Below are positions 1-64,000 of a DNA stretch of 64,000 nucleotides, piece after piece. The DNA is from Nonomuraea gerenzanensis (GTDB lineage Bacteria > Actinomycetota > Actinomycetes > Streptosporangiales > Streptosporangiaceae), in NCBI RefSeq assembly GCF_020215645.1, contig NZ_CP084058.1, positions 2,976,001 through 3,040,000 on the forward strand. Direction: 5' to 3'. The position numbers were made by a program, and so were the translations under genes. The notes under the pieces were generated by a model, which searched no databases, was not told the origin of the DNA, and worked only from the letters and a program-made list of their open reading frames with translations. The stretch's first letter is position 1. Every line of letters starts with the position of its first letter.

Positions 1-705
1 AACCTGACGACGTACAAGATCGTCGCGTCGGACCCGATGTTCTGGACGAACTACCGCAACACGGTCTTCTATACGGTCGTCGCCACGCTCATCGCGATGG
101 TGATGACCACGTGCTACGCGTACGTGCTGGCCAAGAAGCACCTCAAGGGCCGCAAGTTCCTCGTCGGTGTCGCGGTCTTCACCATGTTCTTCTCCGGCGG
201 CCTGATCCCGAACTACGTGCTGATCACCAGCCTCGGCATGAAGAACTCGATCTGGGCCATCGTCCTGCCCAACGCCATCAGCGTGTTCAACCTCCTGGTC
301 ATGAAGGCGTTCTTCGAGAGCCTGCCGCAGGACCTGGAGGAGGCCGCCGCCATCGACGGCCTGAACACCTACGGCATCCTGTGGCGCATCGTGCTGCCGC
401 TGTCGAAGGCGGTCATCGCCACGATGATCCTGTTCTACGCGGTCTCGTTCTGGAACTCCTGGTTCGCGGCGTTCCTGTACATGGACCGCTCCGACCTGTT
501 CCCCGTGACGGTCTACTTGCGCAACCTCATCGCCGGCGCGACCGGCGCGGACTCCTACGGCGCGGCAGCCGCCGAGGTGACGCAGGTGGGGGCCAACATC
601 CAGGCGGTGACGATCGTGCTCACCGTCCTGCCGATCCTGGTCATCTACCCGTTCGTCCAGCGCTTCTTCGTCTCCGGCGTCATGCTCGGCGCGGTCAAGG
701 GCTGA
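1..705 (+). CDS. Carbohydrate ABC transporter permease, LplC/MalG type (5' end outside window)
   Basis: The reading frame is open from base 1, so only the last 234 residues are present. It is an integral membrane permease with several hydrophobic helices. The EAA loop typical of binding-protein-dependent permeases is visible (EEAAAIDGLNTYGILWRIVLP), where it contacts the ATPase. The C-terminal YPFVQRFFVSGVMLGAVKG is the ending usual for the LplC/CUT1 permease family. The solute-binding protein gene follows 39 bp downstream, then GH39, a DUF624 protein and a convergent GH67. The likely cargo is therefore a xylo- or glucuronoxylo-oligosaccharide; this is inferred from neighbours, not from the permease itself. 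The other permease is expected upstream. Confidence 0.93.
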   Translation, partial: NLTTYKIVASDPMFWTNYRNTVFYTVVATLIAMVMTTCYAYVLAKKHLKGRKFLVGVAVFTMFFSGGLIPNYVLITSLGMKNSIWAIVLPNAISVFNLLVMKAFFESLPQDLEEAAAIDGLNTYGILWRIVLPLSKAVIATMILFYAVSFWNSWFAAFLYMDRSDLFPVTVYLRNLIAGATGADSYGAAAAEVTQVGANIQAVTIVLTVLPILVIYPFVQRFFVSGVMLGAVKG

Positions 706-744
706 CCTCCCGACGCCTCACCACACCCCCAGAAAGGAACCCCC

Positions 745-2385
745 ATGCGCGACATCTCGCGGCGTCAGGCGATCATCGGCCTCGGTGCCTTCGCCTCCCT
801 CGCCCTCACCGCCTGCGGCAGCGACACCGAGACCCCGGCCAAGGCCACGGACGCGGCCAACAAGGCCGGCTCGATGGCGTCGTACGGCGTCGGCCAGCAG
901 TTCAAGGCCACCGAGCCGCTGTCGTTCGACGTGCTCTACAACAACCACTCGTTCTACCCGAACAAGCCCGACTGGCTGTTCTGGTCGGAGCTGACCAAGC
1001 GGACCAACGTCACGTTCAAGCCGGTCGAGGTGCCGCTCAGCGACTACGAGAAGAAGCGCGGCCTGCTCATCGCCGCCGGCGACGCCCCGCTGATCATTCC
1101 GAAGACCTACCACCCGCAGGAGGAGGCGTTCGTCTCCTCCGGTGCGATCCTGCCGGTCAGCGACTACTTCAACCTGATGCCCAACTTCCAGGACAAGGTC
1201 GCCAAGTGGCAGCTCCAGCCGGAGCTGAACTCGATCATGCAGACGGACGGCAAGATCTACCTGCTGCCCGGCCTGCACGAGGCCGCCTGGGCCGACTACT
1301 CCTTCGCGGTGCGCACCGACATCCTGGAGAAGCTGAAGCTGGAAGTCCCCAAGACGCTGGACGACTTCTACAACATGCTCAAGGCGATGAAGGCGGAGTA
1401 CCCCGACCTCTACCCGATGACCGACCGCTGGGGCGTGCCCACGCCCGGCGGTAACCTGATCAAGCTCATCGCGCAGGCGTACGGCACCAAGGGCGGCTGG
1501 GAGTACCAGCACGCGACGTTCGACGCCGCCCAGGGCAAGTTCGTCTACACCGGCGCCATGCCGCAGTACAAGCAGGCGATCGAGTACCTGAACAAGCTGG
1601 TGAAGGAGAAGCTGCTCGACCCCGAGAGCTTCACCCAGCAGGACGAGGCCGCCAAGCAGAAGTTCATCTCCGGCAAGTCCTTCGTGATCAGCACCAACGC
1701 GCAGTCGCTGATCAACGACTATCGGGCGGCGCTGACCGAGAACGTCAAGGACGCCAAGATCGTCAAGATTCCGGTGCCGACCGGCCCGGCGGGCGACGTC
1801 AAGGTCGCCACCCGCCTGGAGAACGGCATCATGATCTCCAAGAAGGCCCTGGAGAACAAGAACTTCGTGGCCATGATGCAGCTCATCGACTGGCTCTGGT
1901 ACTCCGACGCGGGCCAGGAGTTCGCCAAGTGGGGCGTCGAGGGCACGACGTTCACCAAGGAGGGCGACAAGTACAAGCTGGCTGAGGACATCGACTTCGT
2001 CGGCCTCAACCCCGGCGCGCCGAAGCACCTGCAGAAGGACTTCGGCTTCGGCAACGGCGTGTTCGCCTACGGCGGCCCCACCAAGCTGCTCCAGTCCACG
2101 TTCTCGGAGGAGGAGATGGAGTTCCAGAACGTGATGAACGCCAGGAAGACCTGGCCCGTCGAGCCGGCCGCCCCGCTCAGCGAGGAGGAGCGCGAGCAGG
2201 TCTCGCTCTGGGAGACGCCGCTGAAGGACCACGTCACCCAGAACACGCTGAAGTTCATCCTCGGCGAGCGTGACCTCGCCGAGTGGGACGCCTACGTCAA
2301 GGAGCTGGAGTCCAAGAACTCCACCCAGTACGTCACCCTCGTGAACGGCGCCTACGAGCGGTTCAAGCAGGCACACGGCGGCTGA
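745..2385 (+). CDS. ABC transporter extracellular solute-binding lipoprotein, LplA-like
   Basis: 546-residue sugar-binding lipoprotein of the type paired with LplBC permeases. The N-terminus has twin arginines (SRRQAIIG), a hydrophobic stretch and a lipobox LTAC with lipidation predicted at Cys24, so it should be exported (possibly by Tat) and anchored outside the membrane. The body is aromatic-rich, as in oligosaccharide-binding proteins. The start has an AAAGGA ribosome site 5 bases upstream. It lies between the permease and the GH39 gene in one operon. A perfect 12-bp hairpin directly after the stop may hold the binding-protein message above the downstream enzymes. Substrate inferred from context as xylan-derived oligosaccharide. 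Confidence 0.92.
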   Translation: MRDISRRQAIIGLGAFASLALTACGSDTETPAKATDAANKAGSMASYGVGQQFKATEPLSFDVLYNNHSFYPNKPDWLFWSELTKRTNVTFKPVEVPLSDYEKKRGLLIAAGDAPLIIPKTYHPQEEAFVSSGAILPVSDYFNLMPNFQDKVAKWQLQPELNSIMQTDGKIYLLPGLHEAAWADYSFAVRTDILEKLKLEVPKTLDDFYNMLKAMKAEYPDLYPMTDRWGVPTPGGNLIKLIAQAYGTKGGWEYQHATFDAAQGKFVYTGAMPQYKQAIEYLNKLVKEKLLDPESFTQQDEAAKQKFISGKSFVISTNAQSLINDYRAALTENVKDAKIVKIPVPTGPAGDVKVATRLENGIMISKKALENKNFVAMMQLIDWLWYSDAGQEFAKWGVEGTTFTKEGDKYKLAEDIDFVGLNPGAPKHLQKDFGFGNGVFAYGGPTKLLQSTFSEEEMEFQNVMNARKTWPVEPAAPLSEEEREQVSLWETPLKDHVTQNTLKFILGERDLAEWDAYVKELESKNSTQYVTLVNGAYERFKQAHGG

Positions 2386-2394
2386 TCCTCCCCA

Positions 2395-2431
2395 GGCCGG
2401 GCCGCCTCCTCCTGCCGGGGGCGGCCCGGCC
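2395..2431 (+). terminator. Intergenic hairpin between binding-protein gene and GH39 gene
   Basis: Perfect inverted repeat GGCCGGGCCGCC (2395-2406) and GGCGGCCCGGCC (2420-2431) with a 13-base loop and no U-tract. Placed right after the stop of the solute-binding protein, it fits a partial terminator or 3'-stabilising hairpin that gives the binding protein more message than the distal genes. Function inferred. Confidence 0.6.
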
Positions 2432-2453
2432 GCGTACTTCCAAGGACTTCCCG

Positions 2454-3965
2454 ATGCGCAACCTCGTTCCCGGCGAGCCCACCGGGCGGCTGTCCGACGC
2501 CTGGCGCTTCTGCGTCGGCACCGGACGCCTCGACCTCGCGCTGCGGCGCGATTACCAGGACTCCCTGGCGCTCGTCCAGCGGGAGATCGGCTTCCGGCAC
2601 ATCAGGGGCCACGGCCTGTTCAGCGACGGCATGGGCGTGCACCGGCCGTACGAGCACGGGGGCGAGCGGCGCGTGCTGCACTCGTTCACGTATCTGGACC
2701 AGGTCGTCGACGCCTACCTGGAGCTCGGCATCCACCCCTTCCTGGAGCTGGGCTTCATGCCGTCCGGGCTGGCCTCGGGCGAGCAGACCGTCTTCTGGTG
2801 GCGCGGCAACGTCACCCCGCCCAGCTCCTGGCAGGAATGGGCCGGCCTGGTCAGGGCCACCGTGACCCACCTGATCGACCGCTACGGCCTGGACCTGGTG
2901 CGCCGCTGGCCGATCGAGGTCTGGAACGAGCCCAACCTCAAGGACTTCTGGCAGGACGCCGACGAGGCCGCCTACCACCGCCTCTACGAGATCACCGCCC
3001 GCACGATCAAGGACGTGGACGCGTCGCTGCAGGTCGGCGGCCCGGCCATCTCGCCCGGCTCCGACGAGTGGATGCCGCGCTTCGCCGACTTCGTCACCTC
3101 ACGCGACGTGCCGTGCGACTTCCTCAGCCGCCACGCCTACACCTCGGGCCCGGCCCAGCACGTGCCGTTCGGCGTGCACCAGACGATGGCGCCCGCCTCC
3201 GGCCTGCTGGAGCAGTTCGCCACCACGCGCCGCCAGCTCGCGGGCGGCCCGCTGGCCGAGCTGCCGGTGCACATCACCGAGTTCAACTCCTCCTACCGCC
3301 CCGACAACCCGATCCACGACACGGCATTCAACGCCGCCTACCTGGCGCCCGTCCTGGCCGAGGGCGGCGAGCTGGTGGACTCCTTCTCGTACTGGACGTT
3401 CAGCGACATGTTCGAGGAGGCCGGGATCCCGGCCTCGATCTTCCACGGCGGCTTCGGCCTGCTGACCCACCGGCAGATCAAGAAGCCCGCCTACCACCTG
3501 TACGCGTTCCTGGCCCGCATGGGGGACCAGCTCCTGACCAGGGGCGCGGACCACCTCGTGACCAGGGACTCCAGCGGCCGGGTGACCGTGCTGGCGTGGG
3601 CTCCGGTGGACGTCACCGGCGGCCCCGCCGTCACCGGGCACACCGTGCGCCTGTCGATCCCGTTCCCGGGCGAGTCGGTCTTCATGCTGCGCTCGTCGGT
3701 CAGCGAGGAGCTGGGCAACGCCTGGGCCGCCTGGTCCGAAATGGGGCGTCCCAGGTCACCACACCCCAGACAGCTCGATATCCTCCGAGAAGCGGCGGAA
3801 CCGGTTCGCCGCCACCGCAGCCTGCCGGTCACCGGCGGGACGGCCGACCTCGACCTGACGCTCGACCGCCACGAGGTCACGCTCGTCGAGCTCACCCCGG
3901 TGGTGGACGAGACCCCGCCGTGGTGGGACGACAGCCGGATCCTCGGCCTGGAGGAGGGCATGTGA
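2454..3965 (+). CDS. Glycoside hydrolase family 39, beta-xylosidase-like
   Basis: 503 residues from the ATG at 2454, which has AAGGA eight bases upstream; longer frames reach back into the preceding gene and are not needed. The clan GH-A fold is indicated by WNEPN with the acid/base Glu159, and by HITEFN with the nucleophile Glu276. An (alpha/beta)8 barrel is followed by a beta-rich C-terminal part, as in GH39 beta-xylosidases. No signal peptide, so it should act in the cytoplasm on imported oligosaccharides. The stop overlaps the GTG of the next gene (ATGTGA), so the two are coupled. GH39 also contains alpha-iduronidases; the GH67 neighbour favours xyloside hydrolysis. Confidence 0.88.
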   Translation: MRNLVPGEPTGRLSDAWRFCVGTGRLDLALRRDYQDSLALVQREIGFRHIRGHGLFSDGMGVHRPYEHGGERRVLHSFTYLDQVVDAYLELGIHPFLELGFMPSGLASGEQTVFWWRGNVTPPSSWQEWAGLVRATVTHLIDRYGLDLVRRWPIEVWNEPNLKDFWQDADEAAYHRLYEITARTIKDVDASLQVGGPAISPGSDEWMPRFADFVTSRDVPCDFLSRHAYTSGPAQHVPFGVHQTMAPASGLLEQFATTRRQLAGGPLAELPVHITEFNSSYRPDNPIHDTAFNAAYLAPVLAEGGELVDSFSYWTFSDMFEEAGIPASIFHGGFGLLTHRQIKKPAYHLYAFLARMGDQLLTRGADHLVTRDSSGRVTVLAWAPVDVTGGPAVTGHTVRLSIPFPGESVFMLRSSVSEELGNAWAAWSEMGRPRSPHPRQLDILREAAEPVRRHRSLPVTGGTADLDLTLDRHEVTLVELTPVVDETPPWWDDSRILGLEEGM

Positions 3966-4654
3966 CCAGCGACGTGACGGACACCGGGAAGTTCGGCACC
4001 GGGCCGCTCTCCCGGGTGTCCGCGCTGATCTACACCCTGCTCGTCGTCGAGCTGCTGGTGCTGCTCACCGTCGTGCCGGGCCTGGTGGCGCTGGTCCTGC
4101 TCGACCGCTCGGCCGGCAACGTGCCCCTGATGGCCGCCTGCCTGCTGCCCGTCGGCCCCGCGCTCTCCGCCGCCCTGTACGCGCTGCGCCACCGCCGGCG
4201 CGATCTGACCGAGCTGCGCCCGGCGCCGGCCTTCTGGCGCGGTTACCGGCTCAACTTCGGCGCGGCCATGAAGATCTGGGTGCCCTGGCTGGTGATCCTG
4301 GCCCTGGTCGGGACGAACCTGGGCAACTTCTCGGCCGCCGGGGTGCCGGGCTGGTGGGGGGCGCTGCTGGTCGTGCTGGCGGCGGGCAGCACGCTGTGGG
4401 TGGCCAACGCGCTGGTCATCACGTCGCTGTTCGCGTTCAGGGCGGTGGACGTGGCCAAGCTGGCGGCCTGGGCGCTGGGGCGCTTCCCCGCCGCCACGCT
4501 GGCCAACGCGTGCCTGCTCGTCGTGGCGGGCGGCGTCACGCTCGTCGCCACCGAGGCCGCCGTGGCGCTGCTCGCCTCGGTGCTCACCGCGACGGTGCTG
4601 TGGAACTCCCGCGCGATGATCGCCGAGGTCGAGCAGCGCTTCACCCGTCAGTAG
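3962..4654 (+). CDS. DUF624 (YesL-like) membrane protein
   Basis: 230 residues starting at a GTG that overlaps the GH39 stop. About five hydrophobic helices and a central arginine-rich loop (LRHRRRDL) followed by FWRGYRLNFG. The layout matches the YesL/DUF624 family, small membrane proteins found with LplABC-type sugar transporters in Gram-positive bacteria. Molecular role unknown; presumed to assist transport or sensing. The last gene of the sugar operon, ending convergently with the GH67 gene 47 bp away. Confidence 0.8.
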   Translation: MTSDVTDTGKFGTGPLSRVSALIYTLLVVELLVLLTVVPGLVALVLLDRSAGNVPLMAACLLPVGPALSAALYALRHRRRDLTELRPAPAFWRGYRLNFGAAMKIWVPWLVILALVGTNLGNFSAAGVPGWWGALLVVLAAGSTLWVANALVITSLFAFRAVDVAKLAAWALGRFPAATLANACLLVVAGGVTLVATEAAVALLASVLTATVLWNSRAMIAEVEQRFTRQ

Positions 4655-4701
4655 CCGGGCTCGGCGGGCCCTGCCGCCGCCGGCAGCAGCCATGACGGCC
4701 G

Positions 4702-6813
4702 TCAGTGGATGCGGCGGCCGTGCTCGTCGGGCACCCCCGACTTGCGCAGGAAGTAGGTGTTGACCTGGTCGCGCCACTCCTCGGCGCACCGCACCTGCTC
4801 GTCGAGCCGCTCCTTGACCCGCGTGTACAGCGCCGCGTCCACCGAGCCCGCCACCTTCTCCCAGGCCAGCCGCATCCCGGCCGCCTCCTCCGCCCCCGCG
4901 AAGTGGGTGTCGTAGATGTGCTGCACGACCGTGGTGCCGCTCTGCAGGACGTGCTCGTACGGCACGTGGTGGAAGAACAGCAGCAATTCGTCGGGGCACT
5001 CGGCGAGCGACTCGTACACCTCCGACCACGGCGCCGGGTACTGGCCGGTGTAGCCGGTGCCGGTGGCGCGGGTGCGGTCGACGCCGACGCCGTCACGGTC
5101 GGCGAAGTGGTAGGTGCCCCACGGCGTGTACTCGTATCCGTCCACGTCGGGGCCGTAGTGGTGGCCGGGGCGGACCATGAAGCCGACGCCGAGCGGCGCG
5201 GTGTAGCGCTCGTAGGTCTCCCAGGAGCCGTCCATCATCTCGTGCAGCGTGCCGCGCACCGCGTCGGGCGCGCCGGGGAAGGTCAGGCCGATCCACTCGT
5301 CCAGGATCGCCGCCGGGCCGAGCTCCGGCGCCCAGGCGAGCCGGCCGAACGCGTACAGGTTGGCCTGGGCCAGCGGGTGACCCGTCCAGTACGGGTCGTC
5401 GCCCACGTTCGACACCGCCACCAGGCCACCCCCGGCGGCCACCTCGGCGACCGTGCGCTCGCCCGGCCCCCAGAAGCGGAACCCGAGCACCTCGCTCCAC
5501 ATCGGGCCGAGGTAGCACACGTGCCGCTGCTGGCCGGTGTACTCCTGCGTCACCTGCAGCTCCACCGCGAGCCTGGTGGCCGGCATGGCCGCGATCACGG
5601 GGGAGATCGGCTCGCGCGTCTGGAAGTCCATGGGGCCGTACTTGACCTGGAGGATCGCGTTGTCCCTGAACTGACCGTCGAGCGGGGCGAAATGGTCGTG
5701 GGCGGCGCGGGCGCGGTCGGTGGAGCGGTCGCGCCAGTCCTGGCGGTGGTCGTAGACGAAGGCGCGCCAGTGCACGACGCCGCCGTGCGGGGCCAGGGCG
5801 TCGGCCAGCATGTTCGCGCCGTCGGCGTGGCTGCGCCCGTACGCGAACGGCCCGGGCTGGCCCTCCGAGTCGGCCTTGACCACGTACCCGCCGAAGTCGG
5901 GGATCGTCTCGTAGACCCGCGCGGTCGTGCCCGCCCACCACTCACGCACACCCTCGTCCAGGGGGTCGGCGGTGTCCAGGCCGCCGAGCACGATGGGGGA
6001 GGCGAAGTTCACCGACAGGTGCACGCGGATGCCGTACGGGCGCAGCTCCGCCGCGATGGCGGCGACTTCGCCGAGCCGGTCGGTCAGCAGGTGGGCCTCG
6101 GTGGCGTGCACGTTCACGTTGTTGATCGCGACCGCGTTCACGCCGGTCGCGGCGAGCAGCCGGCCGTACGCGCGTAGCCGTGTGAGGTCCTCGGTCAGCA
6201 GGCCGTCGCGCCAGAAGATCGAGCCGCCGGAGTAGCCGCGCTCGACCTGGCCCATCACCGGGTGCACGTCGATGTTGTCCCAGTGGTCCAGCATGCGCCG
6301 CCGCAACGCCGGCCGGTGCACCTGCGCCGCCGCCCCACTGACCGCCGCCCCACTGACCGCCGCCTCCCTGACCGCCGCCTCCCCGACCGCCGTCTCTCCG
6401 GACGCGGTCTCTCCGGACGGGGCCTCCCCGAACGCCGCCTCGCCGAGCCGCACCACCTCGAACCAGCCGTACAACAGGCCCGCGGGATCGTCGGCGAGCA
6501 CCACCGTGACCCCGTCACGGCGGCCCAGCAGGAAACCCTCGGCGCCGATCTCCGGCCCCAGCAACGCCTGCGCGGCGGCGGGCAACGGGCCGGACGAGGA
6601 CAGCGCGAGCACGAGGTCGGCCGCCTCGCCGGGCGCGACCACGGCCCCGCCGTGCCGTTCACCCGCCGCGGCCACCTCGGCCCGCACGGTGGCGACCGGT
6701 CCCGCGTCGCCGGGGTCGCCGGCCAGCACCAGCACGCGGCGCGAGCCGACGGCGCGGAACGCCTCGGGAGGCAGCCAGGCCGGATGCACGTCGGGCACAT
6801 GGGGAACGATCAA
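4702..6813 (-). CDS. aguA: Glycoside hydrolase family 67, xylan alpha-glucuronidase
   Basis: Removes 4-O-methyl-glucuronic acid from xylo-oligosaccharides. Family signatures include [40 protein letters not shown] and [19 protein letters not shown]. No signal peptide, so cytoplasmic. I chose the TTG at 6813 because AAGGAG sits 7 bases upstream and homology begins there, giving 703 residues as usual for GH67; the frame extends 53 codons further back but without family sequence. A low-complexity insertion of repeated GEA/SGAAV pentapeptides (DNA about 6333-6447) lies just before the HWDN segment. Convergent with the sugar-uptake operon whose product it should process. Confidence 0.93.
6333..6447 (-). 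repeat. 15-bp imperfect tandem repeat inside the GH67 gene
   Basis: About seven degenerate units related to CTGACCGCCGCCTCC, in frame. They encode alternating GEAAV/GETAS/SGAAV pentapeptides between the N-terminal domain and the catalytic-barrel start, where GH67 proteins normally have a short linker. Confidence 0.8.
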
Positions 6814-6991
6814 CGGGGGCTCCTTAGAGTCGGCGAGCGGGCGGGGACACGGCCCGTTCACCCGCGGCTTCACCCGCGGCGGCGGATGCGCGCGCACGCA
6901 GCGGTTTCGCCCCGAATCTACCGGTTCCCACCGAGCCGCCCCGCACCGCCTCACGTGCTCGCGCCGAATCACCGCCGAGGGCCATCGGTGG

Positions 6992-7624
6992 TCAGAGCAG
7001 CCGGTCGCGGGCGTAGCCGGCGGCCTCCGTGCGGTTGCGCACGCCGATCTTGGCGAAGGCGTTGTTGATGTGCGTCTTCACGGTCGTCCCCGCGATGAAC
7101 AGCCGGGCCGCGATCTCGGCGTTGCTCAGCCCCCTCGCGATCAGCCGCAGCACCTCCACCTCCCGCACCGTCAGCCCGTCAGGGCAGTCGGTCACCGGCT
7201 CGGCGGCACCCCGGGACAGCACCTCGACCAGCCGCCTCGCCGCCGCCGGCGAGAACGTCGACTGACCCGCGGCGGCCGAGCGCAGCGCCGCCGCCAGCTC
7301 GGCCCGCCCCGCGTCCTTGGTCAGGTAGCCGCGCGCGCCCGCCAGCAGCGCCGCGTCCACGGACCGGTCGTCGTCGTACGTGGTCAGCACCACGACCGCC
7401 ACCCCGGGATACTCGCGGGCGATCCGCCGGGTCGCCTCGACGCCGTCCATGACCGGCATCCGCAGGTCCATCAGCACCACGTCCGGCCGCAGCTGCGCCA
7501 CCAGCCGCAGCGCCTCCTCGCCCTGACCGGCGTCGCCCACGACCTCGACGCCGTCCACCAGGTCCAGCAGTGCCACCAGCCCTTCGCGCATCACCTGCTG
7601 GTCGTCCACCACCAGCACCCTCAC
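6992..7624 (-). CDS. NarL/FixJ-family response regulator
   Basis: 210 residues from the GTG at 7624, which overlaps the stop of the sensor kinase gene (GTGA), so the pair is translationally coupled. A receiver domain with acidic pocket Asp7-Asp8 and phosphoacceptor Asp53 (LMDLRMP) is followed by a LuxR-type helix-turn-helix ([20 protein letters not shown], ending [10 protein letters not shown]). Phosphorylation by the adjacent kinase should drive DNA binding. An upstream in-frame ATG would add nine residues but lacks a ribosome site. Target genes unknown; the small membrane protein in the same operon may take part in sensing. Confidence 0.92.
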
Positions 7625-8733
7625 TCCGGCACCTCCGCCCGTACCTCCCATGCCTCGCCGACCGGCCCGGCGCTCAGGGTGCCGCCCGCCAGCGCCACCC
7701 GCTCCCGCATCCCGGCCAGCCCGTACGTGGGCCGCTCCGCCGGGTGTTCGCGGGCGGGTGGGAGCGCGTTGCGGACCGTCAGGCGGACGGAGTGCTCGCC
7801 GTACGACAGGCCGAGCGTGACCGGCTGGTCCGGGGCGTGCTTGGCGGCGTTGGTGAGGGCCTCGCGGGCCGTGCGCAGGAGGCAGACCTCGGCCGCCGGG
7901 GTGAGGGGCCGCCGGGTGCCGGTCGTGCCCAGCTCGGCCCGTACGGAATGGTCCCTGCGGTGCTCGGTCACCAGCAGGCCGAGCGCGTCAGGCAGCGGCG
8001 GCACGTCCTCGCGCAGCGCCGCCACCGCCGCCCGCGCCTCCACCAGCCCCTCCCTGGCCAGGCCGCGCGAGCGGCGGATGCGGGCCACCGCGCCCGCCAC
8101 GTCGCCCCGCTCGGTCAGCAGCGCCTCGGCCACGTCGAGCTGCACCCCCAGTGCCCCCAGGGAATGCGCGAGCACGTCGTGCAGCTCCCTGGCGATGCGG
8201 GCGCGCTCGTCCAGCGCCATGGCGCGGGCCCGGTCCTGGAGGGCGCGGCGGTACTGGCGGCGGTGCAGCGCGAACAGCACCGTGCAGACCATCACCGCGC
8301 CCTGCACGACGATCGAGGTCCTGGGCCGGTCGAACCAGAGCAGGCTGCCCGCCATCAGCCCCACGTCGGCCGCGGTGACCAGGCAGATGGCCGCCATGCC
8401 GGGCGTGGAGTGCGCCGAGTACAGCAGCAACATCGCGAACAGGAACACCGTGGGCGCCGCCGACTCCGACCCCGTCACGGTGGCGGCCACGGCGGACCCG
8501 AGCGCGAGCAGCGGCGTGGCGGGTGCGGGGAAGCGGCCGTCGAGCAGGACGAAGGCCAGCCAGCAGGCCATCGAGACGCCCAGCGCCGACCAGACGGGCA
8601 CCGCCCACCGATCCGGCGCGGCGACGACCAGCGACCAGGCGAGCACCACCGTCAGCAGCGCCCTGGTCAGCCGCCCGGTCTCCGGGTCGTCGGCGGCCAG
8701 CAGCCGCTTGACCCGCCCCCACACCTCGCGCAT
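7621..8733 (-). CDS. Sensor histidine kinase, HisKA_3 (NarL partner) type
   Basis: 370 residues. Four to six N-terminal transmembrane helices (residues about 25-155) form the sensor. The dimerisation domain has the H-box ARELHDVLAHSLG with His185 as phosphorylation site, and the HATPase domain has the N-box TNAAKHA and G-box YGLAGMRERVALAGG. This is the membrane-bound DesK/LiaS-like layout common in actinomycetes. It starts 3 bp after the stop of a 56-aa membrane protein and overlaps the response-regulator start, so all three form an operon. Signal unknown. Confidence 0.92.
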   Translation of the reverse strand: MREVWGRVKRLLAADDPETGRLTRALLTVVLAWSLVVAAPDRWAVPVWSALGVSMACWLAFVLLDGRFPAPATPLLALGSAVAATVTGSESAAPTVFLFAMLLLYSAHSTPGMAAICLVTAADVGLMAGSLLWFDRPRTSIVVQGAVMVCTVLFALHRRQYRRALQDRARAMALDERARIARELHDVLAHSLGALGVQLDVAEALLTERGDVAGAVARIRRSRGLAREGLVEARAAVAALREDVPPLPDALGLLVTEHRRDHSVRAELGTTGTRRPLTPAAEVCLLRTAREALTNAAKHAPDQPVTLGLSYGEHSVRLTVRNALPPAREHPAERPTYGLAGMRERVALAGGTLSAGPVGEAWEVRAEVPE

Positions 8734-8736
8734 GGG

Positions 8737-8907
8737 CTAGCGGGAGTCCCGCAGGCTGAGAATCATGTCCACCAAGATAAGGCGGAACGCGACGAACCCG
8801 ATGACCACGATCACGGCCACCACGGCGACCGCGATCAAGAACTTCCCGTTCACTTTGCCCCCGTTGGCGTCCAGCAGCCGTTGCAGCAGTTCAAGCCGTT
8901 TGTCCAT
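8737..8907 (-). CDS. Small single-span membrane protein upstream of a sensor kinase
   Basis: 56 residues: MDKRLELLQRLL, a short linker, then one transmembrane helix (FLIAVAVVAVIVVIGFVAF) and a short C-terminal tail ending LRDSR. Its stop (TAG) is 3 bases before the ATG of the histidine kinase, so it is very likely the first gene of the kinase/regulator operon. I do not recognise a family. An accessory or sensing role for the kinase is inferred only from position; a leader peptide role is the alternative. Confidence 0.7.
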   Translation of the reverse strand: MDKRLELLQRLLDANGGKVNGKFLIAVAVVAVIVVIGFVAFRLILVDMILSLRDSR

Positions 8908-9003
8908 GCCGCAGACGCTAGGCAGGGGGGCGGGTGGAGCGGCACGTCGGAAAGGTGGAGACGAGGGTGGAGCCGGCGCACCGTCCGGTGCGCCGGACCG
9001 CGC

Positions 9004-9585
9004 CTACTTGCCGTTGCCGCGCGCGGGGCCGCTGCCGCGGACCCTGCCCGGCGGCTCGCGGGTCTGCCCCGGCGGGACGCCGGCGGCGCTCGGGGCGACG
9101 GCCGGGGTGGGGGTCCGGCCGGGCCGGGCCACCTTGGTGCGCTCACCGGCCGAGGGCGGCACGGCCGGGGCGAGCTTGCCCGCCTCACGGACACCGGCCG
9201 ACGGCGGCACCGAGCCCCTCTCCTGCACCCGGCTGGGGCTGGGGCTGGGGCTGGGGCTGGGGCGCGGGGTGGCGGGCGAAGAGGTCGCGTAAGGGCGCGC
9301 GGAGGCGGTGGGCGGGCCAGAGGTGGTGGGCGGTGCCGGGGCGGCGGCCGAGCGTGGGCTGGTCGCGGCGACCGGGCGCCCGGTGCGGGGCTCCCCGGCC
9401 GGCTCCGTGGCCTGCTCCGCGCCCACCTCGGGGGCGGGCAAGGGGTCGAACGCGCGGGAGCCGCCGGGCAGGGCGATCAGGACGGCGGCGAGCACCAGGT
9501 GGACGACGCCCAGCAGCAGGGTGGAGACCCGCAGCACCAGCCCCCGGCGTCGGCGCCGCGTCTCGTCGGCGTGGTCGTTCAGCAT
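9004..9585 (-). CDS. Membrane-anchored proline/serine-rich protein, function unknown
   Basis: 193 residues from the ATG at 9585, which has AGGAA ten bases upstream; a GTG nine bases earlier is too close to that site. An Arg-rich cytosolic start (DETRRRRRG), one transmembrane helix (residues about 20-40), then an extracytoplasmic tail rich in Pro, Ala, Ser and Thr, including a (PS)n run encoded by a hexanucleotide repeat at 9232-9262. No catalytic motif is visible. The tail could span the cell wall or be glycosylated. Read leftwards toward the kinase operon, 97 bp from it. Confidence 0.65.
   Translation of the reverse strand: MLNDHADETRRRRRGLVLRVSTLLLGVVHLVLAAVLIALPGGSRAFDPLPAPEVGAEQATEPAGEPRTGRPVAATSPRSAAAPAPPTTSGPPTASARPYATSSPATPRPSPSPSPSPSRVQERGSVPPSAGVREAGKLAPAVPPSAGERTKVARPGRTPTPAVAPSAAGVPPGQTREPPGRVRGSGPARGNGK
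9232..9262. repeat. Hexanucleotide (GGGGCT)n microsatellite
   Basis: Five consecutive GGGGCT-type units encode the Pro-Ser repeat in the membrane-anchored protein on the minus strand. Such runs are prone to slippage, but a 6-bp unit keeps the frame. Confidence 0.85.
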
Positions 9586-9664
9586 TCGCGGCACGTTCCT
9601 GCCGATGCCATGCGGGGGTGTCCTTCGGGGCGGGTGGGGCGGGCGGGTCTCTTGATCTAGGCAT

Positions 9665-9691
9665 GGATGGACTTGAGGGTCAAGTCCATCC
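9665..9691. promoter_or_regulatory. Perfect 27-bp palindrome in a divergent promoter region
   Basis: Arms GGATGGACTTGA and TCAAGTCCATCC separated by GGG. It lies between the minus-strand Pro-rich gene (start 9585) and the plus-strand LacI gene (start 9816), where no gene ends. An operator or mRNA hairpin is therefore more likely than a terminator. Confidence 0.6.
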
Positions 9692-9742
9692 TACGAAGAT
9701 CACGGTCTGGCTCCGGCCCAGCGAGCGTGCTCAAATCGTTCC

Positions 9743-9770
9743 AAACCGCTCGGAGCGGCTGCGCTATGAT
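9743..9770 (+). promoter_or_regulatory. Putative promoter/operator of the LacI-type gene
   Basis: A TATGAT -10-like hexamer (9765-9770) follows a perfect CCGCTC-G-GAGCGG palindrome (9746-9758) and the 8-mer AAACCGCT (9743-9750). The same 8-mer occurs upstream of the GH67 gene (minus strand, 6907-6900). Self-regulation by the LacI protein is plausible but untested. Confidence 0.4.
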
Positions 9771-9815
9771 CACAGCGGACAACCCGCTCGCGCCGCTCAC
9801 GGGACTCGAGGAACG

Positions 9816-10832
9816 ATGTCGAGCATGAAAGAGGTCGCCCGGCTCGCCGGGGTCTCCGTCGGCACCGTGAGCAACGTGCTCAACCGGCCGGAGATGGTCG
9901 CGCCCGACACCCTGCGACGGGTGCGGGAGGCGATCGAGCGTCTCGGCTACGTGCGCAACGGCTCCGCCCGCCAGTTGCGGGCGGGGCGGAGCCGCACCAT
10001 CGGGGTGGTCGCGCTGGACTTCGGCAACCCGTTCTTCATCGACGTCCTGCGCGGCGTCGAGACCGCCGCCCAGCAGGCGGACGTCACCGTGATGGTGTTC
10101 AACAGCAACAAGGACGCCGGCCGCGAGGCGGGGCTGCTGGAGACGTTCGAGGAGCAGCGGCCCATGGGGGTGCTGATCACGCCGGTGAACGACCGCGGCG
10201 AGGAGGAGCGGCTCAGCAGGCTCGTCGCGCGCGGCATCCCCGTGGTGCGCTTCGACAGCTCGGCCAGCCACAGCGGCGGCTGCGCGGTCGCGGTGGACGA
10301 CGTGCTCGGGGGCCGGCTGGCCGGCCTGCACTTACGCGAGCGGGGGCACAGCCGCATCGCCTTCGCCGGCGGCCCGTTCACGGTCCGGCAGGTACGCGAG
10401 CGCCGCGACGGCCTGGCCGGGGTGCTCGGCCCCGACGACACGCTGACCGTGATCCCGCTGCCCGACCTCACCGTCGCCACCGGCCGCACCGCCGGCGAGC
10501 GGATCGCGGACCTGCCGCCCGGCGAGCGGCCCACGGCGGTCTTCTGCGCCAACGACCTGGTGGCGATCGGGGTGCTGCAGGAGATGACGCTGCGCGGGCT
10601 GCGGGTGCCCGCCGACCTGGCCATCATCGGCTACGACGACATCGACTTCGCCGCGGCGGCCGCGGTGCCGCTGTCGTCGATCAGGCAGCCGCGCGAGCAG
10701 CTCGGCCGCACCGCCGCCACGCTCCTGCTGGAGGAGGCCAACCGGGGCGACGAGCACGAGCACCGCCAGGTGATCTTCCAGCCCGACCTGGTGGCCCGCA
10801 CCTCCACGACGGCGCGCGTCCGGGTGAATTAG
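9816..10832 (+). CDS. LacI-family transcriptional regulator
   Basis: 338 residues. A LacI helix-turn-helix (MKEVARLAGVSVGTVSNVLN) and hinge helix (residues about 45-60) are followed by a periplasmic-binding-protein-like effector domain with the typical IGYDDIDFA segment. ATG at 9816 has GAGGAAC upstream. Contains one TTA leucine codon (10332). Sugar-responsive control of the nearby xylan genes is an inference from location and from a shared AAACCGCT element, not shown. Confidence 0.92.
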   Translation: MSSMKEVARLAGVSVGTVSNVLNRPEMVAPDTLRRVREAIERLGYVRNGSARQLRAGRSRTIGVVALDFGNPFFIDVLRGVETAAQQADVTVMVFNSNKDAGREAGLLETFEEQRPMGVLITPVNDRGEEERLSRLVARGIPVVRFDSSASHSGGCAVAVDDVLGGRLAGLHLRERGHSRIAFAGGPFTVRQVRERRDGLAGVLGPDDTLTVIPLPDLTVATGRTAGERIADLPPGERPTAVFCANDLVAIGVLQEMTLRGLRVPADLAIIGYDDIDFAAAAAVPLSSIRQPREQLGRTAATLLLEEANRGDEHEHRQVIFQPDLVARTSTTARVRVN

Positions 10833-10873
10833 TTTTTCCCGGTTATTCGTTCATCGCCCCCGGGAATAATTCG

Positions 10874-10890
10874 GTCGGCAATTCGCCGAC
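10874..10890. promoter_or_regulatory. Palindrome upstream of isochorismatase-family gene
   Basis: GTCGGC-AATTC-GCCGAC, perfect 6-bp arms, ending 16 bp before the start codon in an unusually A+T-rich leader. A second inverted pair TTATTC (10843-10848)/GAATAA (10864-10869) lies just upstream. Possible operators. Confidence 0.4.
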
Positions 10891-10906
10891 ACCTCGAAGG
10901 AGAAGC

Positions 10907-11455
10907 ATGATTGCGCTCCTTGTCATCGACGCGCAGCAGGAATACTCCCGTTCCGGGTCACTGCCCGTCGAGAGATTCGAGCAGGCGATCGGCAACATCA
11001 GACGCCTGCTGGAAACCGCGCGATCGAGTGACGTCGCCACGGTGGTGCACGTCCGCCACATCAGCAAAGTGCCCGGGGATCAGAGTTTCGACGCGGGCAG
11101 CCCGGGGATCGACTTCGTCGACGACGTCCGGCCGCTGCCGGACGAATTAGTGCTCACCAAGCACTACATCGGCTCGTTCTCCAATCCCGATCTGGACCGG
11201 TTCCTGCGCGCCCAGCAGGTCGACCAGGTGGTGATCTGTGGATTCACCTCGTTCATCTGCTGCGACACGACCGCCCGTGAGGCGGTGCAGCTCGGTTACA
11301 AAGTCTTTTACGTGGACGACGCGATCAGCGAATTCAGCCTCGGCAATATCAGCGCCCAGGACCTGCATCGCACCGTCGCCGCCGTGCAGGGCGCGGTGTT
11401 CTCGACGGTGACCACCACCGAGGACGCCGTCGCCCTGCTCGCCGGGAAGGCGTGA
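10907..11455 (+). CDS. Isochorismatase-family cysteine hydrolase
   Basis: 182 residues with a GAAGGAGA ribosome site. Catalytic triad of the family appears as Asp8 (VIDAQQ), Lys85 (LTKHYIGSF) and Cys118 in CGFTSFICCDTTAREA. The family hydrolyses vinyl ethers or amides (isochorismatase, nicotinamidase, N-carbamoyl hydrolases); the substrate cannot be told from sequence. Third positions are less G/C-biased than in neighbours and one leucine is a rare TTA codon (11147), hinting at transfer or bldA-type control. Convergent with the PixA operon, separated by a strong hairpin. Confidence 0.85.
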   Translation: MIALLVIDAQQEYSRSGSLPVERFEQAIGNIRRLLETARSSDVATVVHVRHISKVPGDQSFDAGSPGIDFVDDVRPLPDELVLTKHYIGSFSNPDLDRFLRAQQVDQVVICGFTSFICCDTTAREAVQLGYKVFYVDDAISEFSLGNISAQDLHRTVAAVQGAVFSTVTTTEDAVALLAGKA

Positions 11456-11462
11456 CCTCCTA

Positions 11463-11500
11463 CGGCGGCCGGGGAGACCTCGCTGTCCCCCCGGCCGCCG
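11463..11500. terminator. Bidirectional hairpin between convergent genes
   Basis: Perfect 12-bp stem CGGCGGCCGGGG (11463-11474) with CCCCGGCCGCCG (11489-11500), loop of 14 bases, no U-tract. Sits between the convergent isochorismatase-family gene and the last PixA gene. Confidence 0.65.
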
Positions 11501-11506
11501 CCGGTC

Positions 11507-12070
11507 TCAGACGGGGATCACCCGGATCGACGGGTGCCCCTCGGTGTTGAGGTAGAGCCGCTCCTTCTTGTGCTCCTGCTCCAGCTCGACGACCAGCCGG
11601 TAGCGGTAGGTCCCCGGCCTGAGGCTGGGCAGCACGGTGCCGGCCCAGTAGTAGTAGACGGGCGTCAGGTCGTCGCGCATGCGGTCGGGCGCGCCGTAGA
11701 TCTTCAGCTCGACGCAGACCTTCTTCTCCGCGACGTCCTCCTCGTCACCCGACTCGACGTCCAGGAAGACGATGTTGTTGATCTTCGGCATGGGCGGCCA
11801 GGTGCCGTCGCGCCGCCGCTCCATGTCGATGGGCCGGATGATCCAGTTGAGCACCTGGCCCGGCTTGCAGACCGTCTCCAGCCGCGCGGTGCCCTGACCG
11901 GAGCCGCCCACGCTGTTGTCCACCATGTACATGGCGCCGGCCAGCGACTTGTGCTCGGTGGCCTTCTCCATGTCCACGAGCGTGACGATGTTGAGCTGGA
12001 CGGAGTTGAGCTGCCCGGGGTTCTGCTTCTCGACCTTGCCCGAACTCGCCCTGGTGGCTGGCATGACCAT
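11507..12070 (-). CDS. AidA/PixA (inclusion body) family protein, paralogue 1
   Basis: 187 residues from the ATG at 12070 with AAGGAGG eight bases upstream; the longer frame back to 12316 lies inside the next gene. Family pattern: a beta strand with LNIVTLVDMEKA, then YMVDNSVGGSGQGTARLETV, PGQVLNWIIRPID, and a C-terminal strand RPGTYRYRLVVELE. PixA makes crystalline cytoplasmic inclusions in Xenorhabdus and AidA is a stress/quorum-linked relative in Ralstonia and Burkholderia; no biochemical activity is established. No signal peptide. Last gene of a six-gene operon with three paralogues, a PaaK-like enzyme and a PLP decarboxylase. Confidence 0.8.
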   Translation of the reverse strand: MVMPATRASSGKVEKQNPGQLNSVQLNIVTLVDMEKATEHKSLAGAMYMVDNSVGGSGQGTARLETVCKPGQVLNWIIRPIDMERRRDGTWPPMPKINNIVFLDVESGDEEDVAEKKVCVELKIYGAPDRMRDDLTPVYYYWAGTVLPSLRPGTYRYRLVVELEQEHKKERLYLNTEGHPSIRVIPV

Positions 12071-12084
12071 CGGCGTTGCCTCCT

Positions 12085-12513
12085 TCAGCCCACCAGCGTG
12101 GGCGACAGCGTGGTGACGATCGGCTCGGTGCGCGTCCCGACCAGGAACTTGATCCGGTACGGAACCACGTCGATGTCGTCCTTCTTGACGGTCCCGATCC
12201 AGTACGCGACGTCGGTGCCGGGGTACACCTTGCGCTCCGGCTCGATCACGGCCCTGTCGACCTCGATGGCGGCGATCCCGACGAACGCCTCGCACTCCAG
12301 CGCCAGGCAGTTCCACAGCACCCGGTCACCGGCGCGCACCCGGGTCCGCAGCTCCTCGGTGCCGAAGCCGGTGGAGCCGCCGGCCTTGTTGGTGTCGTAG
12401 AGGTACAGGTGGCCGCGCACGCTGCCGGCCGCCAACGCGCCGACCGCGTCCAGGACGGCGGTGATCGAGATCGGCGCCCTGCTGTTGTCCCGCGTCTTCG
12501 CTCTGGGTGGCAC
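12085..12513 (-). CDS. AidA/PixA (inclusion body) family protein, paralogue 2
   Basis: 142 residues, the shortest of the four. GTG start at 12513 with GGAGGAGGA upstream. Family features: ISITAVLDAVGAL, LYLYDTNKAGGSTGFGTEEL, RVLWNCLALE and AYWIGTVKKDD. The stop overlaps the ribosome site of the next gene (TGAAGGAGG), so translation is coupled. It lacks the long linkers of paralogues 3 and 4. Cytosolic; could be the minimal beta-sandwich unit of a multi-subunit assembly, which is inference. Confidence 0.78.
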   Translation of the reverse strand: MPPRAKTRDNSRAPISITAVLDAVGALAAGSVRGHLYLYDTNKAGGSTGFGTEELRTRVRAGDRVLWNCLALECEAFVGIAAIEVDRAVIEPERKVYPGTDVAYWIGTVKKDDIDVVPYRIKFLVGTRTEPIVTTLSPTLVG

Positions 12514-12537
12514 GGTTCCTCCTCCGGGGGATGGGGT

Positions 12538-13326
12538 TCAGGCGGGCGGGATGGGCAGCAGGCCCAGGCCCGACTTGGTGAAGGCGTTGCGCTTGGGCTC
12601 GGAGACGATCCTGAGCTTGGACTCGCAGGTCAGGTCCACCGGCTCCCACGTCCAGTCACCGCCCTGCAGCAGCAGCCGGTGGAGCTGGACGGCCATCGTG
12701 TACGCGTAGGTGCCCGGCCGCGTCGAGTCCACCGTGGCCGACCAGTACCAGCCGTCGGTCACCATGTCGGGGGAGCCGTACTCGGCCGGATACATGATCT
12801 TCTTGTCGACCGCCTCGCCGTAGATGTCGGTGATCACGGGAGGCGGGTAGGTGTGCGCCGCCGCGCCGTCGTAGGAGATGACGTTGCCCGTCACGTCCAG
12901 GATCTTCTGCGTGGCGGGCCCGCGCGTGCGCCGGGTGCTCCTGACGCGGGTGCCGAGCGTCTGCTGAAGGTGACTGAGCTGCGCCGCGGCGTCGCCCCCC
13001 TGATTCGCGGGCTTGTGCACCATGGCTTCCAGCTCGCTCAACGCCTCCCGGTCGGTCTGCCGCGCCCGCTCGGCCTCGTAGCCGCGCGGCACGGTCGGCG
13101 GGATCGAGCCCAGGCTGTACGGCAGCCAGTTCAGCACCTGCTCCGTCGCCTGCGAGCCGTCGCGCCAGTAGGAGCCGTGGATCGCGGTCACCAGCTCGCC
13201 GGTGCCCTGGCCCTCGGAGCCGTGCAGCTTCATGTTGTCGAACAGGTAAGCGTTCCCCTCCAGCGTCTTCATCTCCAGGGCGTTGGCGACGTCCACGAGC
13301 AGGATGATCGCGAGTTGCTGGGGCAT
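12538..13326 (-). CDS. AidA/PixA (inclusion body) family protein, paralogue 3 (expanded)
   Basis: 262 residues. The N-terminal strand AIILLVDVANALEMKTLEG and YLFDNMKLHGSEGQGTGEL are typical of the family. A central insertion (residues about 85-150) rich in charged residues and predicted helix, with an Arg-rich stretch TRVRSTRRTRGP, splits the usual beta-sandwich. Homology resumes at GWYWSATVDSTRPGTYAYTM. Located 24 bp upstream of paralogue 2 in the same operon. The insertion might mediate binding to a partner or nucleic acid, but nothing proves this. Confidence 0.75.
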   Translation of the reverse strand: MPQQLAIILLVDVANALEMKTLEGNAYLFDNMKLHGSEGQGTGELVTAIHGSYWRDGSQATEQVLNWLPYSLGSIPPTVPRGYEAERARQTDREALSELEAMVHKPANQGGDAAAQLSHLQQTLGTRVRSTRRTRGPATQKILDVTGNVISYDGAAAHTYPPPVITDIYGEAVDKKIMYPAEYGSPDMVTDGWYWSATVDSTRPGTYAYTMAVQLHRLLLQGGDWTWEPVDLTCESKLRIVSEPKRNAFTKSGLGLLPIPPA

Positions 13327-13339
13327 GGGCCTTCCTTCC

Positions 13340-13912
13340 CTAGATCCGCATCAGCGAGGGCGTCTCGACGTGCAGCACGCTGTAGGGGCCTTCGTACATC
13401 TGGAACTCCAGCCGGTAGCGGTAGGCCACCCCCGGCACCATGTAGTAGGGCACCATCCCGGCCCAGATCTCGAGGTCCAGCTTCTCGCTCTCCACGGTGG
13501 GCGCGCCGGTCACGGCGGCGGGCCCCGGCGGGAAGGCGCCCGGTCCGTGACCCGTCGCCGCCGCGTACGCGGGCTGGGCAGGCGAGGGCGCCGGCATGCC
13601 CGGGTGGGCGCCCGCGACCGGCGCCGCCCAGCCGGCCTGCGGAGCCGGGTAGGCGGGCTGTCCCGGCGGCTGCAGCCGGAGGAACTCGATGTTCCTGATC
13701 TCGACCGGCGTCTGCAGGTCCACCGCCAGCGCGGTCCACTGGACGACCTGGCCCGGCTGGACGATCGTGCACAGCTCAGGCGTCCCCTGGGCCCTGCTCG
13801 CGAACGAGCCGTCGTCGATCAGGACCAGGTTCCCGTTGAGCAGCGAGCGGTCGGACAGCGCCCCGATGACGTCCACCAGGGCGATGATGCTCACCTGCGG
13901 TTTCACGGCCAC
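13340..13912 (-). CDS. AidA/PixA (inclusion body) family protein, paralogue 4 (Pro/Ala linker)
   Basis: 190 residues. Family half 1 (SIIALVDVIGALSDRSLLNG, then RAQGTPELCTIVQPGQVVQW) and half 2 (DLEIWAGMVPYYMVPGVAYR) are separated by a roughly 55-residue disordered linker rich in Pro, Ala and Gly (residues about 82-138). First PixA gene after the PaaK-like gene, 21 bp downstream of it. The linker is unlike the insertion in paralogue 3, so each paralogue has diverged at the same loop. Confidence 0.75.
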   Translation of the reverse strand: MAVKPQVSIIALVDVIGALSDRSLLNGNLVLIDDGSFASRAQGTPELCTIVQPGQVVQWTALAVDLQTPVEIRNIEFLRLQPPGQPAYPAPQAGWAAPVAGAHPGMPAPSPAQPAYAAATGHGPGAFPPGPAAVTGAPTVESEKLDLEIWAGMVPYYMVPGVAYRYRLEFQMYEGPYSVLHVETPSLMRI

Positions 13913-13933
13913 TTCCGATCTCCCTTCTTGGTG

Positions 13934-15463
13934 TCAGCCCCGGTCGCGGACCAGCGGCACCTTGCCGACGCTCGTCCGCTCGATCTCGGGGGACGAACGC
14001 GGCACGAACCGGAGGTGGAACCGGTAGCCGGTCTTCTCGATCGAGGCGGGGTTGGCCTCCCCCTGGTTGAACAGCGACAACGAGCGGGGCAGCGCGTTGA
14101 GGAAGACGTGGTGCACGCCGTACGGGGCCAGCGCGGCCTCGGTCGCGTACGTCAGCGCCGCGACGTCGTCCACGGCGGCCAGCAGGGTGATCGTCCGTTC
14201 CTCGCGCTGGTTGACGAACTGCACCTCGTGCGCCACCTCGTCCAGGTCCACCGGCGTGATGCGCCGCAGGTCCTCGCGCACCGCCTGGTAGGCGCGCGCG
14301 GCCGAGTACTGGCTGTCGGCCAGGTGCAGCACCTCCCCGGTCCGCCCGGCGAACTCGAAGCGCTCGGCGCGCGGCCCCGGCCCGTCCAGCCGGGGGCGGC
14401 GGATCATCCGGTCCCCGAGCTTGAGCCGCAGCAGCGGCGCCTCGTGCGCGTGCAGCCGGGTGACGACCAGCTCGCCCTCCTCGTTCTCGCCGACCCAGCG
14501 GCCCTGCTCGTCCACGATCTCGACGAGGTGCAGGCCCGGCACCGCCGTCAGGCACGGCGAGGACTCCTCCAGTTGCAGGCCGACGGTCTCGGCCTGGGTG
14601 GCGGCGAAGTAGCTGAGGATGGTCAGGTTGGGGTAGAGCGCCTTCAGCTCGGCCCGCTTGCGGTGCGCCAGCACGCCGCTGCCGTACAGCGCGACCCGGA
14701 AACTCTCCCTGGCCTCGGCCTTCAGCCCCTGCCCCAGGTCGCTCAGGATCGCGATGCCGGCGCTGATCCCCATGAGCGCCTTCGGCCCCGGATAGGAGAA
14801 CATGTGCTCCAGCACCCCGGCGGTGACCGGCCCGGCGCCGATGTAGTTCACGCCGGGCACGTGCTGCAGCACGCCGCCGACCATGGTGCCGCTGCTCCAC
14901 ATCTGATAGTCGGCCAGCGTGGTGTACAGCCAGCGCGGGCCGTCGCCCGTGAGGTGCCGGTCGAGCTGGTAGGTGCCGAGGAAGCGCCCGGCCACCCGGT
15001 AGGTGTCGTGCAGCTCGCGCAGCGCGTACACGATCTCCAGCGGGGCGCCGCCGCTGGTGCCGCCGCTCGCCACGACCTCGAACCCGCCGTGGTCGAGCGG
15101 CACCACCAGCCCGGGCCGCCCCTCCATGTACAGGTCGCGCTGCACGTCCTTGTCGGCGAGCGGGACGGCCTGCCAGTCCTCGAACGTCATCGGCCCGCCC
15201 CCGTCGGGACCCCAGGCGAGCAGCCGCTCGCGCCAGGCCGGGTTGAGCCGCACGGTGTTGACGAGCTGGCGCAGGCGGCGCAGCACCAGCGCATCCTGCG
15301 TCTCGTGCGGCAGCTCGCTGTACGGCGTGCGCAGGGCCCGCTCGAACTCCCGCATCTTGCCCGCGAAGGACGGCAGCCCGCGCACCGCCTCCACGGAGGC
15401 CGGCGCCAGCTCCTCCTCGGGGATCAGCTCGGCCGCCAGCGTGCGCGGGTCCGGCGTGCTCAT
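13934..15463 (-). CDS. PaaK-like adenylate-forming enzyme (phenylacetate-CoA ligase family)
   Basis: 509 residues. The phosphate-binding loop SGGTSGGAPLEIVY, a central YGSGVLAHRKRAELKALYP, ELVVTRL and the hinge-region LRLKLGDRM followed by FAGRTGEVLHL mark an ANL-superfamily enzyme near phenylacetate-CoA ligase. It should activate a carboxylate as acyl-AMP; whether the acceptor is CoA or another amine/thiol is unknown. The ATG at 15463 overlaps the decarboxylase stop (ATGA). Its place between a decarboxylase and four PixA genes suggests it modifies or consumes a product of the first enzyme, or conjugates something to the PixA proteins; both are speculative. Confidence 0.8.
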   Translation of the reverse strand: MSTPDPRTLAAELIPEEELAPASVEAVRGLPSFAGKMREFERALRTPYSELPHETQDALVLRRLRQLVNTVRLNPAWRERLLAWGPDGGGPMTFEDWQAVPLADKDVQRDLYMEGRPGLVVPLDHGGFEVVASGGTSGGAPLEIVYALRELHDTYRVAGRFLGTYQLDRHLTGDGPRWLYTTLADYQMWSSGTMVGGVLQHVPGVNYIGAGPVTAGVLEHMFSYPGPKALMGISAGIAILSDLGQGLKAEARESFRVALYGSGVLAHRKRAELKALYPNLTILSYFAATQAETVGLQLEESSPCLTAVPGLHLVEIVDEQGRWVGENEEGELVVTRLHAHEAPLLRLKLGDRMIRRPRLDGPGPRAERFEFAGRTGEVLHLADSQYSAARAYQAVREDLRRITPVDLDEVAHEVQFVNQREERTITLLAAVDDVAALTYATEAALAPYGVHHVFLNALPRSLSLFNQGEANPASIEKTGYRFHLRFVPRSSPEIERTSVGKVPLVRDRG

Positions 15464-16959
15464 CGGCGTCCTCCCACCCGTTGCTGGTCGTCCTGCCGGC
15501 CGGACAGCTCCCGCCCGGCCGCCCTGATCTCGGCGAGCAGCATCCGGAAGTGCTCCTCGGTGATGAGGTGGTTCATCATCACGACGCGCAGCGCCGCGAC
15601 GCCGCCCACGTCCACCTTCGAGATGAAGAACGTGCCCTGGCTCTTGATGCGGTCCCTGATCGCCACCTGGAGGCGGTGCACGTCCGCGTCACGGACCCAG
15701 CCGGGGCGGTAGCGGAAGCACAGGATGTTCGACTCGGGGGTGTGCGTGGTCTCGAAGTCGGGCTCGGCCAGCAGGATGCGGTGCACGTCCCTGGTCAGCC
15801 GGCACAGGTACTCGATCTTGTGGGCGAACAGGGCCCGGCCGTACATGGCCCACAGGACCCACAACGGCATGATCATCGGGCGTTTGGTGCACTCGATGGT
15901 CTTCCCGCCGCTGTCCAGCGCGGTGTAGACGTCCGGGTCCTCGTCGAAGACGTAGCTGGCGCGCTGCCGGAAGGCGCGGCGGCTCTTGTCCTTCTCCCGG
16001 TAGAACAGCAGCGTGCACGGCGCCGGGGTGAACATCATCTTGTGCGCGTCCCAGGTCAGCGAGTCGGCCAGCTCGATGCCCCGCAGCCGGTGGCGGAGCT
16101 GATCCGACACCAGCAGGCTGGCGCCGTGCGCGCCGTCCACGTGCAGCCAGATGTCGCGCTCCCTGGCGACCGCGGCGAGCCGGTCGATCGGGTCGAACGC
16201 GCCGACCGACGTGGTGCCGGCCGAGGCCACGAGGCAGAACACGCGCAGGCCGCGCCGCTCCGCCGCGTCCAGCGTGGGGCGGACCTGGTCCATGTCGATC
16301 TGCTGCTCGCCGTTCAGCGGGAGCCGGACGATCTGGGCCTCGCCGACGCCCATCACGCCCGCCGTGCGGGAGACGCTGTAGTGCACGTCGTCCCCGACCG
16401 CGATGGCGGGCCTGGCCTGGCCCAGGTACGCCGCCCCGCCCTCGGACCAGAAGCCGGGGAACCTGTCGTTCCTGGCGGCCAGGATCGCGGTCAGGTTCGC
16501 CAGCGAGCCGCCGGACGTGGTGACCATGGTGAAGCTGTCCTGGGGCCAGCCGATGAAGCGGTTGAGCTCGTCGGCCATGATCTTCTCCACCACGTTGGGG
16601 AGCTGGCCGGCCTCGTAGAACGAGGACGGCTGGTTCACCACGGAGCTGACGAAGTCGATGACGCCGGCGAGCGGGACGGTGCTGGAGAACTGCCGGCCCA
16701 TGTAGCCGGGGGAGTGCACCTGGATGCCGGTCCTGACGTACAGGTCGATGATGGCCGCGAGCCGGTCCTCGTCGTAGCCCGCGACGTGCTCGCGTTCCGT
16801 CGTCATCAGGGCCCTGGCCGCCCGCGACAGCGCGGCGGGCTCGGTCAGTGACAGCCCTTTGACGGACAGGTCGGAGAGGTGTTTCTCGAGCTTGGCCACC
16901 GTCGTCTCGGAGCTCTCGCGGAACAGCCGGACGTCGAACGGTTTGAGCCAATGTGTCAA
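15460..16959 (-). CDS. Group II PLP-dependent decarboxylase
   Basis: 499 residues from the TTG at 16959, five bases after GGAGG. In-frame GTG (16998) and ATG (17088, also behind a GGAGG) are alternatives, but codons upstream of 16959 lose the third-position G/C bias. Aromatic/glutamate/diaminobutyrate decarboxylase fold: the ring-stacking His193 (VHYSVSRTA), Asp275 and His278 (HVDGAHGA), and Lys307 (TWDAHKMMFTP) as PLP Schiff base. Should convert an amino acid to an amine plus CO2; substrate not predictable. First gene of the PixA operon, and next to a copper amine oxidase that could oxidise the amine. Confidence 0.87.
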   Translation of the reverse strand: MTHWLKPFDVRLFRESSETTVAKLEKHLSDLSVKGLSLTEPAALSRAARALMTTEREHVAGYDEDRLAAIIDLYVRTGIQVHSPGYMGRQFSSTVPLAGVIDFVSSVVNQPSSFYEAGQLPNVVEKIMADELNRFIGWPQDSFTMVTTSGGSLANLTAILAARNDRFPGFWSEGGAAYLGQARPAIAVGDDVHYSVSRTAGVMGVGEAQIVRLPLNGEQQIDMDQVRPTLDAAERRGLRVFCLVASAGTTSVGAFDPIDRLAAVARERDIWLHVDGAHGASLLVSDQLRHRLRGIELADSLTWDAHKMMFTPAPCTLLFYREKDKSRRAFRQRASYVFDEDPDVYTALDSGGKTIECTKRPMIMPLWVLWAMYGRALFAHKIEYLCRLTRDVHRILLAEPDFETTHTPESNILCFRYRPGWVRDADVHRLQVAIRDRIKSQGTFFISKVDVGGVAALRVVMMNHLITEEHFRMLLAEIRAAGRELSGRQDDQQRVGGRR

Positions 16960-17385
16960 CGCAGCCTCCGTTGGAATGTGCAGCTTGATTGCGCGCACGG
17001 CGGCCGAACCTCCGAAAAGGATTTCAAGGTGCCTTGCGATTAATGGCCGGCCGGTTCCGGGCGTGCGCGCCCATGACCGTTCCCGCATGGAAAAGGGTCC
17101 TCCAATTCCCCCGGGCGGAGGTCCGGGTGATACAGCAGAGAAGTGCCGTACATCCTTACCGTGACCCGGCCGATGGAGGGGAGGAAGGCCGGCGATGCAA
17201 ACAAGCCGGATCAAAACATGGATCCGGGGGCAACGCAATAGCGCGGTTCACCTGAATGGGCATTATGGTCGGCGCCCGTGAAAATTGTTTTCGGCGGCCG
17301 TGGTTTCCCGATGACGGAAGTGCCGAATAAAAAGCGGGCCGGAGCGGTCCGAAAAGAACCGGGCCGCTCCGGCCGGGGAAATCGG
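16960..17385. other. Intergenic region upstream of the decarboxylase-PixA operon
   Basis: About 425 bp without a convincing gene. It holds the terminator of the copper amine oxidase gene (17326-17374). The rest is less G+C-rich than its surroundings and should contain the promoter of the decarboxylase operon on the minus strand. I could not pick a -35/-10 pair with confidence. Confidence 0.5.
17326..17374 (-). terminator. Intrinsic terminator of the copper amine oxidase gene
   Basis: Perfect 11-bp stem GGCCGGAGCGG (17337-17347)/CCGCTCCGGCC (17364-17374), 16-base loop, followed on the minus strand by CGCTTTTTATT. Lies 12 bp after the amine oxidase stop, so that gene and the decarboxylase operon are separate transcripts. 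Confidence 0.85.
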
Positions 17386-19299
17386 TCAGGCGCCGTGCCC
17401 GTGGTGCCCCGGGACGTCCAGGGTCGGATTGCGGTCGAAGAAACCGACGGGCTTCAGCGTGAAACCGGTGCGGTCCACCGGCATGACGGGCCAGTCCTCC
17501 GGCCGGGGCAGGTGGGTGAGCCCGAAGACGTGCCAGACGACGAGCGAGCGGCCGTCGAGGTCGCGGTCGGCGGCGGCGAAGGCGGGCAGGCCCGCACCGC
17601 CCGGGTGCTGGTTGACCAGGAAACCGGCCGGGTAACGCTCGTCCGGGTCGTAGGCGGTGACCCACAGGTGCCTGGTCGCGAACGCGGCCCGCGCCGCGAT
17701 GGAGGACCCGGGATCGGCCAGCAGCACCGGCTTGCCCTCGGGCAGCAGCGCGTAGGCGACCGGCCGGCCCATCGCGTTGTGCGAGGCCGGGTTGGTGATG
17801 TGCCAGGCGCGCTGGACGGAGGTGTCGGCCAGGCGCTGGGCCTGGCTCTCCCTCAGCAGCGGGGTGCGCCGGTAGGTGAAGGCGTTGCCGCGCTCGTTGC
17901 CCGGCCCCATCGGCAGCCTGGCCAGCTCGACCTCCTCCACCCGGTTGACCGGCCCGTCCACCGCCATGTCCAGGCGGGCGCAGAACAGGTGCTGGTGGTA
18001 GGGCGCGGCCAGCCCAGGCGCGACCTCCGTCGCGTACGCGGACTCGCCCTGCGGGTGGGCGGAGGTGAACAGCACGCCGGTCGCCTTGGCCTCGAACGCG
18101 ATGGCGCCGTCGAGGTAGAGGTACCAGTAGAAGCCGTAGTCGTAGTTGCCGACCGTGGCGAAGAACGACAGCACCAGGCGGCGCTGGCGGCGCACCTCCG
18201 CGGAGCCGGTCCACAGGTCCGTGTGCTTCCACAGGATGCCGTGGTCCTCCTCGTGCAGGCAGATCGCGTTCGGCAGGGTCCGCGCGGCGCCGTGCTCGTC
18301 GGCGATGACGGCGTCGAGGTAGGTGATCTCGCCGACGCAGTCGCAGCCCCGTTCGAGGGCGTTGGCGTACTGGCCGAGGAGGTACTCGCCGACGTCGAAG
18401 TAGTTCTGCCAGGAACGGATCGGGGAGGGGTCGGCGTAGGGCACCACCATCTCGGCGATCGAGGCCCGGTGCACGATCGGGCGCTCGCGGCCCGCGTCCC
18501 TGTCGTGGAAGGCGACCTGGTGCAGGACGAGCCCCTCGCGCACGTCGAAGCCGATCCGCAGCGACCAGTTCTCCCAGCGCAGCAGGTTGCCGTCGAGGGT
18601 GAAGCTGGGCCCCTCCGGCTGGGTGAGCTCGATGGGCCGCTGCGTGGTGCGCGCGGGCCCCGTGACGGCGGCGTCGTCGAAGTTGCCCGAGACCGACGGG
18701 ATCGGCACCGGGCCCGAGTCGATCACCTGGTCCACCGTGCGGTTCAGCACGTCCACGTAGGCGACGAGGCCGTCCACGGGGTGCGCCCAGGCGTGGTCCT
18801 TCTCGTGCTCCTGCACGAAGGCGAGCCCGCGCAGGATGCGGCGGCCCGCCTCGCCCGGATACTCCTCGGCGTACACGCCGGCGGACAGCGGGGCCACCCT
18901 GACCTTGGCGACGTCCAGCCCCCGGCTCTTGAGCGCGGCCAGCCACCGCTCGTCGGTGGCCAGCACCTCCTCCACGACGCCGAACTCCGCGTCCAGCACG
19001 GGCGGCTGGCCGTCGACCGCGGGATCCAGCGTGCGGTCGCTCTCGACGGTCCCCCGGGTGAGCGAGACGACCACGTCGCGGGGCGCCGCCCCCGCGGTGT
19101 CGAGCAGCAGGACCCGGACCTTGCGTTCGAGCCGGACGCCGGGCGAGTAGGTGAGCAGCGCGTCCTTGGGCGGCTCCGCCAGCCCGGTGTAGGCGAACCT
19201 GGTCGTGTCCTTCACCAGCCCGGCGGCGGCCAGCACGGCCCTGGTGGCCGCGATCTCGCCTGGCGTCAGCGGGTCGAGCGGGTGCGGCGTGGCGGTCAT
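17386..19299 (-). CDS. Copper-containing primary amine oxidase
   Basis: 637 residues, the family's usual length, from the ATG at 19299 with GAGGGAGAA upstream. The residue numbering closely parallels Arthrobacter phenylethylamine oxidase: catalytic base Asp302 (YFDVGEY), topaquinone precursor Tyr386 ([10 protein letters not shown]), copper ligands His435 and His437 (PYHQHLFC) and a third His near [14 protein letters not shown]. Oxidises primary amines to aldehydes with release of ammonia and H2O2. No signal peptide. A TetR gene lies 120 bp upstream on the same strand and a decarboxylase operon downstream, so a biogenic amine is the probable substrate. Confidence 0.95.
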
Positions 19300-19418
19300 G
19301 GCTTTCTCCCTCTGCGGAGGAACGTCGCCGTCAGCGAACACCACCACGACAGTGATTTCCAGGGCCGGGAAGTTCCGCAACCGATTGTCTTCCCCGCGGT
19401 CCGGTGTCAGACCCCCGG

Positions 19419-20024
19419 CTAGTCGTCGCGGTCGTCGTGCCGGGGGGCCAGGGCGGTGACGATCCGGGACAGCAGCGCCGCCCACTCCTCGTCCCCGACC
19501 TCGTGCAGGTCCGGCGTGATCAGCGCGCTGCCCATCCCGAGCAGCAGGCAGAAGTGCGCCACCGCGTCCGGCGACAGCCCGGGGTCCAGCTCGGCGTCGC
19601 CCTGCGCGACCCGGACGAGCTCGGCGATCCAGGTGGCCCGCTCGCCGACGTAGTCGCGCATCGGCCCGGCCACGTCCTCGTCCCTGCGCGCCGCGACCAG
19701 CGCCTCGACGATGAGGTATCCGAGAGGGTCGCGGCGGCGGGTCAGCGTGCGCCCGATGGCCAGCAGCAGCTCCGTGGCCGACCGGTCGGGGTCGGTCACG
19801 AACAGGCTCGCGAGCTGGTGCCTGCCGTGCGCGCGCAGGGCGGCCACGAGCAGGTCGGCCTTCGAGCCGAAGTGCGCGTACAGGGCGCCGTTGCTCACCC
19901 CCGCGGCCGCGGCGATGTCCGCCACGCGCGTGCCGTCGTACCCGCGCTCGGCGAAGACCTCGGCGGCGGCGAGCAGCAGCCGTTCGCGCGTCTCCGCGGC
20001 GGTGACTCCAGCGATGCGTCCCAT
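19419..20024 (-). CDS. TetR-family transcriptional regulator
   Basis: 201 residues from the ATG at 20024. N-terminal helix-turn-helix [20 protein letters not shown], then a helical ligand domain. There is no ribosome site; the -10 hexamer of a good promoter ends 8 bases before the ATG, so the mRNA is probably leaderless. A palindrome overlaps the promoter, which indicates autoregulation. Directly upstream of, and codirectional with, the copper amine oxidase gene, its likely target. Frames extending further upstream to 20381 lack support. Confidence 0.88.
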
Positions 20025-20060
20025 GACCGAATTTAAAATTTCGTTCAATTGTCTCGTCAA
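20024..20060 (-). promoter_or_regulatory. Leaderless promoter and operator of the TetR gene
   Basis: Minus strand: -35 TTGACG (20060-20055), 17-bp spacer, -10 TTTAAA (20037-20032), then the ATG at 20024. A palindrome TGACCGAA-N8-TTCGTTCA (20024-20047, one arm mismatch) covers the -10 and start codon, as expected for a TetR self-repression site. Confidence 0.7.
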
Positions 20061-20120
20061 GCGGGGGGTGGAAGAAGCTTCGGGGTGGAGGGATGTCCCC
20101 CTTTGATCTACTCTGAACCC

Positions 20121-20216
20121 GCGAGGGGAGTACTTCACAAGAGTCGGCCCGGTCAGTACGGACGTCCCGCGCGTCCCCGGACGGCCACCCGTTGGGTGAA
20201 GGAGACCTCGAACGGT
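20121..20216 (+). ncRNA. yybP-ykoY manganese riboswitch upstream of TerC gene
   Basis: The leader carries the conserved GGGGAGTA near its 5' end (20125-20132) and GTGAAGGAGACCTCGAAC near its 3' end, with a stem-rich middle. This matches the actinobacterial form of yybP-ykoY as I remember it from TerC genes. That riboswitch class binds Mn2+ and activates Mn2+ exporters. A following CCTCGAAC/GTTCGAGG hairpin (20206-20230) reaches the GGGAGG ribosome site, giving a plausible switch between sequestered and open site. Boundaries approximate. Confidence 0.75.
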
Positions 20217-20241
20217 TGACCTGTTCGAGGGAGGTATTCCC

Positions 20242-21297
20242 ATGTCCGCGGGGACATTTTCGCATGCCGTAGAGCTGCGCACCATCGCTTCACCCACACT
20301 GTGGACCATCACGGTCGCGGCCCTGTTGCTGCTCCTGCTGGTGGACCTGCTGATCACCCGTCGGCCGCGCGAGGAGAGCATGCGCGAGTCGATCGGCTGG
20401 TCGGTGTTCTACCTGCTGCTGCCCGTGCTCTTCGGCGTCTACCTGTGGGCCGGGTACGGGGGCGGCGTGGCGGTGGAGTTCTTCACCGGGTTCGTGGTGG
20501 AGAAGTCGCTGTCGGTGGACAACCTGTTCGTGTTCATGCTGCTGCTCGCGGCCTTCGCGGTGCCGTCCGCGCTGGCCAGGCAGGTGCTGCTGTACGGCAT
20601 CGTCGGGGCGCTCGTCCTGCGGGTGATCTTCATCTGGCTCGGCGCGGCGGCGCTGCAGAGCGGCACCTGGGCGTTCCTGCTGTTCGGCGCGATCCTCATC
20701 GTGACCGCAGGGAAGATCGTCAAGGATGTGCTGAGCGGGGGCGAGCAGGAGGTGGACGTCTCCTCCATGCGGACCGTCCGGCTGGTGCGCCGCTTCGTCC
20801 CGGTGACCGACGACTACCGCGGCTCCCGGCTCGTCGTGCGTGAACGCGGCCGGCTCGCGCTCACGCCGCTGGCGCTGGCCGCCGTCGCGATCCTGGCCAC
20901 GGACATCGTCTTCGCCGTGGACTCCGTACCGGCCGTGTACGGGGTGACCGAGGACCCGTTCCTCGTCTTCGCCACCAACGCCTTCGCGCTGCTGGGGCTG
21001 CGGGCGCTGTACTTCGTCCTCCAGGGCGTGCTGACCAAGCTCCGCCACCTCAACCACGGGCTCAGCGTCATCCTCGCGTTCATCGGGGTCAAGCTCATCC
21101 TGCACTGGGCGCACGGCGTCTGGGCGTGGGTGCCGGAGATCCCCACGCCGGCCTCGCTCGGGGTCATCGTGTCGGTCCTGGTCATCGTCACGGTGACGAG
21201 CCTGCTCGCCAACCGCCGCGACCGCCTGCGCGCCGAGGCGGCCGGGAGCGGGGACGAGCTGCCGGAGCCGGTGCAGGAGCCGGCGGGGGAGCGGTAA
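20242..21297 (+). CDS. TerC-family integral membrane protein
   Basis: 351 residues, about nine transmembrane helices. The TerC signatures [12 protein letters not shown] and [20 protein letters not shown], each with a membrane-embedded acidic residue, are present. TerC proteins are linked to tellurite resistance and, in E. coli Alx and B. subtilis relatives, to manganese export. The manganese-type riboswitch in front favours a metal-export role here. ATG with GGGAGG upstream. Confidence 0.92.
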
Positions 21298-21666
21298 GTC
21301 CGCATCCGGGTCGTGCCCGCGGGGCATCCGCATCTCGCCCCGCGGGCATCCGCATCTCGCCCCGCATGCTTCCGGACGGGTGTCGCCACGCTGGGTCACA
21401 CGGCCGCCACACTAGTAGCACCCGCGCGCCACGGAAGACCACCGCTCCGGCGTACCGAACGGGCCTTCGCCCGAGCGCGCCAGCCCGCCCGCGACCTCCA
21501 CGTCCGCGCCCGCAAGGCCGTGCCCGCCGCGAATCCGGGCCAGGCAGGGCTACACCCGGTGGACCCGGGAAAACGTCAGTGGGGGAGATTAGCCTGAGCG
21601 GTGCCGGGCTCGAGTCCGGCTCGTCGAGGTGTGACGTCCCAGCGTTCGACCGGAGGGGGAGCGATC
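21298..21666. other. Intergenic region between terC and the ECF sigma gene
   Basis: No gene recognised. It begins with a direct repeat of the 21-mer starting GGCATCCGCATCTCGCCCC (two copies between about 21323 and 21365) just after the TerC stop. The last 100 bp should hold the sigma-factor promoter; a GGGAAAA element is at about 21568, but I see no convincing partner -10. Confidence 0.5.
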
Positions 21667-22296
21667 GTGGGGTCTTTCGAGGGCGGTGGGCTGCCCCCGG
21701 ATGACATCGTCGTCGGGGCCCTGCGCGCCGGCGACGAGGCGATGTTCGCGGCACTGCTCGACACCTGGTCCAGGGGCATGCTCCGGGTCGCCAGGTCCTA
21801 CGTGTCCACCGACCACTCCGCGGAGGAGGTCGTGCAGGACACCTGGCTGGCGGTGATCGACGGGATCGACGCCTTCGAGGCGCGCGCCTCGGTCAAGACG
21901 TGGGTCTTCCGCATCCTGGTCAACACCGCGAAGAAGCGCGGCGTACGGGAGAGCCGCACGCTGCCGTGGAGCACGTTCGAGCGCGACGGCGGCCCGTTCA
22001 CGGAGTTCGGCGAGGGGCGGGGCGGCCGGTTCGACGGGGTCGCGGCCTGGCCGACGCCCGAGGGCGAGGCGCTGGCGGCGGAGGTGCGGGTGCTGATCGC
22101 CGAGGCGCTCGGCCGCCTGCCACCCCGGCAGCGGGTCGTGATCACCCTGCGCGACGTGGAGGGATGCTCCTCCGACGAGGTCTGCGAGATCCTGGAGATC
22201 TCCGCGGCCAACCAGCGGGTGCTGCTGCACCGCGCCCGCACCGCGGTACGCGGCTGGCTGGCGGACTACTACGAGTCCGTCAAACAGCCTGAATGA
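21667..22296 (+). CDS. ECF RNA polymerase sigma factor
   Basis: 209 residues from the GTG at 21667 with GGAGGGGGA upstream; the longer frame to 21601 lacks a site. Region 2 contains YVSTDHSAEEVVQDTWLAVI and VKTWVFRILVNTAKKR; region 4 contains LPPRQRVVITLRDVEGCSSD and NQRVLLHRARTAV. Regions 2 and 4 only, typical of extracytoplasmic-function sigma factors. A ZAS anti-sigma-like gene follows 79 bp downstream and a second one is convergent to that, so activity is probably controlled by zinc-binding, possibly thiol-sensitive, partners. Next to the ergothioneine cluster. Confidence 0.93.
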   Translation: MGSFEGGGLPPDDIVVGALRAGDEAMFAALLDTWSRGMLRVARSYVSTDHSAEEVVQDTWLAVIDGIDAFEARASVKTWVFRILVNTAKKRGVRESRTLPWSTFERDGGPFTEFGEGRGGRFDGVAAWPTPEGEALAAEVRVLIAEALGRLPPRQRVVITLRDVEGCSSDEVCEILEISAANQRVLLHRARTAVRGWLADYYESVKQPE

Positions 22297-22375
22297 CTTC
22301 ACGCGGCCCATCGGGGCCGCACAACGGCGACAATGAGTGAAACGGTTCATCCCAGAGACGAGGGCGGTCAACGTC

Positions 22376-22621
22376 GTGAAGCGGTTCACCTGCGACGAGC
22401 TGGCGGAACATCTCACCGCCTACCTGGAGGACGCCCTCGACCAGCCGTCCCGCGACGGCATGCGGGCACACCTGTCCTGCTGCGAGGGGTGCGGGCGCTA
22501 CCTCGAGCAGTTCCGCGCCACCATCAAGGTGCTCGGTGACCAGCCGCCGGAGAAGCTGTCGGCACCCGTACGCGACCGGCTCATGTCCGCTTTCCGCGAG
22601 CGCCACCACCGCCACCCGTAG
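22376..22621 (+). CDS. Zinc-finger (ZAS/zf-HC2) anti-sigma factor
   Basis: 81 residues from the GTG at 22376, which gives the usual short start VKRFTCDELAEHL; a GTG at 22337 would add 13 residues. Zinc-binding anti-sigma motif His32-x3-Cys36-x2-Cys39 with a further Cys6, the arrangement seen in RsrA, whose cysteines form a disulfide under oxidative stress. No transmembrane segment, so cytoplasmic. Predicted to sequester the upstream ECF sigma factor. Its last 41 bp overlap the 3' end of a second ZAS gene on the other strand, and its stop codon lies in an 18-bp tandem repeat. Confidence 0.8.
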   Translation: MKRFTCDELAEHLTAYLEDALDQPSRDGMRAHLSCCEGCGRYLEQFRATIKVLGDQPPEKLSAPVRDRLMSAFRERHHRHP

Positions 22622-22985
22622 CACCTCCGCCACCCGTAGCACCTCCGCCACCCGTAACGTCCGGACGAGCGCCACCACCGCCACCCGCAGCACCCCCGCG
22701 AGCCGCACCGCCGTCCCCCTGGCACCACCCGCCCTTCTCCTGAACGCCGCCCCGTCCTGCGAAGCTCTCCCGCAACGCGGCCAGCACCGGCGCCGAGAAG
22801 ACCCCGTCGCGCAGGCAGCCCAGGGCCGCGATCGTCGCCATCAGCTGCGTCAGCCACGCCGAGCAGCCCGGGCACGCGTCCAGGTGGCCGGCCACGGCCC
22901 CGTGCCGCCCCCGGGGAAGCGCCTCCTCCAGGTAGTCCGTGACCAGCGCGAGCACCTCGGCGCAGCCCAGTGAACCCTCCTCCAT
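22581..22985 (-). CDS. Second ZAS/zf-HC2 zinc-finger protein with glycine-rich tail
   Basis: 134 residues from the ATG at 22985 (GGAGGGG upstream). Motif His34-x3-Cys38-x2-Cys41 with Cys8 mirrors the convergent anti-sigma gene. Residues about 85-134 are a Gly/Ala/Thr-rich tail (GGGGATGGGGATGGGG) produced by tandem repeats shared with the 3' end of the opposite gene. Could compete for the same ECF sigma factor or serve another one. Divergent from the ergothioneine operon, so it shares that promoter region. Confidence 0.68.
   Translation of the reverse strand: MEEGSLGCAEVLALVTDYLEEALPRGRHGAVAGHLDACPGCSAWLTQLMATIAALGCLRDGVFSAPVLAALRESFAGRGGVQEKGGWCQGDGGAARGGAAGGGGGARPDVTGGGGATGGGGATGGGGGARGKRT
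22613..22660. repeat. 18-bp tandem repeat spanning the anti-sigma stop codon
   Basis: Two full CACCCGTAGCACCTCCGC units plus a partial one. Because the unit is a multiple of three, the anti-sigma frame meets TAG, TAG and TAA in series. The same DNA encodes part of the Gly-rich tail of the opposite-strand protein. Confidence 0.85.
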
Positions 22986-23012
22986 GTCACACAGTCCCCT
23001 CCGGGCCCCGTC

Positions 23013-23038
23013 CGTTACGCGGAAATTCGTCTGTAACG
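23013..23038. promoter_or_regulatory. Inverted repeat in the zf-HC2/egtA divergent promoter region
   Basis: CGTTAC (23013-23018) and GTAACG (23033-23038), perfect arms with 14-bp spacer, i.e. half-sites two helical turns apart. It lies between the minus-strand ZAS gene and egtA, so it could serve either or both. Confidence 0.4.
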
Positions 23039-23108
23039 ATCGAGCGCCTCCCGGGTCTGTAGTCCCGTGCGCATCAGCACGTCCTGCGGGGCCGGCGAGA
23101 GGGAGACG

Positions 23109-24524
23109 ATGATCGGGGTTACCGCCGAGAGCACGCCGCTGCGCGACGTCACGGAGGTGGCGGGCTACGCGCGCCGGTGCTTCCGCCCCGCCGCTGACCG
23201 GGTGGGCGTCGAGCTGGAGTTCCTCGTCTTCGACCGGACGGACCCGGGCAGGCACGTCCCGATGGAGCGGACCCGCGAGGCGCTGCCCGCGCGGCTGCCG
23301 GGTGGCAGCCGGGTGACGTTCGAGCCGGGCGGGCAGCTGGAGCTGTCAGGGCCCGCGGGCGCGCTGCCCGACACGGTGGCCCGCCTGACCGCTGACGTGG
23401 CCGCCGTGCGCGACGGCCTGCGCGCCGCCGGGCTGGCGCTGGGCGGGGTCGGGCTCGACCCGGTGCGCCCGCCGTGCCGCCAGCTCGGCTCGCCCCGGTA
23501 TGAGGCGATGGCGGAGTTCCTGGGGGCGCCGTACGGGCCGCTGATGATGTGCTCCACCGCGTCGATCCAGGTCAACCTGGACTTCGGGCGGCAGCCCGGC
23601 GTCCGCTGGGAGCGGGCGCACGCGCTCGGGCCCGTGCTGCTCGCCGCCTTCGCCAACTCCCCGCTGAGCGGCGGCAGGCCGTACGGGTGGATGTCGGGCC
23701 GCCAGGACGTCTGGAACAACCTCGACCCCAGCAGGACCCGGCCGGTGCCGGTCACGGGCGACCCCGTCGCCGACTGGACGGAGTACCTGCTGGACTCCCG
23801 GCTGATGCTCATCCGGGAGGACGAGGAGCACTACCGGCCGGTACGAGACGGCTCGACGTTCCGTGACTGGCTGGAGGGCGGGAGCCGCGCGGCACGGCCC
23901 ACCCTGGAGGATCTCACCTACCACGCCACCACCGTCTTCCCGCCGGTCCGGCCCAGGGGGTGGCTGGAGATCCGGTACCTGGACGCGCAGCATCCGGAGA
24001 CGTGGGCGGTGTGCGTGGCGGTGACGCATGCCCTCATCACCGACGACCGTGCCGCCGACGTCGCGATGGCCGCCGTCGAGTCCCGCCGCACTGCCCTGCC
24101 CCAGGAGGGGCGCGCCGCCCCGTACCAGAAGGGAGGCGCCGCCCCGTACCGGGAGGAATGGGATAGGGCCGCGCGGTGCGGGCTGGCGGACCCGCGGCTC
24201 AGGAGCGCCGCCGAGGCGTGCTTCCGCGCCGCGCTGGAGGCGCTGCCGCGACTCGGCGCGGACGCCGCCCTGGCCGGGGCCGTGGCCGCGTTCGCGGACC
24301 GGCATGTGAGCACCGGCCGCTCGCCGGCGGCCGATCTGGTGGACCCGGCACCACGGCACCCCGCCCCGGCCTGGCTGGATGCCACCCCAGACCACCACCG
24401 ACCCGACGACCACGCACCCGACAGCCGCGCAGCCGACAAGCACGCAGCCGACGGCCGCGCATCTGACGACCACGCATCTGACGACCACGCAGCCGACGAT
24501 CACGCACAGCAAGGACACGCATGA
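23109..24524 (+). CDS. egtA: Glutamate-cysteine ligase of ergothioneine biosynthesis (EgtA)
   Basis: Makes gamma-glutamylcysteine, the sulfur donor for EgtB. 471 residues from the ATG at 23109; a GTG at 23067 is an upstream alternative. GCS2-type ligase features: VGVELEFLVFD, FEPGGQLELSGP, MMCSTASIQVNLDF and an MSGRQDVWNNLDPSRT segment. The C-terminal about 45 residues are a His/Asp/Ala-rich tail made by a 15-bp tandem repeat and absent from typical EgtA. Its ATGA overlap with egtB couples translation. First gene of a complete egtABCDE operon. Confidence 0.93.
   Translation: MIGVTAESTPLRDVTEVAGYARRCFRPAADRVGVELEFLVFDRTDPGRHVPMERTREALPARLPGGSRVTFEPGGQLELSGPAGALPDTVARLTADVAAVRDGLRAAGLALGGVGLDPVRPPCRQLGSPRYEAMAEFLGAPYGPLMMCSTASIQVNLDFGRQPGVRWERAHALGPVLLAAFANSPLSGGRPYGWMSGRQDVWNNLDPSRTRPVPVTGDPVADWTEYLLDSRLMLIREDEEHYRPVRDGSTFRDWLEGGSRAARPTLEDLTYHATTVFPPVRPRGWLEIRYLDAQHPETWAVCVAVTHALITDDRAADVAMAAVESRRTALPQEGRAAPYQKGGAAPYREEWDRAARCGLADPRLRSAAEACFRAALEALPRLGADAALAGAVAAFADRHVSTGRSPAADLVDPAPRHPAPAWLDATPDHHRPDDHAPDSRAADKHAADGRASDDHASDDHAADDHAQQGHA
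24379..24520 (+). repeat. 15-bp imperfect tandem repeat encoding the EgtA His/Asp tail
   Basis: About nine degenerate units related to GACGACCACGCAGCC, in frame, translating to repeating DDHAA/DSRAA/DDHAS pentapeptides. The run stops only at the overlapping egtB start. Confidence 0.85.
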
Positions 24525-25813
24525 CGGACATCAAGGAACGCATCGCCAAGGAGCTCCAAGCGGTGCGCGACCGCTCACTCACCTACACCGAAGCCGAGGA
24601 CGACCTCCTCGTCCGCCAGCACTCCCCCCTCATGTCCCCCCTCGTCTGGGACCTCGCGCACGTCGGCAACTACGAGGAGCTGTGGGTCCTGCGAGCCGCG
24701 GCAGGCATCACCCCGCTCCGCCCCGAGATCGACGACATCTACGACGCCTTCAAGACCCCCCGCAAGGACCGCCCCACCCTGCCGTTCCTGCGCCCCACCG
24801 AGGCGCGCGGCTACATCGAGGGCGTACGCGGCCGCGTCCTCGACGTGCTCGACCGGATCGACCTGGAGGGCCCGTCCCCGCTGCACCGCGACGGTTTCGT
24901 GTTCGGCCTGGTGATCCAGCACGAGCACCAGCACGACGAGACCATGCTGGCCACGTTGCAGCTCTCCGGCCAGCCGGGCCTGGTGCGCGACGGCGACCTG
25001 CCGCCGGGCCGCGCCGAGGGGCCCGAGGAGGTGCACGTCCCGGCGGGGCCGTTCCTGATGGGCACCGACACGCTGCCGTGGGCCTACGACAACGAGCGCC
25101 CGGCGACCTGGGTGGACCTGCCGGGCTACTGGATCGACCGGCTCCCGGTCGGCAACCGCGCGTACCTGGCGTTCATCGAGGACGGCGGGTACGACGACCC
25201 GCGCTGGTGGACGCCCGAGGGCTGGCAGTGGCGGCAGCGGCGCGGCATCACCGCCCCGCTGTTCTGGACCAGGGACGGCGGCGCCTGGCACCGCGACCGC
25301 TTCGGCCGCGTCGAGCCCGTCCCCATGGACGAGCCCGTGCAGCACGTCAGCTGGTACGAGGCCGACGCCTACGCCCGCTGGGCGGGCAAGCGGCTGCCCA
25401 CCGAGGCCGAGTGGGAGAAGGCGTGCGGCTGGGACCCGCAGGCGCGCCGGTCCAGGCGCTACCCGTGGGGCGAGGCCGACCCGACCCCCGCCCTGGCGAA
25501 CCTCGGCCACCGCGCCTCCCACCCCGCCCCGCTCGGCGCCTACCCGGAGGGGGCCAGCGCCTACGGGGCCGAGCAGATGGTGGGCGACGTGTGGGAGTGG
25601 ACCGGCACCTGGTTCGACGGGTATCCGGGGTTCCGGAGTTTCCCGTACAAGGAGTACAGCGAGGTGTTCTTCGGGCAGGAGTACCGCGTGCTGCGCGGCG
25701 GCTCCTGGGCGGCGGACCCGGCGGCGGTGCGCACCACGTTCAGGAACTGGGACTACCCGATCCGCAGGCAGATCTTCACCGGCTTCCGCTGCGCCCGGTC
25801 GGAGCTGGTCTGA
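24521..25813 (+). CDS. egtB: Ergothioneine sulfoxide synthase (EgtB)
   Basis: Non-haem iron enzyme joining hercynine and gamma-glutamylcysteine with O2. 430 residues. N-terminal DinB-like domain supplies the iron ligands His47 (DLAHVGNYEE), His134 and His138 (QHEHQHDETM), nearly the same numbering as the Mycobacterium thermoresistibile enzyme. C-terminal formylglycine-generating-enzyme-like domain has VPAGPFLMGTD, HVSWYEADAYARWAGKRLP and VLRGGSWA. Overlaps egtA by 4 bp and is followed one base later by egtC. Confidence 0.97.
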   Translation: MTDIKERIAKELQAVRDRSLTYTEAEDDLLVRQHSPLMSPLVWDLAHVGNYEELWVLRAAAGITPLRPEIDDIYDAFKTPRKDRPTLPFLRPTEARGYIEGVRGRVLDVLDRIDLEGPSPLHRDGFVFGLVIQHEHQHDETMLATLQLSGQPGLVRDGDLPPGRAEGPEEVHVPAGPFLMGTDTLPWAYDNERPATWVDLPGYWIDRLPVGNRAYLAFIEDGGYDDPRWWTPEGWQWRQRRGITAPLFWTRDGGAWHRDRFGRVEPVPMDEPVQHVSWYEADAYARWAGKRLPTEAEWEKACGWDPQARRSRRYPWGEADPTPALANLGHRASHPAPLGAYPEGASAYGAEQMVGDVWEWTGTWFDGYPGFRSFPYKEYSEVFFGQEYRVLRGGSWAADPAAVRTTFRNWDYPIRRQIFTGFRCARSELV

Positions 25814-25814
25814 G

Positions 25815-26522
25815 GTGTGCAGGCACGCCGCCTGGCTGGGCGCCGAGCGCCCGCTCGCCTCGCTCATCGACGAGCCCGAGCACGGCCTGCTCAAGCAGTC
25901 GTACGCGCCGCGCCGCCAGCGTCACGGGCTGATCAACGCCGACGGGTACGGCATGGGCTGGTACGTCAGCGGACGCCATGAACCGGTGCGCTACCGCCGT
26001 TCCGTGCCCATCTGGACCGACGCCAACCTGCCGGGGCTCGCCGCCACGGCCCGCTCGACGTGCCTGCTGGCGGCCGTGCGTTCGGCCACCGTGGGCATGC
26101 CGGTCGAGGAGAGCGCCACCGCGCCGTTCACCGACGGGGCCTGGCTGCTCAGCCACAACGGCCGCGTCGTCCGCGACGCTGTCAGGGACCTCTGCGACGG
26201 CGCCGAGAGCACCTGCGACGCCGCCTGGGTGGCCGCCGCCGTGTTCCAGCGCGGGCGCGCCGGCGCCGACCTGGGCGAGGCGCTGTCCGAGGTCGTCGTA
26301 CGGGCGGGGGAGAAGGACCCCGCCGCCCGCCTGAACCTGCTCGCCGCCGACGGCACGACCATCGTCGCGACCGTCTGGGGCGACACCCTCTTCCACCACC
26401 GAACCCACGACGGCGTGCTGGTGGCCAGCGAGCCGCTCGACGACCTGCCCGGCTGGCAGGCCGTGCCCGAGCGCAGCCTGCTCACCGTCACCCGCGACGA
26501 CATCGCCGTCCAGCCCTTGTGA
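25815..26522 (+). CDS. egtC: Gamma-glutamyl-hercynylcysteine sulfoxide amidohydrolase (EgtC)
   Basis: Removes the glutamate from the EgtB product. 235 residues starting MCRHAAWLG, where Cys2 is the N-terminal nucleophile of class II glutamine amidotransferase-like hydrolases; DGYGMGWY and LLSHNGRVV are further family motifs. GTG start one base after the egtB stop, with its site inside egtB. Confidence 0.96.
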   Translation: MCRHAAWLGAERPLASLIDEPEHGLLKQSYAPRRQRHGLINADGYGMGWYVSGRHEPVRYRRSVPIWTDANLPGLAATARSTCLLAAVRSATVGMPVEESATAPFTDGAWLLSHNGRVVRDAVRDLCDGAESTCDAAWVAAAVFQRGRAGADLGEALSEVVVRAGEKDPAARLNLLAADGTTIVATVWGDTLFHHRTHDGVLVASEPLDDLPGWQAVPERSLLTVTRDDIAVQPL

Positions 26523-26542
26523 ACCCATCTCCAGGAGACCTC

Positions 26543-27523
26543 GTGCCCGTCACCCAGTCCACCGTGCATGTGATCAGCCATCTTGACCGCGACTACCTGC
26601 GCCAGGCCCTCGAACACGACGTCACCACCGGCCTGACGTCCACCCCCAAGTGGCTGCCGCCCAAGTGGTTCTACGACGCCGCCGGCAGCGAGTTGTTCTC
26701 CCGTATCACCCGGTTGCCCGAGTACTACCCGACCCGGCGCGAGCTGGCCATCCTGCGCGCGCAGGCCACCGACCTGGCGGCAGTCTCCCGCGCGGACACG
26801 CTGGTCGAGCTGGGCTCCGGCACCAGCGAGAAGACCGTGCTGCTGCTGGACGCGCTCTCGGCGGCCGGCACCCTGCGCGGCTACACGCCCGTGGACGTGG
26901 ACGCCGTCACCCTGGAGGCCGCGGCACGCCGGCTGGCGGGCCGCTACCCGGGGCTGGCCGTACGGGCCGTGTGCGCCGACTTCGAACGCCACCTGGCGCT
27001 GCTGCCCCGCAACGGGCGGCGGATGGTGGCCTTCCTCGGCGGCACCATCGGCAACCTCGATCCGGCCGCCCGCGCGGTGTTCCTCAAGGAGCTGCGGGCC
27101 ACGCTGCGGGTGGGCGACACGTTCCTGCTGGGGGCCGACCTGGTGAAGGACACCGGGCGGCTGGTGGCCGCTTACGACGACACGGCGGGGGTGACGGCCG
27201 AGTTCAACAGGAACGTGCTGCGCGTGATCAACCGGGAGCTGGACGCCGACTTCGAGCCCGAGGCGTTCGAGCACGTGGCCCTGTACGACGAGCGGCACGA
27301 CTGGATCGAGATGCGGCTGCGGGCCTCGCGGGCCATGCGGGTGCGGGTCGGGGGGCTGGGGCTGGCGGTGTCGTTCGAGGCGGGGGAGGAGATGCGTACC
27401 GAGATCAGCGCCAAGTTCCGGGCGGAGGGGCTGCGGGCGGAGCTCGCGGCGGCCGGGTTCGGGGTGCGGCGCCATTACACCGATCCCGCGGGTGACTTCG
27501 CGCTGGTTCTGGCCGAGGCGTGA
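26543..27523 (+). CDS. egtD: L-histidine N-alpha-methyltransferase (EgtD)
   Basis: Trimethylates histidine to hercynine with SAM. 326 residues from the GTG at 26543, five bases after AGGAG; the frame runs back into egtC but without homology. Features: KWFYDAAGSELFSRITRLPE, the SAM loop VELGSGTSEKTVLLLDAL, and FLGGTIGNLDP. Its stop overlaps the GTG that opens the egtE frame (GTGA). Confidence 0.97.
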   Translation: MPVTQSTVHVISHLDRDYLRQALEHDVTTGLTSTPKWLPPKWFYDAAGSELFSRITRLPEYYPTRRELAILRAQATDLAAVSRADTLVELGSGTSEKTVLLLDALSAAGTLRGYTPVDVDAVTLEAAARRLAGRYPGLAVRAVCADFERHLALLPRNGRRMVAFLGGTIGNLDPAARAVFLKELRATLRVGDTFLLGADLVKDTGRLVAAYDDTAGVTAEFNRNVLRVINRELDADFEPEAFEHVALYDERHDWIEMRLRASRAMRVRVGGLGLAVSFEAGEEMRTEISAKFRAEGLRAELAAAGFGVRRHYTDPAGDFALVLAEA

Positions 27524-28977
27524 AACCGCCCGCGATGCCCGGCGCCGGGTCCGCAGAGCGGCGTGCGACATGTGAGGCCGGCACCGCAGACTTGCCTGCG
27601 ACGTCATGTGGGGCCGGCACCGCAGACTTGCCTGCGACGTCATGTGGGGCCGGCACCGCAGACTTGCCTGCGACGTCCGGCGCCCGGTCCGTGGCAAAGC
27701 TGTGGCGGGCGGCGCGGCGTGTGGTGCCGCCCGGGCATCTGGACGCGGCCGGCTGCAACGTGCCGGGCGACCGGGTGCTCGACGTGATGACGGCGCATCT
27801 GCGGCTGGAGCGCGAGCGCGGCGGCTACGGCGCCGTCCCCGACCTCACCGCCGCCCGCTCCGCCTTGGCCGCCCTGGTCGCCTTGGTCGCGGCCGCCCCA
27901 GACGATGGCGGGCCCGGGGGCGGGATGGCCGGGCCGGGCGGTGGCGCGTCCGGAAGGGCGGCGGCGAGGGCGGAGCAGGTGGCGTTCCTGGAGAGCGGGA
28001 CGGCGGCGACGGCGGCGCTGCTGGGCGGCTGGCGGCTCGCGGCCGGCAGCCGGATCGGCTGTGCCCGCACCGAGTACGGCAGCACGCTGATGCTGCTGCG
28101 CCACCTCGCCGCCCAACGCGGCTGGCGGCTCGTCGAGCTGCCCGTGGACGGCGACGCCCGCATCGACCCCGACGGTGTACGGGCCCGGCTGGCGTCCGGG
28201 CTGGACCTCGTGGTCGTCTCGCACATCGGCTCCCACCACGGCGTCGTGCAACCAGCGGCGGAGATCGGCGCCCTGTGCCGGGCGGCGGAGGTGCCGTTCG
28301 TCCTGGACGTCTGCCAGTCGCTGGGCCACGTCGAGGTACGCGGAACGGGCGCCACCGCCTACGTGGGCACCTCCCGCAAGTGGCTGGCGGGCCCCCGCGG
28401 CGTCGGCTTCCTGATCGTGCCCGGCCTGACCCCGGCCATGGACTCCCCGGCCCCGTCCCTCAGCGGCCACCTGTGGAACGGCTCGGCGACCTCCGGCGTG
28501 TGGGACGAGCCATGGCCTCAGGATGGCGATGCGGCGCGGGGCGAGGCGATGCCCGAGCGGGGCGGGTCGGTGCCCGTGGACGGGGCGGCGCGTTACGAGA
28601 GCTCGGAGGGTGCCATCGCCGCCCGGGTCGGCCTGGGCGTCGCCGTCCAGGAGCACCACGCGCTCGGCCCGGCCGCCGTCCACGCCCACCTGGCGGAACT
28701 GGGCCGCACGGCGCGCGACCTGCTCGACGGGGCGGGAGGCTGGCGCGTGGCGGAACCGCTCGACGAGCCCTCAGCCCTCATCACCCTCACCCCACCACCC
28801 GGCGACACAGCCGAACGCGCCGCCGCCCGCGCCGCGCAGGCGTCCCTGCTGGTCGGCGTCGTCCCCACGGCCCGCGCCCCCCTGCACCTGCGCGAGCCCG
28901 TCCTCCGCGTCTCCCCACCCCCGGGCACCTCGCCGGACACCCTCCGAGCGCTTGCCCGCATCCTCGCCCAACCCTGA
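27520..28977 (+). CDS. egtE: PLP-dependent C-S lyase of ergothioneine biosynthesis (EgtE)
   Basis: Cleaves hercynylcysteine sulfoxide in the last step. The open frame gives 485 residues. Aminotransferase class V fold: FLESGTAATAAL, VVSHIGSHHGVVQPAAEIG, VLDVCQSLGH and the PLP lysine in VGTSRKWLAGPRGVGFL. Residues 1-57 precede family homology and come from a 36-bp tandem repeat (AGTADLPATSCG units). Family sequence starts at VAKLWRAARR, so a GTG at 27691 is an alternative start, though without a ribosome site. The 4-bp overlap with egtD favours 27520. Confidence 0.9.
   Translation: MKPPAMPGAGSAERRATCEAGTADLPATSCGAGTADLPATSCGAGTADLPATSGARSVAKLWRAARRVVPPGHLDAAGCNVPGDRVLDVMTAHLRLERERGGYGAVPDLTAARSALAALVALVAAAPDDGGPGGGMAGPGGGASGRAAARAEQVAFLESGTAATAALLGGWRLAAGSRIGCARTEYGSTLMLLRHLAAQRGWRLVELPVDGDARIDPDGVRARLASGLDLVVVSHIGSHHGVVQPAAEIGALCRAAEVPFVLDVCQSLGHVEVRGTGATAYVGTSRKWLAGPRGVGFLIVPGLTPAMDSPAPSLSGHLWNGSATSGVWDEPWPQDGDAARGEAMPERGGSVPVDGAARYESSEGAIAARVGLGVAVQEHHALGPAAVHAHLAELGRTARDLLDGAGGWRVAEPLDEPSALITLTPPPGDTAERAAARAAQASLLVGVVPTARAPLHLREPVLRVSPPPGTSPDTLRALARILAQP
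27543..27677 (+). repeat. 36-bp tandem repeat at the egtD/egtE junction
   Basis: Two full and one 29-bp perfect copies starting at 27577, 27613 and 27649, preceded by a degenerate copy from 27543. Each unit starts GCCGGCACCGCAGAC and contains CGCAG-ACTTGC-CTGCG, a small inverted repeat. Unit length keeps the egtE frame. Confidence 0.92.
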
Positions 28978-29028
28978 CGCACCATTCCTGACGCGTCGCC
29001 CCCGACGCGTCACCCCCGACGCGTCAGC
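28976..29028. repeat. 14-bp tandem repeat after egtE
   Basis: Four GACGC-starting units at 28976, 28990, 29004 and 29018. The first includes the egtE stop codon region; the middle two are GACGCGTCGCCCCC and GACGCGTCACCCCC. Each GACGCGTC is itself a palindrome. Confidence 0.8.
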
Positions 29029-29076
29029 GCTGGCCCGGCGAGTCCCCAGCACCCACCGCACTCCGCCTCACCCGGC

Positions 29077-29784
29077 TCACTCGCCGACGACCAGCCCCAG
29101 CGACGCGATGAGGTCCAGAATCTCCTCGCGATACAACTTCTCCGGATGCCGCGCCTGCGCCCGCAGATGCCCGTGCACCTCCAGCGCCACCAGCCCGTGC
29201 ATCCGCCCCCACACCCGCAGCGCCACCGCCACGGCAGCAGGTGGCAACTCCGGATGGGACGCCCGCACCTCATCGGCCAGCCCAGGCCCGAAGTCCCCCC
29301 AGTCGTATCCGCCGTCGCGCTGCCGCCCCGCCGCGTACGGCCACGCGGCGGCCACCAGCGAGACGAGCCCCGCACAGGCCCGCCGCTCGGCCTCCGGCGC
29401 GGGCCCGCCCGGCGGCGGCCGGTAGTCCGGGACCGGCTCCCCGTAGACCAGCCGGAACCCCTCGGGATTGGCGGTGGCCCACCCCCGGAACGTCTGCGCC
29501 CACGCCATCAGCCGTCCCGCGGCGTCGTCGGCGGGCAGGACGCCGCACGCCCGGTCGATCTCGTCCATCAGCCCGGTGTACACGTCGTCGATGAGCGCCG
29601 TGAGCAGGTCGTCGCGGGTGGCGTAGTAGCCGTAGAGCGCCCCGGCCGTCATGCCCATCCGGCGGCCGATGGCGCGCAGCGTGACCGCGCCCGGCCCGCC
29701 CTCCGCCAGTAGCGCCATGGCGGTCTCCTTGATCTCCCGGGCCGTCTGCGCCCGGAGCCGCTCCCGCCTGCTCCCCTCGATCAC
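29077..29784 (-). CDS. TetR-family transcriptional regulator
   Basis: 235 residues from a GTG. HTH segment VTLRAIGRRMGMTAGALYGY, followed by a TetR_C-type ligand domain with RLVYGEPVPDYRPP. Divergent from an NAD(P)-binding protein gene; the 90-bp gap carries a CGTTCA-GAAAA-TGAACG palindrome, so it probably controls itself and that gene. Ligand unknown. Confidence 0.88.
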   Translation of the reverse strand: MIEGSRRERLRAQTAREIKETAMALLAEGGPGAVTLRAIGRRMGMTAGALYGYYATRDDLLTALIDDVYTGLMDEIDRACGVLPADDAAGRLMAWAQTFRGWATANPEGFRLVYGEPVPDYRPPPGGPAPEAERRACAGLVSLVAAAWPYAAGRQRDGGYDWGDFGPGLADEVRASHPELPPAAVAVALRVWGRMHGLVALEVHGHLRAQARHPEKLYREEILDLIASLGLVVGE

Positions 29785-29785
29785 G

Positions 29786-29852
29786 TTGACACCCTACCGC
29801 GTTCAGTGTCTAAGCTATGTTCATCTACTACACACCGTTCAGAAAATGAACG
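29786..29852 (+). promoter_or_regulatory. Divergent promoter region with TetR-type operator
   Basis: Palindrome CGTTCA-GAAAA-TGAACG (29836-29852) ends 22 bp before the NAD(P)-binding protein start. A single half-site CGTTCA recurs at about 29800. TTGACA (29786-29791) with a weak TCTAAG 17 bp later could be a promoter for the plus-strand gene. Confidence 0.45.
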
Positions 29853-29874
29853 CCGTATGGAAGAGGAGTGCGCC

Positions 29875-30558
29875 ATGCGCATGGGAGTGTTCGGGGCCAC
29901 GGGGATCATCGGGTCGCGCGTCGTCGCGGAGGCGGTGCGGCGGGGGCATGACGTCACCGCGTTCACCAGGGACGCCTCCCGCATCCTCGCCGATCCGGGG
30001 CAGGTCGGGTGGCGGGTCGCGGACGTCCTCGACGTGTCCGGCGCGACGAGCGCCATCGCCGGTCAGGACGTGATCGTGAACGCGCTGAACGCCGGCCGCG
30101 ACATCCCCGACACGATCGCCAACGCCCACGTGCTGCCCGCCGCCGCCCGGTCGTTGCTCGAAGCGCTGGAGTCGCACCCCACCGCCAGGCTGATCGTCGT
30201 GGGAGGGGCGGGCAGCCTGGAGGTAAGCCCCGGGCTGCAGGTGGTGGACACCGAAGGCTTCGCGGAAGGGCTGCCCGAGCACCTCGGCGTCCCGGTGGAG
30301 TACGTCAAGGTCGTGCTGGCCCACCGCGAGGCGCTGGCGCTCTACCGCTTGTCCAACCGCAACTGGACCTACCTGAGCCCGTCGGCGGGCCGCGTCGAGC
30401 CCGGCGAGCGTACCGGCCGGTTCCGGGTGGGCGGCGACCAGCTCCTGGTCCGCGCGGACGGCACCAGCGACATCTCCGCCGAGGACCTGGCCGTGGCCGT
30501 CGTGGACGAGGCCGAGCTGCCCCGGCATGTTCAGCGACGCTTCACCGTCGGTTACTGA
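29875..30558 (+). CDS. NAD(P)-binding atypical short-chain reductase
   Basis: 227 residues from the ATG at 29875 (GAGGAG upstream). Rossmann motif GVFGATGIIGSRVVAEAVRRG at the N-terminus, and VIVNALNAG where other SDR-like NAD(P)H-binding proteins carry their strand 4. Fits the NmrA/YwnB-like atypical SDR group, often quinone or redox sensors/reductases. Controlled in all likelihood by the divergent TetR regulator. Substrate unknown. Confidence 0.82.
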   Translation: MRMGVFGATGIIGSRVVAEAVRRGHDVTAFTRDASRILADPGQVGWRVADVLDVSGATSAIAGQDVIVNALNAGRDIPDTIANAHVLPAAARSLLEALESHPTARLIVVGGAGSLEVSPGLQVVDTEGFAEGLPEHLGVPVEYVKVVLAHREALALYRLSNRNWTYLSPSAGRVEPGERTGRFRVGGDQLLVRADGTSDISAEDLAVAVVDEAELPRHVQRRFTVGY

Positions 30559-30617
30559 TCACAAGGGTTGATCATCGCGTCCCGCGCGGAGATCATGACC
30601 GCGAGAGGGAGGCAATC

Positions 30618-31841
30618 ATGCGGAGGTTACGCACGCTGGGTGCCGCGATCGGCGCCGTCGTGGCCGTGGCGGTGACCGCCTCGCCCGCCGCGGCGGCGCA
30701 GCCGCCCACGTACACGTGGCACAAGCAGACCCTGTGGAAGCAGTACACCAGCACCGACCCGGCCACCGGAGCGACGGTCACCACCTGCTACCGGCTCCCG
30801 GCCGTCGTCAAAACCGGGAACAACGTGCTGCTCGCCTTCGCCGAGCGGCGCAACAGGAACAACTGCGCCGACCACGGCGCGTTCGACGTCGTCATGCGCC
30901 GCTCCACCGACAACGGCGTCACCTGGGAGGCGAGCAGGACCGTCCTGGCCAGCACGGCGGGGGCGGCCCTGCAGGGGAACGCGACCGTGGTGGCCGACTC
31001 GGCCGGACCGGTGTTCCTGTTCACGACCTCCGAGCCGACCGCGACCCAGACCACGCCCCGCACCCCGAAGGTGCAGGTCAGCAACGACGACGGGCGTACG
31101 TGGTCGGCGCCGGACGACCTGTCCGCCGAGATCAAGGCCCCTGCCGGGGCGGGCGACTGGTTCGCGACCGGCCCGGGGCACGGCATCCAGCTCACGCGTG
31201 GCGGCCACGCGGGCCGGCTGGTCGTGCCCGTCTACTTCGCCGTGGGGAGCCGGCAGAGCGTGCGGCTGGTCTACAGCGACGACCACGGCGTCACCTGGCG
31301 GATCGGCGCGACGGCCACGTACGACAAGGCGACGCTCAAGCTGGGCGAGCAGACGCTGGTCGAGCGGACCGACGGCAGCGTCCTCGTGATCGCCCGCAAC
31401 GGCGCCGTCCCCGACGACCAGACCTCCGTCCACGGGCTGGCCCGCGGCGTGAGCCGCGACGGCGGCCTGACCTTCGACGGCGACTTCCGCGCCGACGGCG
31501 CCATCACCGCCCCGCCGACCCACCCCGCTCTGCTCCGCCAGCGCTGGGACGGCGGCCCGTACACCCGCATCCTGCTGTCGGCGCCCGCCACCCCCAAGAC
31601 GAACAACAACCCTGTGGGCATGAACGTGCGCTCCTCCTTCGACGAGGGCGCGACCTGGCGCAACTACGACGGCAGCACCGGGAACGCGGGGGTGCGCATC
31701 GACGGCGACCACGCGGGCTACTCCGACATGACGCTTCTCGGCAACGGGGCGATCGGGGTGCTGTACGAGGCGGGGGCGGCTCGCTTCCGTGACGAGATCC
31801 GGTGGAACTGGTTCTGGGAGAGCGCCATCGGCCTGCGCTGA
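30618..31841 (+). CDS. Secreted exo-alpha-sialidase (BNR/Asp-box family)
   Basis: 407 residues from the ATG at 30618 (GAGGGAGG upstream). Sec signal peptide with cleavage expected near SPAAAA (residue about 28). Five Asp boxes (STDNGVTW, SNDDGRTW, SDDHGVTW, SRDGGLTF, SFDEGATW) define the six-bladed propeller; CYRLPAVV is the RIP-like arginine motif and NNPVGMNVRSSFD precedes the last box. Releases terminal sialic acid from glycans outside the cell. Codon 4 is a rare TTA. No sialate transport or catabolic genes nearby. Confidence 0.88.
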   Translation: MRRLRTLGAAIGAVVAVAVTASPAAAAQPPTYTWHKQTLWKQYTSTDPATGATVTTCYRLPAVVKTGNNVLLAFAERRNRNNCADHGAFDVVMRRSTDNGVTWEASRTVLASTAGAALQGNATVVADSAGPVFLFTTSEPTATQTTPRTPKVQVSNDDGRTWSAPDDLSAEIKAPAGAGDWFATGPGHGIQLTRGGHAGRLVVPVYFAVGSRQSVRLVYSDDHGVTWRIGATATYDKATLKLGEQTLVERTDGSVLVIARNGAVPDDQTSVHGLARGVSRDGGLTFDGDFRADGAITAPPTHPALLRQRWDGGPYTRILLSAPATPKTNNNPVGMNVRSSFDEGATWRNYDGSTGNAGVRIDGDHAGYSDMTLLGNGAIGVLYEAGAARFRDEIRWNWFWESAIGLR

Positions 31842-31850
31842 ACCTGCGGG

Positions 31851-31898
31851 CCGGACCTGCGTCGGACCTGCGCCGGACCTGCGCCGGACCTGCGCTGA
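31851..31898. repeat. 12-bp tandem repeat after the sialidase gene
   Basis: Four CGGACCTGCGCC-like units start 12 bp after the stop; the array ends in CTGCGCTGAA, the same sequence that carries the sialidase stop codon, as if the gene end had been duplicated. Confidence 0.75.
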
Positions 31899-31914
31899 AA
31901 GGGGCGGTCGCGGC

Positions 31915-33366
31915 TCACGCGGGGACGCAGAGCCGTTCGACGGCCGCCGCCACCCGGCGCGTGAACGGTGACGCGCTGGCCGGACCGTGGAAGGGCTGGG
32001 TGGCACCATCCGTGACGGCCTCGACGGTGGCGAGGTCCGCGCCGGGACGGCACACCACGCCCGCGGCCGGCAGGTCGGCGATCAGGAACTCGCCCTGGTC
32101 GGCCCGGGCCTCGGCCGGGTGGGCGGCACGGCGGACCCAGCGCGGCCGGTCGTCGGGATCGAGCCGGTAGACGCCGGGCCCCTGGCCGCCCGCGACCCGT
32201 ACGGCGGAGGTGCCGCGCAGCCGGACCCGCACGGAGAAGGGGCCGCCGCGCTGGGTGGCGCGCAGCAGGCTGACGTGGTTGAACTCCTGCGGATCGGCGA
32301 GCCAGCCGACCCGCCCGCCCAGCATCACCACCAGGTGGGCCAGCACGAACGGCGGCACCCCGACGGCCTGCTGGTTGACCGCCGAGACCTCGGTGCTCGC
32401 GTCGTGACCCCACCTGATCGCCGACAGGTAGACCCGCTCGCTCGGTGTGATCAGGCCACGCAGGCTGAACAGCCCCGCGACGCCGTACCGGCGCCAGCCC
32501 CAGACGGCGATGCGCTCGGCGCACTCGATGAGCAGCGCGGCGGCCGGCACCGGCCACGGGCGCGACCAGTCGTGGCCGGCGCTGCGCAGCGGGCCCACGC
32601 CCAGCTCGGTGACGCCGGTCGTCTCGTGCGCGGGCCGGTCCACGTACACGCTGACGCCGCCGGAGCCGTCCGGGACGCTGAGCACGGTGACGGCGCACGG
32701 CCAGCCGTCCACGTACGCGGCCACCCGGTACGGGCCGAGCAGCCGGGCGACCCTGGCCATGTCGTCGTCGCCCGACACGATCACGGTGCCCCGCCCGCCG
32801 GAGGCGCCGCCCGCCTGCACCACCACGCGTTCGGTGCCGACCGCGCGCCGCAGCTCCGCCAGGCTCGGCAGCCGCTCGGCCGGGACGCAGCGGATCCGCG
32901 CCACCGCCGGGACCCCGGCCGCCCGCAGCAGGTCGTCGAACAGGTGCCTGGCCTCGATCGTGCCCCGCACGCCCGCGTCGATCGCCGCGACCGTGCCGCC
33001 CGGGCCCGCCAGCTCGTCAAGCTGGGCGCTCGCGTGGCAGGCGGCGATGACGGGCGGGCGGTCCAGCTTGACCAGGTGCCTGGCGGCGTCGTGGCGTACG
33101 CGCCGCAGCCAGCCGCGCCGCTCCGGCACCGAACGGCTGCCGCTGTGCTCCTCCGCCGCGACGACCATGCCGGGCAACGCCGGCTCCCACGCCGCGTAGC
33201 AGCCGATGCCCAGCGCGGGGCGCAGCGCCTCGACGGGCGCCGGCCCGGTGTAGCCGGTGCGCAGGGCGCTGCTGTACCGGTCGACGACGACCAGGGGCCT
33301 GCCCGCCAGCGCGGTCAGCAGTTCGGCGTTGGCCACCTCGGCCGCCGCCCCGTCCATGCCTGCCAT
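31915..33366 (-). CDS. Possible ATP-grasp-fold protein
   Basis: 483 residues from the ATG at 33366 (GAGGAAGA upstream). The middle part resembles an ATP-grasp domain: VVVQAGGASGGRGTVIVSG as a glycine-rich loop, an AYVDGWPCAVTV segment, and EVSAVNQQAVGVPP where metal-binding Glu/Asn residues sit in the family. N- and C-terminal parts are unassigned. If correct it would ligate a carboxylate to an amine or thiol using ATP; the substrate is unknown. Divergent from an HTH/TPR regulator gene with a 180-bp gap. An unrelated fold remains possible. Confidence 0.5.
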   Translation of the reverse strand: MAGMDGAAAEVANAELLTALAGRPLVVVDRYSSALRTGYTGPAPVEALRPALGIGCYAAWEPALPGMVVAAEEHSGSRSVPERRGWLRRVRHDAARHLVKLDRPPVIAACHASAQLDELAGPGGTVAAIDAGVRGTIEARHLFDDLLRAAGVPAVARIRCVPAERLPSLAELRRAVGTERVVVQAGGASGGRGTVIVSGDDDMARVARLLGPYRVAAYVDGWPCAVTVLSVPDGSGGVSVYVDRPAHETTGVTELGVGPLRSAGHDWSRPWPVPAAALLIECAERIAVWGWRRYGVAGLFSLRGLITPSERVYLSAIRWGHDASTEVSAVNQQAVGVPPFVLAHLVVMLGGRVGWLADPQEFNHVSLLRATQRGGPFSVRVRLRGTSAVRVAGGQGPGVYRLDPDDRPRWVRRAAHPAEARADQGEFLIADLPAAGVVCRPGADLATVEAVTDGATQPFHGPASASPFTRRVAAAVERLCVPA

Positions 33367-33548
33367 CCGGTCTTCCTCTCGTCCGCCCGCTTCGGAGCCC
33401 GCTCTCCCTATTCGCCGACATCCGCCGACATCCGCCGCCCGCACACATCCGTCCGACATCCGCCGGCCTCACGCTCCGTTCTCTTGACGGTGCTCCCCGT
33501 ACGGCGCATCGTCGAGGGCACCGCGATGTGAAGCGATGTGAACCTGAG

Positions 33549-34901
33549 ATGCCGCCACGGCGCACCCGCCCGGTCGTGAACCGGGCCCTGGCCGCGCTGA
33601 TCGAGCAGACCGGCTGGACACACGCGGCCATCGCGCAGCACGTCAACGCCGTCGCCGCGGAGAGCGGCGAGCGGCTGCACTACGACCGCTCGGCGGTGGG
33701 CCACTGGCTGACGGGCACCGTTCCCAGGCCGGAGGCGGTGCACGCCGCGGTGGAGGCGTTCCGCCGGCGGCTCGGCCGGCCGGACCTCGCACCGCGGCAC
33801 CTCGGCTGGCCCGACCCCGACCCCGCCGCGGCGCCCGCCGACGACCCCTGGGGCGGCGACCCGGTCGCCCGGCTGGCCACGCTGGGGGAGGACGACCTGC
33901 TCAACCGCCGCACGGTGCTGACGGTGGGCACGTTCACGCTGGCAGCGCTGTCCGGCCTGGCCGCCACGCGTGGCAACCCGCACGGTCAGGCACGCGACCT
34001 GCGCGCCGGCGCCGGGGACGTGGTGCGCCTGCGCGGCGCCACCGCCGCCTTCGCCGACCTCGACGACCAGTTCGGCGGCGGCCACGCCCGCGCCGCGGTC
34101 GCCGCCTACCTGTCGCGCGAGGTGACACCGCTGCTGCGCCGGGCCAGCGGACGCACCCGCCCCGACCTGTTCGCGGCGGCGGCCGAGCTGAGCTACCTGG
34201 CCGCGTACATGGCCATGGACGCGGGCGCGAACGCCCTGGCCCAGCGCTACTACATCAGCACCGTACGGCTCGCGGACGAGGCCGGCGACCTGCTGCTGCG
34301 CGCCACCGCGTTACGCAGCATGGCCGTGCAGGCGGCCGAGCTGGGCCATGACGGCGAGGCGCTCGCGCTGGCCGACGCCGCCGCCTCGGCCCTCGGCGGG
34401 CACGGCCCCCGGCGCACGCTGGCCTGGATCACCGGCATGCGCGCCGAGGCGCACGCGGCGGCCGGCACCCGCTGGGACGCGCTGAACCTGCTGCGCCGCA
34501 CCGAGACCCAGCTCGAACGCGCCGACTCCCCGCCGGAGACCGAGTGGCTGGGCAACTACCGGCGCGAATCCCTGGAGCACCAGATCGGGCTGACCCTCAC
34601 CCAGCTCGGCGACCACGCCACCGCCGCCCGCCACTTCACCGCGTCCATGCGGGCGCGGCGGCCGGTGGAGCTGCGCACGCGGGTGCTCATCGGGCTGCGG
34701 GCGGCGCACGCCCACCTGCGGGCCGGCGACCCCGAGCAGGCCGCCGTCACCGCGCTGGGCCTCAGCGGCGACGTACGGCTGATCGCCTCGGCCCGGGTGC
34801 ACGACGAGCTGCGCCGCCTCCGGGCGGGCTGGCAGCCTTACCGCACCAGCCCGCTCGTCGCCGAGGCGGACGCCGCCGTGTCAGGCCGGCACCCCGCCTA
34901 G
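33549..34901 (+). CDS. HTH (XRE-type) regulator with TPR-like domain
   Basis: 450 residues from the ATG at 33549; a GTG 21 bases upstream is possible. N-terminal HTH (TGWTHAAIAQHVNAVA, SAVGHWLTGTVPRPEAVHAA) followed by a hydrophobic segment (TVLTVGTFTLAALSGLAATR) and TPR-like helices to the end. This layout is common in actinomycete regulators of unknown target. Contains a TTA codon (34311). Its stop codon TAG lies within the CTAG target duplication of an IS701-family element, so the gene is intact but its 3' flank was replaced. Confidence 0.78.
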   Translation: MPPRRTRPVVNRALAALIEQTGWTHAAIAQHVNAVAAESGERLHYDRSAVGHWLTGTVPRPEAVHAAVEAFRRRLGRPDLAPRHLGWPDPDPAAAPADDPWGGDPVARLATLGEDDLLNRRTVLTVGTFTLAALSGLAATRGNPHGQARDLRAGAGDVVRLRGATAAFADLDDQFGGGHARAAVAAYLSREVTPLLRRASGRTRPDLFAAAAELSYLAAYMAMDAGANALAQRYYISTVRLADEAGDLLLRATALRSMAVQAAELGHDGEALALADAAASALGGHGPRRTLAWITGMRAEAHAAAGTRWDALNLLRRTETQLERADSPPETEWLGNYRRESLEHQIGLTLTQLGDHATAARHFTASMRARRPVELRTRVLIGLRAAHAHLRAGDPEQAAVTALGLSGDVRLIASARVHDELRRLRAGWQPYRTSPLVAEADAAVSGRHPA

Positions 34902-36305
34902 TACTCCAGTGACACTTGGCGATCTTGAGGACTTGGGGTCACATGGCGACGGCCACCGCGTGATCATTCGGAGTTTGTGAGAACAACCAAAGATCGTGCG
35001 GTGGCCGCGAGCCACAGCGTAGACCCTGACAGCTGGATGGTCATCTTCAACGAGCTGATGGCTCGGATCGCCGGCCGGTTCGGCCGCGTCGAACCGCGGC
35101 GTGCGGCAACCGCCTATGTGCGTGGGCTACTGGCCGACATCGACCGCAAGAACTGCTGGAACCTGGCCGAACACGCCGGGCTGGCCGGGCCGCAGGCGCT
35201 GCAGCGGCTGCTGCGCACCGCCCGCTGGGACGCCGACGCGGTGCGCGACGACGTCCGCGATTTCACCGTCGACCGGCTCGGACCCGACGGCGTGCTGATC
35301 GTGGACGAGACCGGGTTCGTCAAGAAGGGTGTCGGTTCGGCTGGGGTGCAGCGGCAATACAGCGGCACCGCGGGCCGGATCGAAAACTGCCAGATCGGCG
35401 TGTTCCTCGCCTACGCCACCCCGGCGGGACGCGCGCTGCTGGACCGGCGGCTCTACCTGCCCGAGCACACCTGGCTGGCCGACCCCGGCCGCTGCCTCGC
35501 GGCAGGTGTCCCGGACGAGATCGCCTTCGCCACCAAGCCCGCCCTGGCCACGGCCATGGTGCTGGCCGCCCTCGAGGCCGGCGTGCCCGCCCACTGGGTA
35601 ACCGGCGATGAGGTCTACGGCCAAGACCCGCGCCTGCGCGCCGCCCTGGAGGAGCGCCGGCTGGGGTACGTGCTGGCGATCGCGGGCAACCGGCGGGTCG
35701 AACTCGAGGGCGCCCAGGTGAGCGCGGCCGAGGTCGCCACGCGAGTGTCCGATCAGCACTGGCACCGCTACCGCGCCGGTCAAGGCGTCAAGGGCCCCCG
35801 CTGGTACGCCTGGGCCTGGGCACGGATCGACGAAAGCGACGCCCACGGATATCGGTGGCTGCTGATCCGACGCAACCTGGCCACCGGCGAGCTGGCGTTC
35901 TACCGCTGCTACGCACCCACCCGGCAACCCCTGATGGCCCTGGTAAAGATCGCCGGGAGCCGATGGGCGGTCGAGGAATCCTTCCAAGCCGCCAAGGGCC
36001 AGATCGGGCTGGACCATTACCAGGTACGCGGCTGGACGGCCTGGCACCGGCACATCACCTTGGCCATGCTCGCGCTGGCCCTGCTGGTGGCCGTCGCCGC
36101 CGCCCAGCCACCCAGTGACCAGGACCGCATCCCGCTGACACTGCCCGAGATCCGCCGGCTGCTCGCCGTACTCGTGCTGACCTGGCACCGCTCGATCACC
36201 CATGTCCTGCGCTGGTCAGACTGGCGCCGCCGACACCAAGCCACCGCCCGACGCTGCCACTACCAGCGCAGATCCGAGCCATGATCGCGAAATGTCACTG
36301 GAGTA
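34902..36305 (+). mobile_element. IS701-family insertion sequence, complete
   Basis: 1404 bp with 23-bp terminal inverted repeats (34902-34924 and 36283-36305, two mismatches, outer TACTCCAGTGACA identical) and a CTAG target duplication (34898-34901 and 36306-36309), both typical of IS701. One intact transposase gene. The inserted element separates the HTH/TPR gene from the convergent LLM oxidoreductase gene and breaks neither. Sharp ends suggest recent arrival. Confidence 0.92.
34977..36284 (+). CDS. IS701-family transposase
   Basis: 435 residues from a GTG. DDE catalytic triad visible as VLIVDETGFVKKG, HWVTGDEVYGQDP and GSRWAVEESFQAAKGQIGLD. It catalyses cut-and-paste movement of the element. 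Its stop codon is inside the right terminal repeat. No frameshift, so presumably active. Confidence 0.95.
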   Translation: MRTTKDRAVAASHSVDPDSWMVIFNELMARIAGRFGRVEPRRAATAYVRGLLADIDRKNCWNLAEHAGLAGPQALQRLLRTARWDADAVRDDVRDFTVDRLGPDGVLIVDETGFVKKGVGSAGVQRQYSGTAGRIENCQIGVFLAYATPAGRALLDRRLYLPEHTWLADPGRCLAAGVPDEIAFATKPALATAMVLAALEAGVPAHWVTGDEVYGQDPRLRAALEERRLGYVLAIAGNRRVELEGAQVSAAEVATRVSDQHWHRYRAGQGVKGPRWYAWAWARIDESDAHGYRWLLIRRNLATGELAFYRCYAPTRQPLMALVKIAGSRWAVEESFQAAKGQIGLDHYQVRGWTAWHRHITLAMLALALLVAVAAAQPPSDQDRIPLTLPEIRRLLAVLVLTWHRSITHVLRWSDWRRRHQATARRCHYQRRSEP

Positions 36306-36315
36306 CTAGCCGAGA

Positions 36316-37161
36316 TCAGAGGAGGCCGGCGAGGCGATCGACCTGCTCGGGATCGCGCCCGAAGCAGTAGAGCATCACCTCGTCCGCCCCCAGCTCCCCG
36401 AACTCGGCGATGGCGTCCCTGATCGCCCCAGGGGTGGTGCGCATCCCGGACACCATGTACTCCGCGACCCCGGACGAGGCGTAGTAGGCGCCCATCGCCG
36501 CCTTGGCCTCCTCGACCACCCGCTCGGGACCGACGGCCACCGAGACCTGGGCGACGATCCGCGGCGCGCCCGCGCGCCCGTGCTCCTTCCAGGCCGTGCG
36601 CACGGTGTCGAACAGCCCGCCCGCCCACGAGGGCGGAGCGGCGGCGAGGAAGCCGTCGCCCCAGCGGGCCACCCGGTCGAGCGCACGCGGCTTGAAGCCA
36701 CCGACGAGCACCTCGGGCCCGCCGGGCCGGGCGGGAGCGGGGCCGATGGGACCGGCGCCGGGCCCGTACGGCTCGCCGGACCACAGCCGCCGCATCGCGG
36801 CGAGCTGCTCGTCCATGCGGCGCCCCCGGGTCCGCAGGTCGGTGCCGGCGGCGGCGTGGTCGTCCGCGCGCCCGCCGATGCCGACGCCCAGGACGAACCG
36901 GCCGCCGCTGAGCCGGTCGAGGGTCGCGGCCTGCTTGGCGAGCAGCGCGGTCGCGCGCAGCGGCGGCAGCAGGACTTCGGTCTGGAGCCGGATCCTGGTG
37001 GTGGCGCCGGCGAGGACGCCGAGAGTGACCAGCGGCTCGGGATTGTCGTAGACGAGCCGGTCGAGCAGGCCCAGAGTGGTGAAGGGGCCCGCTTCGGCGC
37101 GGGTGGCCCAGTCGAGCAGGGACTCGGGGTCGGTGACGGGCAGGCCGAGGCCGACGTGCAT
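36316..37161 (-). CDS. LLM-class (F420-dependent type) oxidoreductase
   Basis: 281 residues from the ATG at 37161, six bases after GGAGG. Luciferase-like TIM barrel: GLGLPVTDPESLLDWA, LATGVLAGATTRIRL-type strand (VTLGVLAGATTRIRLQTEVL), SGGRFVLGVGIG and VLVGGFKPRALDRVARWGDG. Likely uses F420 or FMN; substrate unknown. Its stop is 7 bp from the right IS701 target duplication. Confidence 0.88.
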   Translation of the reverse strand: MHVGLGLPVTDPESLLDWATRAEAGPFTTLGLLDRLVYDNPEPLVTLGVLAGATTRIRLQTEVLLPPLRATALLAKQAATLDRLSGGRFVLGVGIGGRADDHAAAGTDLRTRGRRMDEQLAAMRRLWSGEPYGPGAGPIGPAPARPGGPEVLVGGFKPRALDRVARWGDGFLAAAPPSWAGGLFDTVRTAWKEHGRAGAPRIVAQVSVAVGPERVVEEAKAAMGAYYASSGVAEYMVSGMRTTPGAIRDAIAEFGELGADEVMLYCFGRDPEQVDRLAGLL

Positions 37162-37349
37162 GAGGTGCCTCCGAAAGAAGAGACGGCAAAAGAACCGTGC
37201 CGCCCTCTTCTGCACCCCGTCGCCCGGGATGTGCGCTTCCGCTCTGCGGCGTTACTTCTGGGAAGCGCTGTTCGAATTGCGATCACCCTACAGCAACGGC
37301 GCGGAGCCCCGCGCACCGGTACGCGAGGCCCCGCGGGCCACCGTGGTGG

Positions 37350-39251
37350 TCAGGTCTGCAAGATCGTCCGGGCGGCGACCAGCTCCCCGCCCTGGAACCC
37401 CTCCACCCGGACCACGTGCGCCGACCCGGCCCCCGGCGCCGGCACGGTCGTGACCTGCTGCGTCACGTCCACCGACGCCACCGGCCTGCCGTCCAGGTAG
37501 ACGTCGGCCCGGTCCACCAGCGCGGTCGTGAGCGTCACCTGGGCGGCCGACACCTGCACGTCGAGCCGCCGCACCGGCTGCCCGGACAGGATCTCGCCGG
37601 CCCGCGCCATCAGGTCCTCGTTGTCCTGGAGCACGTCCCTGCGGGTCATCCGGTGCTGGAAGTCGGGCACCACCCCGAGGTCCTCGACGGGCGTGCCGGC
37701 CAGGTCGTGCACCCGCAGCGTGCGCCGGATCGACACCCGCAGGCCCGCCCCGCCGGGCAGCGGCTTGTAGGGGGTCTCGGGGGCGGGCGAGGGCAGTTCG
37801 AGCAGGGCCTTGAGCAGGTCGTGCGTCCACACGTTGGCGCCGCCCGCGCCCGTGTTGTCGTCCGTGCCGAGAATCTTGCCGATCTTGTGGTCCTGGAAGC
37901 CGCCGGCGAAGATGTCGGTCGCGGAGTAGCAGAGCGCGTTGGTGATCAGCACGACCGGGCCGAAGTACTGCTGGCCGAGCGCGTTCGCGCCGCCGGGCGG
38001 CGTGATGGGGAACGCGGCGGAGAACACGGCGCCCGTCTCCAGCGCCTGCTCCATCGACGGGCACCAGGGGCCGAGGTCGATCTGACCGGTCGGGTTCTCC
38101 TGGTGCTGGCGGCAGATCCGCAGGTTGAGGTTCGTGGTGATGAACTGCGTCGGCTCCGGCACGATCGGGCGCGGCGTCATCGTCTGCAGCAGGAACTCGC
38201 TGGCGAAGATGTGCCCGCCGCCGTTGCCCCGGACGTCCAGGATGAGCCCGTTCTGCGGCAGCAGCCCGATGAGCCGGACGAACTCCTGGACGAACGCGTC
38301 CGGGTCGTTGACGCTGAAGCTGAACACCCGGATGTGGCCGAACGTGCCCGACGGCGTGACGACGCTCCTGGCACGGAAGAAGCCGGGCATGGACGTGACG
38401 AGGTCCGCGCCGGGAGCGGCGGGCTCGGCCGTCAGCTCGGCGGCGCCGCCCAGGCTCTCCAGCGGGGTGACGGCCTGCGGCACGTACAGCAGCTTGAGTG
38501 CCCGGCTGATCTCGTCGGCGCCCAGGTCGAGGCCCTGCGCCATGGCGGCGACGGACACCTCGTCGGCGTTCACGAACGGCGGCAGGTTCTCGCCGACGCG
38601 CCAGGTCTCGCTCAGCTCGCGGCGGATCCCGTCCTGGCCGACGTAGGTGAGCACCACCCACGACTCGTCCGGCGGCACGTGCACGCGCAGCGGCCTGATC
38701 GTCATCGACTGCAGGCCGCGGGCGTGCCTGGCCGCCGGGTTGCTGCCCGCGAACCTGCTCGCGTTGATGTCCACGGCCCGGTCGATCGGGATGCCGTTCC
38801 AGTGCGTCACCTCGACGCCGGGGCCGAAGCCGGGGGCGGAGAAGCCCTGCATCGTCCTGGTGATGACGTAGTGCCGCTGGTCGCCGTCGTAGTGCTCCTC
38901 GATGACGTACGGGAGGAAGGCGATCCTGCCGGAGAACGGCTGGGGCAGCAGGTAGTTCGTGTGCAGGTCGCGTACCGAGTGGAAGATCTCGGACAGCTCC
39001 GCGTGGAAGCGCCATTCCGGGCCCATGGTCTGCGGGGTCTGCCTGCTCAGGCGCACGGCGAGCAGCCGGAGCCGCTGCACCGGGTTCACCGCGTGCATCG
39101 CGGCCTTCAGCGGCAGATGCACGTAGTTCTGCTCGATGAGCACCAGCGCCTGCTGGACCAGGAGTCTCCTGTCGTCGAGTGTGAGTCTGTCAGCCGTGCG
39201 CAGGAAGTCGTCGAGCTCCTGCTTCGCGACCCCGCTCGTGGGCTCGGTCAT
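37350..39251 (-). CDS. S41-family (C-terminal processing-like) peptidase
   Basis: 633 residues from the ATG at 39251; weak ribosome site. C-terminal half has the S41 core: NGLILDVRGNGGGHIFASEF, QYFGPVVLITN and the nucleophile region NALCYSATDIFAGGFQDH with the serine expected in CYSATD, followed by GKILGTDDNTGAGG. N-terminal part may include a PDZ-like domain (GVEVTHWNGIPIDRAV). No signal peptide, so possibly cytoplasmic. A TAGGGA-AAG-CCCTAGG palindrome sits 99 bp upstream; the same element precedes the S8 protease. Confidence 0.85.
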   Translation of the reverse strand: MTEPTSGVAKQELDDFLRTADRLTLDDRRLLVQQALVLIEQNYVHLPLKAAMHAVNPVQRLRLLAVRLSRQTPQTMGPEWRFHAELSEIFHSVRDLHTNYLLPQPFSGRIAFLPYVIEEHYDGDQRHYVITRTMQGFSAPGFGPGVEVTHWNGIPIDRAVDINASRFAGSNPAARHARGLQSMTIRPLRVHVPPDESWVVLTYVGQDGIRRELSETWRVGENLPPFVNADEVSVAAMAQGLDLGADEISRALKLLYVPQAVTPLESLGGAAELTAEPAAPGADLVTSMPGFFRARSVVTPSGTFGHIRVFSFSVNDPDAFVQEFVRLIGLLPQNGLILDVRGNGGGHIFASEFLLQTMTPRPIVPEPTQFITTNLNLRICRQHQENPTGQIDLGPWCPSMEQALETGAVFSAAFPITPPGGANALGQQYFGPVVLITNALCYSATDIFAGGFQDHKIGKILGTDDNTGAGGANVWTHDLLKALLELPSPAPETPYKPLPGGAGLRVSIRRTLRVHDLAGTPVEDLGVVPDFQHRMTRRDVLQDNEDLMARAGEILSGQPVRRLDVQVSAAQVTLTTALVDRADVYLDGRPVASVDVTQQVTTVPAPGAGSAHVVRVEGFQGGELVAARTILQT

Positions 39252-39350
39252 CTTCGTCCACCCGTTCCGGTCGTCCGCGCGGACATCGCTACCGCGCTCG
39301 ATTACCCGGCACGTTCCCACCGTGGGTGACAGGGACGCCACGGGAGGTGT

Positions 39351-39366
39351 CCTAGGGCTTTCCCTA
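39351..39366 (-). promoter_or_regulatory. TAGGGA-N3-CCCTAGG palindrome upstream of S41 peptidase
   Basis: On the minus strand TAGGGAAAGCCCTAGG, ending 99 bases before the peptidase ATG. Differs only in the central 3 bases from the element at 51401-51416 in front of the S8 protease, in the same orientation to its gene. Confidence 0.55.
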
Positions 39367-40047
39367 GCCGGGGGCTGTGGCGCGCAGCGTGCGGCCTGGG
39401 CGGACCCCGGCTTCGAGCAGCCGGTCACCCTCGTCGCGCAGGTGGGTCGCGTACAGCAGGCCGCGCCCGGCCAGCTCGGCGGACAGCGCCTCGATCTCGT
39501 CGGCGGCAGCGAACGAGCCGGGCGCGTAGATCAGGCCGGTGGACATGCCGAACGCGCCCTGCTCCGCCGCCGTGGCGAGCAGGCCGCGCATGCGGCCCAG
39601 CTTCTCCCCACTCGGGGCGCGGCGCTCCTGGCCGAGCACGGCGGCCCGCAACGCGCCGTGGCCGACCAGCGGGGCGAGGTTGACGGCGGGACGCGCGGCG
39701 TCCACGGCGGCGGCGAACGCGGCGAGGCCGGGCCACGGGCTGCCGCTCGGGCCGGGGAAGGGGGACAGGCCGCAGTTGCCCGTGGCGAGCGTGGTCACGC
39801 CCTGGTGCAGGCACGCCTCGGCGGTGGGGGCGGCCAGGACGGTGAAGTCGGCGTGGGAGTGCAGGTCGATGAGGCCGGGGGTGACGAGGAGGCCCGTGGC
39901 GTCGATGACCTGGGCGGCGGTGGCGGGCGGCGCGCCGACCTCGGCGACGCGGCCCGACCGCACGGCGACGTCGGCGGGCCGGGGCGGGGCGCCGGTGCCG
40001 TCGACCAGAAGGCCGCCGGTGATCAGAAGATCGTACGAGGTGCTCAG
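39364..40047 (-). pseudogene. Truncated N-acyl-D-amino-acid deacylase (amidohydrolase)
   Basis: 227 codons of a family normally near 480-540 residues. N-terminal DLLITGGLLVDGTGA, the metal motif DLHSHADF and GNCGLSPFP are intact; homology stops after YATHLRDEGDRLLEAG and an unrelated nine-residue tail follows, so the second half of the barrel is missing. The likely start is a CTG at 40047, six bases after AGGAGGAG, with an in-frame TGA just upstream; a GTG at 39963 is the next option. Probably a remnant. Confidence 0.7.
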
Positions 40048-40121
40048 CGGCTCTCCTCCTCATTGCGGCGCCGTGCTATTCAAAGATCGTAATCGTGGCT
40101 TTCGAGTGGATAGGGGCAGGG

Positions 40122-40865
40122 ATGGAAGTCGGGTTCAACGAGTTGTACGCCGCTTGCCAGCCGATCGTCTACGGGGACCTGGTGCGCGGGCGGCAGGCGT
40201 TGACGGCGCTGCTGCCCGAGGCGTGGCGGCGGGGGCCGCGCTGGGGTCTGGCGATGATCCACGCCATGCTCGCCGACCTCCACGGCAGGCTGGGGGACGT
40301 GCCGGGCGGGATCGAGCACTTCCGGGCCGCGGTCGACCTGGGCTGGAACGACTGCCTGTCCATCTGGTCCGACCCCGGCTTCGCCGCCCTGGCCCGCAGC
40401 CCGCACTTCGCCGCCGTGCACGCCCGCGTGTGGATCTCGCCCGCCGACCTGGAGGAGCTGCGGTGGCTGCGTGCCGAGGCCGCCGCGATCTCCCAGGAGC
40501 TGAGCTGGATCGCGGCCGAGAACATCGGCCGCGTCGACCACCGCTCCACCGACGTCTTCCACTGCCCTCTGCCGACCCGGACCCCCGACGGCGGGGGCGT
40601 GCCCGCCGCCCGCATGTCCCTGGCCATCATGCAGCGCGTCGGCCTCGATCTCGTCGCCGCCTCCGACATCAGCCGCATCAGCGGGCAGATCGCCGTGGAC
40701 GCCATCGGCACGTCCTCCTACGCCCAGGAAGACCTGTGGCGCTCCGCGCAGCTCGCCGACTCCCGGGCCGCCGCTCGCCGCGCCTCCGCCGAGGCTCGCG
40801 CCTTCCGGCCCACCCCGGGCCTGTCCACCGTCCCGGTCCCCGCCACCAGCCTCCAGCGGTTCTAA
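40122..40865 (+). CDS. Hypothetical protein, TPR-end-of-group-like
   Basis: 247 residues from the ATG at 40122; a GTG at 40095 is an alternative. The N-terminal 100 residues are helical with RWGLAMIHAMLADLHGRLGD, HFRAAVDLGWND and WSDPGFAALARSPHFAAVH, the pattern seen at the ends of TPR arrays. The rest is charged helix without recognised motifs. No signal peptide or membrane segment. Function not known. Divergent from the truncated deacylase. Confidence 0.6.
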   Translation: MEVGFNELYAACQPIVYGDLVRGRQALTALLPEAWRRGPRWGLAMIHAMLADLHGRLGDVPGGIEHFRAAVDLGWNDCLSIWSDPGFAALARSPHFAAVHARVWISPADLEELRWLRAEAAAISQELSWIAAENIGRVDHRSTDVFHCPLPTRTPDGGGVPAARMSLAIMQRVGLDLVAASDISRISGQIAVDAIGTSSYAQEDLWRSAQLADSRAAARRASAEARAFRPTPGLSTVPVPATSLQRF

Positions 40866-40867
40866 TT

Positions 40868-40895
40868 ATTTTACGAGTGAAATACCTGGTAAACT
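40868..40895 (+). promoter_or_regulatory. Leaderless promoter and palindrome of the FUSC-type gene
   Basis: A+T-rich island. ATTTTAC-GA-GTGAAAT (40868-40883, one arm mismatch) precedes a TAAACT -10 (40890-40895) which ends 6 bases before the GTG start, implying a leaderless mRNA. A MarR-family regulator two genes downstream is a candidate binder. Confidence 0.5.
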
Positions 40896-40901
40896 TTCTG
40901 G

Positions 40902-42536
40902 GTGAGTGCCATCCCCTTCCACCCGTTCAGGCCCCGTGTCCGCATGCCCGTCCGCGCCGCGCTGCGCCTCGCGCCGCTCGGCGACATCTGGCACAAGCCC
41001 GCGCTGAGCGGGGTGACCGCGCTCGCCGTGGTGCTGGTGGCGCTGCTCGTGGCGGGGCGGCTGGATCTGACCCTGTACGCCTCCGCCGGGGCGATGTGCG
41101 CCCTGTACGGCCACGGCCTGCCGTACGCGGCCCGGGGCCGGGCACTGGGGTGGGTCGTGCTGGGGATGCTGGCCGGGACCGGGGTCGCGCTCGTCACGGC
41201 GGCGCTGACCGAGTCGGTCGCCGTCCGGGTGGGGGTGGCGGCGCTGCTGGCGGGGGTGCACAAGGCGGTCTGCGACGCCACCAGGATCGGGCCGCCCGGC
41301 AACGTCGTGCTCACCTTCATCGCGGCCAGTGCCGCATTCGTGCCTGTGCAGCGGCTCGGTGATGTTCCGGTGCACGTGGGGGTGGGGGTTGCCGGTGGGG
41401 TGGTGGCCTGGCTGGTGGGGATGGTGCCTGGGCTCTTCCGGGCTGATGGGCCGGAGCGCATCGCTGTCGCTCGGGCGCTGGAGGCTGCGGCTCGGTCGGC
41501 GCAGGTGTGCGATGAGCGAGGTGGTGGCGGCGACGCTGCGCAGGCTCGGCATGCCGCTGCGACGGCCGTCAACGCGGCGTGGCAGACGGTGTTGCGTGCC
41601 GGGGACCGGCGTGACGGGTTGCGGCGGCTGCTGGTGCGGGCCGAGACGGTCGCCGCACGCGTCGGCCATGGCGAGCCCGGTGGCGGAGTCGATGCTGGGA
41701 CCTTGCTGGCGTGGGCGCACGAGCTGCGCAAGGACCGTCCGGTGCCGGTGCCGCCGGCCTGCGACGCGCGGACGGAGGCCGCCGAGCGGGCGGAGCTGGC
41801 CGGGATCGCCGCCGAGCGCGTCGAAGCGCGGCGGCCCGCAAGGTCGCCGCTCGCGCTCCTGGCCCGCTGGTGGCGCGTCGTGGCGATGGTGTCGGCAGGG
41901 GCGGCGCTGGCCGGGTGGGTGTCGATGGCGCTCGGCGTGGGCAGGCCGTACTGGGCCGTCGTGACGGCGGCGGCCGTGTTCGCCGCCAACACCACCATGT
42001 CCTGGAGCCGCGCACTCCAGCGCGTGATCGGCAACCTCCTCGGCGTGGCCCTGTTCACCCTGATCGTCCCCGTCGCCAGGTGGGGTGCGGTGGCGCTGAT
42101 CGTGGCCGTGCTGGTCATGCAGTTCGTCACGGAGGCGGCGATCACCCGCAACTACTGGCTGGGCAGCGTGTTCGTCGCCCCCACGGCCATGCTGATGACC
42201 GAGTTCGCCGGGTTCGAGCCGGTGTCCGCGCTCGTGGCCGACCGCTGGCTGGACACCTGTCTGGGGGCCGCCGCCGGGTTGCTGGCCTGCGTGCTGCTGC
42301 CCGACCGGCGGGCGTCCGTACGCGTACGGGATGGGCTGGAACGGCTGGAGCGGCTGGTCGAGGAGCCGCTCGGGGAGGGGCGGGCCGGTCGTGACCGGCT
42401 GCGTGCCGCCCTGGTGGAGCTGCGTGAGGCGGCCGACCTCGCGGCGGGCGAGTGGTGGAGCGCGACGCTGCCGCAGGAGCGCATCGCCGCCGCCGAGCGG
42501 GCCGGTCACCACAGGCTGGCGGAGCTGACCGCCTGA
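40902..42536 (+). CDS. FUSC-family (aromatic acid exporter-like) membrane protein
   Basis: 544 residues from the GTG at 40902. Two clusters of transmembrane helices (residues about 35-165 and 325-465) separated by a soluble helical region, the duplicated layout of FUSC/ArAE exporters. The second cluster has GRPYWAVVTAAAVFAANT and RVIGNLLGVALFTL. Such proteins export aromatic acids or related toxic metabolites. Its 3' end, including the stop, is duplicated downstream with a 44-bp period. Confidence 0.82.
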   Translation: MSAIPFHPFRPRVRMPVRAALRLAPLGDIWHKPALSGVTALAVVLVALLVAGRLDLTLYASAGAMCALYGHGLPYAARGRALGWVVLGMLAGTGVALVTAALTESVAVRVGVAALLAGVHKAVCDATRIGPPGNVVLTFIAASAAFVPVQRLGDVPVHVGVGVAGGVVAWLVGMVPGLFRADGPERIAVARALEAAARSAQVCDERGGGGDAAQARHAAATAVNAAWQTVLRAGDRRDGLRRLLVRAETVAARVGHGEPGGGVDAGTLLAWAHELRKDRPVPVPPACDARTEAAERAELAGIAAERVEARRPARSPLALLARWWRVVAMVSAGAALAGWVSMALGVGRPYWAVVTAAAVFAANTTMSWSRALQRVIGNLLGVALFTLIVPVARWGAVALIVAVLVMQFVTEAAITRNYWLGSVFVAPTAMLMTEFAGFEPVSALVADRWLDTCLGAAAGLLACVLLPDRRASVRVRDGLERLERLVEEPLGEGRAGRDRLRAALVELREAADLAAGEWWSATLPQERIAAAERAGHHRLAELTA

Positions 42537-42598
42537 CCGCGCGGGGCCGGCCACCACGGGCAAGCCGAGCTGACCACGTGACCGCGCGGGCCGGCGCG
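42497..42598. repeat. Degenerate 44-bp tandem repeat spanning the FUSC-gene stop codon
   Basis: Copies begin at about 42497, 42541 and 42586 (last one partial). Each has a GCGGGCCGG-CACCAC start and a GAGCTGACC-TGACCGC end, so the stop TGA recurs out of frame in the second copy. Identity roughly 80 percent by eye. Confidence 0.7.
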
Positions 42599-42645
42599 TA
42601 CGATCGGAAGCCACCGAACACCGCAGGCACAGGAAGGACCGTGAC

Positions 42646-43149
42646 GTGGAGGACGCCGTGGCGGTCGCGCTGCGCCAGTGGCGGAAGGTCCTCCCGGACG
42701 CCGACCTCGACACGATCGCCGTCATCGGCCGGCTCAACCGCTGCACCGCCCTGCTGCACCAGGCCACCGACGCCCCGCTCGGCCGCGCCGGGGTGAACAG
42801 GGCCGAGTACGACGTGCTGTGCGCCCTGCTCAGGGTCGGCGGCGAGCTGACGCCGGGGCGGGTGGCCAGGGAGACGTTCGCCTCGGGCGCGGCCGTGACC
42901 AAGCGGGTGCGGCGGCTGGAGGAGCTCGGCCTGGTCGCCAGGCGGGTGGACGACCGCGACCGCCGCGTGGCGCACCTGTCGCTCACCGAGCGGGGCAGGG
43001 AGTTCATCCTGCGGTTGATGCCGGAGCAGCTCGAGTACGAGACCGCGTTGCTGTCCGGGCTGCCGGCGGAGAAGGAGCGGGAGCTCGCCGCGCTGCTGGG
43101 GGAGTTGCTGCTGATGCTGGAGGGCCGCCTGGGCGGCATGCTCGGCTAG
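42646..43149 (+). CDS. MarR-family transcriptional regulator
   Basis: 167 residues from a GTG with AGGAAGGA upstream. Winged-helix region: AEYDVLCALLRVGGELTPGR, GAAVTKRVRRLEELGLVARR with the wing VDDRDRRVAHLSLTERG. Follows the FUSC-type exporter by 109 bp on the same strand and may regulate it. The last 37 bp of the gene belong to a 44-bp tandem repeat that continues past the stop. Confidence 0.9.
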   Translation: MEDAVAVALRQWRKVLPDADLDTIAVIGRLNRCTALLHQATDAPLGRAGVNRAEYDVLCALLRVGGELTPGRVARETFASGAAVTKRVRRLEELGLVARRVDDRDRRVAHLSLTERGREFILRLMPEQLEYETALLSGLPAEKERELAALLGELLLMLEGRLGGMLG

Positions 43150-43225
43150 CGGCGCCGATGCCGGAGGGCCGCTTGGGCGGGATGCTCGGCTGGCGGCGCC
43201 GATGCCGGAGGGCCGCTTGGGGCGG
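43113..43225. repeat. 44-bp tandem repeat spanning the MarR stop codon
   Basis: Copies at 43113, 43157 and 43201 (partial), each starting GATGCYGGAGGGCCGCYTGG. The first copy encodes the MarR C-terminus and TAG stop; in the second copy the stop has become TGG. Same period as the array behind the neighbouring FUSC-type gene though unrelated in sequence. Confidence 0.88.
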
Positions 43226-43271
43226 AAGGCCTGCGACCCCGCAGCGAGCTTCAAGGGGCGCGATCGCAGGC

Positions 43272-44000
43272 TCAGAAGGCGTAGTTGCGCAGGACGGCCA
43301 GGGCTTCGGCGCCGTGCGGGCCGGTGGCCTTGAGCGCCGAGTCGGCGGGCGCGAGGCGCCGGGCCCCGACGCGGCAGAAGTCGCCCGCCGGCCCCGTGAT
43401 GACGGACGCCGCGCCGGGCTCGCCGAAGTACCACGTGTCCCCGTTGGGTGCGGTGAGCTCGCAGTGCACGGGCCCGCCCGCCACCCCTTCCACGTCGAAC
43501 GCGTACGGCAGCGTGCGGTGCCCCAGCCACGCGATGTGCCGCAGCCGCGAGGTGTCCGGGTAGGGGATGCCCAGCGGGGCGGTGATGTCGAGAGCGTGCG
43601 CCCAGTGCTCGGCCAGGCGGGTGGTGGCCAGCGTGCCCGGTGACAGGGTGGCGGCGACCCAGGTCAGGCGGTTGCCCCTGGGGTGGGCGCGCAGCGCCGC
43701 GGGCATGAACGCGGTGGCCGCGCGCCAGCGGGCCAGGAGGTCGCCGGGGGTGATGTCGCGTTCGGCGGCCACGGCGCTGTCCGCCATGGCGTCCACCTCG
43801 CCGCGGGAGCGCGGGCCCGCCAGCTCGCCCCGCAGGGAGGCGGCGGCGAGCTCCTCGGTCTGGGCGAGGTGGAGGACCACGTCGGAGACGGTCCAGCCGG
43901 CGGCGGCCGACGGGTGCGACCACTGCGCGGGCGTGAGAGCGGCCAGGACGGCGTCGAGTTGCTCGTACTCGGCCTGGAGGTCATCGAAGATGTCCGTCAT
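43272..44000 (-). CDS. DinB-fold/maleylpyruvate isomerase N-terminal-type protein (TIGR03084-like)
   Basis: 242 residues. N-terminal four-helix bundle with ALTPAQWSHPSAAAGWTVSD, VVLHLAQTEELAA and RLAEHWAHALDI; the histidines in LHLAQTEE and EHWAHALD are the metal-ligand positions of mycothiol-dependent isomerase-like proteins. The C-terminal half has FDVEGVAGGPVHCELTAPNG, as in the SCP2-like second domain. Reaction unknown; mycothiol-linked transfer is possible. No obvious operon partner. Confidence 0.8.
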   Translation of the reverse strand: MTDIFDDLQAEYEQLDAVLAALTPAQWSHPSAAAGWTVSDVVLHLAQTEELAAASLRGELAGPRSRGEVDAMADSAVAAERDITPGDLLARWRAATAFMPAALRAHPRGNRLTWVAATLSPGTLATTRLAEHWAHALDITAPLGIPYPDTSRLRHIAWLGHRTLPYAFDVEGVAGGPVHCELTAPNGDTWYFGEPGAASVITGPAGDFCRVGARRLAPADSALKATGPHGAEALAVLRNYAF

Positions 44001-44043
44001 ACCCCATCACAGTACAGAACAAAGTTCGGTCTGGCTCGACCCC

Positions 44044-45507
44044 TCAAGCGAGGAGCGGAAGCTCGCCGAAGCGATGCGCCGCCCAGATGCGGCGGGAGGC
44101 CTCCTCCGGGTAGGGCACCACCGCGGGCTGGACGTCGAAGAGCCTGGTCGCCCGGCCCTCCGGCTCGTACGGCTGCCAGCCTGGCCCCTCGCCCGCCGCG
44201 AACGCGGTCCACGCGCGCCGGAACGCGGCCGAGACGGTGGCGGCCTCCGGCGGAGCGCTCTGGCCGAGGAAGAACGTGCCCATCCCGCTCCCGAGATTGC
44301 CGAACACCAGCGGCACGTCCAGCCCGTGGCACGCCCCGCCGAGCGCGGGGGTGGCCCAGGTCAGCTCGTACGCGTAGACCGTGCCGCCCCCGGCGGCCTG
44401 CGCGTCGGCCAGCCGCAGCGACGGCATGCGGAACAGCCAGTCCGACTGCACCAGCTCGTCCAGCAGCTCAGGCCCCGCCTCGGGGAAGGCGTCGCGGTAG
44501 CCCTGCTCCCGCCCCGGCGCGAACACCGAGAGGAGCCCGTCCCCCTCGACCCGCCCGAGGTGCGTGAAAAGCCGGTACTCGTCCCGCGTGTGCCCCACGA
44601 CCAGCTCGACGTCCCGCCCGGCCCCGTCCGCCAGCGCGCTCCAGGGGTCGCGCGGCAGCACCTCGCCGTCCACGACCGGCGAGAACGGGGTGACGGTGTA
44701 CGCGACGGGGCCCCAGCGGTCCGCGTACCGGCGCATCTGGGGAGTGGCCGCCTCGGCGGCCTCGACGAGCCGGCCGGGCTCGACGCCGGCCAGCGCGCCG
44801 GCGGCCGGCGGCAGGCCCAGCTCCGCGGTCAGGACGCCGGCGATGTCCGAAGCCAGCGCCCCGGAGAAGTACGTGCCGGGGACGCTCTGCGCGATCGCCC
44901 GCCCGAACAGCCCGGCGGCGCGCGGCATCACCATGAGCGCGATGATCGACCCGGCCCCCGCCGACTCCCCGAACACCGTCACCCGCCCCGGGTCGCCTCC
45001 GAACGCGGCCACGTTGTCGCGCACCCACTCCAGCGCCGCCACCTGGTCCAGCAGCCCCCGGTTCGCCGGCGCCCCCTCGACGTGGGCGAACCCCTCCATG
45101 CCGACCCGGTAGTTCAGGGTGACGACGACCACGTTCCCCTCGCGGGCCAGCAGCGCGCCGTCGTACACGGACTCGCCCGACTCGCCGCCCCGGTACGCGC
45201 CCCCGTAGATCCACACCATCACCGGCAGCCGCTCAGCCGTGCCGGGGGACGGCGACCAGACGTTGACCGTCAGGCAGCTGTCGCCGCTGCGCCCCGGCAT
45301 CGGCCCGGCGACCGTGGACTGCTGGGGCGGCGGCGGTCCGAACGCCACGCAGTCGCGCACCCCGTCCCACGCCTCGGCGGGCTCGGGCGCGCCGAAGCGC
45401 GGCGGCCGGGCGAACGGGATGCCGAGGAAGACCGCCACCCCGCCCTCCATGCGGCCCCGTACGCGGCCCGGCGCGATCCTGACCTCCGGCTCTGTGGTCG
45501 TGCCCAT
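44044..45507 (-). CDS. Type B carboxylesterase/lipase
   Basis: 487 residues from the ATG at 45507 (AAAGGCGGG upstream); a frame extending to 46782 lies antisense to the MFS gene and is artefactual. Alpha/beta-hydrolase with oxyanion loop VMVWIYGGAYRGG, nucleophile elbow FGESAGAGS, NYRVGMEGF and the late histidine in GACHGLDVPLVFGN. No signal peptide. Hydrolyses carboxylic esters; substrate unknown. Divergent from an OFA-type MFS transporter, so the pair may share a control region. Confidence 0.9.
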   Translation of the reverse strand: MGTTTEPEVRIAPGRVRGRMEGGVAVFLGIPFARPPRFGAPEPAEAWDGVRDCVAFGPPPPQQSTVAGPMPGRSGDSCLTVNVWSPSPGTAERLPVMVWIYGGAYRGGESGESVYDGALLAREGNVVVVTLNYRVGMEGFAHVEGAPANRGLLDQVAALEWVRDNVAAFGGDPGRVTVFGESAGAGSIIALMVMPRAAGLFGRAIAQSVPGTYFSGALASDIAGVLTAELGLPPAAGALAGVEPGRLVEAAEAATPQMRRYADRWGPVAYTVTPFSPVVDGEVLPRDPWSALADGAGRDVELVVGHTRDEYRLFTHLGRVEGDGLLSVFAPGREQGYRDAFPEAGPELLDELVQSDWLFRMPSLRLADAQAAGGGTVYAYELTWATPALGGACHGLDVPLVFGNLGSGMGTFFLGQSAPPEAATVSAAFRRAWTAFAAGEGPGWQPYEPEGRATRLFDVQPAVVPYPEEASRRIWAAHRFGELPLLA

Positions 45508-45608
45508 GCTCAGCCCGCCTTTCTCGGAACACCACTCCAAGATTACGGGTCCGTTCGCCGACAAGATCGGACCGCTCGCCGTAGAGATCCGGCGCATGCC
45601 AAATACTG

Positions 45609-45619
45609 CATACCGTATG
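45609..45619. promoter_or_regulatory. CATAC-C-GTATG palindrome in esterase/MFS divergent region
   Basis: Perfect 5-bp arms, partly extended (TGCATACCGTATGTG), 17 bases before the MFS start codon and about 100 bp from the esterase start. Likely operator for one or both genes; no regulator gene is adjacent. Confidence 0.45.
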
Positions 45620-45636
45620 TGTGGTAGCCGTGATGC

Positions 45637-47019
45637 GTGTCTGTCAGTACGAGGTTCGCGAGTCCCACAGGTTTCCTCAGTCGTTCCCGTATCGTGGCGG
45701 CCCCCACCTGGAGCCGATGGCTCGTGCCGCCCGCGGCGCTCTCCGTCCACCTGGCCATCGGGCAGGCGTACGCGTGGAGCGTGTTCAAACCCTCGCTCGA
45801 ATCCGCGCTCGGCCTGTCCGGCACCCAGAGCGCGCTGCCGTTCCAGCTCGGCATCGTCATGCTGGGCCTGTCGGCCGCCTTCGGCGGCACGCTGGTCGAG
45901 CGCAACGGGCCCCGGTGGGCCATGTTCGTCTCGATGACCTGCTTCTCCTCCGGCTTCCTGCTGTCGGCGCTGGGCGTGCTCACCCGGCAGTACTGGCTGG
46001 TCGTGCTCGGCTACGGCTTCGTGGGCGGCATCGGCCTGGGCATCGGCTACATCTCGCCCGTCTCCACCCTGATCAAGTGGTTCCCGGACCGGCCCGGCAT
46101 GGCCACCGGCATCGCGATCATGGGGTTCGGCGGAGGGGCGCTGATCGCCTCGCCGTGGTCGGCGCAGATGCTGGCCTCCTTCGGGCCGACCACGACCGGC
46201 ATCGCGACCACGTTCTTCGTGCACGGCGTGGTCTACGCGGTGTTCATGACGATGGGCGTGCTGCTCGTGCGGGTGCCGCCGGAAGGCTGGGCCCCGAAGG
46301 GCTGGTCGCCGGCCGCGGCCCAGGCCAGGCCGCTGATCACCTCGGCCGACGTCTCGGCGCGCAACGCCATCCGTACACCGCAGTTCTACTGCCTGTGGGT
46401 CGTGCTGTGCTGCAACGTCACCGCCGGTATCGGCATCCTGGAGAAGGCCGCACCGATGATCACGGACTTCTTCACCGGCACCCCGGCAGCCGTCGCGGCG
46501 GGGGCGGCGGCCGGGTTCGTCGCACTGCTGTCGCTGGCGAACATGGCGGGCCGGTTCGTCTGGTCCTCCACCTCCGACCTGATCGGGCGCAAGAACATGT
46601 ACCGCGTCTACCTGGGCGTGGGCGCGCTGCTGTATCTCGTCATCGCGCTGGCGGGCGAGTCGTCCAAGCCGCTGTTCATCGTGTGCGCGCTGGGCATCCT
46701 GTCCTTCTACGGCGGCGGCTTCGCGACCGTGCCCGCCTACCTCAAGGACCTCTTCGGCACCTACCAGGTCGGCGCCATCCACGGCCGCCTGCTCACCGCC
46801 TGGTCAACGGCAGGCGTGCTCGGCCCGTTGATCGTCAACGCCATCGCCGACGCGCAGAAGGCCGACGGGCGCTCCGGGCCCGACCTCTACACCACCTCGC
46901 TGTTCATCATGATCGGGCTGCTGGCGGTGGGCTTCCTCGCCAACGAGCTGATCCGTCCCGTCCACGAGAGACACCACGAGCGGCCCGCGCGGGCGCTGGA
47001 GGAGGGACAGAGCGCATGA
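45637..47019 (+). CDS. MFS transporter, OFA (oxalate/formate antiporter) family
   Basis: 460 residues from a GTG, about 12 transmembrane helices. HLAIGQAYAWSVFKPSLE at helix 1 and FVGGIGLGIGYISPVSTLIK at helix 4 are OFA signatures, along with PDRPGMATGIAIMGFG. Family members exchange carboxylates; substrate unknown. The stop overlaps the ATG of a 40-residue partner protein (ATGA). Confidence 0.92.
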   Translation: MSVSTRFASPTGFLSRSRIVAAPTWSRWLVPPAALSVHLAIGQAYAWSVFKPSLESALGLSGTQSALPFQLGIVMLGLSAAFGGTLVERNGPRWAMFVSMTCFSSGFLLSALGVLTRQYWLVVLGYGFVGGIGLGIGYISPVSTLIKWFPDRPGMATGIAIMGFGGGALIASPWSAQMLASFGPTTTGIATTFFVHGVVYAVFMTMGVLLVRVPPEGWAPKGWSPAAAQARPLITSADVSARNAIRTPQFYCLWVVLCCNVTAGIGILEKAAPMITDFFTGTPAAVAAGAAAGFVALLSLANMAGRFVWSSTSDLIGRKNMYRVYLGVGALLYLVIALAGESSKPLFIVCALGILSFYGGGFATVPAYLKDLFGTYQVGAIHGRLLTAWSTAGVLGPLIVNAIADAQKADGRSGPDLYTTSLFIMIGLLAVGFLANELIRPVHERHHERPARALEEGQSA

Positions 47020-47138
47020 GCACCACGCAACGACGGCGCACCGGGCTGATGGTGCTGGCCTGGACCTGGGTGGGGCTGCCCTTCGCGTACGGGGTGTACG
47101 AGCTGTTCCTGAAGCTCACCCAGCTCTTCTCCGGCTGA
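47016..47138 (+). CDS. Small subunit-like partner of OFA MFS transporter
   Basis: 40 residues: basic start (STTQRRRTG), one hydrophobic helix (LMVLAWTWVGLPFAYGVYEL), then FLKLTQLFSG. Overlaps the MFS stop by 4 bp, so made together with it. Matches the short proteins annotated as MFS transporter small subunit that follow OFA genes in many bacteria; how they act is not known. Confidence 0.8.
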   Translation: MSTTQRRRTGLMVLAWTWVGLPFAYGVYELFLKLTQLFSG

Positions 47139-47178
47139 CCGGTGCGGCGTACCGACTCGTACAGGGCCGCGGCAGGGC

Positions 47179-48093
47179 TCACCCCAGCCGTTCCGCCACC
47201 CTCTCAGCCACCAGGGTGAGCGCGGCGGCGCTCCCCGGCAGCACGTTCACCAGCGTGAAGAACACATGCATCTGCCCCTCGAACCGCCTCAGCTCGACCG
47301 GCACCCCCGCCTCCCGTAACCGCTCCGCGTACTCCTCGCCCTCGTCCCGCAGCACGTCGTGCTCGGCCGTCAGGACGAGCGCGGGCGGCAGGCCGGACAG
47401 GTCGGCGGCGCGCAGCGGGGAGGCGTCGGGGTTGGCGCGCTGGGCGCGGTCGGGCGCGTAGTGGTCCCAGAACCAGGCGAGGCCGTCGCGGGTGAGCATG
47501 AGCTGGTTCTCGGGGTCGAGGTAGGAGTCCCTGTCGAGGTCGCAGTCGGTGACCGGGTACACGAGGACCTGCAGCGCGATGGCCGGGCCGTTCTCGTCCC
47601 TGGCGCGTTGCGTCACGACGGCCGACAGGTTGCCGCCCGCGCTGTCGCCCGCCACGACGATCGGCCGGCCGGGCATGCGGTCGGCGACCCAGCGCAGCGC
47701 GGCGTAGGCGTCGCGGGCGGCGGTCGGGTAGCGGTGCTCGGGCGCGAGCCGGTAGCCGGGCAGGACGACGGTGCAGCCCGTGCGCGCGGCCAGCTCCCTG
47801 GCGAGCGTGTCGTACTCGTCGAGCGTGCCGAGCACCCAGCCGCCCCCGTGGAAGTAGAGCAGGACGCCGCGCGGCGTGCCCATGGGGACCAGGACGCGGG
47901 CGGGGAACGAGGCGCCGTTCCCCGCCGCGATGGTGGTCTCCTCGACGCGGGCCATGTCGGGGCCCTTGCCGCACAGCTCCCCCAGGGAGGCGCTGAGCGT
48001 GCGGGCCTCCGCCACGGTCATCTCGTGCAGCGGCTTGCCGCCCGCGTCGGCGAGCTGCTTCAGGAAATCGGTCGTCGCGTGGTCAAGGGCCAT
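47179..48093 (-). CDS. Alpha/beta hydrolase, hormone-sensitive-lipase (family IV) esterase
   Basis: 304 residues. Oxyanion motif YFHGGGWVLG, nucleophile GDSAGGN, the acid in LVLTAEHDVLRDEG and the histidine in EGQMHVFF complete the triad. Cytoplasmic, no signal peptide. Hydrolyses short-chain esters. Ends convergently with the small MFS partner gene 40 bp away. Confidence 0.92.
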   Translation of the reverse strand: MALDHATTDFLKQLADAGGKPLHEMTVAEARTLSASLGELCGKGPDMARVEETTIAAGNGASFPARVLVPMGTPRGVLLYFHGGGWVLGTLDEYDTLARELAARTGCTVVLPGYRLAPEHRYPTAARDAYAALRWVADRMPGRPIVVAGDSAGGNLSAVVTQRARDENGPAIALQVLVYPVTDCDLDRDSYLDPENQLMLTRDGLAWFWDHYAPDRAQRANPDASPLRAADLSGLPPALVLTAEHDVLRDEGEEYAERLREAGVPVELRRFEGQMHVFFTLVNVLPGSAAALTLVAERVAERLG

Positions 48094-48210
48094 GGGACGT
48101 CACCTCACACCCAGGGGGAACGACGTAGGTCACCCCGAACGTAGGGGGCGCCGCCGAAGTTGTCGAGAGCGGCGGGTGTGAAGCGGATGACCAGGGGCAA
48201 CGCAATCAGG

Positions 48211-49065
48211 ATGAAGGTGGAGACGGTGTCGTCCTGGCGGGAGCTGGACGACTCGGTGGGTGAGGCGGGGCGCCGCGAGGGGGCCGGTCACGCGCATTCG
48301 ACGCTGGTCTTCCGCGGCCTGGCCCGCAGCTCGTACACGCACATGTCCGGGCTGGCGAGGCTGCGCGGCGACTACGCGGCGGTCGAGTCCCACCTGATAC
48401 GAAATTTCCGCAAATATGCGCACCGGCAGGCCCCGGGGCCGACGATCTGGGACTGGCTCGCCCTGGGTCAGCACCACGGCCTGCCCACGCGCCTGCTCGA
48501 CTGGACGTTCTCCCCGCTCGTCGCCCTGCACTTCGCCACCGCCTCCTGGCCGGAGGACGACGGCGTGCTGCTCGCGATCGACTGCGCGGGCACGCACGAG
48601 CTGCTGCCGGAGCCGCTCAGCGAGGTGCTGGCCGGCGAGGGCGCGCTGCTGTTCACCACCGAGATGCTGGCCAAGGTCGCGGCCGACCTGCCCTGCTTCG
48701 ACGAGCTGGGCGGCGACCAGCCGTTCCTGGCCTTCTTCGAGCCGCCGTCGCTGGACGAGCGGGTGATCAACCAGTCGTCGGTGCTGTCGACGCTGTCGGA
48801 TCCCGCGTTCCAGCTGGAGCAGTGGCTGGAGGAGCACCCGGGCCTGGCCCGCGCGTGGCTGATCCCGTCCGAGGTCAAGGCCGAGATCAGGCAGCGGCTC
48901 GACCAGGCGAACATCACCGAGCGCGTCCTGCTGCCCGGCCTGGACGGGCTGGCCGACTGGCTGCGGCGCTACTACTCGCCCGGCTCGATCGAGGACGGGG
49001 GCGGCGGCGCGTCGATGGCGGGCCAGGAGGACCGCCACCGCCAGGACGGCCGGATGGCCGGGTGA
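48211..49065 (+). CDS. FRG-domain protein
   Basis: 284 residues from the ATG at 48211; ATG 48187 is an alternative. Carries the name-giving FRG motif (LVFRGLARSSYTHMSGLARL) and the conserved WLALGQHHGLPTRLLDWTFS and VALHFATASW. FRG domains occur in many bacterial and phage proteins of unknown biochemistry, some in defence or toxin loci. No toxin, defence or mobile genes adjoin it here. Ends tail to tail with a DUF2269-like gene. Confidence 0.85.
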   Translation: MKVETVSSWRELDDSVGEAGRREGAGHAHSTLVFRGLARSSYTHMSGLARLRGDYAAVESHLIRNFRKYAHRQAPGPTIWDWLALGQHHGLPTRLLDWTFSPLVALHFATASWPEDDGVLLAIDCAGTHELLPEPLSEVLAGEGALLFTTEMLAKVAADLPCFDELGGDQPFLAFFEPPSLDERVINQSSVLSTLSDPAFQLEQWLEEHPGLARAWLIPSEVKAEIRQRLDQANITERVLLPGLDGLADWLRRYYSPGSIEDGGGGASMAGQEDRHRQDGRMAG

Positions 49066-49066
49066 C

Positions 49067-49516
49067 TCACGCCCCTTCGGCGGCGCCGGGGCGGACGATC
49101 ATCAGCACGACGACCACCGTCCACAGCACGTTGTAGATCCCCGCGAGCATGGCCAGGGAGCGCAGGCGGTCGCGCTCGCCGGGGGTCGCCAGGGCGTCGC
49201 GCTGGCGCGGGTAGATCTGCACGGCCAGCAGGAGGCCCGCCGCCGCGGTGAGGACCATGGCCAGGATGATCCAGATCTCGCCCATGCGGCCCTGCACGGA
49301 GGCCAGGACGATGCCGGCCGCGGGCACGATCAGCCCGGCGACGCTGTAACCGCGGGTGATGCGGTGCAGTGCCGCGGCCACGGCCCGGCTGCGCTCCTGG
49401 GCCTGGTCCGGGCCGGTGATCGGCACGTACCGGGGGAACAGGCTGGTCGCGATGGCGGAGCCGCCCACGAACACGATGCCCGCGAGCACGTGGATGGACA
49501 GCAGCAGAGGCTCCAC
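49067..49516 (-). CDS. DUF2269-like four-helix membrane protein
   Basis: 149 residues from a GTG with GAGAGGAG upstream. Four transmembrane helices; the first contains SIHVLAGIVFVGG and the second end ITRGYSVAGLIVPAAG, a pattern shared with DUF2269/CopD-like membrane proteins. No known activity. Two TTCAGG-N4-CTGAA sites lie just upstream and a MarR gene is the next gene upstream on the same strand, so tight repression is likely. Confidence 0.7.
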   Translation of the reverse strand: MEPLLLSIHVLAGIVFVGGSAIATSLFPRYVPITGPDQAQERSRAVAAALHRITRGYSVAGLIVPAAGIVLASVQGRMGEIWIILAMVLTAAAGLLLAVQIYPRQRDALATPGERDRLRSLAMLAGIYNVLWTVVVVLMIVRPGAAEGA

Positions 49517-49535
49517 GAACGTTCTCCTCTCGAAC

Positions 49536-49583
49536 CTTCAGGTGGCCTGAAGCCTAACACGCATCCTTCAGGGTGACTGAAGG
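49536..49583 (-). promoter_or_regulatory. Paired TTCAGG-N4-CTGAA operators
   Basis: CTTCAGG-TGG-CCTGAAG (49536-49552) and CCTTCAG-GGTGA-CTGAAGG (49565-49583), both perfect palindromes with the common core TTCAGG-N4-CTGAA, centres about 30 bp apart, between the MarR gene and the DUF2269-like gene. Confidence 0.7.
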
Positions 49584-49645
49584 TGGTGGGACGCGGGGGT
49601 CCCAGATCCGTACGAGATGTTCCAGCGCGGCGCGGACGCCCTGCG

Positions 49646-50080
49646 TCAGCCCGAGAACGCGGTGCGGATCGTGTCGCCCACCCGCCGCCGGATCGGGTCG
49701 GCGCCCTCCCCGAACAACCGCTCGTCCACCCCGGCCACCGCCGCCCGCGCCCGCTCCATCAGCAGCGCCCCGTCGTCCGTCACCTCGATGGCCGACGCCG
49801 AGCCCGCCCGGGCGGTGTGGTCACGCACCAGCCCCGCCGCGGCCAGCGCCTTCACCGCCGTGTGCACGCTCTGCACGGTGATGCCCGACATCCGCGCCAG
49901 CTCGCTGAACGAGACGCCCGGCATGGCCGCGATGTGCCCGAGCAGGCCGAGCCTGCTCACTGTCAGGTCGAGCGGCGCGAGGGCGGCGTTGAGCTCGGTC
50001 TCCACCTGGCGGGCGAGCGTGAGCACCACGATGGAGGCGCTGGTCACCGGGGGAGCGGGGCGGTCGTTCTCGGAGCTCAC
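49646..50080 (-). CDS. MarR-family transcriptional regulator
   Basis: 144 residues from the GTG at 50080, eight bases after GGAG; a GTG at 50095 is an alternative. Winged helix: SRLGLLGHIAAMPGVSFSEL, RMSGITVQSVHTAVKALAAA and wing ARAGSASAIEVTDDG. The two operators between it and the DUF2269-like gene are its likely sites. Divergent from a Nudix gene with only 29 bp between starts. Confidence 0.88.
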   Translation of the reverse strand: MSSENDRPAPPVTSASIVVLTLARQVETELNAALAPLDLTVSRLGLLGHIAAMPGVSFSELARMSGITVQSVHTAVKALAAAGLVRDHTARAGSASAIEVTDDGALLMERARAAVAGVDERLFGEGADPIRRRVGDTIRTAFSG

Positions 50081-50109
50081 CCCCCAAGTCTCCACTAGGG
50101 TTCGGCGTC

Positions 50110-50517
50110 ATGGCGAACGATGACGGCGTGCCGGAGAAGGTGGCCTGGGTGCTGGTGCGCGACCAGCGGGTGCTGATGACGCGCAGCCGCGGCAGGGAGG
50201 TGTTCTACTTCCCCGGCGGGATGCGCGAGCCCGGCGAGTCCGACAGCCAGACCCTGGTCAGGGAGATCGACGAGGAGCTGCTGACGGCGATCGACGCGGA
50301 GTCGATGGTGCATGTCGGCACGTTCGAGGTGCCGGCCGGGCATCCGGAGCACGGGCCGTTCCGGATGATCTGCTACACGGCCGACCATCAGGGGCCGCTC
50401 ACCCCGTCCATGGAGATCGCGGAGAAGGCGTGGCTCGGCTACGCCGACCGGCACCGGGTGTCGTACGTCGACGCGCTGGTCCTCCAGGCCCTGTACGAGG
50501 GCGGCCTGCTGCGCTGA
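50110..50517 (+). CDS. Nudix hydrolase
   Basis: 135 residues. The Nudix box is GGMREPGESDSQTLVREIDEEL, matching the GX5EX7REUXEE pattern that binds the metal. Cleaves nucleoside diphosphate derivatives; substrate unknown. Starts 29 bp from the divergent MarR gene. Confidence 0.9.
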   Translation: MANDDGVPEKVAWVLVRDQRVLMTRSRGREVFYFPGGMREPGESDSQTLVREIDEELLTAIDAESMVHVGTFEVPAGHPEHGPFRMICYTADHQGPLTPSMEIAEKAWLGYADRHRVSYVDALVLQALYEGGLLR

Positions 50518-50584
50518 AACCGGCACTTCACCCCTACCAGACTGATCGCTAGGCTGGCGGGACCTCGGTGCAGGGAGACGACAC

Positions 50585-51403
50585 GTGAGCGCTGCTGAGC
50601 CGGACGTGCCCGGTGTTGACCCCACGGTCCCCAGCGTTGCCCGCATGTACGACTACTACCTCGGCGGCAAGGACAACTTCCCGTCGGACCGGGCGGCGGC
50701 CGAGAAGATCATCGCGATCGTCCCCGAGGTGCGCGAGACGGCCCGCGACAACCGCGCCTTCATCGGCAAGGCCGTCCGCCTCATGGCCGAGCAGGGCGTG
50801 CGCCAGTTCCTCGACATCGGCGCCGGCCTGCCCACGCGGGAGAACGTCCACCAGGTCGCCCAGCGCGTCGTCCCCGACGCCCGCGTGGTCTACGTCGACA
50901 ACGACCCGATCGTCCTGACGCACGCCCGCGCCCTGCTCGCCGACAACCCGCACACGCTGGCCGCCTGGGGGGACATCACGGACCCCGCCGCCATCCTGGG
51001 CGACCCCCGAGTGCGCGGGCACCTGGACTTCACCCGGCCCGTTGGGCTGCTGGCGTCGGCGGTGCTGCACTTCGTGCCGGGTGACCAGCGCACGAGCGAC
51101 ATCGTCAAGGCCCTGCGCGCCCCGCTGGTGCCCGGCAGCCACCTGCTGATCTCGCACTTCTACGCGCCGGACGCCGACGACCCCAAGGTCAGGGCGGGCC
51201 AGCGGGTCTACGCGGGAACCAGGCCGGGCGCGCTGATCGCCCGCTCGCTGCGGCAGCTCGCCGCCTACTTCGACGGGCTGAGCGTGCTGGAGCCGGGCCT
51301 GGTGCCTGTCAAGTCGTGGCGGCCTGACTCCGAGCTGGACCGGCAGGTCACGGTGGATCTCGGCGTCCCCGCGCTCGTCGGAGCGGTCGGCCGGGTGCCT
51401 TAG
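50585..51403 (+). CDS. SAM-dependent methyltransferase, DUF574/Methyltransf_19 family
   Basis: 272 residues from a GTG. Typical start PSVARMYDYYLGGKDNFPSD, SAM loop FLDIGAGLPTRENVHQVAQ and YVDNDPIVLTHARALL. This family is greatly expanded in actinomycetes and its substrates are mostly unknown. Ends just before the palindrome that precedes the S8 protease. Confidence 0.92.
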   Translation: MSAAEPDVPGVDPTVPSVARMYDYYLGGKDNFPSDRAAAEKIIAIVPEVRETARDNRAFIGKAVRLMAEQGVRQFLDIGAGLPTRENVHQVAQRVVPDARVVYVDNDPIVLTHARALLADNPHTLAAWGDITDPAAILGDPRVRGHLDFTRPVGLLASAVLHFVPGDQRTSDIVKALRAPLVPGSHLLISHFYAPDADDPKVRAGQRVYAGTRPGALIARSLRQLAAYFDGLSVLEPGLVPVKSWRPDSELDRQVTVDLGVPALVGAVGRVP

Positions 51404-51416
51404 GGACTTCCCTAGG
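51401..51416 (+). promoter_or_regulatory. TAGGGA-N3-CCCTAGG palindrome upstream of S8 protease
   Basis: TAGGGACTTCCCTAGG, ending 77 bases before the protease ATG, with a CATAGT -10-like hexamer at 51448. Near-identical partner at 39351-39366 before the S41 peptidase. Confidence 0.55.
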
Positions 51417-51493
51417 CCACGCCCTGAAGACAGGGCCCGGCCGGTTGCATAGTGTCAGCACCTCTCATCTCCTTGTGAAGAAGGTGTCGGGCC

Positions 51494-54193
51494 ATGGGCA
51501 CTCCCCGTTCGGAAGAGAGCGCATACAGCTACGTCGACAAGACCAGCGGCCGTCTCACGTCCTTCGCCGCCAAGCCCGACGAGGCCATGGTGAGGTTCGC
51601 GCCGCGGACCCGGGCGGAGATCGGCACGATCGACCGGATCGTCGCCGACCCCGCGCTGCTGTCGGTCAGCCAGGGCTACGACCTGGAGCGGGGCTTCGCC
51701 GCCGTCTACGTCAGCCCTGCCCGCATGGGCGACGTGGCCGCGCAGGACGAGGTCGCGAACGCCCTCCCGGTGATGATCGACGAGCACGGCGCCTCCCGGT
51801 ACTTCCTGCCGGACGAGCTCACCGTGCAGTTCCGGGCCGGCGTCGACCCGGCCCGCGCCGAGGAGCTCCTCGGGCAGCACGGCAGCCGGGTATTGGTCCG
51901 GCAGCGCACGCCCGGCTACTACGCGGTGGCGGTGCCCGAGGGCCGGGGCCTGTTCGAGGCGATCCGCGACCTCGCGGCCCTGGACGAGGTGGCCTTCGCG
52001 GAGCCCAGCGAGGTGGGCTTCAACAGCAAGCTGCTGTTCATCCCCGGTGACGCGGACTTCGGCAGGTTATGGGGCATGCGCAACACCGGCCAGCCGGTGA
52101 ACGGCACGACCGGCGCCGCGGGCGCCGACATCCACGCCTGCGAGGCGTGGGAGATCACCAGGGGCGACCCCGAGGTGATCCTCACGGTCATCGACACCGG
52201 CACCGCGATCACCCACCCCGACCTGCAGGCCAACATCCTGCCCCGCGGCGCGGAGGACTGGGACTTCGGCGACCCGAGCGACCCCGTGCCGGAGGACGAG
52301 GACGGGCACGGCACGCACGTCGCCGGCACCTGCGCCGCCGTGAACGACGCGATCGGCGTCGTCGGCGTGGCGCCGCTCTGCCGCGTGATGCCGCTGCGCG
52401 TGGACCTGACGACCGGCATGAACCAGAACCGCGCCGACGCGATCAACTACGTGGCCGCCCAGGCCACCGCCCACGCCGAGCGCCGCTACGTGGTCAACTG
52501 CAGCTGGCGGATGAACGGCGACCACGCGGGCGTGCGGACCGCGATCCAGAACGCGGTGGCCGCCAACGTGGTCGTGGTCTTCGCCGCGGGCAACGCCAAC
52601 ACCAACACCGACGTGACCCCGCAGTTCCCCGGCGTCTACCCGGACGTCATCGCGGTCGCCGCGCTCGACCAGACCGGCCGCAAGGCCACGTTCTCCAACT
52701 TCGGCACGAACGTGGACGTCTCCGCGCCCGGAGTCAACATCTGGTCCACCTTCCCGAACGGCGGCTACGCCTTCCTCGACGGCACGTCCATGGCCTCGCC
52801 GCACGTGGCGGGGGTGGCCGCGCTGATCTGGTCGCGCAACCGCAACCTGACGAACCTTCAGGTCCGCCGGATCCTGGAGAGCACCTGCGACCCCGTGGAC
52901 GCGGTCAACGCGGGCTTCGCCGGCATGCTGGGCGGCGGGCTCGTCAACGCGATGAGCGCGGTCACCTCGCCGTTCATCTTTCCCGCCCACGTCGAGTACA
53001 CCGCCGACCTGACGGGGGACAGGAAGGCCGACGTCGTCGGCTTCGGCGACGCGGGCATGTACGTCTCCAGGAACCAGGGCAACGGCAACTTCGAGGCGCC
53101 GCAGCTCGCGATCCCCGACTTCGGGTACGAGGCGGGTGGCTGGCGGGTGGAACGCCATCCGCGCTTCCTGGCCGATCTGACCGGCGACAGGCGGGCCGAC
53201 GTGGTCGGGTTCGGGACGGCGGGCGTGTGGGTGTCGCGTAACAACGGCAACGGCACGTTCCAGGCCCTGCAGCTCGCGGTGCAGAACTTCGGGTACGAGG
53301 CGGGCGGCTGGCGGGTCGAGCGTCATCCGCGTTTCCTGGCGGATCTGACCGGGGACGGCCGGGCGGACATCGTGGGGTTCGGCGACGGCGGCGTGTGGGT
53401 GTCGCGTAACAACGGCAACGGCACGTTCCAGGCCCTGCAGCTCGTGGTGCAGAACTTCGGGTACGAGGCGGGCGGCTGGCGGGTCGAGCGTCATCCGCGT
53501 TTCCTGGCGGATCTGACCGGGGACGGCCGGGCGGACATCGTGGGGTTCGGCGACGGCGGCGTGTGGGTGTCGCGTAACAACGGCAACGGCACCTTCCAGG
53601 CCCCGCAGCTCGTCGTCCCCGACTTCGGCCACGACGCGGGCGGCTGGCGCGTGGAGCGCCATCCGCGCTTCCTCGCGGACCTGACGGGCGACAGGCGCGC
53701 CGACATCGTCGGCTTCGGCGACGGCGGCGTGTGGGTGTCGCGTAACAACGGCAACGGCACGTTCCAGGCTCCGCAGCTCGTGGTGCAGAACTTCGGGTAC
53801 GAGGCGGGCGGCTGGCGGGTCGAGCGCCATCCGCGTTTCCTGGCGGATCTGACCGGGGACGGCCGGGCGGACATCGTCGGGTTCGGCAACGCGGGCGTGT
53901 GGGTCTCGCTGAACAACGGCAACGGCACGTTCCAGGCTCCGCAGCTCGTGCTCGGCAACTTCGGCTACGACGCCGGTGGCTGGCGCGTCGAGCGTCACCC
54001 GCGCTTCGTCGCCGACCTCACGGGCGACGCCCAGGCCGACATCCTCGGCTTCGGCCACGCGGGCGCGTGGGTGTCGTTCAACAGCGGCAAGGGCGCGTTC
54101 GGCGGGCTCGACCTGAAGATCGCCGACCTCGGCCACGGCGCCGGCGGCTGGCGCGTGCACAAGCACCCGCGCCACGTCACCGGACCGCGCTGA
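51494..54193 (+). CDS. S8 subtilisin-like protease with seven FG-GAP/VCBS-type repeats
   Basis: 899 residues. Catalytic triad Asp234 (TVIDTGTAITHPDL), His272 (DGHGTHVAG) and Ser432 (GTSMASPHVAG). Residues 1-180 form an N-terminal pro-like region. Residues about 504-899 are seven 56-residue repeats beginning ADLTGDGRADIVGFG and ending GGWRVERHPRF, with the Asp-rich loop of calcium-binding propeller repeats, so a seven-bladed propeller is expected. There is no Sec, Tat or lipoprotein signal at the N-terminus (MGTPRSEESAYSY), odd for such a protein. One TTA codon (52067). Transcription probably ends at the hairpin after the stop. Confidence 0.93.
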   Translation: MGTPRSEESAYSYVDKTSGRLTSFAAKPDEAMVRFAPRTRAEIGTIDRIVADPALLSVSQGYDLERGFAAVYVSPARMGDVAAQDEVANALPVMIDEHGASRYFLPDELTVQFRAGVDPARAEELLGQHGSRVLVRQRTPGYYAVAVPEGRGLFEAIRDLAALDEVAFAEPSEVGFNSKLLFIPGDADFGRLWGMRNTGQPVNGTTGAAGADIHACEAWEITRGDPEVILTVIDTGTAITHPDLQANILPRGAEDWDFGDPSDPVPEDEDGHGTHVAGTCAAVNDAIGVVGVAPLCRVMPLRVDLTTGMNQNRADAINYVAAQATAHAERRYVVNCSWRMNGDHAGVRTAIQNAVAANVVVVFAAGNANTNTDVTPQFPGVYPDVIAVAALDQTGRKATFSNFGTNVDVSAPGVNIWSTFPNGGYAFLDGTSMASPHVAGVAALIWSRNRNLTNLQVRRILESTCDPVDAVNAGFAGMLGGGLVNAMSAVTSPFIFPAHVEYTADLTGDRKADVVGFGDAGMYVSRNQGNGNFEAPQLAIPDFGYEAGGWRVERHPRFLADLTGDRRADVVGFGTAGVWVSRNNGNGTFQALQLAVQNFGYEAGGWRVERHPRFLADLTGDGRADIVGFGDGGVWVSRNNGNGTFQALQLVVQNFGYEAGGWRVERHPRFLADLTGDGRADIVGFGDGGVWVSRNNGNGTFQAPQLVVPDFGHDAGGWRVERHPRFLADLTGDRRADIVGFGDGGVWVSRNNGNGTFQAPQLVVQNFGYEAGGWRVERHPRFLADLTGDGRADIVGFGNAGVWVSLNNGNGTFQAPQLVLGNFGYDAGGWRVERHPRFVADLTGDAQADILGFGHAGAWVSFNSGKGAFGGLDLKIADLGHGAGGWRVHKHPRHVTGPR
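53000..54180 (+). repeat. 168-bp tandem repeats encoding propeller blades
   Basis: Seven consecutive units of 168 bp. The central units are almost identical at DNA level (runs of well over 100 identical bases around 53260-53560), whereas the first and last are diverged, a pattern of recent homogenisation or duplication. Confidence 0.92.
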
Positions 54194-54207
54194 TCAGACG
54201 GAACCGC

Positions 54208-54235
54208 CGCAACGGGGCCCGCGGGCCCCGTTGCG
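54208..54235. terminator. Bidirectional terminator hairpin between S8 protease and STAS gene
   Basis: Perfect 13-bp stem CGCAACGGGGCCC/GGGCCCCGTTGCG with a 2-base loop, between convergent genes. Confidence 0.75.
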
Positions 54236-54242
54236 ATCCGCC

Positions 54243-54584
54243 TCACGACCCTGCCGGCGTGAGGCAGAACCGTTTGTCCAGGCCGGTCATCCGGAGCAGC
54301 CGCGCCACCCGCGGCTGAGCCCCGCTCAGCCGGACGGAGCCGCCCACGGCCTCGGCGGCGTTGGCGGCCCAGATCAGGGTGTTCAGCCCCGAGGAGTCGC
54401 AGAAGGCGACGTCCTGCAGATCGACGATCACGGACGGCGGCCTGAGACAGGACATCGCCTCGGCCAGCCCGTTGCGGAACTCCTCCTTGGAGGCCAGATC
54501 CAGCTCACCCGCCAGACGCAGGACAGCCGAGTCGTCACCCTGGGTGACGACCCAGGAGAAGCCGGTGCGGTCTGCGCTTCTCAT
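54243..54584 (-). CDS. STAS-domain anti-sigma factor antagonist (SpoIIAA-like)
   Basis: 113 residues from the ATG at 54584 (GGAGGGG upstream); the longer frame overlaps the MarR gene antisense. STAS core VVTQGDDSAVLRLAGELDLA and VIVDLQDVAFCDSSGLNTLI, with the phosphorylatable serine in DSSG. Such proteins bind anti-sigma kinases and release sigma factors. No partner kinase is adjacent. Divergent from a MarR gene across a perfect palindrome. Confidence 0.88.
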   Translation of the reverse strand: MRSADRTGFSWVVTQGDDSAVLRLAGELDLASKEEFRNGLAEAMSCLRPPSVIVDLQDVAFCDSSGLNTLIWAANAAEAVGGSVRLSGAQPRVARLLRMTGLDKRFCLTPAGS

Positions 54585-54620
54585 TCCACCCCTCCGCTTT
54601 GCAACGGTTCGCACTTTTAT

Positions 54621-54637
54621 CATTGCACAGTGCAATG
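54621..54637. promoter_or_regulatory. MarR-type operator CATTGCAC-A-GTGCAATG
   Basis: Perfect 8-bp arms around one central base, midway between the STAS gene (start 54584) and the MarR gene (start 54702). Likely the MarR protein's own operator, possibly also controlling the STAS gene. Confidence 0.75.
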
Positions 54638-54701
54638 GAACTCGGAAGTTACACTCGGGGGCCCTCGGGCCGGCCCTGTGGATACGTGTACAACAGGGGC
54701 C

Positions 54702-55190
54702 ATGGCGACAGACGAGAGCCCGGCGGGCGGTGAGGACCTCGACGCCGTCATCACGGCGGTGCTGGCGGGCTCGCGGCTGCTGGTCTCCGTCGCCGCGCGG
54801 TCGCTGGCTGCGGTCGAGGACAAGATCACCCTGCCGCAGTTCAGGATGCTGGTGGTGCTGGCCGGCCACGGCGGCACCAAGCTGGTCACGATGGCCGAGC
54901 TGCTCGACGTCAACTCCTCCACGGCCATGCGGATGGCCGACCGGCTCGCCGGCGCCGGCCTGATCGTACGGGAGGTCAACCCGCACAACCGGCGGGAGAG
55001 CATCATGCGGCTGACCGGGGAGGGCCGCCGCATCGTGGACGAGGTGATGGCGCGCCGCAGGAAGCAGATCGGCGAGATCGTCTCGCGCATGTCCGCCGCC
55101 CAGCGCCAGGCGCTGATCTCGGCCATGAACGCCTTCAACGAGGCGGGCGGCGAGCCCGCGGCGGACCTCCCGCACTGGCCCGGGTTCTGA
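54702..55190 (+). CDS. MarR-family transcriptional regulator
   Basis: 162 residues from the ATG at 54702. Winged helix: TLPQFRMLVVLAGHGGTKLV, LLDVNSSTAMRMADRLAGAG and wing REVNPHNRRESIMRLTGEG. A perfect palindrome 64 bp upstream is its probable operator. Two PAP2 genes follow on the same strand. Confidence 0.92.
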   Translation: MATDESPAGGEDLDAVITAVLAGSRLLVSVAARSLAAVEDKITLPQFRMLVVLAGHGGTKLVTMAELLDVNSSTAMRMADRLAGAGLIVREVNPHNRRESIMRLTGEGRRIVDEVMARRRKQIGEIVSRMSAAQRQALISAMNAFNEAGGEPAADLPHWPGF

Positions 55191-55246
55191 GACCGGCGTC
55201 GGCCCTCACAGGAATCAAAGCGTCCTCATGGGGTAGCCGAGCGCGG

Positions 55247-55987
55247 ATGCGCAACGAGGGAGAGCAGCGTGGCCGGCCCGGGATCCGCGGTCTGGGGCCG
55301 CGGTTGACCCTGGCCGGCCTCGCCGCGTGGCTCATCATGATCCCGTTCAGCGTGCTGCTCGTCGTGGCGAAGATGCCGCTGAACGAGCTGGACGCGGGGG
55401 TCGCCGCCGAACTGCACGCGTACGCGCACGCCAACCCCGGCATGACCAGGGTGCTCATCGTGTGGACCGACGCGTTCGGGCCGTGGCCGTGGCGGATCGC
55501 CGTCGTCGGGTGCGCCCTGTGGCTGCTGCGCAAGGGCGCGACCAGGGTGGCCGCCTGGGCGGTCACCACCGTGACCGTGGGCGGGCTGCTCGGGCTGGCG
55601 ATCAAGGTGATCGTCGACCGGGCCCGGCCCGTCCTGCCCGACCCGGTCGCGCTGGCCCCCGGCGACAGCTTCCCGTCCGGTCACACGGTCAACGCGACGC
55701 TCGGCGCGGGCGTGATCGTGCTGATCCTGCTGCCCGTGCTGCCCCGCTGGGGACGGCGGGTGGCCTGGGCGGTGGCGGCCTTCCTGGCGCTGTCGGTCGG
55801 TTACACCAGGGTCGCGCTCGGCGTGCACTGGGTGAGCGACGTGCTGGCGGGGTTCGTGCTGGGTGTGGCGGTGATCGCGGCGACGACGGCGGCGTTCGAG
55901 ACGTGGCGGCGGGACCAGGGCCGCAGGCCCTCCTCGCCGGTGGACGAAGGAGTGGAGCCCGAGTCGGTGCGGGCGCTTCGCGAGTGA
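55247..55987 (+). CDS. PAP2-family membrane phosphatase
   Basis: 246 residues with about five transmembrane helices. The three PAP2 phosphatase motifs are complete: KVIVDRARP, SFPSGHTVN and YTRVALGVHWVSDVLAG. Dephosphorylates lipid phosphates (undecaprenyl or phosphatidate type) at the membrane. Followed at once by a second PAP2 gene. Confidence 0.92.
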   Translation: MRNEGEQRGRPGIRGLGPRLTLAGLAAWLIMIPFSVLLVVAKMPLNELDAGVAAELHAYAHANPGMTRVLIVWTDAFGPWPWRIAVVGCALWLLRKGATRVAAWAVTTVTVGGLLGLAIKVIVDRARPVLPDPVALAPGDSFPSGHTVNATLGAGVIVLILLPVLPRWGRRVAWAVAAFLALSVGYTRVALGVHWVSDVLAGFVLGVAVIAATTAAFETWRRDQGRRPSSPVDEGVEPESVRALRE

Positions 55988-55998
55988 AGGGGTGCTTG

Positions 55999-56682
55999 GT
56001 GATCAGAGCCGAGGACGTGAAGTACTACGGGCTGACGATCTTATCGCCGATGCTGCTGATGGCGGCGGCGACGTTCGGCGCCGGCCAGGCGGTCCTGGCC
56101 TGGCCCAGCGGCGAGGCGGAGCTCAACCGCGAGCTGGCCGCGGGCCGCGACCCGGTGTGGAACGCCGCGACCGACTTCGGCAGCAGCCTGTCCGACACCC
56201 CCTACATCGTGGCGCTCACGGCGGCGCTCGCGATCGTCTTCAGGCTCTGGTTACGGCGCTGGCGCGAGTCGGTCTTCCTGGTGGCCGCCGTGTGGAGCCA
56301 GTCGCTGATCTTCCTGGCCACCACCGAGCTGGTCGGTCGGCACCGGCCGCCCGTACGGCACCTCGATCCGGCACCACCCACCTCCAGCTTCCCGTCCGGG
56401 CACGTCAGCGCCGCCGTAGCGTTCTACTGCGGGGTGGCGGTCGTCCTGGCCGCGCGCGTCCGCAGCACGGTGGCGCGGGTGGCCATCTGGACGCCCGCCG
56501 TCGCCGCGCCGCTGGCCGTCGGCTTCTCCCGGCTCTACCGGGGCATGCACTTCCTCACCGACGTCATGTGGGGCCTGCTGCTCGGCGCCGGCTGCGTGGC
56601 GATGGCCACCTGGGCGATCCTGCGCCACCGCCCCGCCCGGAGCCCGTCCCGCGTGGCGGAGCCGCTGGTACGGGCGGGCTGA
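55999..56682 (+). CDS. PAP2-family membrane phosphatase, second copy
   Basis: 227 residues from the GTG at 55999, six bases after AAGGGG; a GTG at 55984 overlapping the previous stop is an alternative. Motifs GRHRPPVRHLD, SFPSGHVSA and FSRLYRGMHFLTDVMWG are complete. Diverged paralogue of the preceding gene, same operon. Contains two rare TTA codons (56041 and 56251). Confidence 0.9.
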   Translation: MIRAEDVKYYGLTILSPMLLMAAATFGAGQAVLAWPSGEAELNRELAAGRDPVWNAATDFGSSLSDTPYIVALTAALAIVFRLWLRRWRESVFLVAAVWSQSLIFLATTELVGRHRPPVRHLDPAPPTSSFPSGHVSAAVAFYCGVAVVLAARVRSTVARVAIWTPAVAAPLAVGFSRLYRGMHFLTDVMWGLLLGAGCVAMATWAILRHRPARSPSRVAEPLVRAG

Positions 56683-56683
56683 C

Positions 56684-58864
56684 CTACAGCAGGTCCTCCA
56701 CGAGGATGGGCAGGCGGCGCAGGCGGTGGCCCGTGGCGTGGAAGACGGCGTTGGCGATGGCCGGGGCGACGCCCACCAGGGCCACCTCGCCCAGGCTCTT
56801 CACGCCCATCGGGTTGAGCGTGAAGTCCGGCTCGTCGACGAACTCCACCTGGATCGTGCCCACGTCGGCGTTGACCGGGATCACGTAGTCGGCCAGGTCG
56901 GCGTTGACGAAGCCGCCGAAGCGGGGATCGACCTCGCTGTGCTCGCTCAGCGCCGCCCCGATGCCCCACACCACCGCGCCGCGCACCTGCGCGTCCGCGG
57001 TGACCGGGCTCGCCACCCGGCCGCAGTCGGCCACGCTGACCACCCGCGAGACGCGCACGCGCGGCGCCGCCGGGTCCACCCGCACCTCCACGAAGTGCGC
57101 GATGAAGCTGAACGCGACATGGCCGGGATAGTCGGGGCCCGCCGGGACGACCAGGCCCGCGCGCATGCGCTCGATGGCCTCGGGCGGCTGCCCCGGCCCC
57201 TGGGTGACGGCCTCGGCCACCACCTCCTCCGCGCCGGTCGCCCGGATGGCGGCGGCCACGTCCACGGGGCCCTCCGGTGGCACGCCCAGGCGTTCGCGCA
57301 GCTCGCGCAGGGCGGCGTGGATCGCGAGCAGCGAGCTGTTGGTGCCCCACGCGCCCGCCGTCAAGTGGTGGGGCACGACCCGGGTGTCGCCGACGACGAC
57401 CCGCACGGAGCCGGTGCCGATCCCGAGGTCGCCGGCGACCGCGCGGGCCAGGGCCGTCGTGATGCCCTGCCCCATCTCGTGCCCGCCCACCTCGGCTTGC
57501 ACCTCGCCGCTCGCGGCGGCGCGGAGGCGGGCCAGCACGGGCACCGTCATCACCGGGTACGCCCCGGCCGCCACGCCCCAGCCCACCGCCGTACCGTCGG
57601 GGTCGCGCATCGAGCCGGGATCCGGTGAGCGGCCCGCCCAGCCGAACAGCTCCGCGCCCCGCCGCAGGCAGGCCGCCAGATGGCGGGAGGTGAACGGCTT
57701 GCCCGTGACCGGGTCCGCGCCGGCGTCGCTGGCCAGGCGCAGCTCCACCGGGTCCCGCCCGGCGGCGTGGGCCAGCTCGTCCACGGCCGACTCCAGCGCG
57801 AACGCGGCCGGGTGCTCGAACGGCGCCCGCATGTAGCCCGGGGTCTGCGCGTCGGTCCTGACGTGGCGCTGGCGGCCGCGGAAGTTCCTGATGTCGTACA
57901 GGCGGGAGGTGATCTCCGTGTACGAGGCGGGCAGCAGGTCGTGGCGGGAGGCCTGCTGGTCCACCTCGTGGATCGCGGCGAGCAGCCGGCCCGACCGGTC
58001 GGCGCCCAGGCGCACGCGGTGCCGGCTCACCGGGCGGAAGCTGGCCGCGTGGAAGGTGTGGGCGCGCGGCAGCACCAGCTTGACCGGGCGGCCCAGCCGG
58101 CGGGCGGCCACCGCCAGGGGCGCGAGGTGCGGCTGCAGCGAGTTCTTCTGGCCGAACCCGCCGCCCACGTACGGGGCGACGACCTCGACGTTCGCCGGGT
58201 CGACGGCGAGCTGGCGGGCCACGCCGCCGCGCAGCGCGCCGACGCTCTGGGAGCCCTCGTGCACGACCAGGGTGTCCCCGCGCCACTCGGCCACGCCGCC
58301 GATCAGCTCCATCGGCACCTGGTGCTGCGGGCCCGCCTCGTAGACGGCGTCCACGCGCAGCGGGCTGCGCTCGTACGCGCCGTCGGCGTCGCCCACCACG
58401 ACGTCGGCCAGGAACGGCAGCGGCAGCGCCTCCTCCTGCAGCACGGTCTCGGTGCCGTCCGCGTCCAGCTCCACCGCGAACGGCTTCTCCTCGTACGCGG
58501 CCCGCACCAGCCCGGCGGCCTCGGTGGCGGCGACCAGGGTGTCGGCCACGACCAGCGCGATCGGCTGGCCGCGGTAGGCGACGCGGTCGTCCAGGAGGGG
58601 CTGGAGGCTCTGGAAGGCGTAGCCGCCGGCCATGATGTAGCCGGCCGGGGTGATGCCCAGGTCGTCCAGGTGCGACAGGATGAGCAGGACGCCGGGGACG
58701 GCGGCGGCCTCCGCCGTGTCGAGGCGGGTGATGCGGCCCTTGCCGACGGTCGCGACGACCGGCATGGCGTAGGCGAGGCCGGGCGGGGTGTGGTCGGCGC
58801 CGTAGCGGGCCGTCCCGGTGACCTTCTCGCGCGCCCCGACGCGCGGTGTCCCTGCGGGTGTCAT
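56684..58864 (-). CDS. Molybdopterin-binding subunit of xanthine dehydrogenase-family oxidoreductase (PaoC-like)
   Basis: 726 residues from the ATG at 58864, overlapping the FAD-subunit stop (ATGA). Features: VGAREKVTGTARYGADHTPP at the N-terminus, APYVGGGFGQKNSLQPHLAP, GGHEMGQGITTALARAVAGD and the catalytic glutamate in KSLGEVALVGVAPAIANAVF. Holds the molybdenum cofactor and oxidises an aldehyde or N-heterocycle. Length and subunit split match PaoABC/YagTSR aldehyde oxidoreductases. Third gene of the operon; no dedicated cofactor-insertion chaperone adjoins. Confidence 0.93.
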   Translation of the reverse strand: MTPAGTPRVGAREKVTGTARYGADHTPPGLAYAMPVVATVGKGRITRLDTAEAAAVPGVLLILSHLDDLGITPAGYIMAGGYAFQSLQPLLDDRVAYRGQPIALVVADTLVAATEAAGLVRAAYEEKPFAVELDADGTETVLQEEALPLPFLADVVVGDADGAYERSPLRVDAVYEAGPQHQVPMELIGGVAEWRGDTLVVHEGSQSVGALRGGVARQLAVDPANVEVVAPYVGGGFGQKNSLQPHLAPLAVAARRLGRPVKLVLPRAHTFHAASFRPVSRHRVRLGADRSGRLLAAIHEVDQQASRHDLLPASYTEITSRLYDIRNFRGRQRHVRTDAQTPGYMRAPFEHPAAFALESAVDELAHAAGRDPVELRLASDAGADPVTGKPFTSRHLAACLRRGAELFGWAGRSPDPGSMRDPDGTAVGWGVAAGAYPVMTVPVLARLRAAASGEVQAEVGGHEMGQGITTALARAVAGDLGIGTGSVRVVVGDTRVVPHHLTAGAWGTNSSLLAIHAALRELRERLGVPPEGPVDVAAAIRATGAEEVVAEAVTQGPGQPPEAIERMRAGLVVPAGPDYPGHVAFSFIAHFVEVRVDPAAPRVRVSRVVSVADCGRVASPVTADAQVRGAVVWGIGAALSEHSEVDPRFGGFVNADLADYVIPVNADVGTIQVEFVDEPDFTLNPMGVKSLGEVALVGVAPAIANAVFHATGHRLRRLPILVEDLL

Positions 58865-59865
58865 CGCACGGCCCGCTCTCCGGCGATCCGCAGCGCCTCG
58901 GCGACGGTGCGGATGCCCAGCTCGATCCGGAACGCGTTGTGCGTGCCAGGGCGCGCGCCGGCGAACGCGGACTCCCCGGCCCGCCGGGCGCTGCGCCTGT
59001 CCAGCACCGTCCCCACCAGCTCCCGCTCGGCGGAGTGACAGCGCCACGGCCGGGTGGCGACGCCGCCGAGGGCGAGGCGGCACTCCTCGACCGTCCCGCC
59101 CTCGCCGAGCGTGACGGCCACGGCCGCCGACGCCAGCGCGAACGCGTACGACTCCCGGTCCCTGACCTTGTGATACGTCGATCCGCGACCGGCGGCGGTG
59201 ACCGGCACCCGGATGCGGGTGATGATCTCGTCCCAGGCCAGCGTGTGCTCCTGGTCCGGCCTGTCCCCGGGCTCGACGTGCAGGCCGGCGAGGGGCAGCG
59301 TGCGCGGGCCGCGCGGCCCCGCCACGTCCAGCGCGGCGTCGAAGGCGATCAGCGCGACCGCCCAGTCACCCGGGTAGGTGGCGATGCACGCCTCGCTGCC
59401 GCCCAGCAGCGCGTGCCCGCGGTCCAGCCCGCCGATGGCCGCGCAGCCGCTGCCCGGCCGCCGCTTGTTGCACGGGAACGCGTGGCCGCCGCGGAAGTAG
59501 GCGCACCGGGTGCGCTGCAGCAGGTTGCCGCCCACGGTGGCCATGTTGCGCAGTTGCTGGGAGGCTGCCTTGGCCAGGGACTCGGCCAGCGCCGGGTAGT
59601 CGCGCCGCACCATCGGGTCCGCCGCCACGTCGGCCATCAGCGTGCCGGCGCCGAACGACAGCTCCTGCTGGCCCGCCGTGTCGATCCCGGTCAGCTCGGG
59701 CAGCGCGCGGATGTCCACGACGGCGGCCGGGGTCTCGATGTCCAGCTTCATCAGGTCGTACAGCGTGGTGCCGCCGGCCAGCAGCCTGGTGCCGGGGCCT
59801 GACTCGGACAGGGCGCGGACGGCTTCGTCGAGGGTGGCCGGCGCCGTGTAGGCGAACGGGCGCAC
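58861..59865 (-). CDS. FAD-binding subunit with 4Fe-4S motif (PaoB-like)
   Basis: 334 residues from a GTG with GGAGGG 7 bases upstream. FAD-binding loop LLAGGTTLYDLM and ATVGGNLLQRTRC; the cysteines in RTRCAYFRGG, FPCNKR and GSGCAAI match the extra 4Fe-4S cluster that sets PaoB apart from ordinary CoxM subunits. Transfers electrons between the 2Fe-2S subunit and FAD. Overlaps the next gene by 4 bp. Confidence 0.92.
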   Translation of the reverse strand: MRPFAYTAPATLDEAVRALSESGPGTRLLAGGTTLYDLMKLDIETPAAVVDIRALPELTGIDTAGQQELSFGAGTLMADVAADPMVRRDYPALAESLAKAASQQLRNMATVGGNLLQRTRCAYFRGGHAFPCNKRRPGSGCAAIGGLDRGHALLGGSEACIATYPGDWAVALIAFDAALDVAGPRGPRTLPLAGLHVEPGDRPDQEHTLAWDEIITRIRVPVTAAGRGSTYHKVRDRESYAFALASAAVAVTLGEGGTVEECRLALGGVATRPWRCHSAERELVGTVLDRRSARRAGESAFAGARPGTHNAFRIELGIRTVAEALRIAGERAVR

Positions 59866-59868
59866 GCC

Positions 59869-60390
59869 TCAGCCCTCCCGCCGCCCGGCGGCCCCACGTT
59901 CCTGTGGAGTCTGCGGGTCCGGGCGGCCGGCCGCCGCGCGGATCGCCGCCAGGATGCCCGTGTACGCCCCGCACCGGCACAGGTTCCCGCTCATGTGCTC
60001 GCGGATCTCGTCATCGTCCCCGGCGTTGCCCTCGGCGATGCACGCCAGCCCGGACATCACCTGCCCAGGCGTGCAATAGCCGCACTGCAACGCGTCGTGC
60101 TCGACGAACGCCTGCTGCAGCGGATGCAGCCCCCCATCGGTCCCCGCCACGCCCTCGATGGTCCGTACCGACCTGCGATGGGCCTGCACGGCGGGCAGCA
60201 GGCACGACACCACGCGCCGCCCGTCCACATGAACCGTGCACGCGCCGCACTGCCCGTGATCGCAGCCCTTCTTCGCCCCGGTCAGCCCCAGCCGCTCGCG
60301 CAGCACGTCGAGCAGCGACTCCCGCGGGTCGAGGTCGAGGCGCACGTCCTGACCGTTGACCGTGAACTCGGTCGCTACCTGCGAGGTCAT
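59869..60390 (-). CDS. 2Fe-2S subunit of xanthine dehydrogenase-family oxidoreductase (PaoA-like)
   Basis: 173 residues from the ATG at 60390. First cluster [21 protein letters not shown] (residue order C-x4-C-x2-C-x11-C), second cluster CGYCTPGQ with NLCRCGAY. No twin-arginine signal before TVNGQDVRL, so unlike E. coli PaoA the enzyme should stay in the cytoplasm. First gene of the three-gene operon, 28 bases after a plausible transcription start. Confidence 0.94.
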
Positions 60391-60424
60391 ACGCGCCACG
60401 CTAGTGCGGAACGCCGCTTTTATC

Positions 60425-60452
60425 CCCATATGGTCGGATAAAGGCCGGTCAA
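60425..60452 (-). promoter_or_regulatory. Putative promoter of the PaoABC-like operon
   Basis: Minus strand TTGACC (60452-60447), 16-bp spacer, TATGGG (60430-60425), about 35 bases before the 2Fe-2S subunit ATG. Confidence 0.45.
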
Positions 60453-60472
60453 GAATGGCCCCACCCACCGGC

Positions 60473-60934
60473 CTACGGCAGCACGGAAGCGGTGAGCCGG
60501 CCGGTGCGGCGGTACACGGCGCACATGATGTCGCGATCGCCGTCCGCCCACGTCTCGGCGGTCGGCATGATCGGGAAGTAGGGCAGGTCCGCCCGCTCCC
60601 GTCCCCACAGCCCGGCGTGCCGCTCGCCGCAGCTCTTCCAGGCGAACGCCGACAGCGCCGCCCGGTCGTACGGGCCGTCGGGGGCGTGGGTGAAGCCGTA
60701 CGACTGGTTGTCGGCCCCGGCGGCGCACGGCGTGTAGAGCACGATCCGCTCGCCCGCCCCCGGCGAGTACGTCGGATCGCTGAAGCACTCGCCACCCTCG
60801 ATCAGCAGGACCCCGGTCGTCTCCGCCGTGATGAACGCCTCGTTCTTGGTCACCGGCTGCGCGGGCGGCACCACGAACAGCGTGCCGAGCGCGGCCACGG
60901 CGGGCAGCAGGCTCCAGCGGCGGGTCGCCGCCAT
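60473..60934 (-). CDS. Secreted protein, septum-formation-domain-like
   Basis: 153 residues. Signal peptide ([19 protein letters not shown]). The mature part has four cysteines and a [14 protein letters not shown] ending, resembling the actinobacterial Septum_form domain that carries a late W-x-x-GD-R and cysteine. Role of that domain is not established. Divergent from the purple acid phosphatase gene with a 222-bp gap. Confidence 0.6.
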
Positions 60935-60936
60935 CC

Positions 60937-60958
60937 GTTCACCTCCCGCTCACACACC
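60937..60958 (+). promoter_or_regulatory. PHO-box-like direct repeat upstream of purple acid phosphatase
   Basis: Two 11-bp units GTTCACCTCCC and GCTCACACACC. The first begins with the Streptomyces PhoP core GTTCACC, the second matches it at 5 of 7 positions. Reads toward the phosphatase gene 200 bp away. A CGATCA-N7-TGATCG inverted repeat (60959-60977) adjoins. Confidence 0.4.
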
Positions 60959-61156
60959 CGATCATCCGCGGTGATCGTAGGCGGTGCCCGGCGAACGGCG
61001 GGCCAACGCCCGATGACCGCCACATTGCCGATCATGAATTCATCTCGCGGACAGTCCCGGGACAGACGAGCGTCAGCGATGCCTGGGTGAATGCGCTGGC
61101 GCCCATCTCGCGCTCGCGGATGGGCGATCACCGCTTCTCGATGGAGTGAACAAGAA

Positions 61157-62827
61157 GTGAATCAGCCCACGAAGCCGCGGATCCCCGGCTCCCGGCGGAC
61201 GAAGCTCGCCGCGGCAGGCTCCGGCGTGCTGCTGGCCGGCGCGTTAGCGTTCGCCCCGGCGGCCGTCGGCGCGGCGGCACCGCCCGTCTATCCGGCTGCC
61301 GAGGTGCACAAGCCCACCCCGATCCCCGACCGCGTCATCCTCATCCCGACGACCACGCCGGCCACCAGCCAGCGCGTGTCGTGGCGCGCGGAGGCCACGG
61401 CCGACACCGCGCAGGCCCAGATCCTGGAGGCGCCGCGCGCGCTCGGCCAGGTGCAGCCCGCCGCGGGCGCCGTCGCCACCGTGCGGGCGCTGGCCAGCAC
61501 CCCGGTCAACACCACGCTCGGGTACGCCTCCACGTACCACACCGCCGAGTTCACCGGCCTCAAGCCGGACACCCGCTACACCTACCGCGTCGGCGACGGC
61601 ACGAACTGGAGCGCGTGGACCGACTTCACCACCGCCGCCGAGGGCTTCGAGCCGTTCTCGTTCATCTACTACGGTGACGCGCAGAACTACCTCGACTCGG
61701 CCGTGCCGCGCGTCTTCCGCCAGGCGTTCGCCGACCGGCCGCAGGCCAAGGCCATCGTCAACGCCGGCGACCTCATCGACTCCGCCAACAGCGAGGAGCA
61801 GTGGGGCCAGTGGTTCAAGGCAGGCGGCTTCATCGACGGCCAGGTCAACAACATCTCCATCCCGGGCAACCACGAGTACAGCGGCGGGCTGTCCACGTTC
61901 TGGCGGCCCCAGTTCCCGTATCCGGACAACGGCCCCGGTAACGCGGAGCTCAAGCAGACCGTCTACACCCTCGACTACCAGGGCGTCCGCTTCATCGGCC
62001 TGGACACCAACCACCAGAGCAACGCCACCCTCATGGCCGCCCAGACCGCGTGGCTGGAGAGCCTGCTCAAGGACAACCCGAACAAGTGGACCGTGGTGAC
62101 CTTCCACCACCCCGTCTACTCGACCACGGGCACCCGCAACAACCCGAACGTCCGCGCCCAGTGGGCGCCGCTGTTCGAGAAGTACGGCGTGGACCTGGTG
62201 CTCCAGGGCCACGACCACTCGTACGGGCGCGGCAACCCGGTCTCGGCCCGCAAGTCGGCCACCGTCCACAACGGCGTCGCCTACGTCGTGTCCGTCTCGG
62301 GCGGCAAGATGTACGCCCTCAACGGCGGCGAGAACTGGACCGGCAACGGCGCCGAGGTACGCAGCACCAGCCAGAACACCCAGCTCTACCAGCTCATCGA
62401 CATCACCGGGGACACCGTCACCTTCGAGGCCCGCTACGCCGACGGCGAGCACCACGACGGTTTCGTGATCCGCAAGAACGACCGCGGCGAGCGTACCGTC
62501 AACGACCTGCGCACCCCGGAGAACACGGTCGGCGAGCAGGTCACCGTCGACAAGACCGCCGTCCGGCGGCTGGAGACCCTGAAGGTGTCGGCCTACGGGT
62601 ACGACCCGGGGGAGAAGGTCGCCATCCGGTGGCGCGAGCGGGCGGACGACGCCGCGCGCCACGGGCGCGACGGCACGCTGATCGGGTACGAGAAGGCCGA
62701 TGAGCTGGGACGGGTCGAGGAGACCGTCCGGGTGCCCGCGCTGGTGAAGAAGGGCGGGGTGTACGAGGTCTATCTGGACAGCCAGAACCAGCAGATCACC
62801 AGCCCCGCCGTCACCGTGACCAAGTGA
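61157..62827 (+). CDS. Secreted purple acid phosphatase-like metallophosphoesterase
   Basis: 556 residues from the GTG at 61157. Signal peptide (KLAAAGSGVLLAGALAFAPA, cleavage near residue 38). Fibronectin-like N-terminal domain (VSWRAEATADTAQAQ, GLKPDTRYTYRVGDG), then the metallophosphoesterase core: YYGDAQNY, NAGDLIDSAN, PGNHEY, TFHHPVYS and GHDHSYGRG supply the two metal sites. A C-terminal Ig-like domain follows (residues about 460-556). Releases phosphate from organic esters outside the cell; a PHO-box-like element upstream fits phosphate control. Confidence 0.9.
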   Translation: MNQPTKPRIPGSRRTKLAAAGSGVLLAGALAFAPAAVGAAAPPVYPAAEVHKPTPIPDRVILIPTTTPATSQRVSWRAEATADTAQAQILEAPRALGQVQPAAGAVATVRALASTPVNTTLGYASTYHTAEFTGLKPDTRYTYRVGDGTNWSAWTDFTTAAEGFEPFSFIYYGDAQNYLDSAVPRVFRQAFADRPQAKAIVNAGDLIDSANSEEQWGQWFKAGGFIDGQVNNISIPGNHEYSGGLSTFWRPQFPYPDNGPGNAELKQTVYTLDYQGVRFIGLDTNHQSNATLMAAQTAWLESLLKDNPNKWTVVTFHHPVYSTTGTRNNPNVRAQWAPLFEKYGVDLVLQGHDHSYGRGNPVSARKSATVHNGVAYVVSVSGGKMYALNGGENWTGNGAEVRSTSQNTQLYQLIDITGDTVTFEARYADGEHHDGFVIRKNDRGERTVNDLRTPENTVGEQVTVDKTAVRRLETLKVSAYGYDPGEKVAIRWRERADDAARHGRDGTLIGYEKADELGRVEETVRVPALVKKGGVYEVYLDSQNQQITSPAVTVTK

Positions 62828-62954
62828 TCCGTCCTGGGTGGAGCCGCGGCCGGCCGCTTCGGTGCGGCGGGGCGGTGTCCCGGCCGCCGCTTCGCGGCCG
62901 GCCCCGCCGTGCGGTGGCGCGGCTCCGCTCAGGCTTTCGCACAGGAGCTTCCCC

Positions 62955-63665
62955 TTGACCTCTTCGTTCTCAGCTCGCCGATGGTGCGTGCTGGTCGTCG
63001 TCGCTGTTGCGGCTGTGGTGCCTGCGTGTGCGGCGGTGGTGCCCGCGCACGCGGGTGTGATGCCTGTGCGCGCGGCCGTGGTGCCCGCGCGTGCGGCTGT
63101 GGCGCATCCGTTCGGGCCGCCGTCCACGGCGAGGGTCGGTGCCGACGGCAACCGGGTGACCCTCGCCTGGCTGCCGGCCGAGGACGACTGGGTGGCGCTC
63201 GGCCGCTCGGTCGGCGCGTTCGAGTCCACGGCCACCGACACCTCCTTGACCGGTGAGCAGAAACTGGCCCGCTCCACCGCCGTACGCGACTACCTGCTCG
63301 CCCACGTCGGCGTCACCCAGGCAGGCCGCCCCTGCGCAGCCGAGCTAGCCCCGCTGGAGCGGCTGCTCGCCGAGGGCGCCCGGTTCAGCTTCGCATGCCC
63401 GGACCAGGTGGTGGACGTGGACGTGCGCGTCGGCGCGCTGACGGACCTGCACGAGGCGTACCGCACCATGCTCACCGCCGAGACACCGGCCGAGCCCGCG
63501 AAGGCGCTGCTCACGGCGGAGGCCGACACCCGCAGACTGCGCTTCGGCCCGTCCGCGACCGGCGGCACGTCACTCGTGGTGCCCGCCGTCGCGCTGGTGG
63601 CCGTGCTCGGCGTGCTGGCCCTACTCCTCGTACGCCGGCGGCGTTCCTCGGACGTGCCCGCATGA
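62955..63665 (+). CDS. Secreted, C-terminally anchored partner protein of NicO transporter
   Basis: 236 residues from a TTG seven bases after AGGAG. Signal peptide, then AHPFGPPSTARVGADGNRVTL, a start often seen in proteins encoded next to NicO nickel/cobalt exporters. One C-terminal transmembrane helix (LVVPAVALVAVLGVLALLLV) and a basic tail anchor it outside. The signal-peptide region is extended by a 21-bp tandem repeat (AAVVPA-type heptads). The stop overlaps the NicO start (ATGA). Function unproven; perhaps metal sensing or binding. Confidence 0.7.
   Translation: MTSSFSARRWCVLVVVAVAAVVPACAAVVPAHAGVMPVRAAVVPARAAVAHPFGPPSTARVGADGNRVTLAWLPAEDDWVALGRSVGAFESTATDTSLTGEQKLARSTAVRDYLLAHVGVTQAGRPCAAELAPLERLLAEGARFSFACPDQVVDVDVRVGALTDLHEAYRTMLTAETPAEPAKALLTAEADTRRLRFGPSATGGTSLVVPAVALVAVLGVLALLLVRRRRSSDVPA
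63009..63107 (+). repeat. 21-bp tandem repeat in the signal-peptide region
   Basis: Four full units (63009, 63030, 63051, 63072) and a partial fifth of a GCGGCNGTGGTGCCYGCG-type sequence, encoding AAVVPAC, AAVVPAH, AGVMPVR, AAVVPAR. They lengthen the hydrophobic region between the signal helix and the mature AHPF start. Confidence 0.8.
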
Positions 63666-64000
63666 GCGGCGTCACCGGCCCCGAGAGCTACCTGATCGGG
63701 CTGTTCGACGGGGCGGGCGCGTTCTGGCTGGCGCTGGTCGTCGCGCTCGGAGTGGGCGCGCTGCACGCGGTCGCGCCCGGGCACGGCAAGAGCGTGACGG
63801 CCGCGTACCTGATCGGCACGCACGGGCGATACCGCGACGCGCTGCGGCTGGGGGTGGTCGTGGCGCTGATGCACACGGTGTCGGTGCTGGCGCTCGCGCT
63901 CGCGTGGGTCGGCCTGAGCAGCGCTGCCGCCGTGGGGACGGAGGCCGTCACGGCCTGGTTGCAGGTGGTGGCAGGGGTGGTGGTGATCGGCGTCGGCGCA
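63662..64000 (+). CDS. NicO-family nickel/cobalt exporter (3' end outside window)
   Basis: First 113 residues only. GALHAVAPGHGKSVTAAYLIG is the conserved HX4GHGK-like signature of NicO/RcnA transporters and lies in transmembrane helix 1-2; further helices follow (LGVVVALMHTVSVLALALAW). Exports or imports Ni2+/Co2+. Starts by 4-bp overlap with the preceding secreted protein gene. Confidence 0.88.
   Translation, partial: MSGVTGPESYLIGLFDGAGAFWLALVVALGVGALHAVAPGHGKSVTAAYLIGTHGRYRDALRLGVVVALMHTVSVLALALAWVGLSSAAAVGTEAVTAWLQVVAGVVVIGVGA

Follow-up and report, generated by a model that had tools for sequence, protein, structure and literature searches.

A conserved six-gene cassette joins a PLP decarboxylase and a PaaK-like ligase to four MakC/PixA-type proteins in distantly related bacteria

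INTRODUCTION

MakC and MakD, accessory proteins of the makDCBAE operon, are cytosolic and dimerize in crystals, and a MakC-MakD pairing has been predicted by the authors who described them; in cells, MakC cross-links into larger complexes and MakD gives few cross-links (PMC11484084). The same study treats the two proteins as a feature of the vibrio mak operon without close structural relatives. In the literature surveyed, no reaction or ligand is on record for MakC or MakD or for PixA and AidA. As for the enzymes considered below, a PLP decarboxylase and an ANL amide bond synthetase are described side by side in the fungal E-64 cluster, although the host used could do without the decarboxylase and not every such cluster has kept it (PMC12568646).

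Here we describe an operon in Nonomuraea gerenzanensis in which four proteins of the MakC/PixA type are encoded together with two metabolic enzymes. The 64,000-nucleotide stretch of contig NZ_CP084058.1 that was analyzed (positions 2,976,001 to 3,040,000) is referred to as the window, and positions are those of the window.

RESULTS

Six genes on the minus strand span positions 11507 to 16959, with intergenic gaps of at most 24 bp and a single ATGA overlap, as a first-pass annotation of this DNA had proposed. The PLP-dependent (group II) decarboxylase gene (15460 to 16959) overlaps by 4 nt the gene for a PaaK-like adenylate-forming ligase (13934 to 15463). Four genes for MakC/D-PixA-type proteins, here called pixA to pixD, follow: pixA (13340 to 13912; gap of 21 bp), which has a variable Pro/Ala-rich insert; pixB (12538 to 13326; gap of 13 bp), which contains a long insert and carries a C-terminal tail that is conserved; pixC (12085 to 12513; gap of 24 bp); and pixD (11507 to 12070; gap of 14 bp), whose ATG at 12070 is preceded by AAGGAGG. 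For the decarboxylase, the TTG start at 16959 read in that annotation is favored over an in-frame GTG upstream at 16998, because the TTG and its GGAGG site are conserved at one of the further loci described below (L001), where the GTG is shifted by one nucleotide. The decarboxylase queries used in our searches began at this upstream GTG. A strong hairpin (11462 to 11501, assigned to neither strand) separates pixD from a convergent plus-strand gene for an isochorismatase-like cysteine hydrolase (10907 to 11455; PF00857, 124 bits). The region from 11452 to 11515 folds with −45.4 kcal/mol (z of −4.5 against 200 shuffles), and the hairpin is probably the transcript end for pixD and the hydrolase gene alike. 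A promoter scan returned no sites. Compared with locus L005, the six genes have dN/dS values of 0.21 to 0.33.

Both enzyme identities proposed from the sequence held up. The decarboxylase matches PF00282 with 189 bits (cut-off, 27), which places it among the group II PLP decarboxylases, with which it has in common this domain, the PLP lysine, and the stacking histidine. The PLP lysine is present in 66 of 67 aligned rows, with a gap in the other one. Among solved structures, the closest to the decarboxylase are a bacterial PLP decarboxylase and the decarboxylases of glutamate, acidic amino acids, and cysteine sulfinate; alignment gave no substrate name. Where GAD1 has QCGRH, the cassette enzyme has ECTKR, a motif that all 67 rows keep at the four positions examined. 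The window ligase alone had no Pfam match at an E value of ≤1, and AMP-binding was matched by 24 of 35 aligned ligase homologues at an E value of ≤0.1 (best, 3.8e-5). The ligase structure, predicted as a single chain (with pLDDT below 50 at residues 185 to 192), matches PaaK structures, and its fold neighbors include NatL2, AjiA1, ClxA, and GH3 amido synthetases. The fold and the core motifs, including the C-terminal lysine, place it in the ANL superfamily, and both are shared with PaaK-like ligases and GH3 amido synthetases. The model for PaaK phenylacetate-CoA ligase (TIGR02155) gave only 16.1 bits (E value, 0.003) against a cut-off of 646, and the match ends at ligase residue 352. Judged from its motifs and its modeled fold, the ligase is a divergent PaaK-like adenylating enzyme. 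The catalytic residues checked in the decarboxylase and the ligase are kept in every full copy.

The four small proteins had been assigned to the AidA/PixA type, and this assignment stood for the fold of pixC, whose structure, predicted as a single chain, is the PixA beta-sandwich of the MakC/PixA fold, and was qualified at the level of sequence. None of the four window proteins matches PF12306 (PixA; cut-off, 21 bits) at an E value of ≤1; among homologues, 4 of 32 pixC rows match it below the curated cut-off (best E value, 0.039). No match to PF12306 was found in the window's own genome, which says little, since no control genome matched either. All four proteins do match the MakCD model (NCBIfam NF049870), with 37.8 to 51 bits, under its cut-off of 110; E values were 1.7e-9 for pixA, 1.7e-10 for pixB, and 8.1e-12 for pixD, the pixD query having begun at base 12058, four residues short of the ATG at 12070. 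At an E value of ≤0.01, this model is matched by all 34 pixA rows and all 32 pixC rows. Profile matches to the MakC structure 8rqy were obtained for pixA (1.1e-11), pixB (2.5e-8), and pixD (7.6e-9). By sequence, then, the nearest known relatives of the four proteins are MakC and MakD rather than the Pfam PixA family, and we infer PixA kinship of pixA, pixB, and pixD at the level of fold. A MakCD search of 274 genomes of the class of genome G400 gave E values of ≤1e-5 only in G400, and 14 control genomes had no match. SO1698 was a fold match, and the literature on it gave no lead.

Each pix group forms its own clade over all 63 to 64 loci compared (support, 0.78 to 1.0; 0.87 to 0.998 in a 31-locus tree), suggesting four old subunits that are probably not interchangeable. 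Identity among the four subunits within a locus is about 27% (mean of 381 pairs), compared with about 54% to counterparts at other loci (mean of 8,001 pairs, close relatives included). These values and the separate clades rule out recent duplication. Searched with a pixC profile, the window genome and 18 of 19 carrier genomes (19 of the 64 were tested) gave four matches each, and the remaining one gave three; the matches cluster on one contig per genome, as operon copies do.

A ligase scan of 84,980 species genomes identified 64 further loci, and 63 of them carry the complete set of decarboxylase, ligase, and pixA to pixD genes in the same order on one strand. The first-pass annotation had named occurrence of the enzymes beside pixA-type genes in this genome alone as grounds for rejecting its proposal; the survey found the opposite. 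The order script passed the window and 62 loci, and L013 was counted as ordered from its gene ends. At the 64th locus (L064) the contig ends within the ligase and holds no pix gene; among the 63 ordered loci, the decarboxylase of L045 is cut by the contig end, and pixA of L002, which lies in two reading frames, was left out of the trees. The survey used six exact peptide patterns, all from the window ligase, so that remote ligase relatives could have escaped it, among them any that lack pix genes. The conserved order at 63 of 64 loci excludes chance or a local oddity, and it is near certain that the six genes are one module. Distance correlations between the genes were 0.74 to 0.95, all 15 pairs exceeding 999 permutations (32 loci), which fits common inheritance as well as coupling. 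Both Tenacibaculum loci have two decarboxylase-ligase pairs and one pix set, so the coupling of the enzymes to the pix genes is not strictly 1:1.

The cassette occurs in isolate genomes of four phyla and on rhizobial plasmids, for which the presence of the subunits was confirmed. Three more phyla, Cyanobacteriota, Chloroflexota, and Candidatus Aminicenantes (which we take to be a phylum), are represented by a single metagenome contig each, two of them shorter than 11 kb, and contigs of foreign origin can end up in bins; in all, metagenome bins and uncultured isolates account for 11 of the 64 loci. Of 396 genomes sampled across the phylum, 1 had a strong match (the window's own), as did 26 of 250 genomes of the family, its own included. 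The ligase profile matched 119 of the 396 phylum genomes at an E value of ≤0.001, all but the window's own with less than 45 bits, a level to be expected of ANL enzymes in general. The module seems to spread horizontally. A viral-contig scan gave two pattern matches and no relatives, leaving carriage by phages unsupported.

An isochorismatase-superfamily cysteine hydrolase adjoins 14 of the 65 loci, window included, and occupies 14 of 125 adjacent slots compared with 3 of 704 others, a difference uncorrected for relatedness. On two rhizobial plasmids, it is annotated downstream of the cassette. A class I/II aminotransferase lies within the operon at three loci, an MFS transporter lies just upstream at two, and a copper amine oxidase lies upstream in the window and at three other loci (divergently at one of those three). 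The hydrolase, aminotransferase, and transporter are absent beside most loci. Neighbors were clustered on a codon-usage gene call; raw six-frame open reading frames gave false ones in GC-rich DNA.

DISCUSSION

The reading that we prefer, and that we hold tentatively at somewhat less than even confidence, is that of a self-contained module in which the enzymes make a conjugate, a hetero-oligomer of the four small proteins binds or holds it, and the hydrolase, where present, recycles it. The decarboxylase would convert an amino acid to an amine. The ligase would activate a carboxylic acid by adenylation and join it to an amine or a similar nucleophile, perhaps as an amide, as in amide-forming ANL enzymes. 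The four MakC/PixA-fold proteins would use their beta-sandwich faces to form a hetero-oligomer in the cytoplasm, which would bind, store, or present the conjugate or serve as a scaffold for the enzymes. The recurrent cysteine hydrolase, where present, may cleave or recycle the product. We counted in favor of this scheme the gene order at 63 of 64 loci, the pix clades, the clustered pixC-profile matches in carrier genomes, the catalytic residues, the ligase fold neighbors, the metabolic neighbor genes, the E-64 precedent, and the published properties of MakC and MakD (cytosolic location, dimers in crystals, predicted pairing, and cross-linking of MakC); counted against it were the double enzyme pairs of Tenacibaculum, the absence of accessory genes at most loci, the few cross-links of MakD, and the dispensability of the E-64 decarboxylase in the host used together with its incomplete conservation among clusters. 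The more specific proposal, a particle of four obligate PixA-fold subunits that carries a conjugated amine from two dedicated enzymes, in a cassette that moves between phyla, is doubtful as a whole.

The ligase might instead act on the small proteins themselves, acylating or adenylylating a PixA-type subunit or coupling the amine to a subunit carboxylate and thereby controlling assembly. The strict co-occurrence of the enzymes with the pix genes would fit such a role, as would the invariant acidic residues E73 and E75 of pixC and D65 of pixA, the conserved C-terminal tail of pixB (invariant Phe249 and nearly invariant Asn247, Leu257, and Pro258 in alignment A3), and the fact that the PaaK match stops short of the ligase part that would set the second half reaction. 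However, none of the lysines or cysteines is fully conserved in any of the four alignments (32 to 34 rows each of 65 loci), the nearest candidate being one pixD cysteine conserved in at least 90% of rows; for this reason modification of the PixA-type proteins, one of two roles suggested in the first-pass annotation, is less favored. To our knowledge, moreover, few adenylating enzymes of this superfamily act on protein carboxylates, and we regard this explanation as unlikely. Similarly unlikely in our estimate is that the four proteins serve a small-molecule cluster as catalytic or chaperone-like tailoring partners rather than as a storage or binding assembly, an idea to which the metabolic neighbor genes, the upstream copper amine oxidase among them, lend support.

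A defense or antagonism system directed at phages, predators, or competitors would explain the patchy spread (1 of 396 and 26 of 250 genomes, as above) and the carriage on rhizobial plasmids, and the fold relatives MakC and MakD accompany a toxin operon (PMC11484084). Yet PADLOC gave only weak cross-matches of the decarboxylase to other PLP enzymes, SspA and DndA (E values of 7e-4 and 1.6e-3), none for the other five proteins, and no specific match to a protein of a known anti-phage system; the viral contigs held no relative; and Pfam and NCBIfam revealed no effector-like domain in the six proteins. We consider this explanation improbable.

The constancy of the six-gene order across such distant lineages points to a shared system that is as yet undescribed, and among the matches listed, the literature contains no described system of this composition, in agreement with the initial impression from the sequence. 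It is the system that is novel; the folds tested are already known, and should the enzymes prove to form a common amide pathway served by binding proteins, the system would be less novel. Four PixA/MakC/D-type proteins joined to the same two enzymes provide a chemical lead to the partners of such proteins, one that is testable in the soil actinomycetes that carry the cassette. The cassette resembles the fungal E-64 cluster in gene content, a PLP decarboxylase being paired there with an amide-forming ANL enzyme and here with the PaaK-like ligase; an oxygenase and an ATP-grasp enzyme also belong to that cluster, and no protein named in the available part of its description is PixA-like (PMC12568646). 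The inclusion-body proteins PixA and AidA (PDB 4lzk and 4pib) differ in belonging to PF12306, the family that no window protein matched. Closest are MakC and MakD, which share with the cassette the homology of all four subunits, the fold of pixC, and the adjacency of paralogues. Whereas those are two proteins beside toxin genes, described as a feature of vibrio mak operons (PMC11484084), the cassette combines four subunits, scoring below the NF049870 cut-off, with two metabolic enzymes and has sequence relatives of MakC and MakD in several phyla.

Conserved composition of the operon

The operon occupies positions 11507-16959 of the minus strand, and its six genes are separated by gaps of 13 to 24 bp except at one junction, where two of them overlap by 4 nt (ATGA). 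The first gene encodes a group II PLP decarboxylase (PF00282, 189 bits). The second encodes an adenylating ligase that is PaaK-like but divergent; its 509 aligned residues are 100% identical to those of the ligase in the NZ_LT559118.1 record. Four genes for small proteins follow, in the order pixA, pixB, pixC, and pixD (190, 262, 142, and 187 residues). We favor a TTG at 16959 as the decarboxylase start, because the start and its ribosome-binding site are kept in L001, one of the related loci, where the upstream GTG frame is shifted. A strong hairpin (11462-11501, z of -4.5) lies between the operon and the convergent gene, which encodes an isochorismatase-like cysteine hydrolase (10907-11455, plus strand).

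A ligase scan of one genome per species (84,980 species) yielded 64 further loci, and in 63 of these the six genes were present on a single strand in the same order. Of the 63, 62 passed the order script and L013 was counted as regular from its gene ends; the number includes L045, whose decarboxylase is truncated at the contig end. The one exception, L064, terminates within the ligase. Median intergenic gaps across loci were 6 to 48 bp. The pixA of L002 (11540-12129) is broken into two reading frames (106 and 149 residues) that overlap; a frameshift or a sequencing error may be the cause. Both Tenacibaculum loci (L058 and L060, about 5250-11520) carry two tandem decarboxylase-ligase pairs ahead of a single pix set; the copies are mutually diverged and retain the catalytic residues that were checked.

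Four distinct subunits

When 255 subunit sequences (63 pixA and 64 each of pixB, pixC, and pixD) were placed in one tree, every group formed one side of a branch without exception, with support of 0.89 for pixA, 1.0 for pixB, 0.999 for pixC, and 0.78 for pixD. The four subunits share ~27% identity within a locus, whereas counterparts in different loci share ~54%. Of the 64 carrier genomes, 19 were scanned with the pixC profile: 18 gave four matches and the remaining one gave three, in each case clustered on a single contig; the N. gerenzanensis genome itself also gave four. These patterns favor a separate role for each subunit, as in a hetero-oligomer, and pixA to pixD may form such an assembly. 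The C-terminal tail of PixB is conserved around Asn247, Phe249, Leu257, and Pro258 in most of the 33 rows of the pixB alignment; this peptide may serve in docking or insertion.

Distribution and probable transfer

The cassette is rare. A phylum-wide sample of 396 genomes contained a single strong ligase match, N. gerenzanensis itself (854 bits), and 118 weak ones (<45 bits); in the family, 26 of 250 genomes matched strongly, its own included. Relatives of three other carriers were sampled as well, with the center genome set aside each time: strong matches numbered 0 among 246 genomes from the class of a carrier in the Chitinophagaceae, 0 among 241 from the class of a cyanobacterial one, and 1 among 247 (the source of L043) from the family of a Bradyrhizobium one. 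Carriers among isolate genomes belong to the Actinomycetota, Pseudomonadota, Bacteroidota, and Acidobacteriota; the Cyanobacteriota, Chloroflexota, and Candidatus Aminicenantes enter the list through a single metagenome contig each.

Ligases of Rhodopseudomonas and Bradyrhizobium, members of one family, are 50% identical, and those of Rhodopseudomonas and N. gerenzanensis are 63% identical. On the ligase tree (66 rows), the Pseudomonadota require four changes, at least three of them forced by well-supported branches. The simplest reading is that the cassette has been transferred as a unit, although change counts on a tree are not proof. Seven of 72,556 records in a plasmid collection carry the ligase: five from Bradyrhizobium, one from Sinorhizobium, and the 11.85-Mb N. 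gerenzanensis record itself. Two rhizobial plasmid loci that we examined (L079 and L080) contain the six genes in the usual order, and for each gene its own profile gives the best match. A gene annotated as a cysteine hydrolase comes next, and the flanks include transposase, recombinase, or reverse-transcriptase genes; the existing annotation calls the ligase and the subunits "hypothetical proteins." The four other rhizobial records that match the ligase are B. elkanii plasmids.

Neighboring genes and a proposed function

Isochorismatase-like cysteine hydrolases are direct neighbors of the operon at 14 of 65 loci, occupying 14 of 125 adjacent slots versus 3 of 704 other slots. These hydrolases are of several sequence types, and in six proteobacterial loci the gene lies immediately downstream in the operon's direction. 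Past the hydrolase in N. gerenzanensis is a LacI-like regulator (9816-10832, plus strand; family judged by eye), whose sequence cluster also occurs near L001, L002, L029, L030, and L047. Just upstream of the operon is a copper amine oxidase (17386-19302, minus strand; PF01179, 511 bits); the enzyme is also upstream in L001 and L002 and divergent in L063. It could act on an amine product, but in N. gerenzanensis terminator-like sites come after its gene. A class I/II aminotransferase (PF00155) sits between the ligase and pixA in three loci from hosts of different lineages (L036, L038, and L044), and an MFS transporter immediately precedes the operon in two. These neighbors are in keeping with the metabolism of amines or amides, but most loci lack them.

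The likeliest of the readings considered, though somewhat short of probable, is that the enzymes make a small conjugate. The decarboxylase would produce an amine, the ligase would activate an acid and then conjugate it, and the four subunits would assemble in the cytoplasm to bind, store, or present what the enzymes make, or to hold the enzymes themselves. Competing explanations assign the parts differently: the ligase might modify the subunits themselves, the subunits might play tailoring roles, or the cassette as a whole might serve in defense.

Comparison with known systems

Among the PMC matches listed (PixA, AidA, and MakC/D papers, with subscription journals mostly outside), no title or abstract describes the six-gene combination. 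In Jeongeupia, an AidA-type "inclusion body family protein" is reported to increase on chitin (PMC10455584). The nearest known relatives of the subunits, MakC and MakD, are described as cytosolic, with dimeric structures and with strong cross-linking for MakC, unlike MakD; a MakC-MakD pair is a prediction of the same authors (PMC11484084). Pairings of a decarboxylase with an ANL ligase do exist: in the fungal E-64 cluster, an ANL amide bond synthetase is described alongside a PLP decarboxylase, although the latter was dispensable in the host tested there (PMC12568646).
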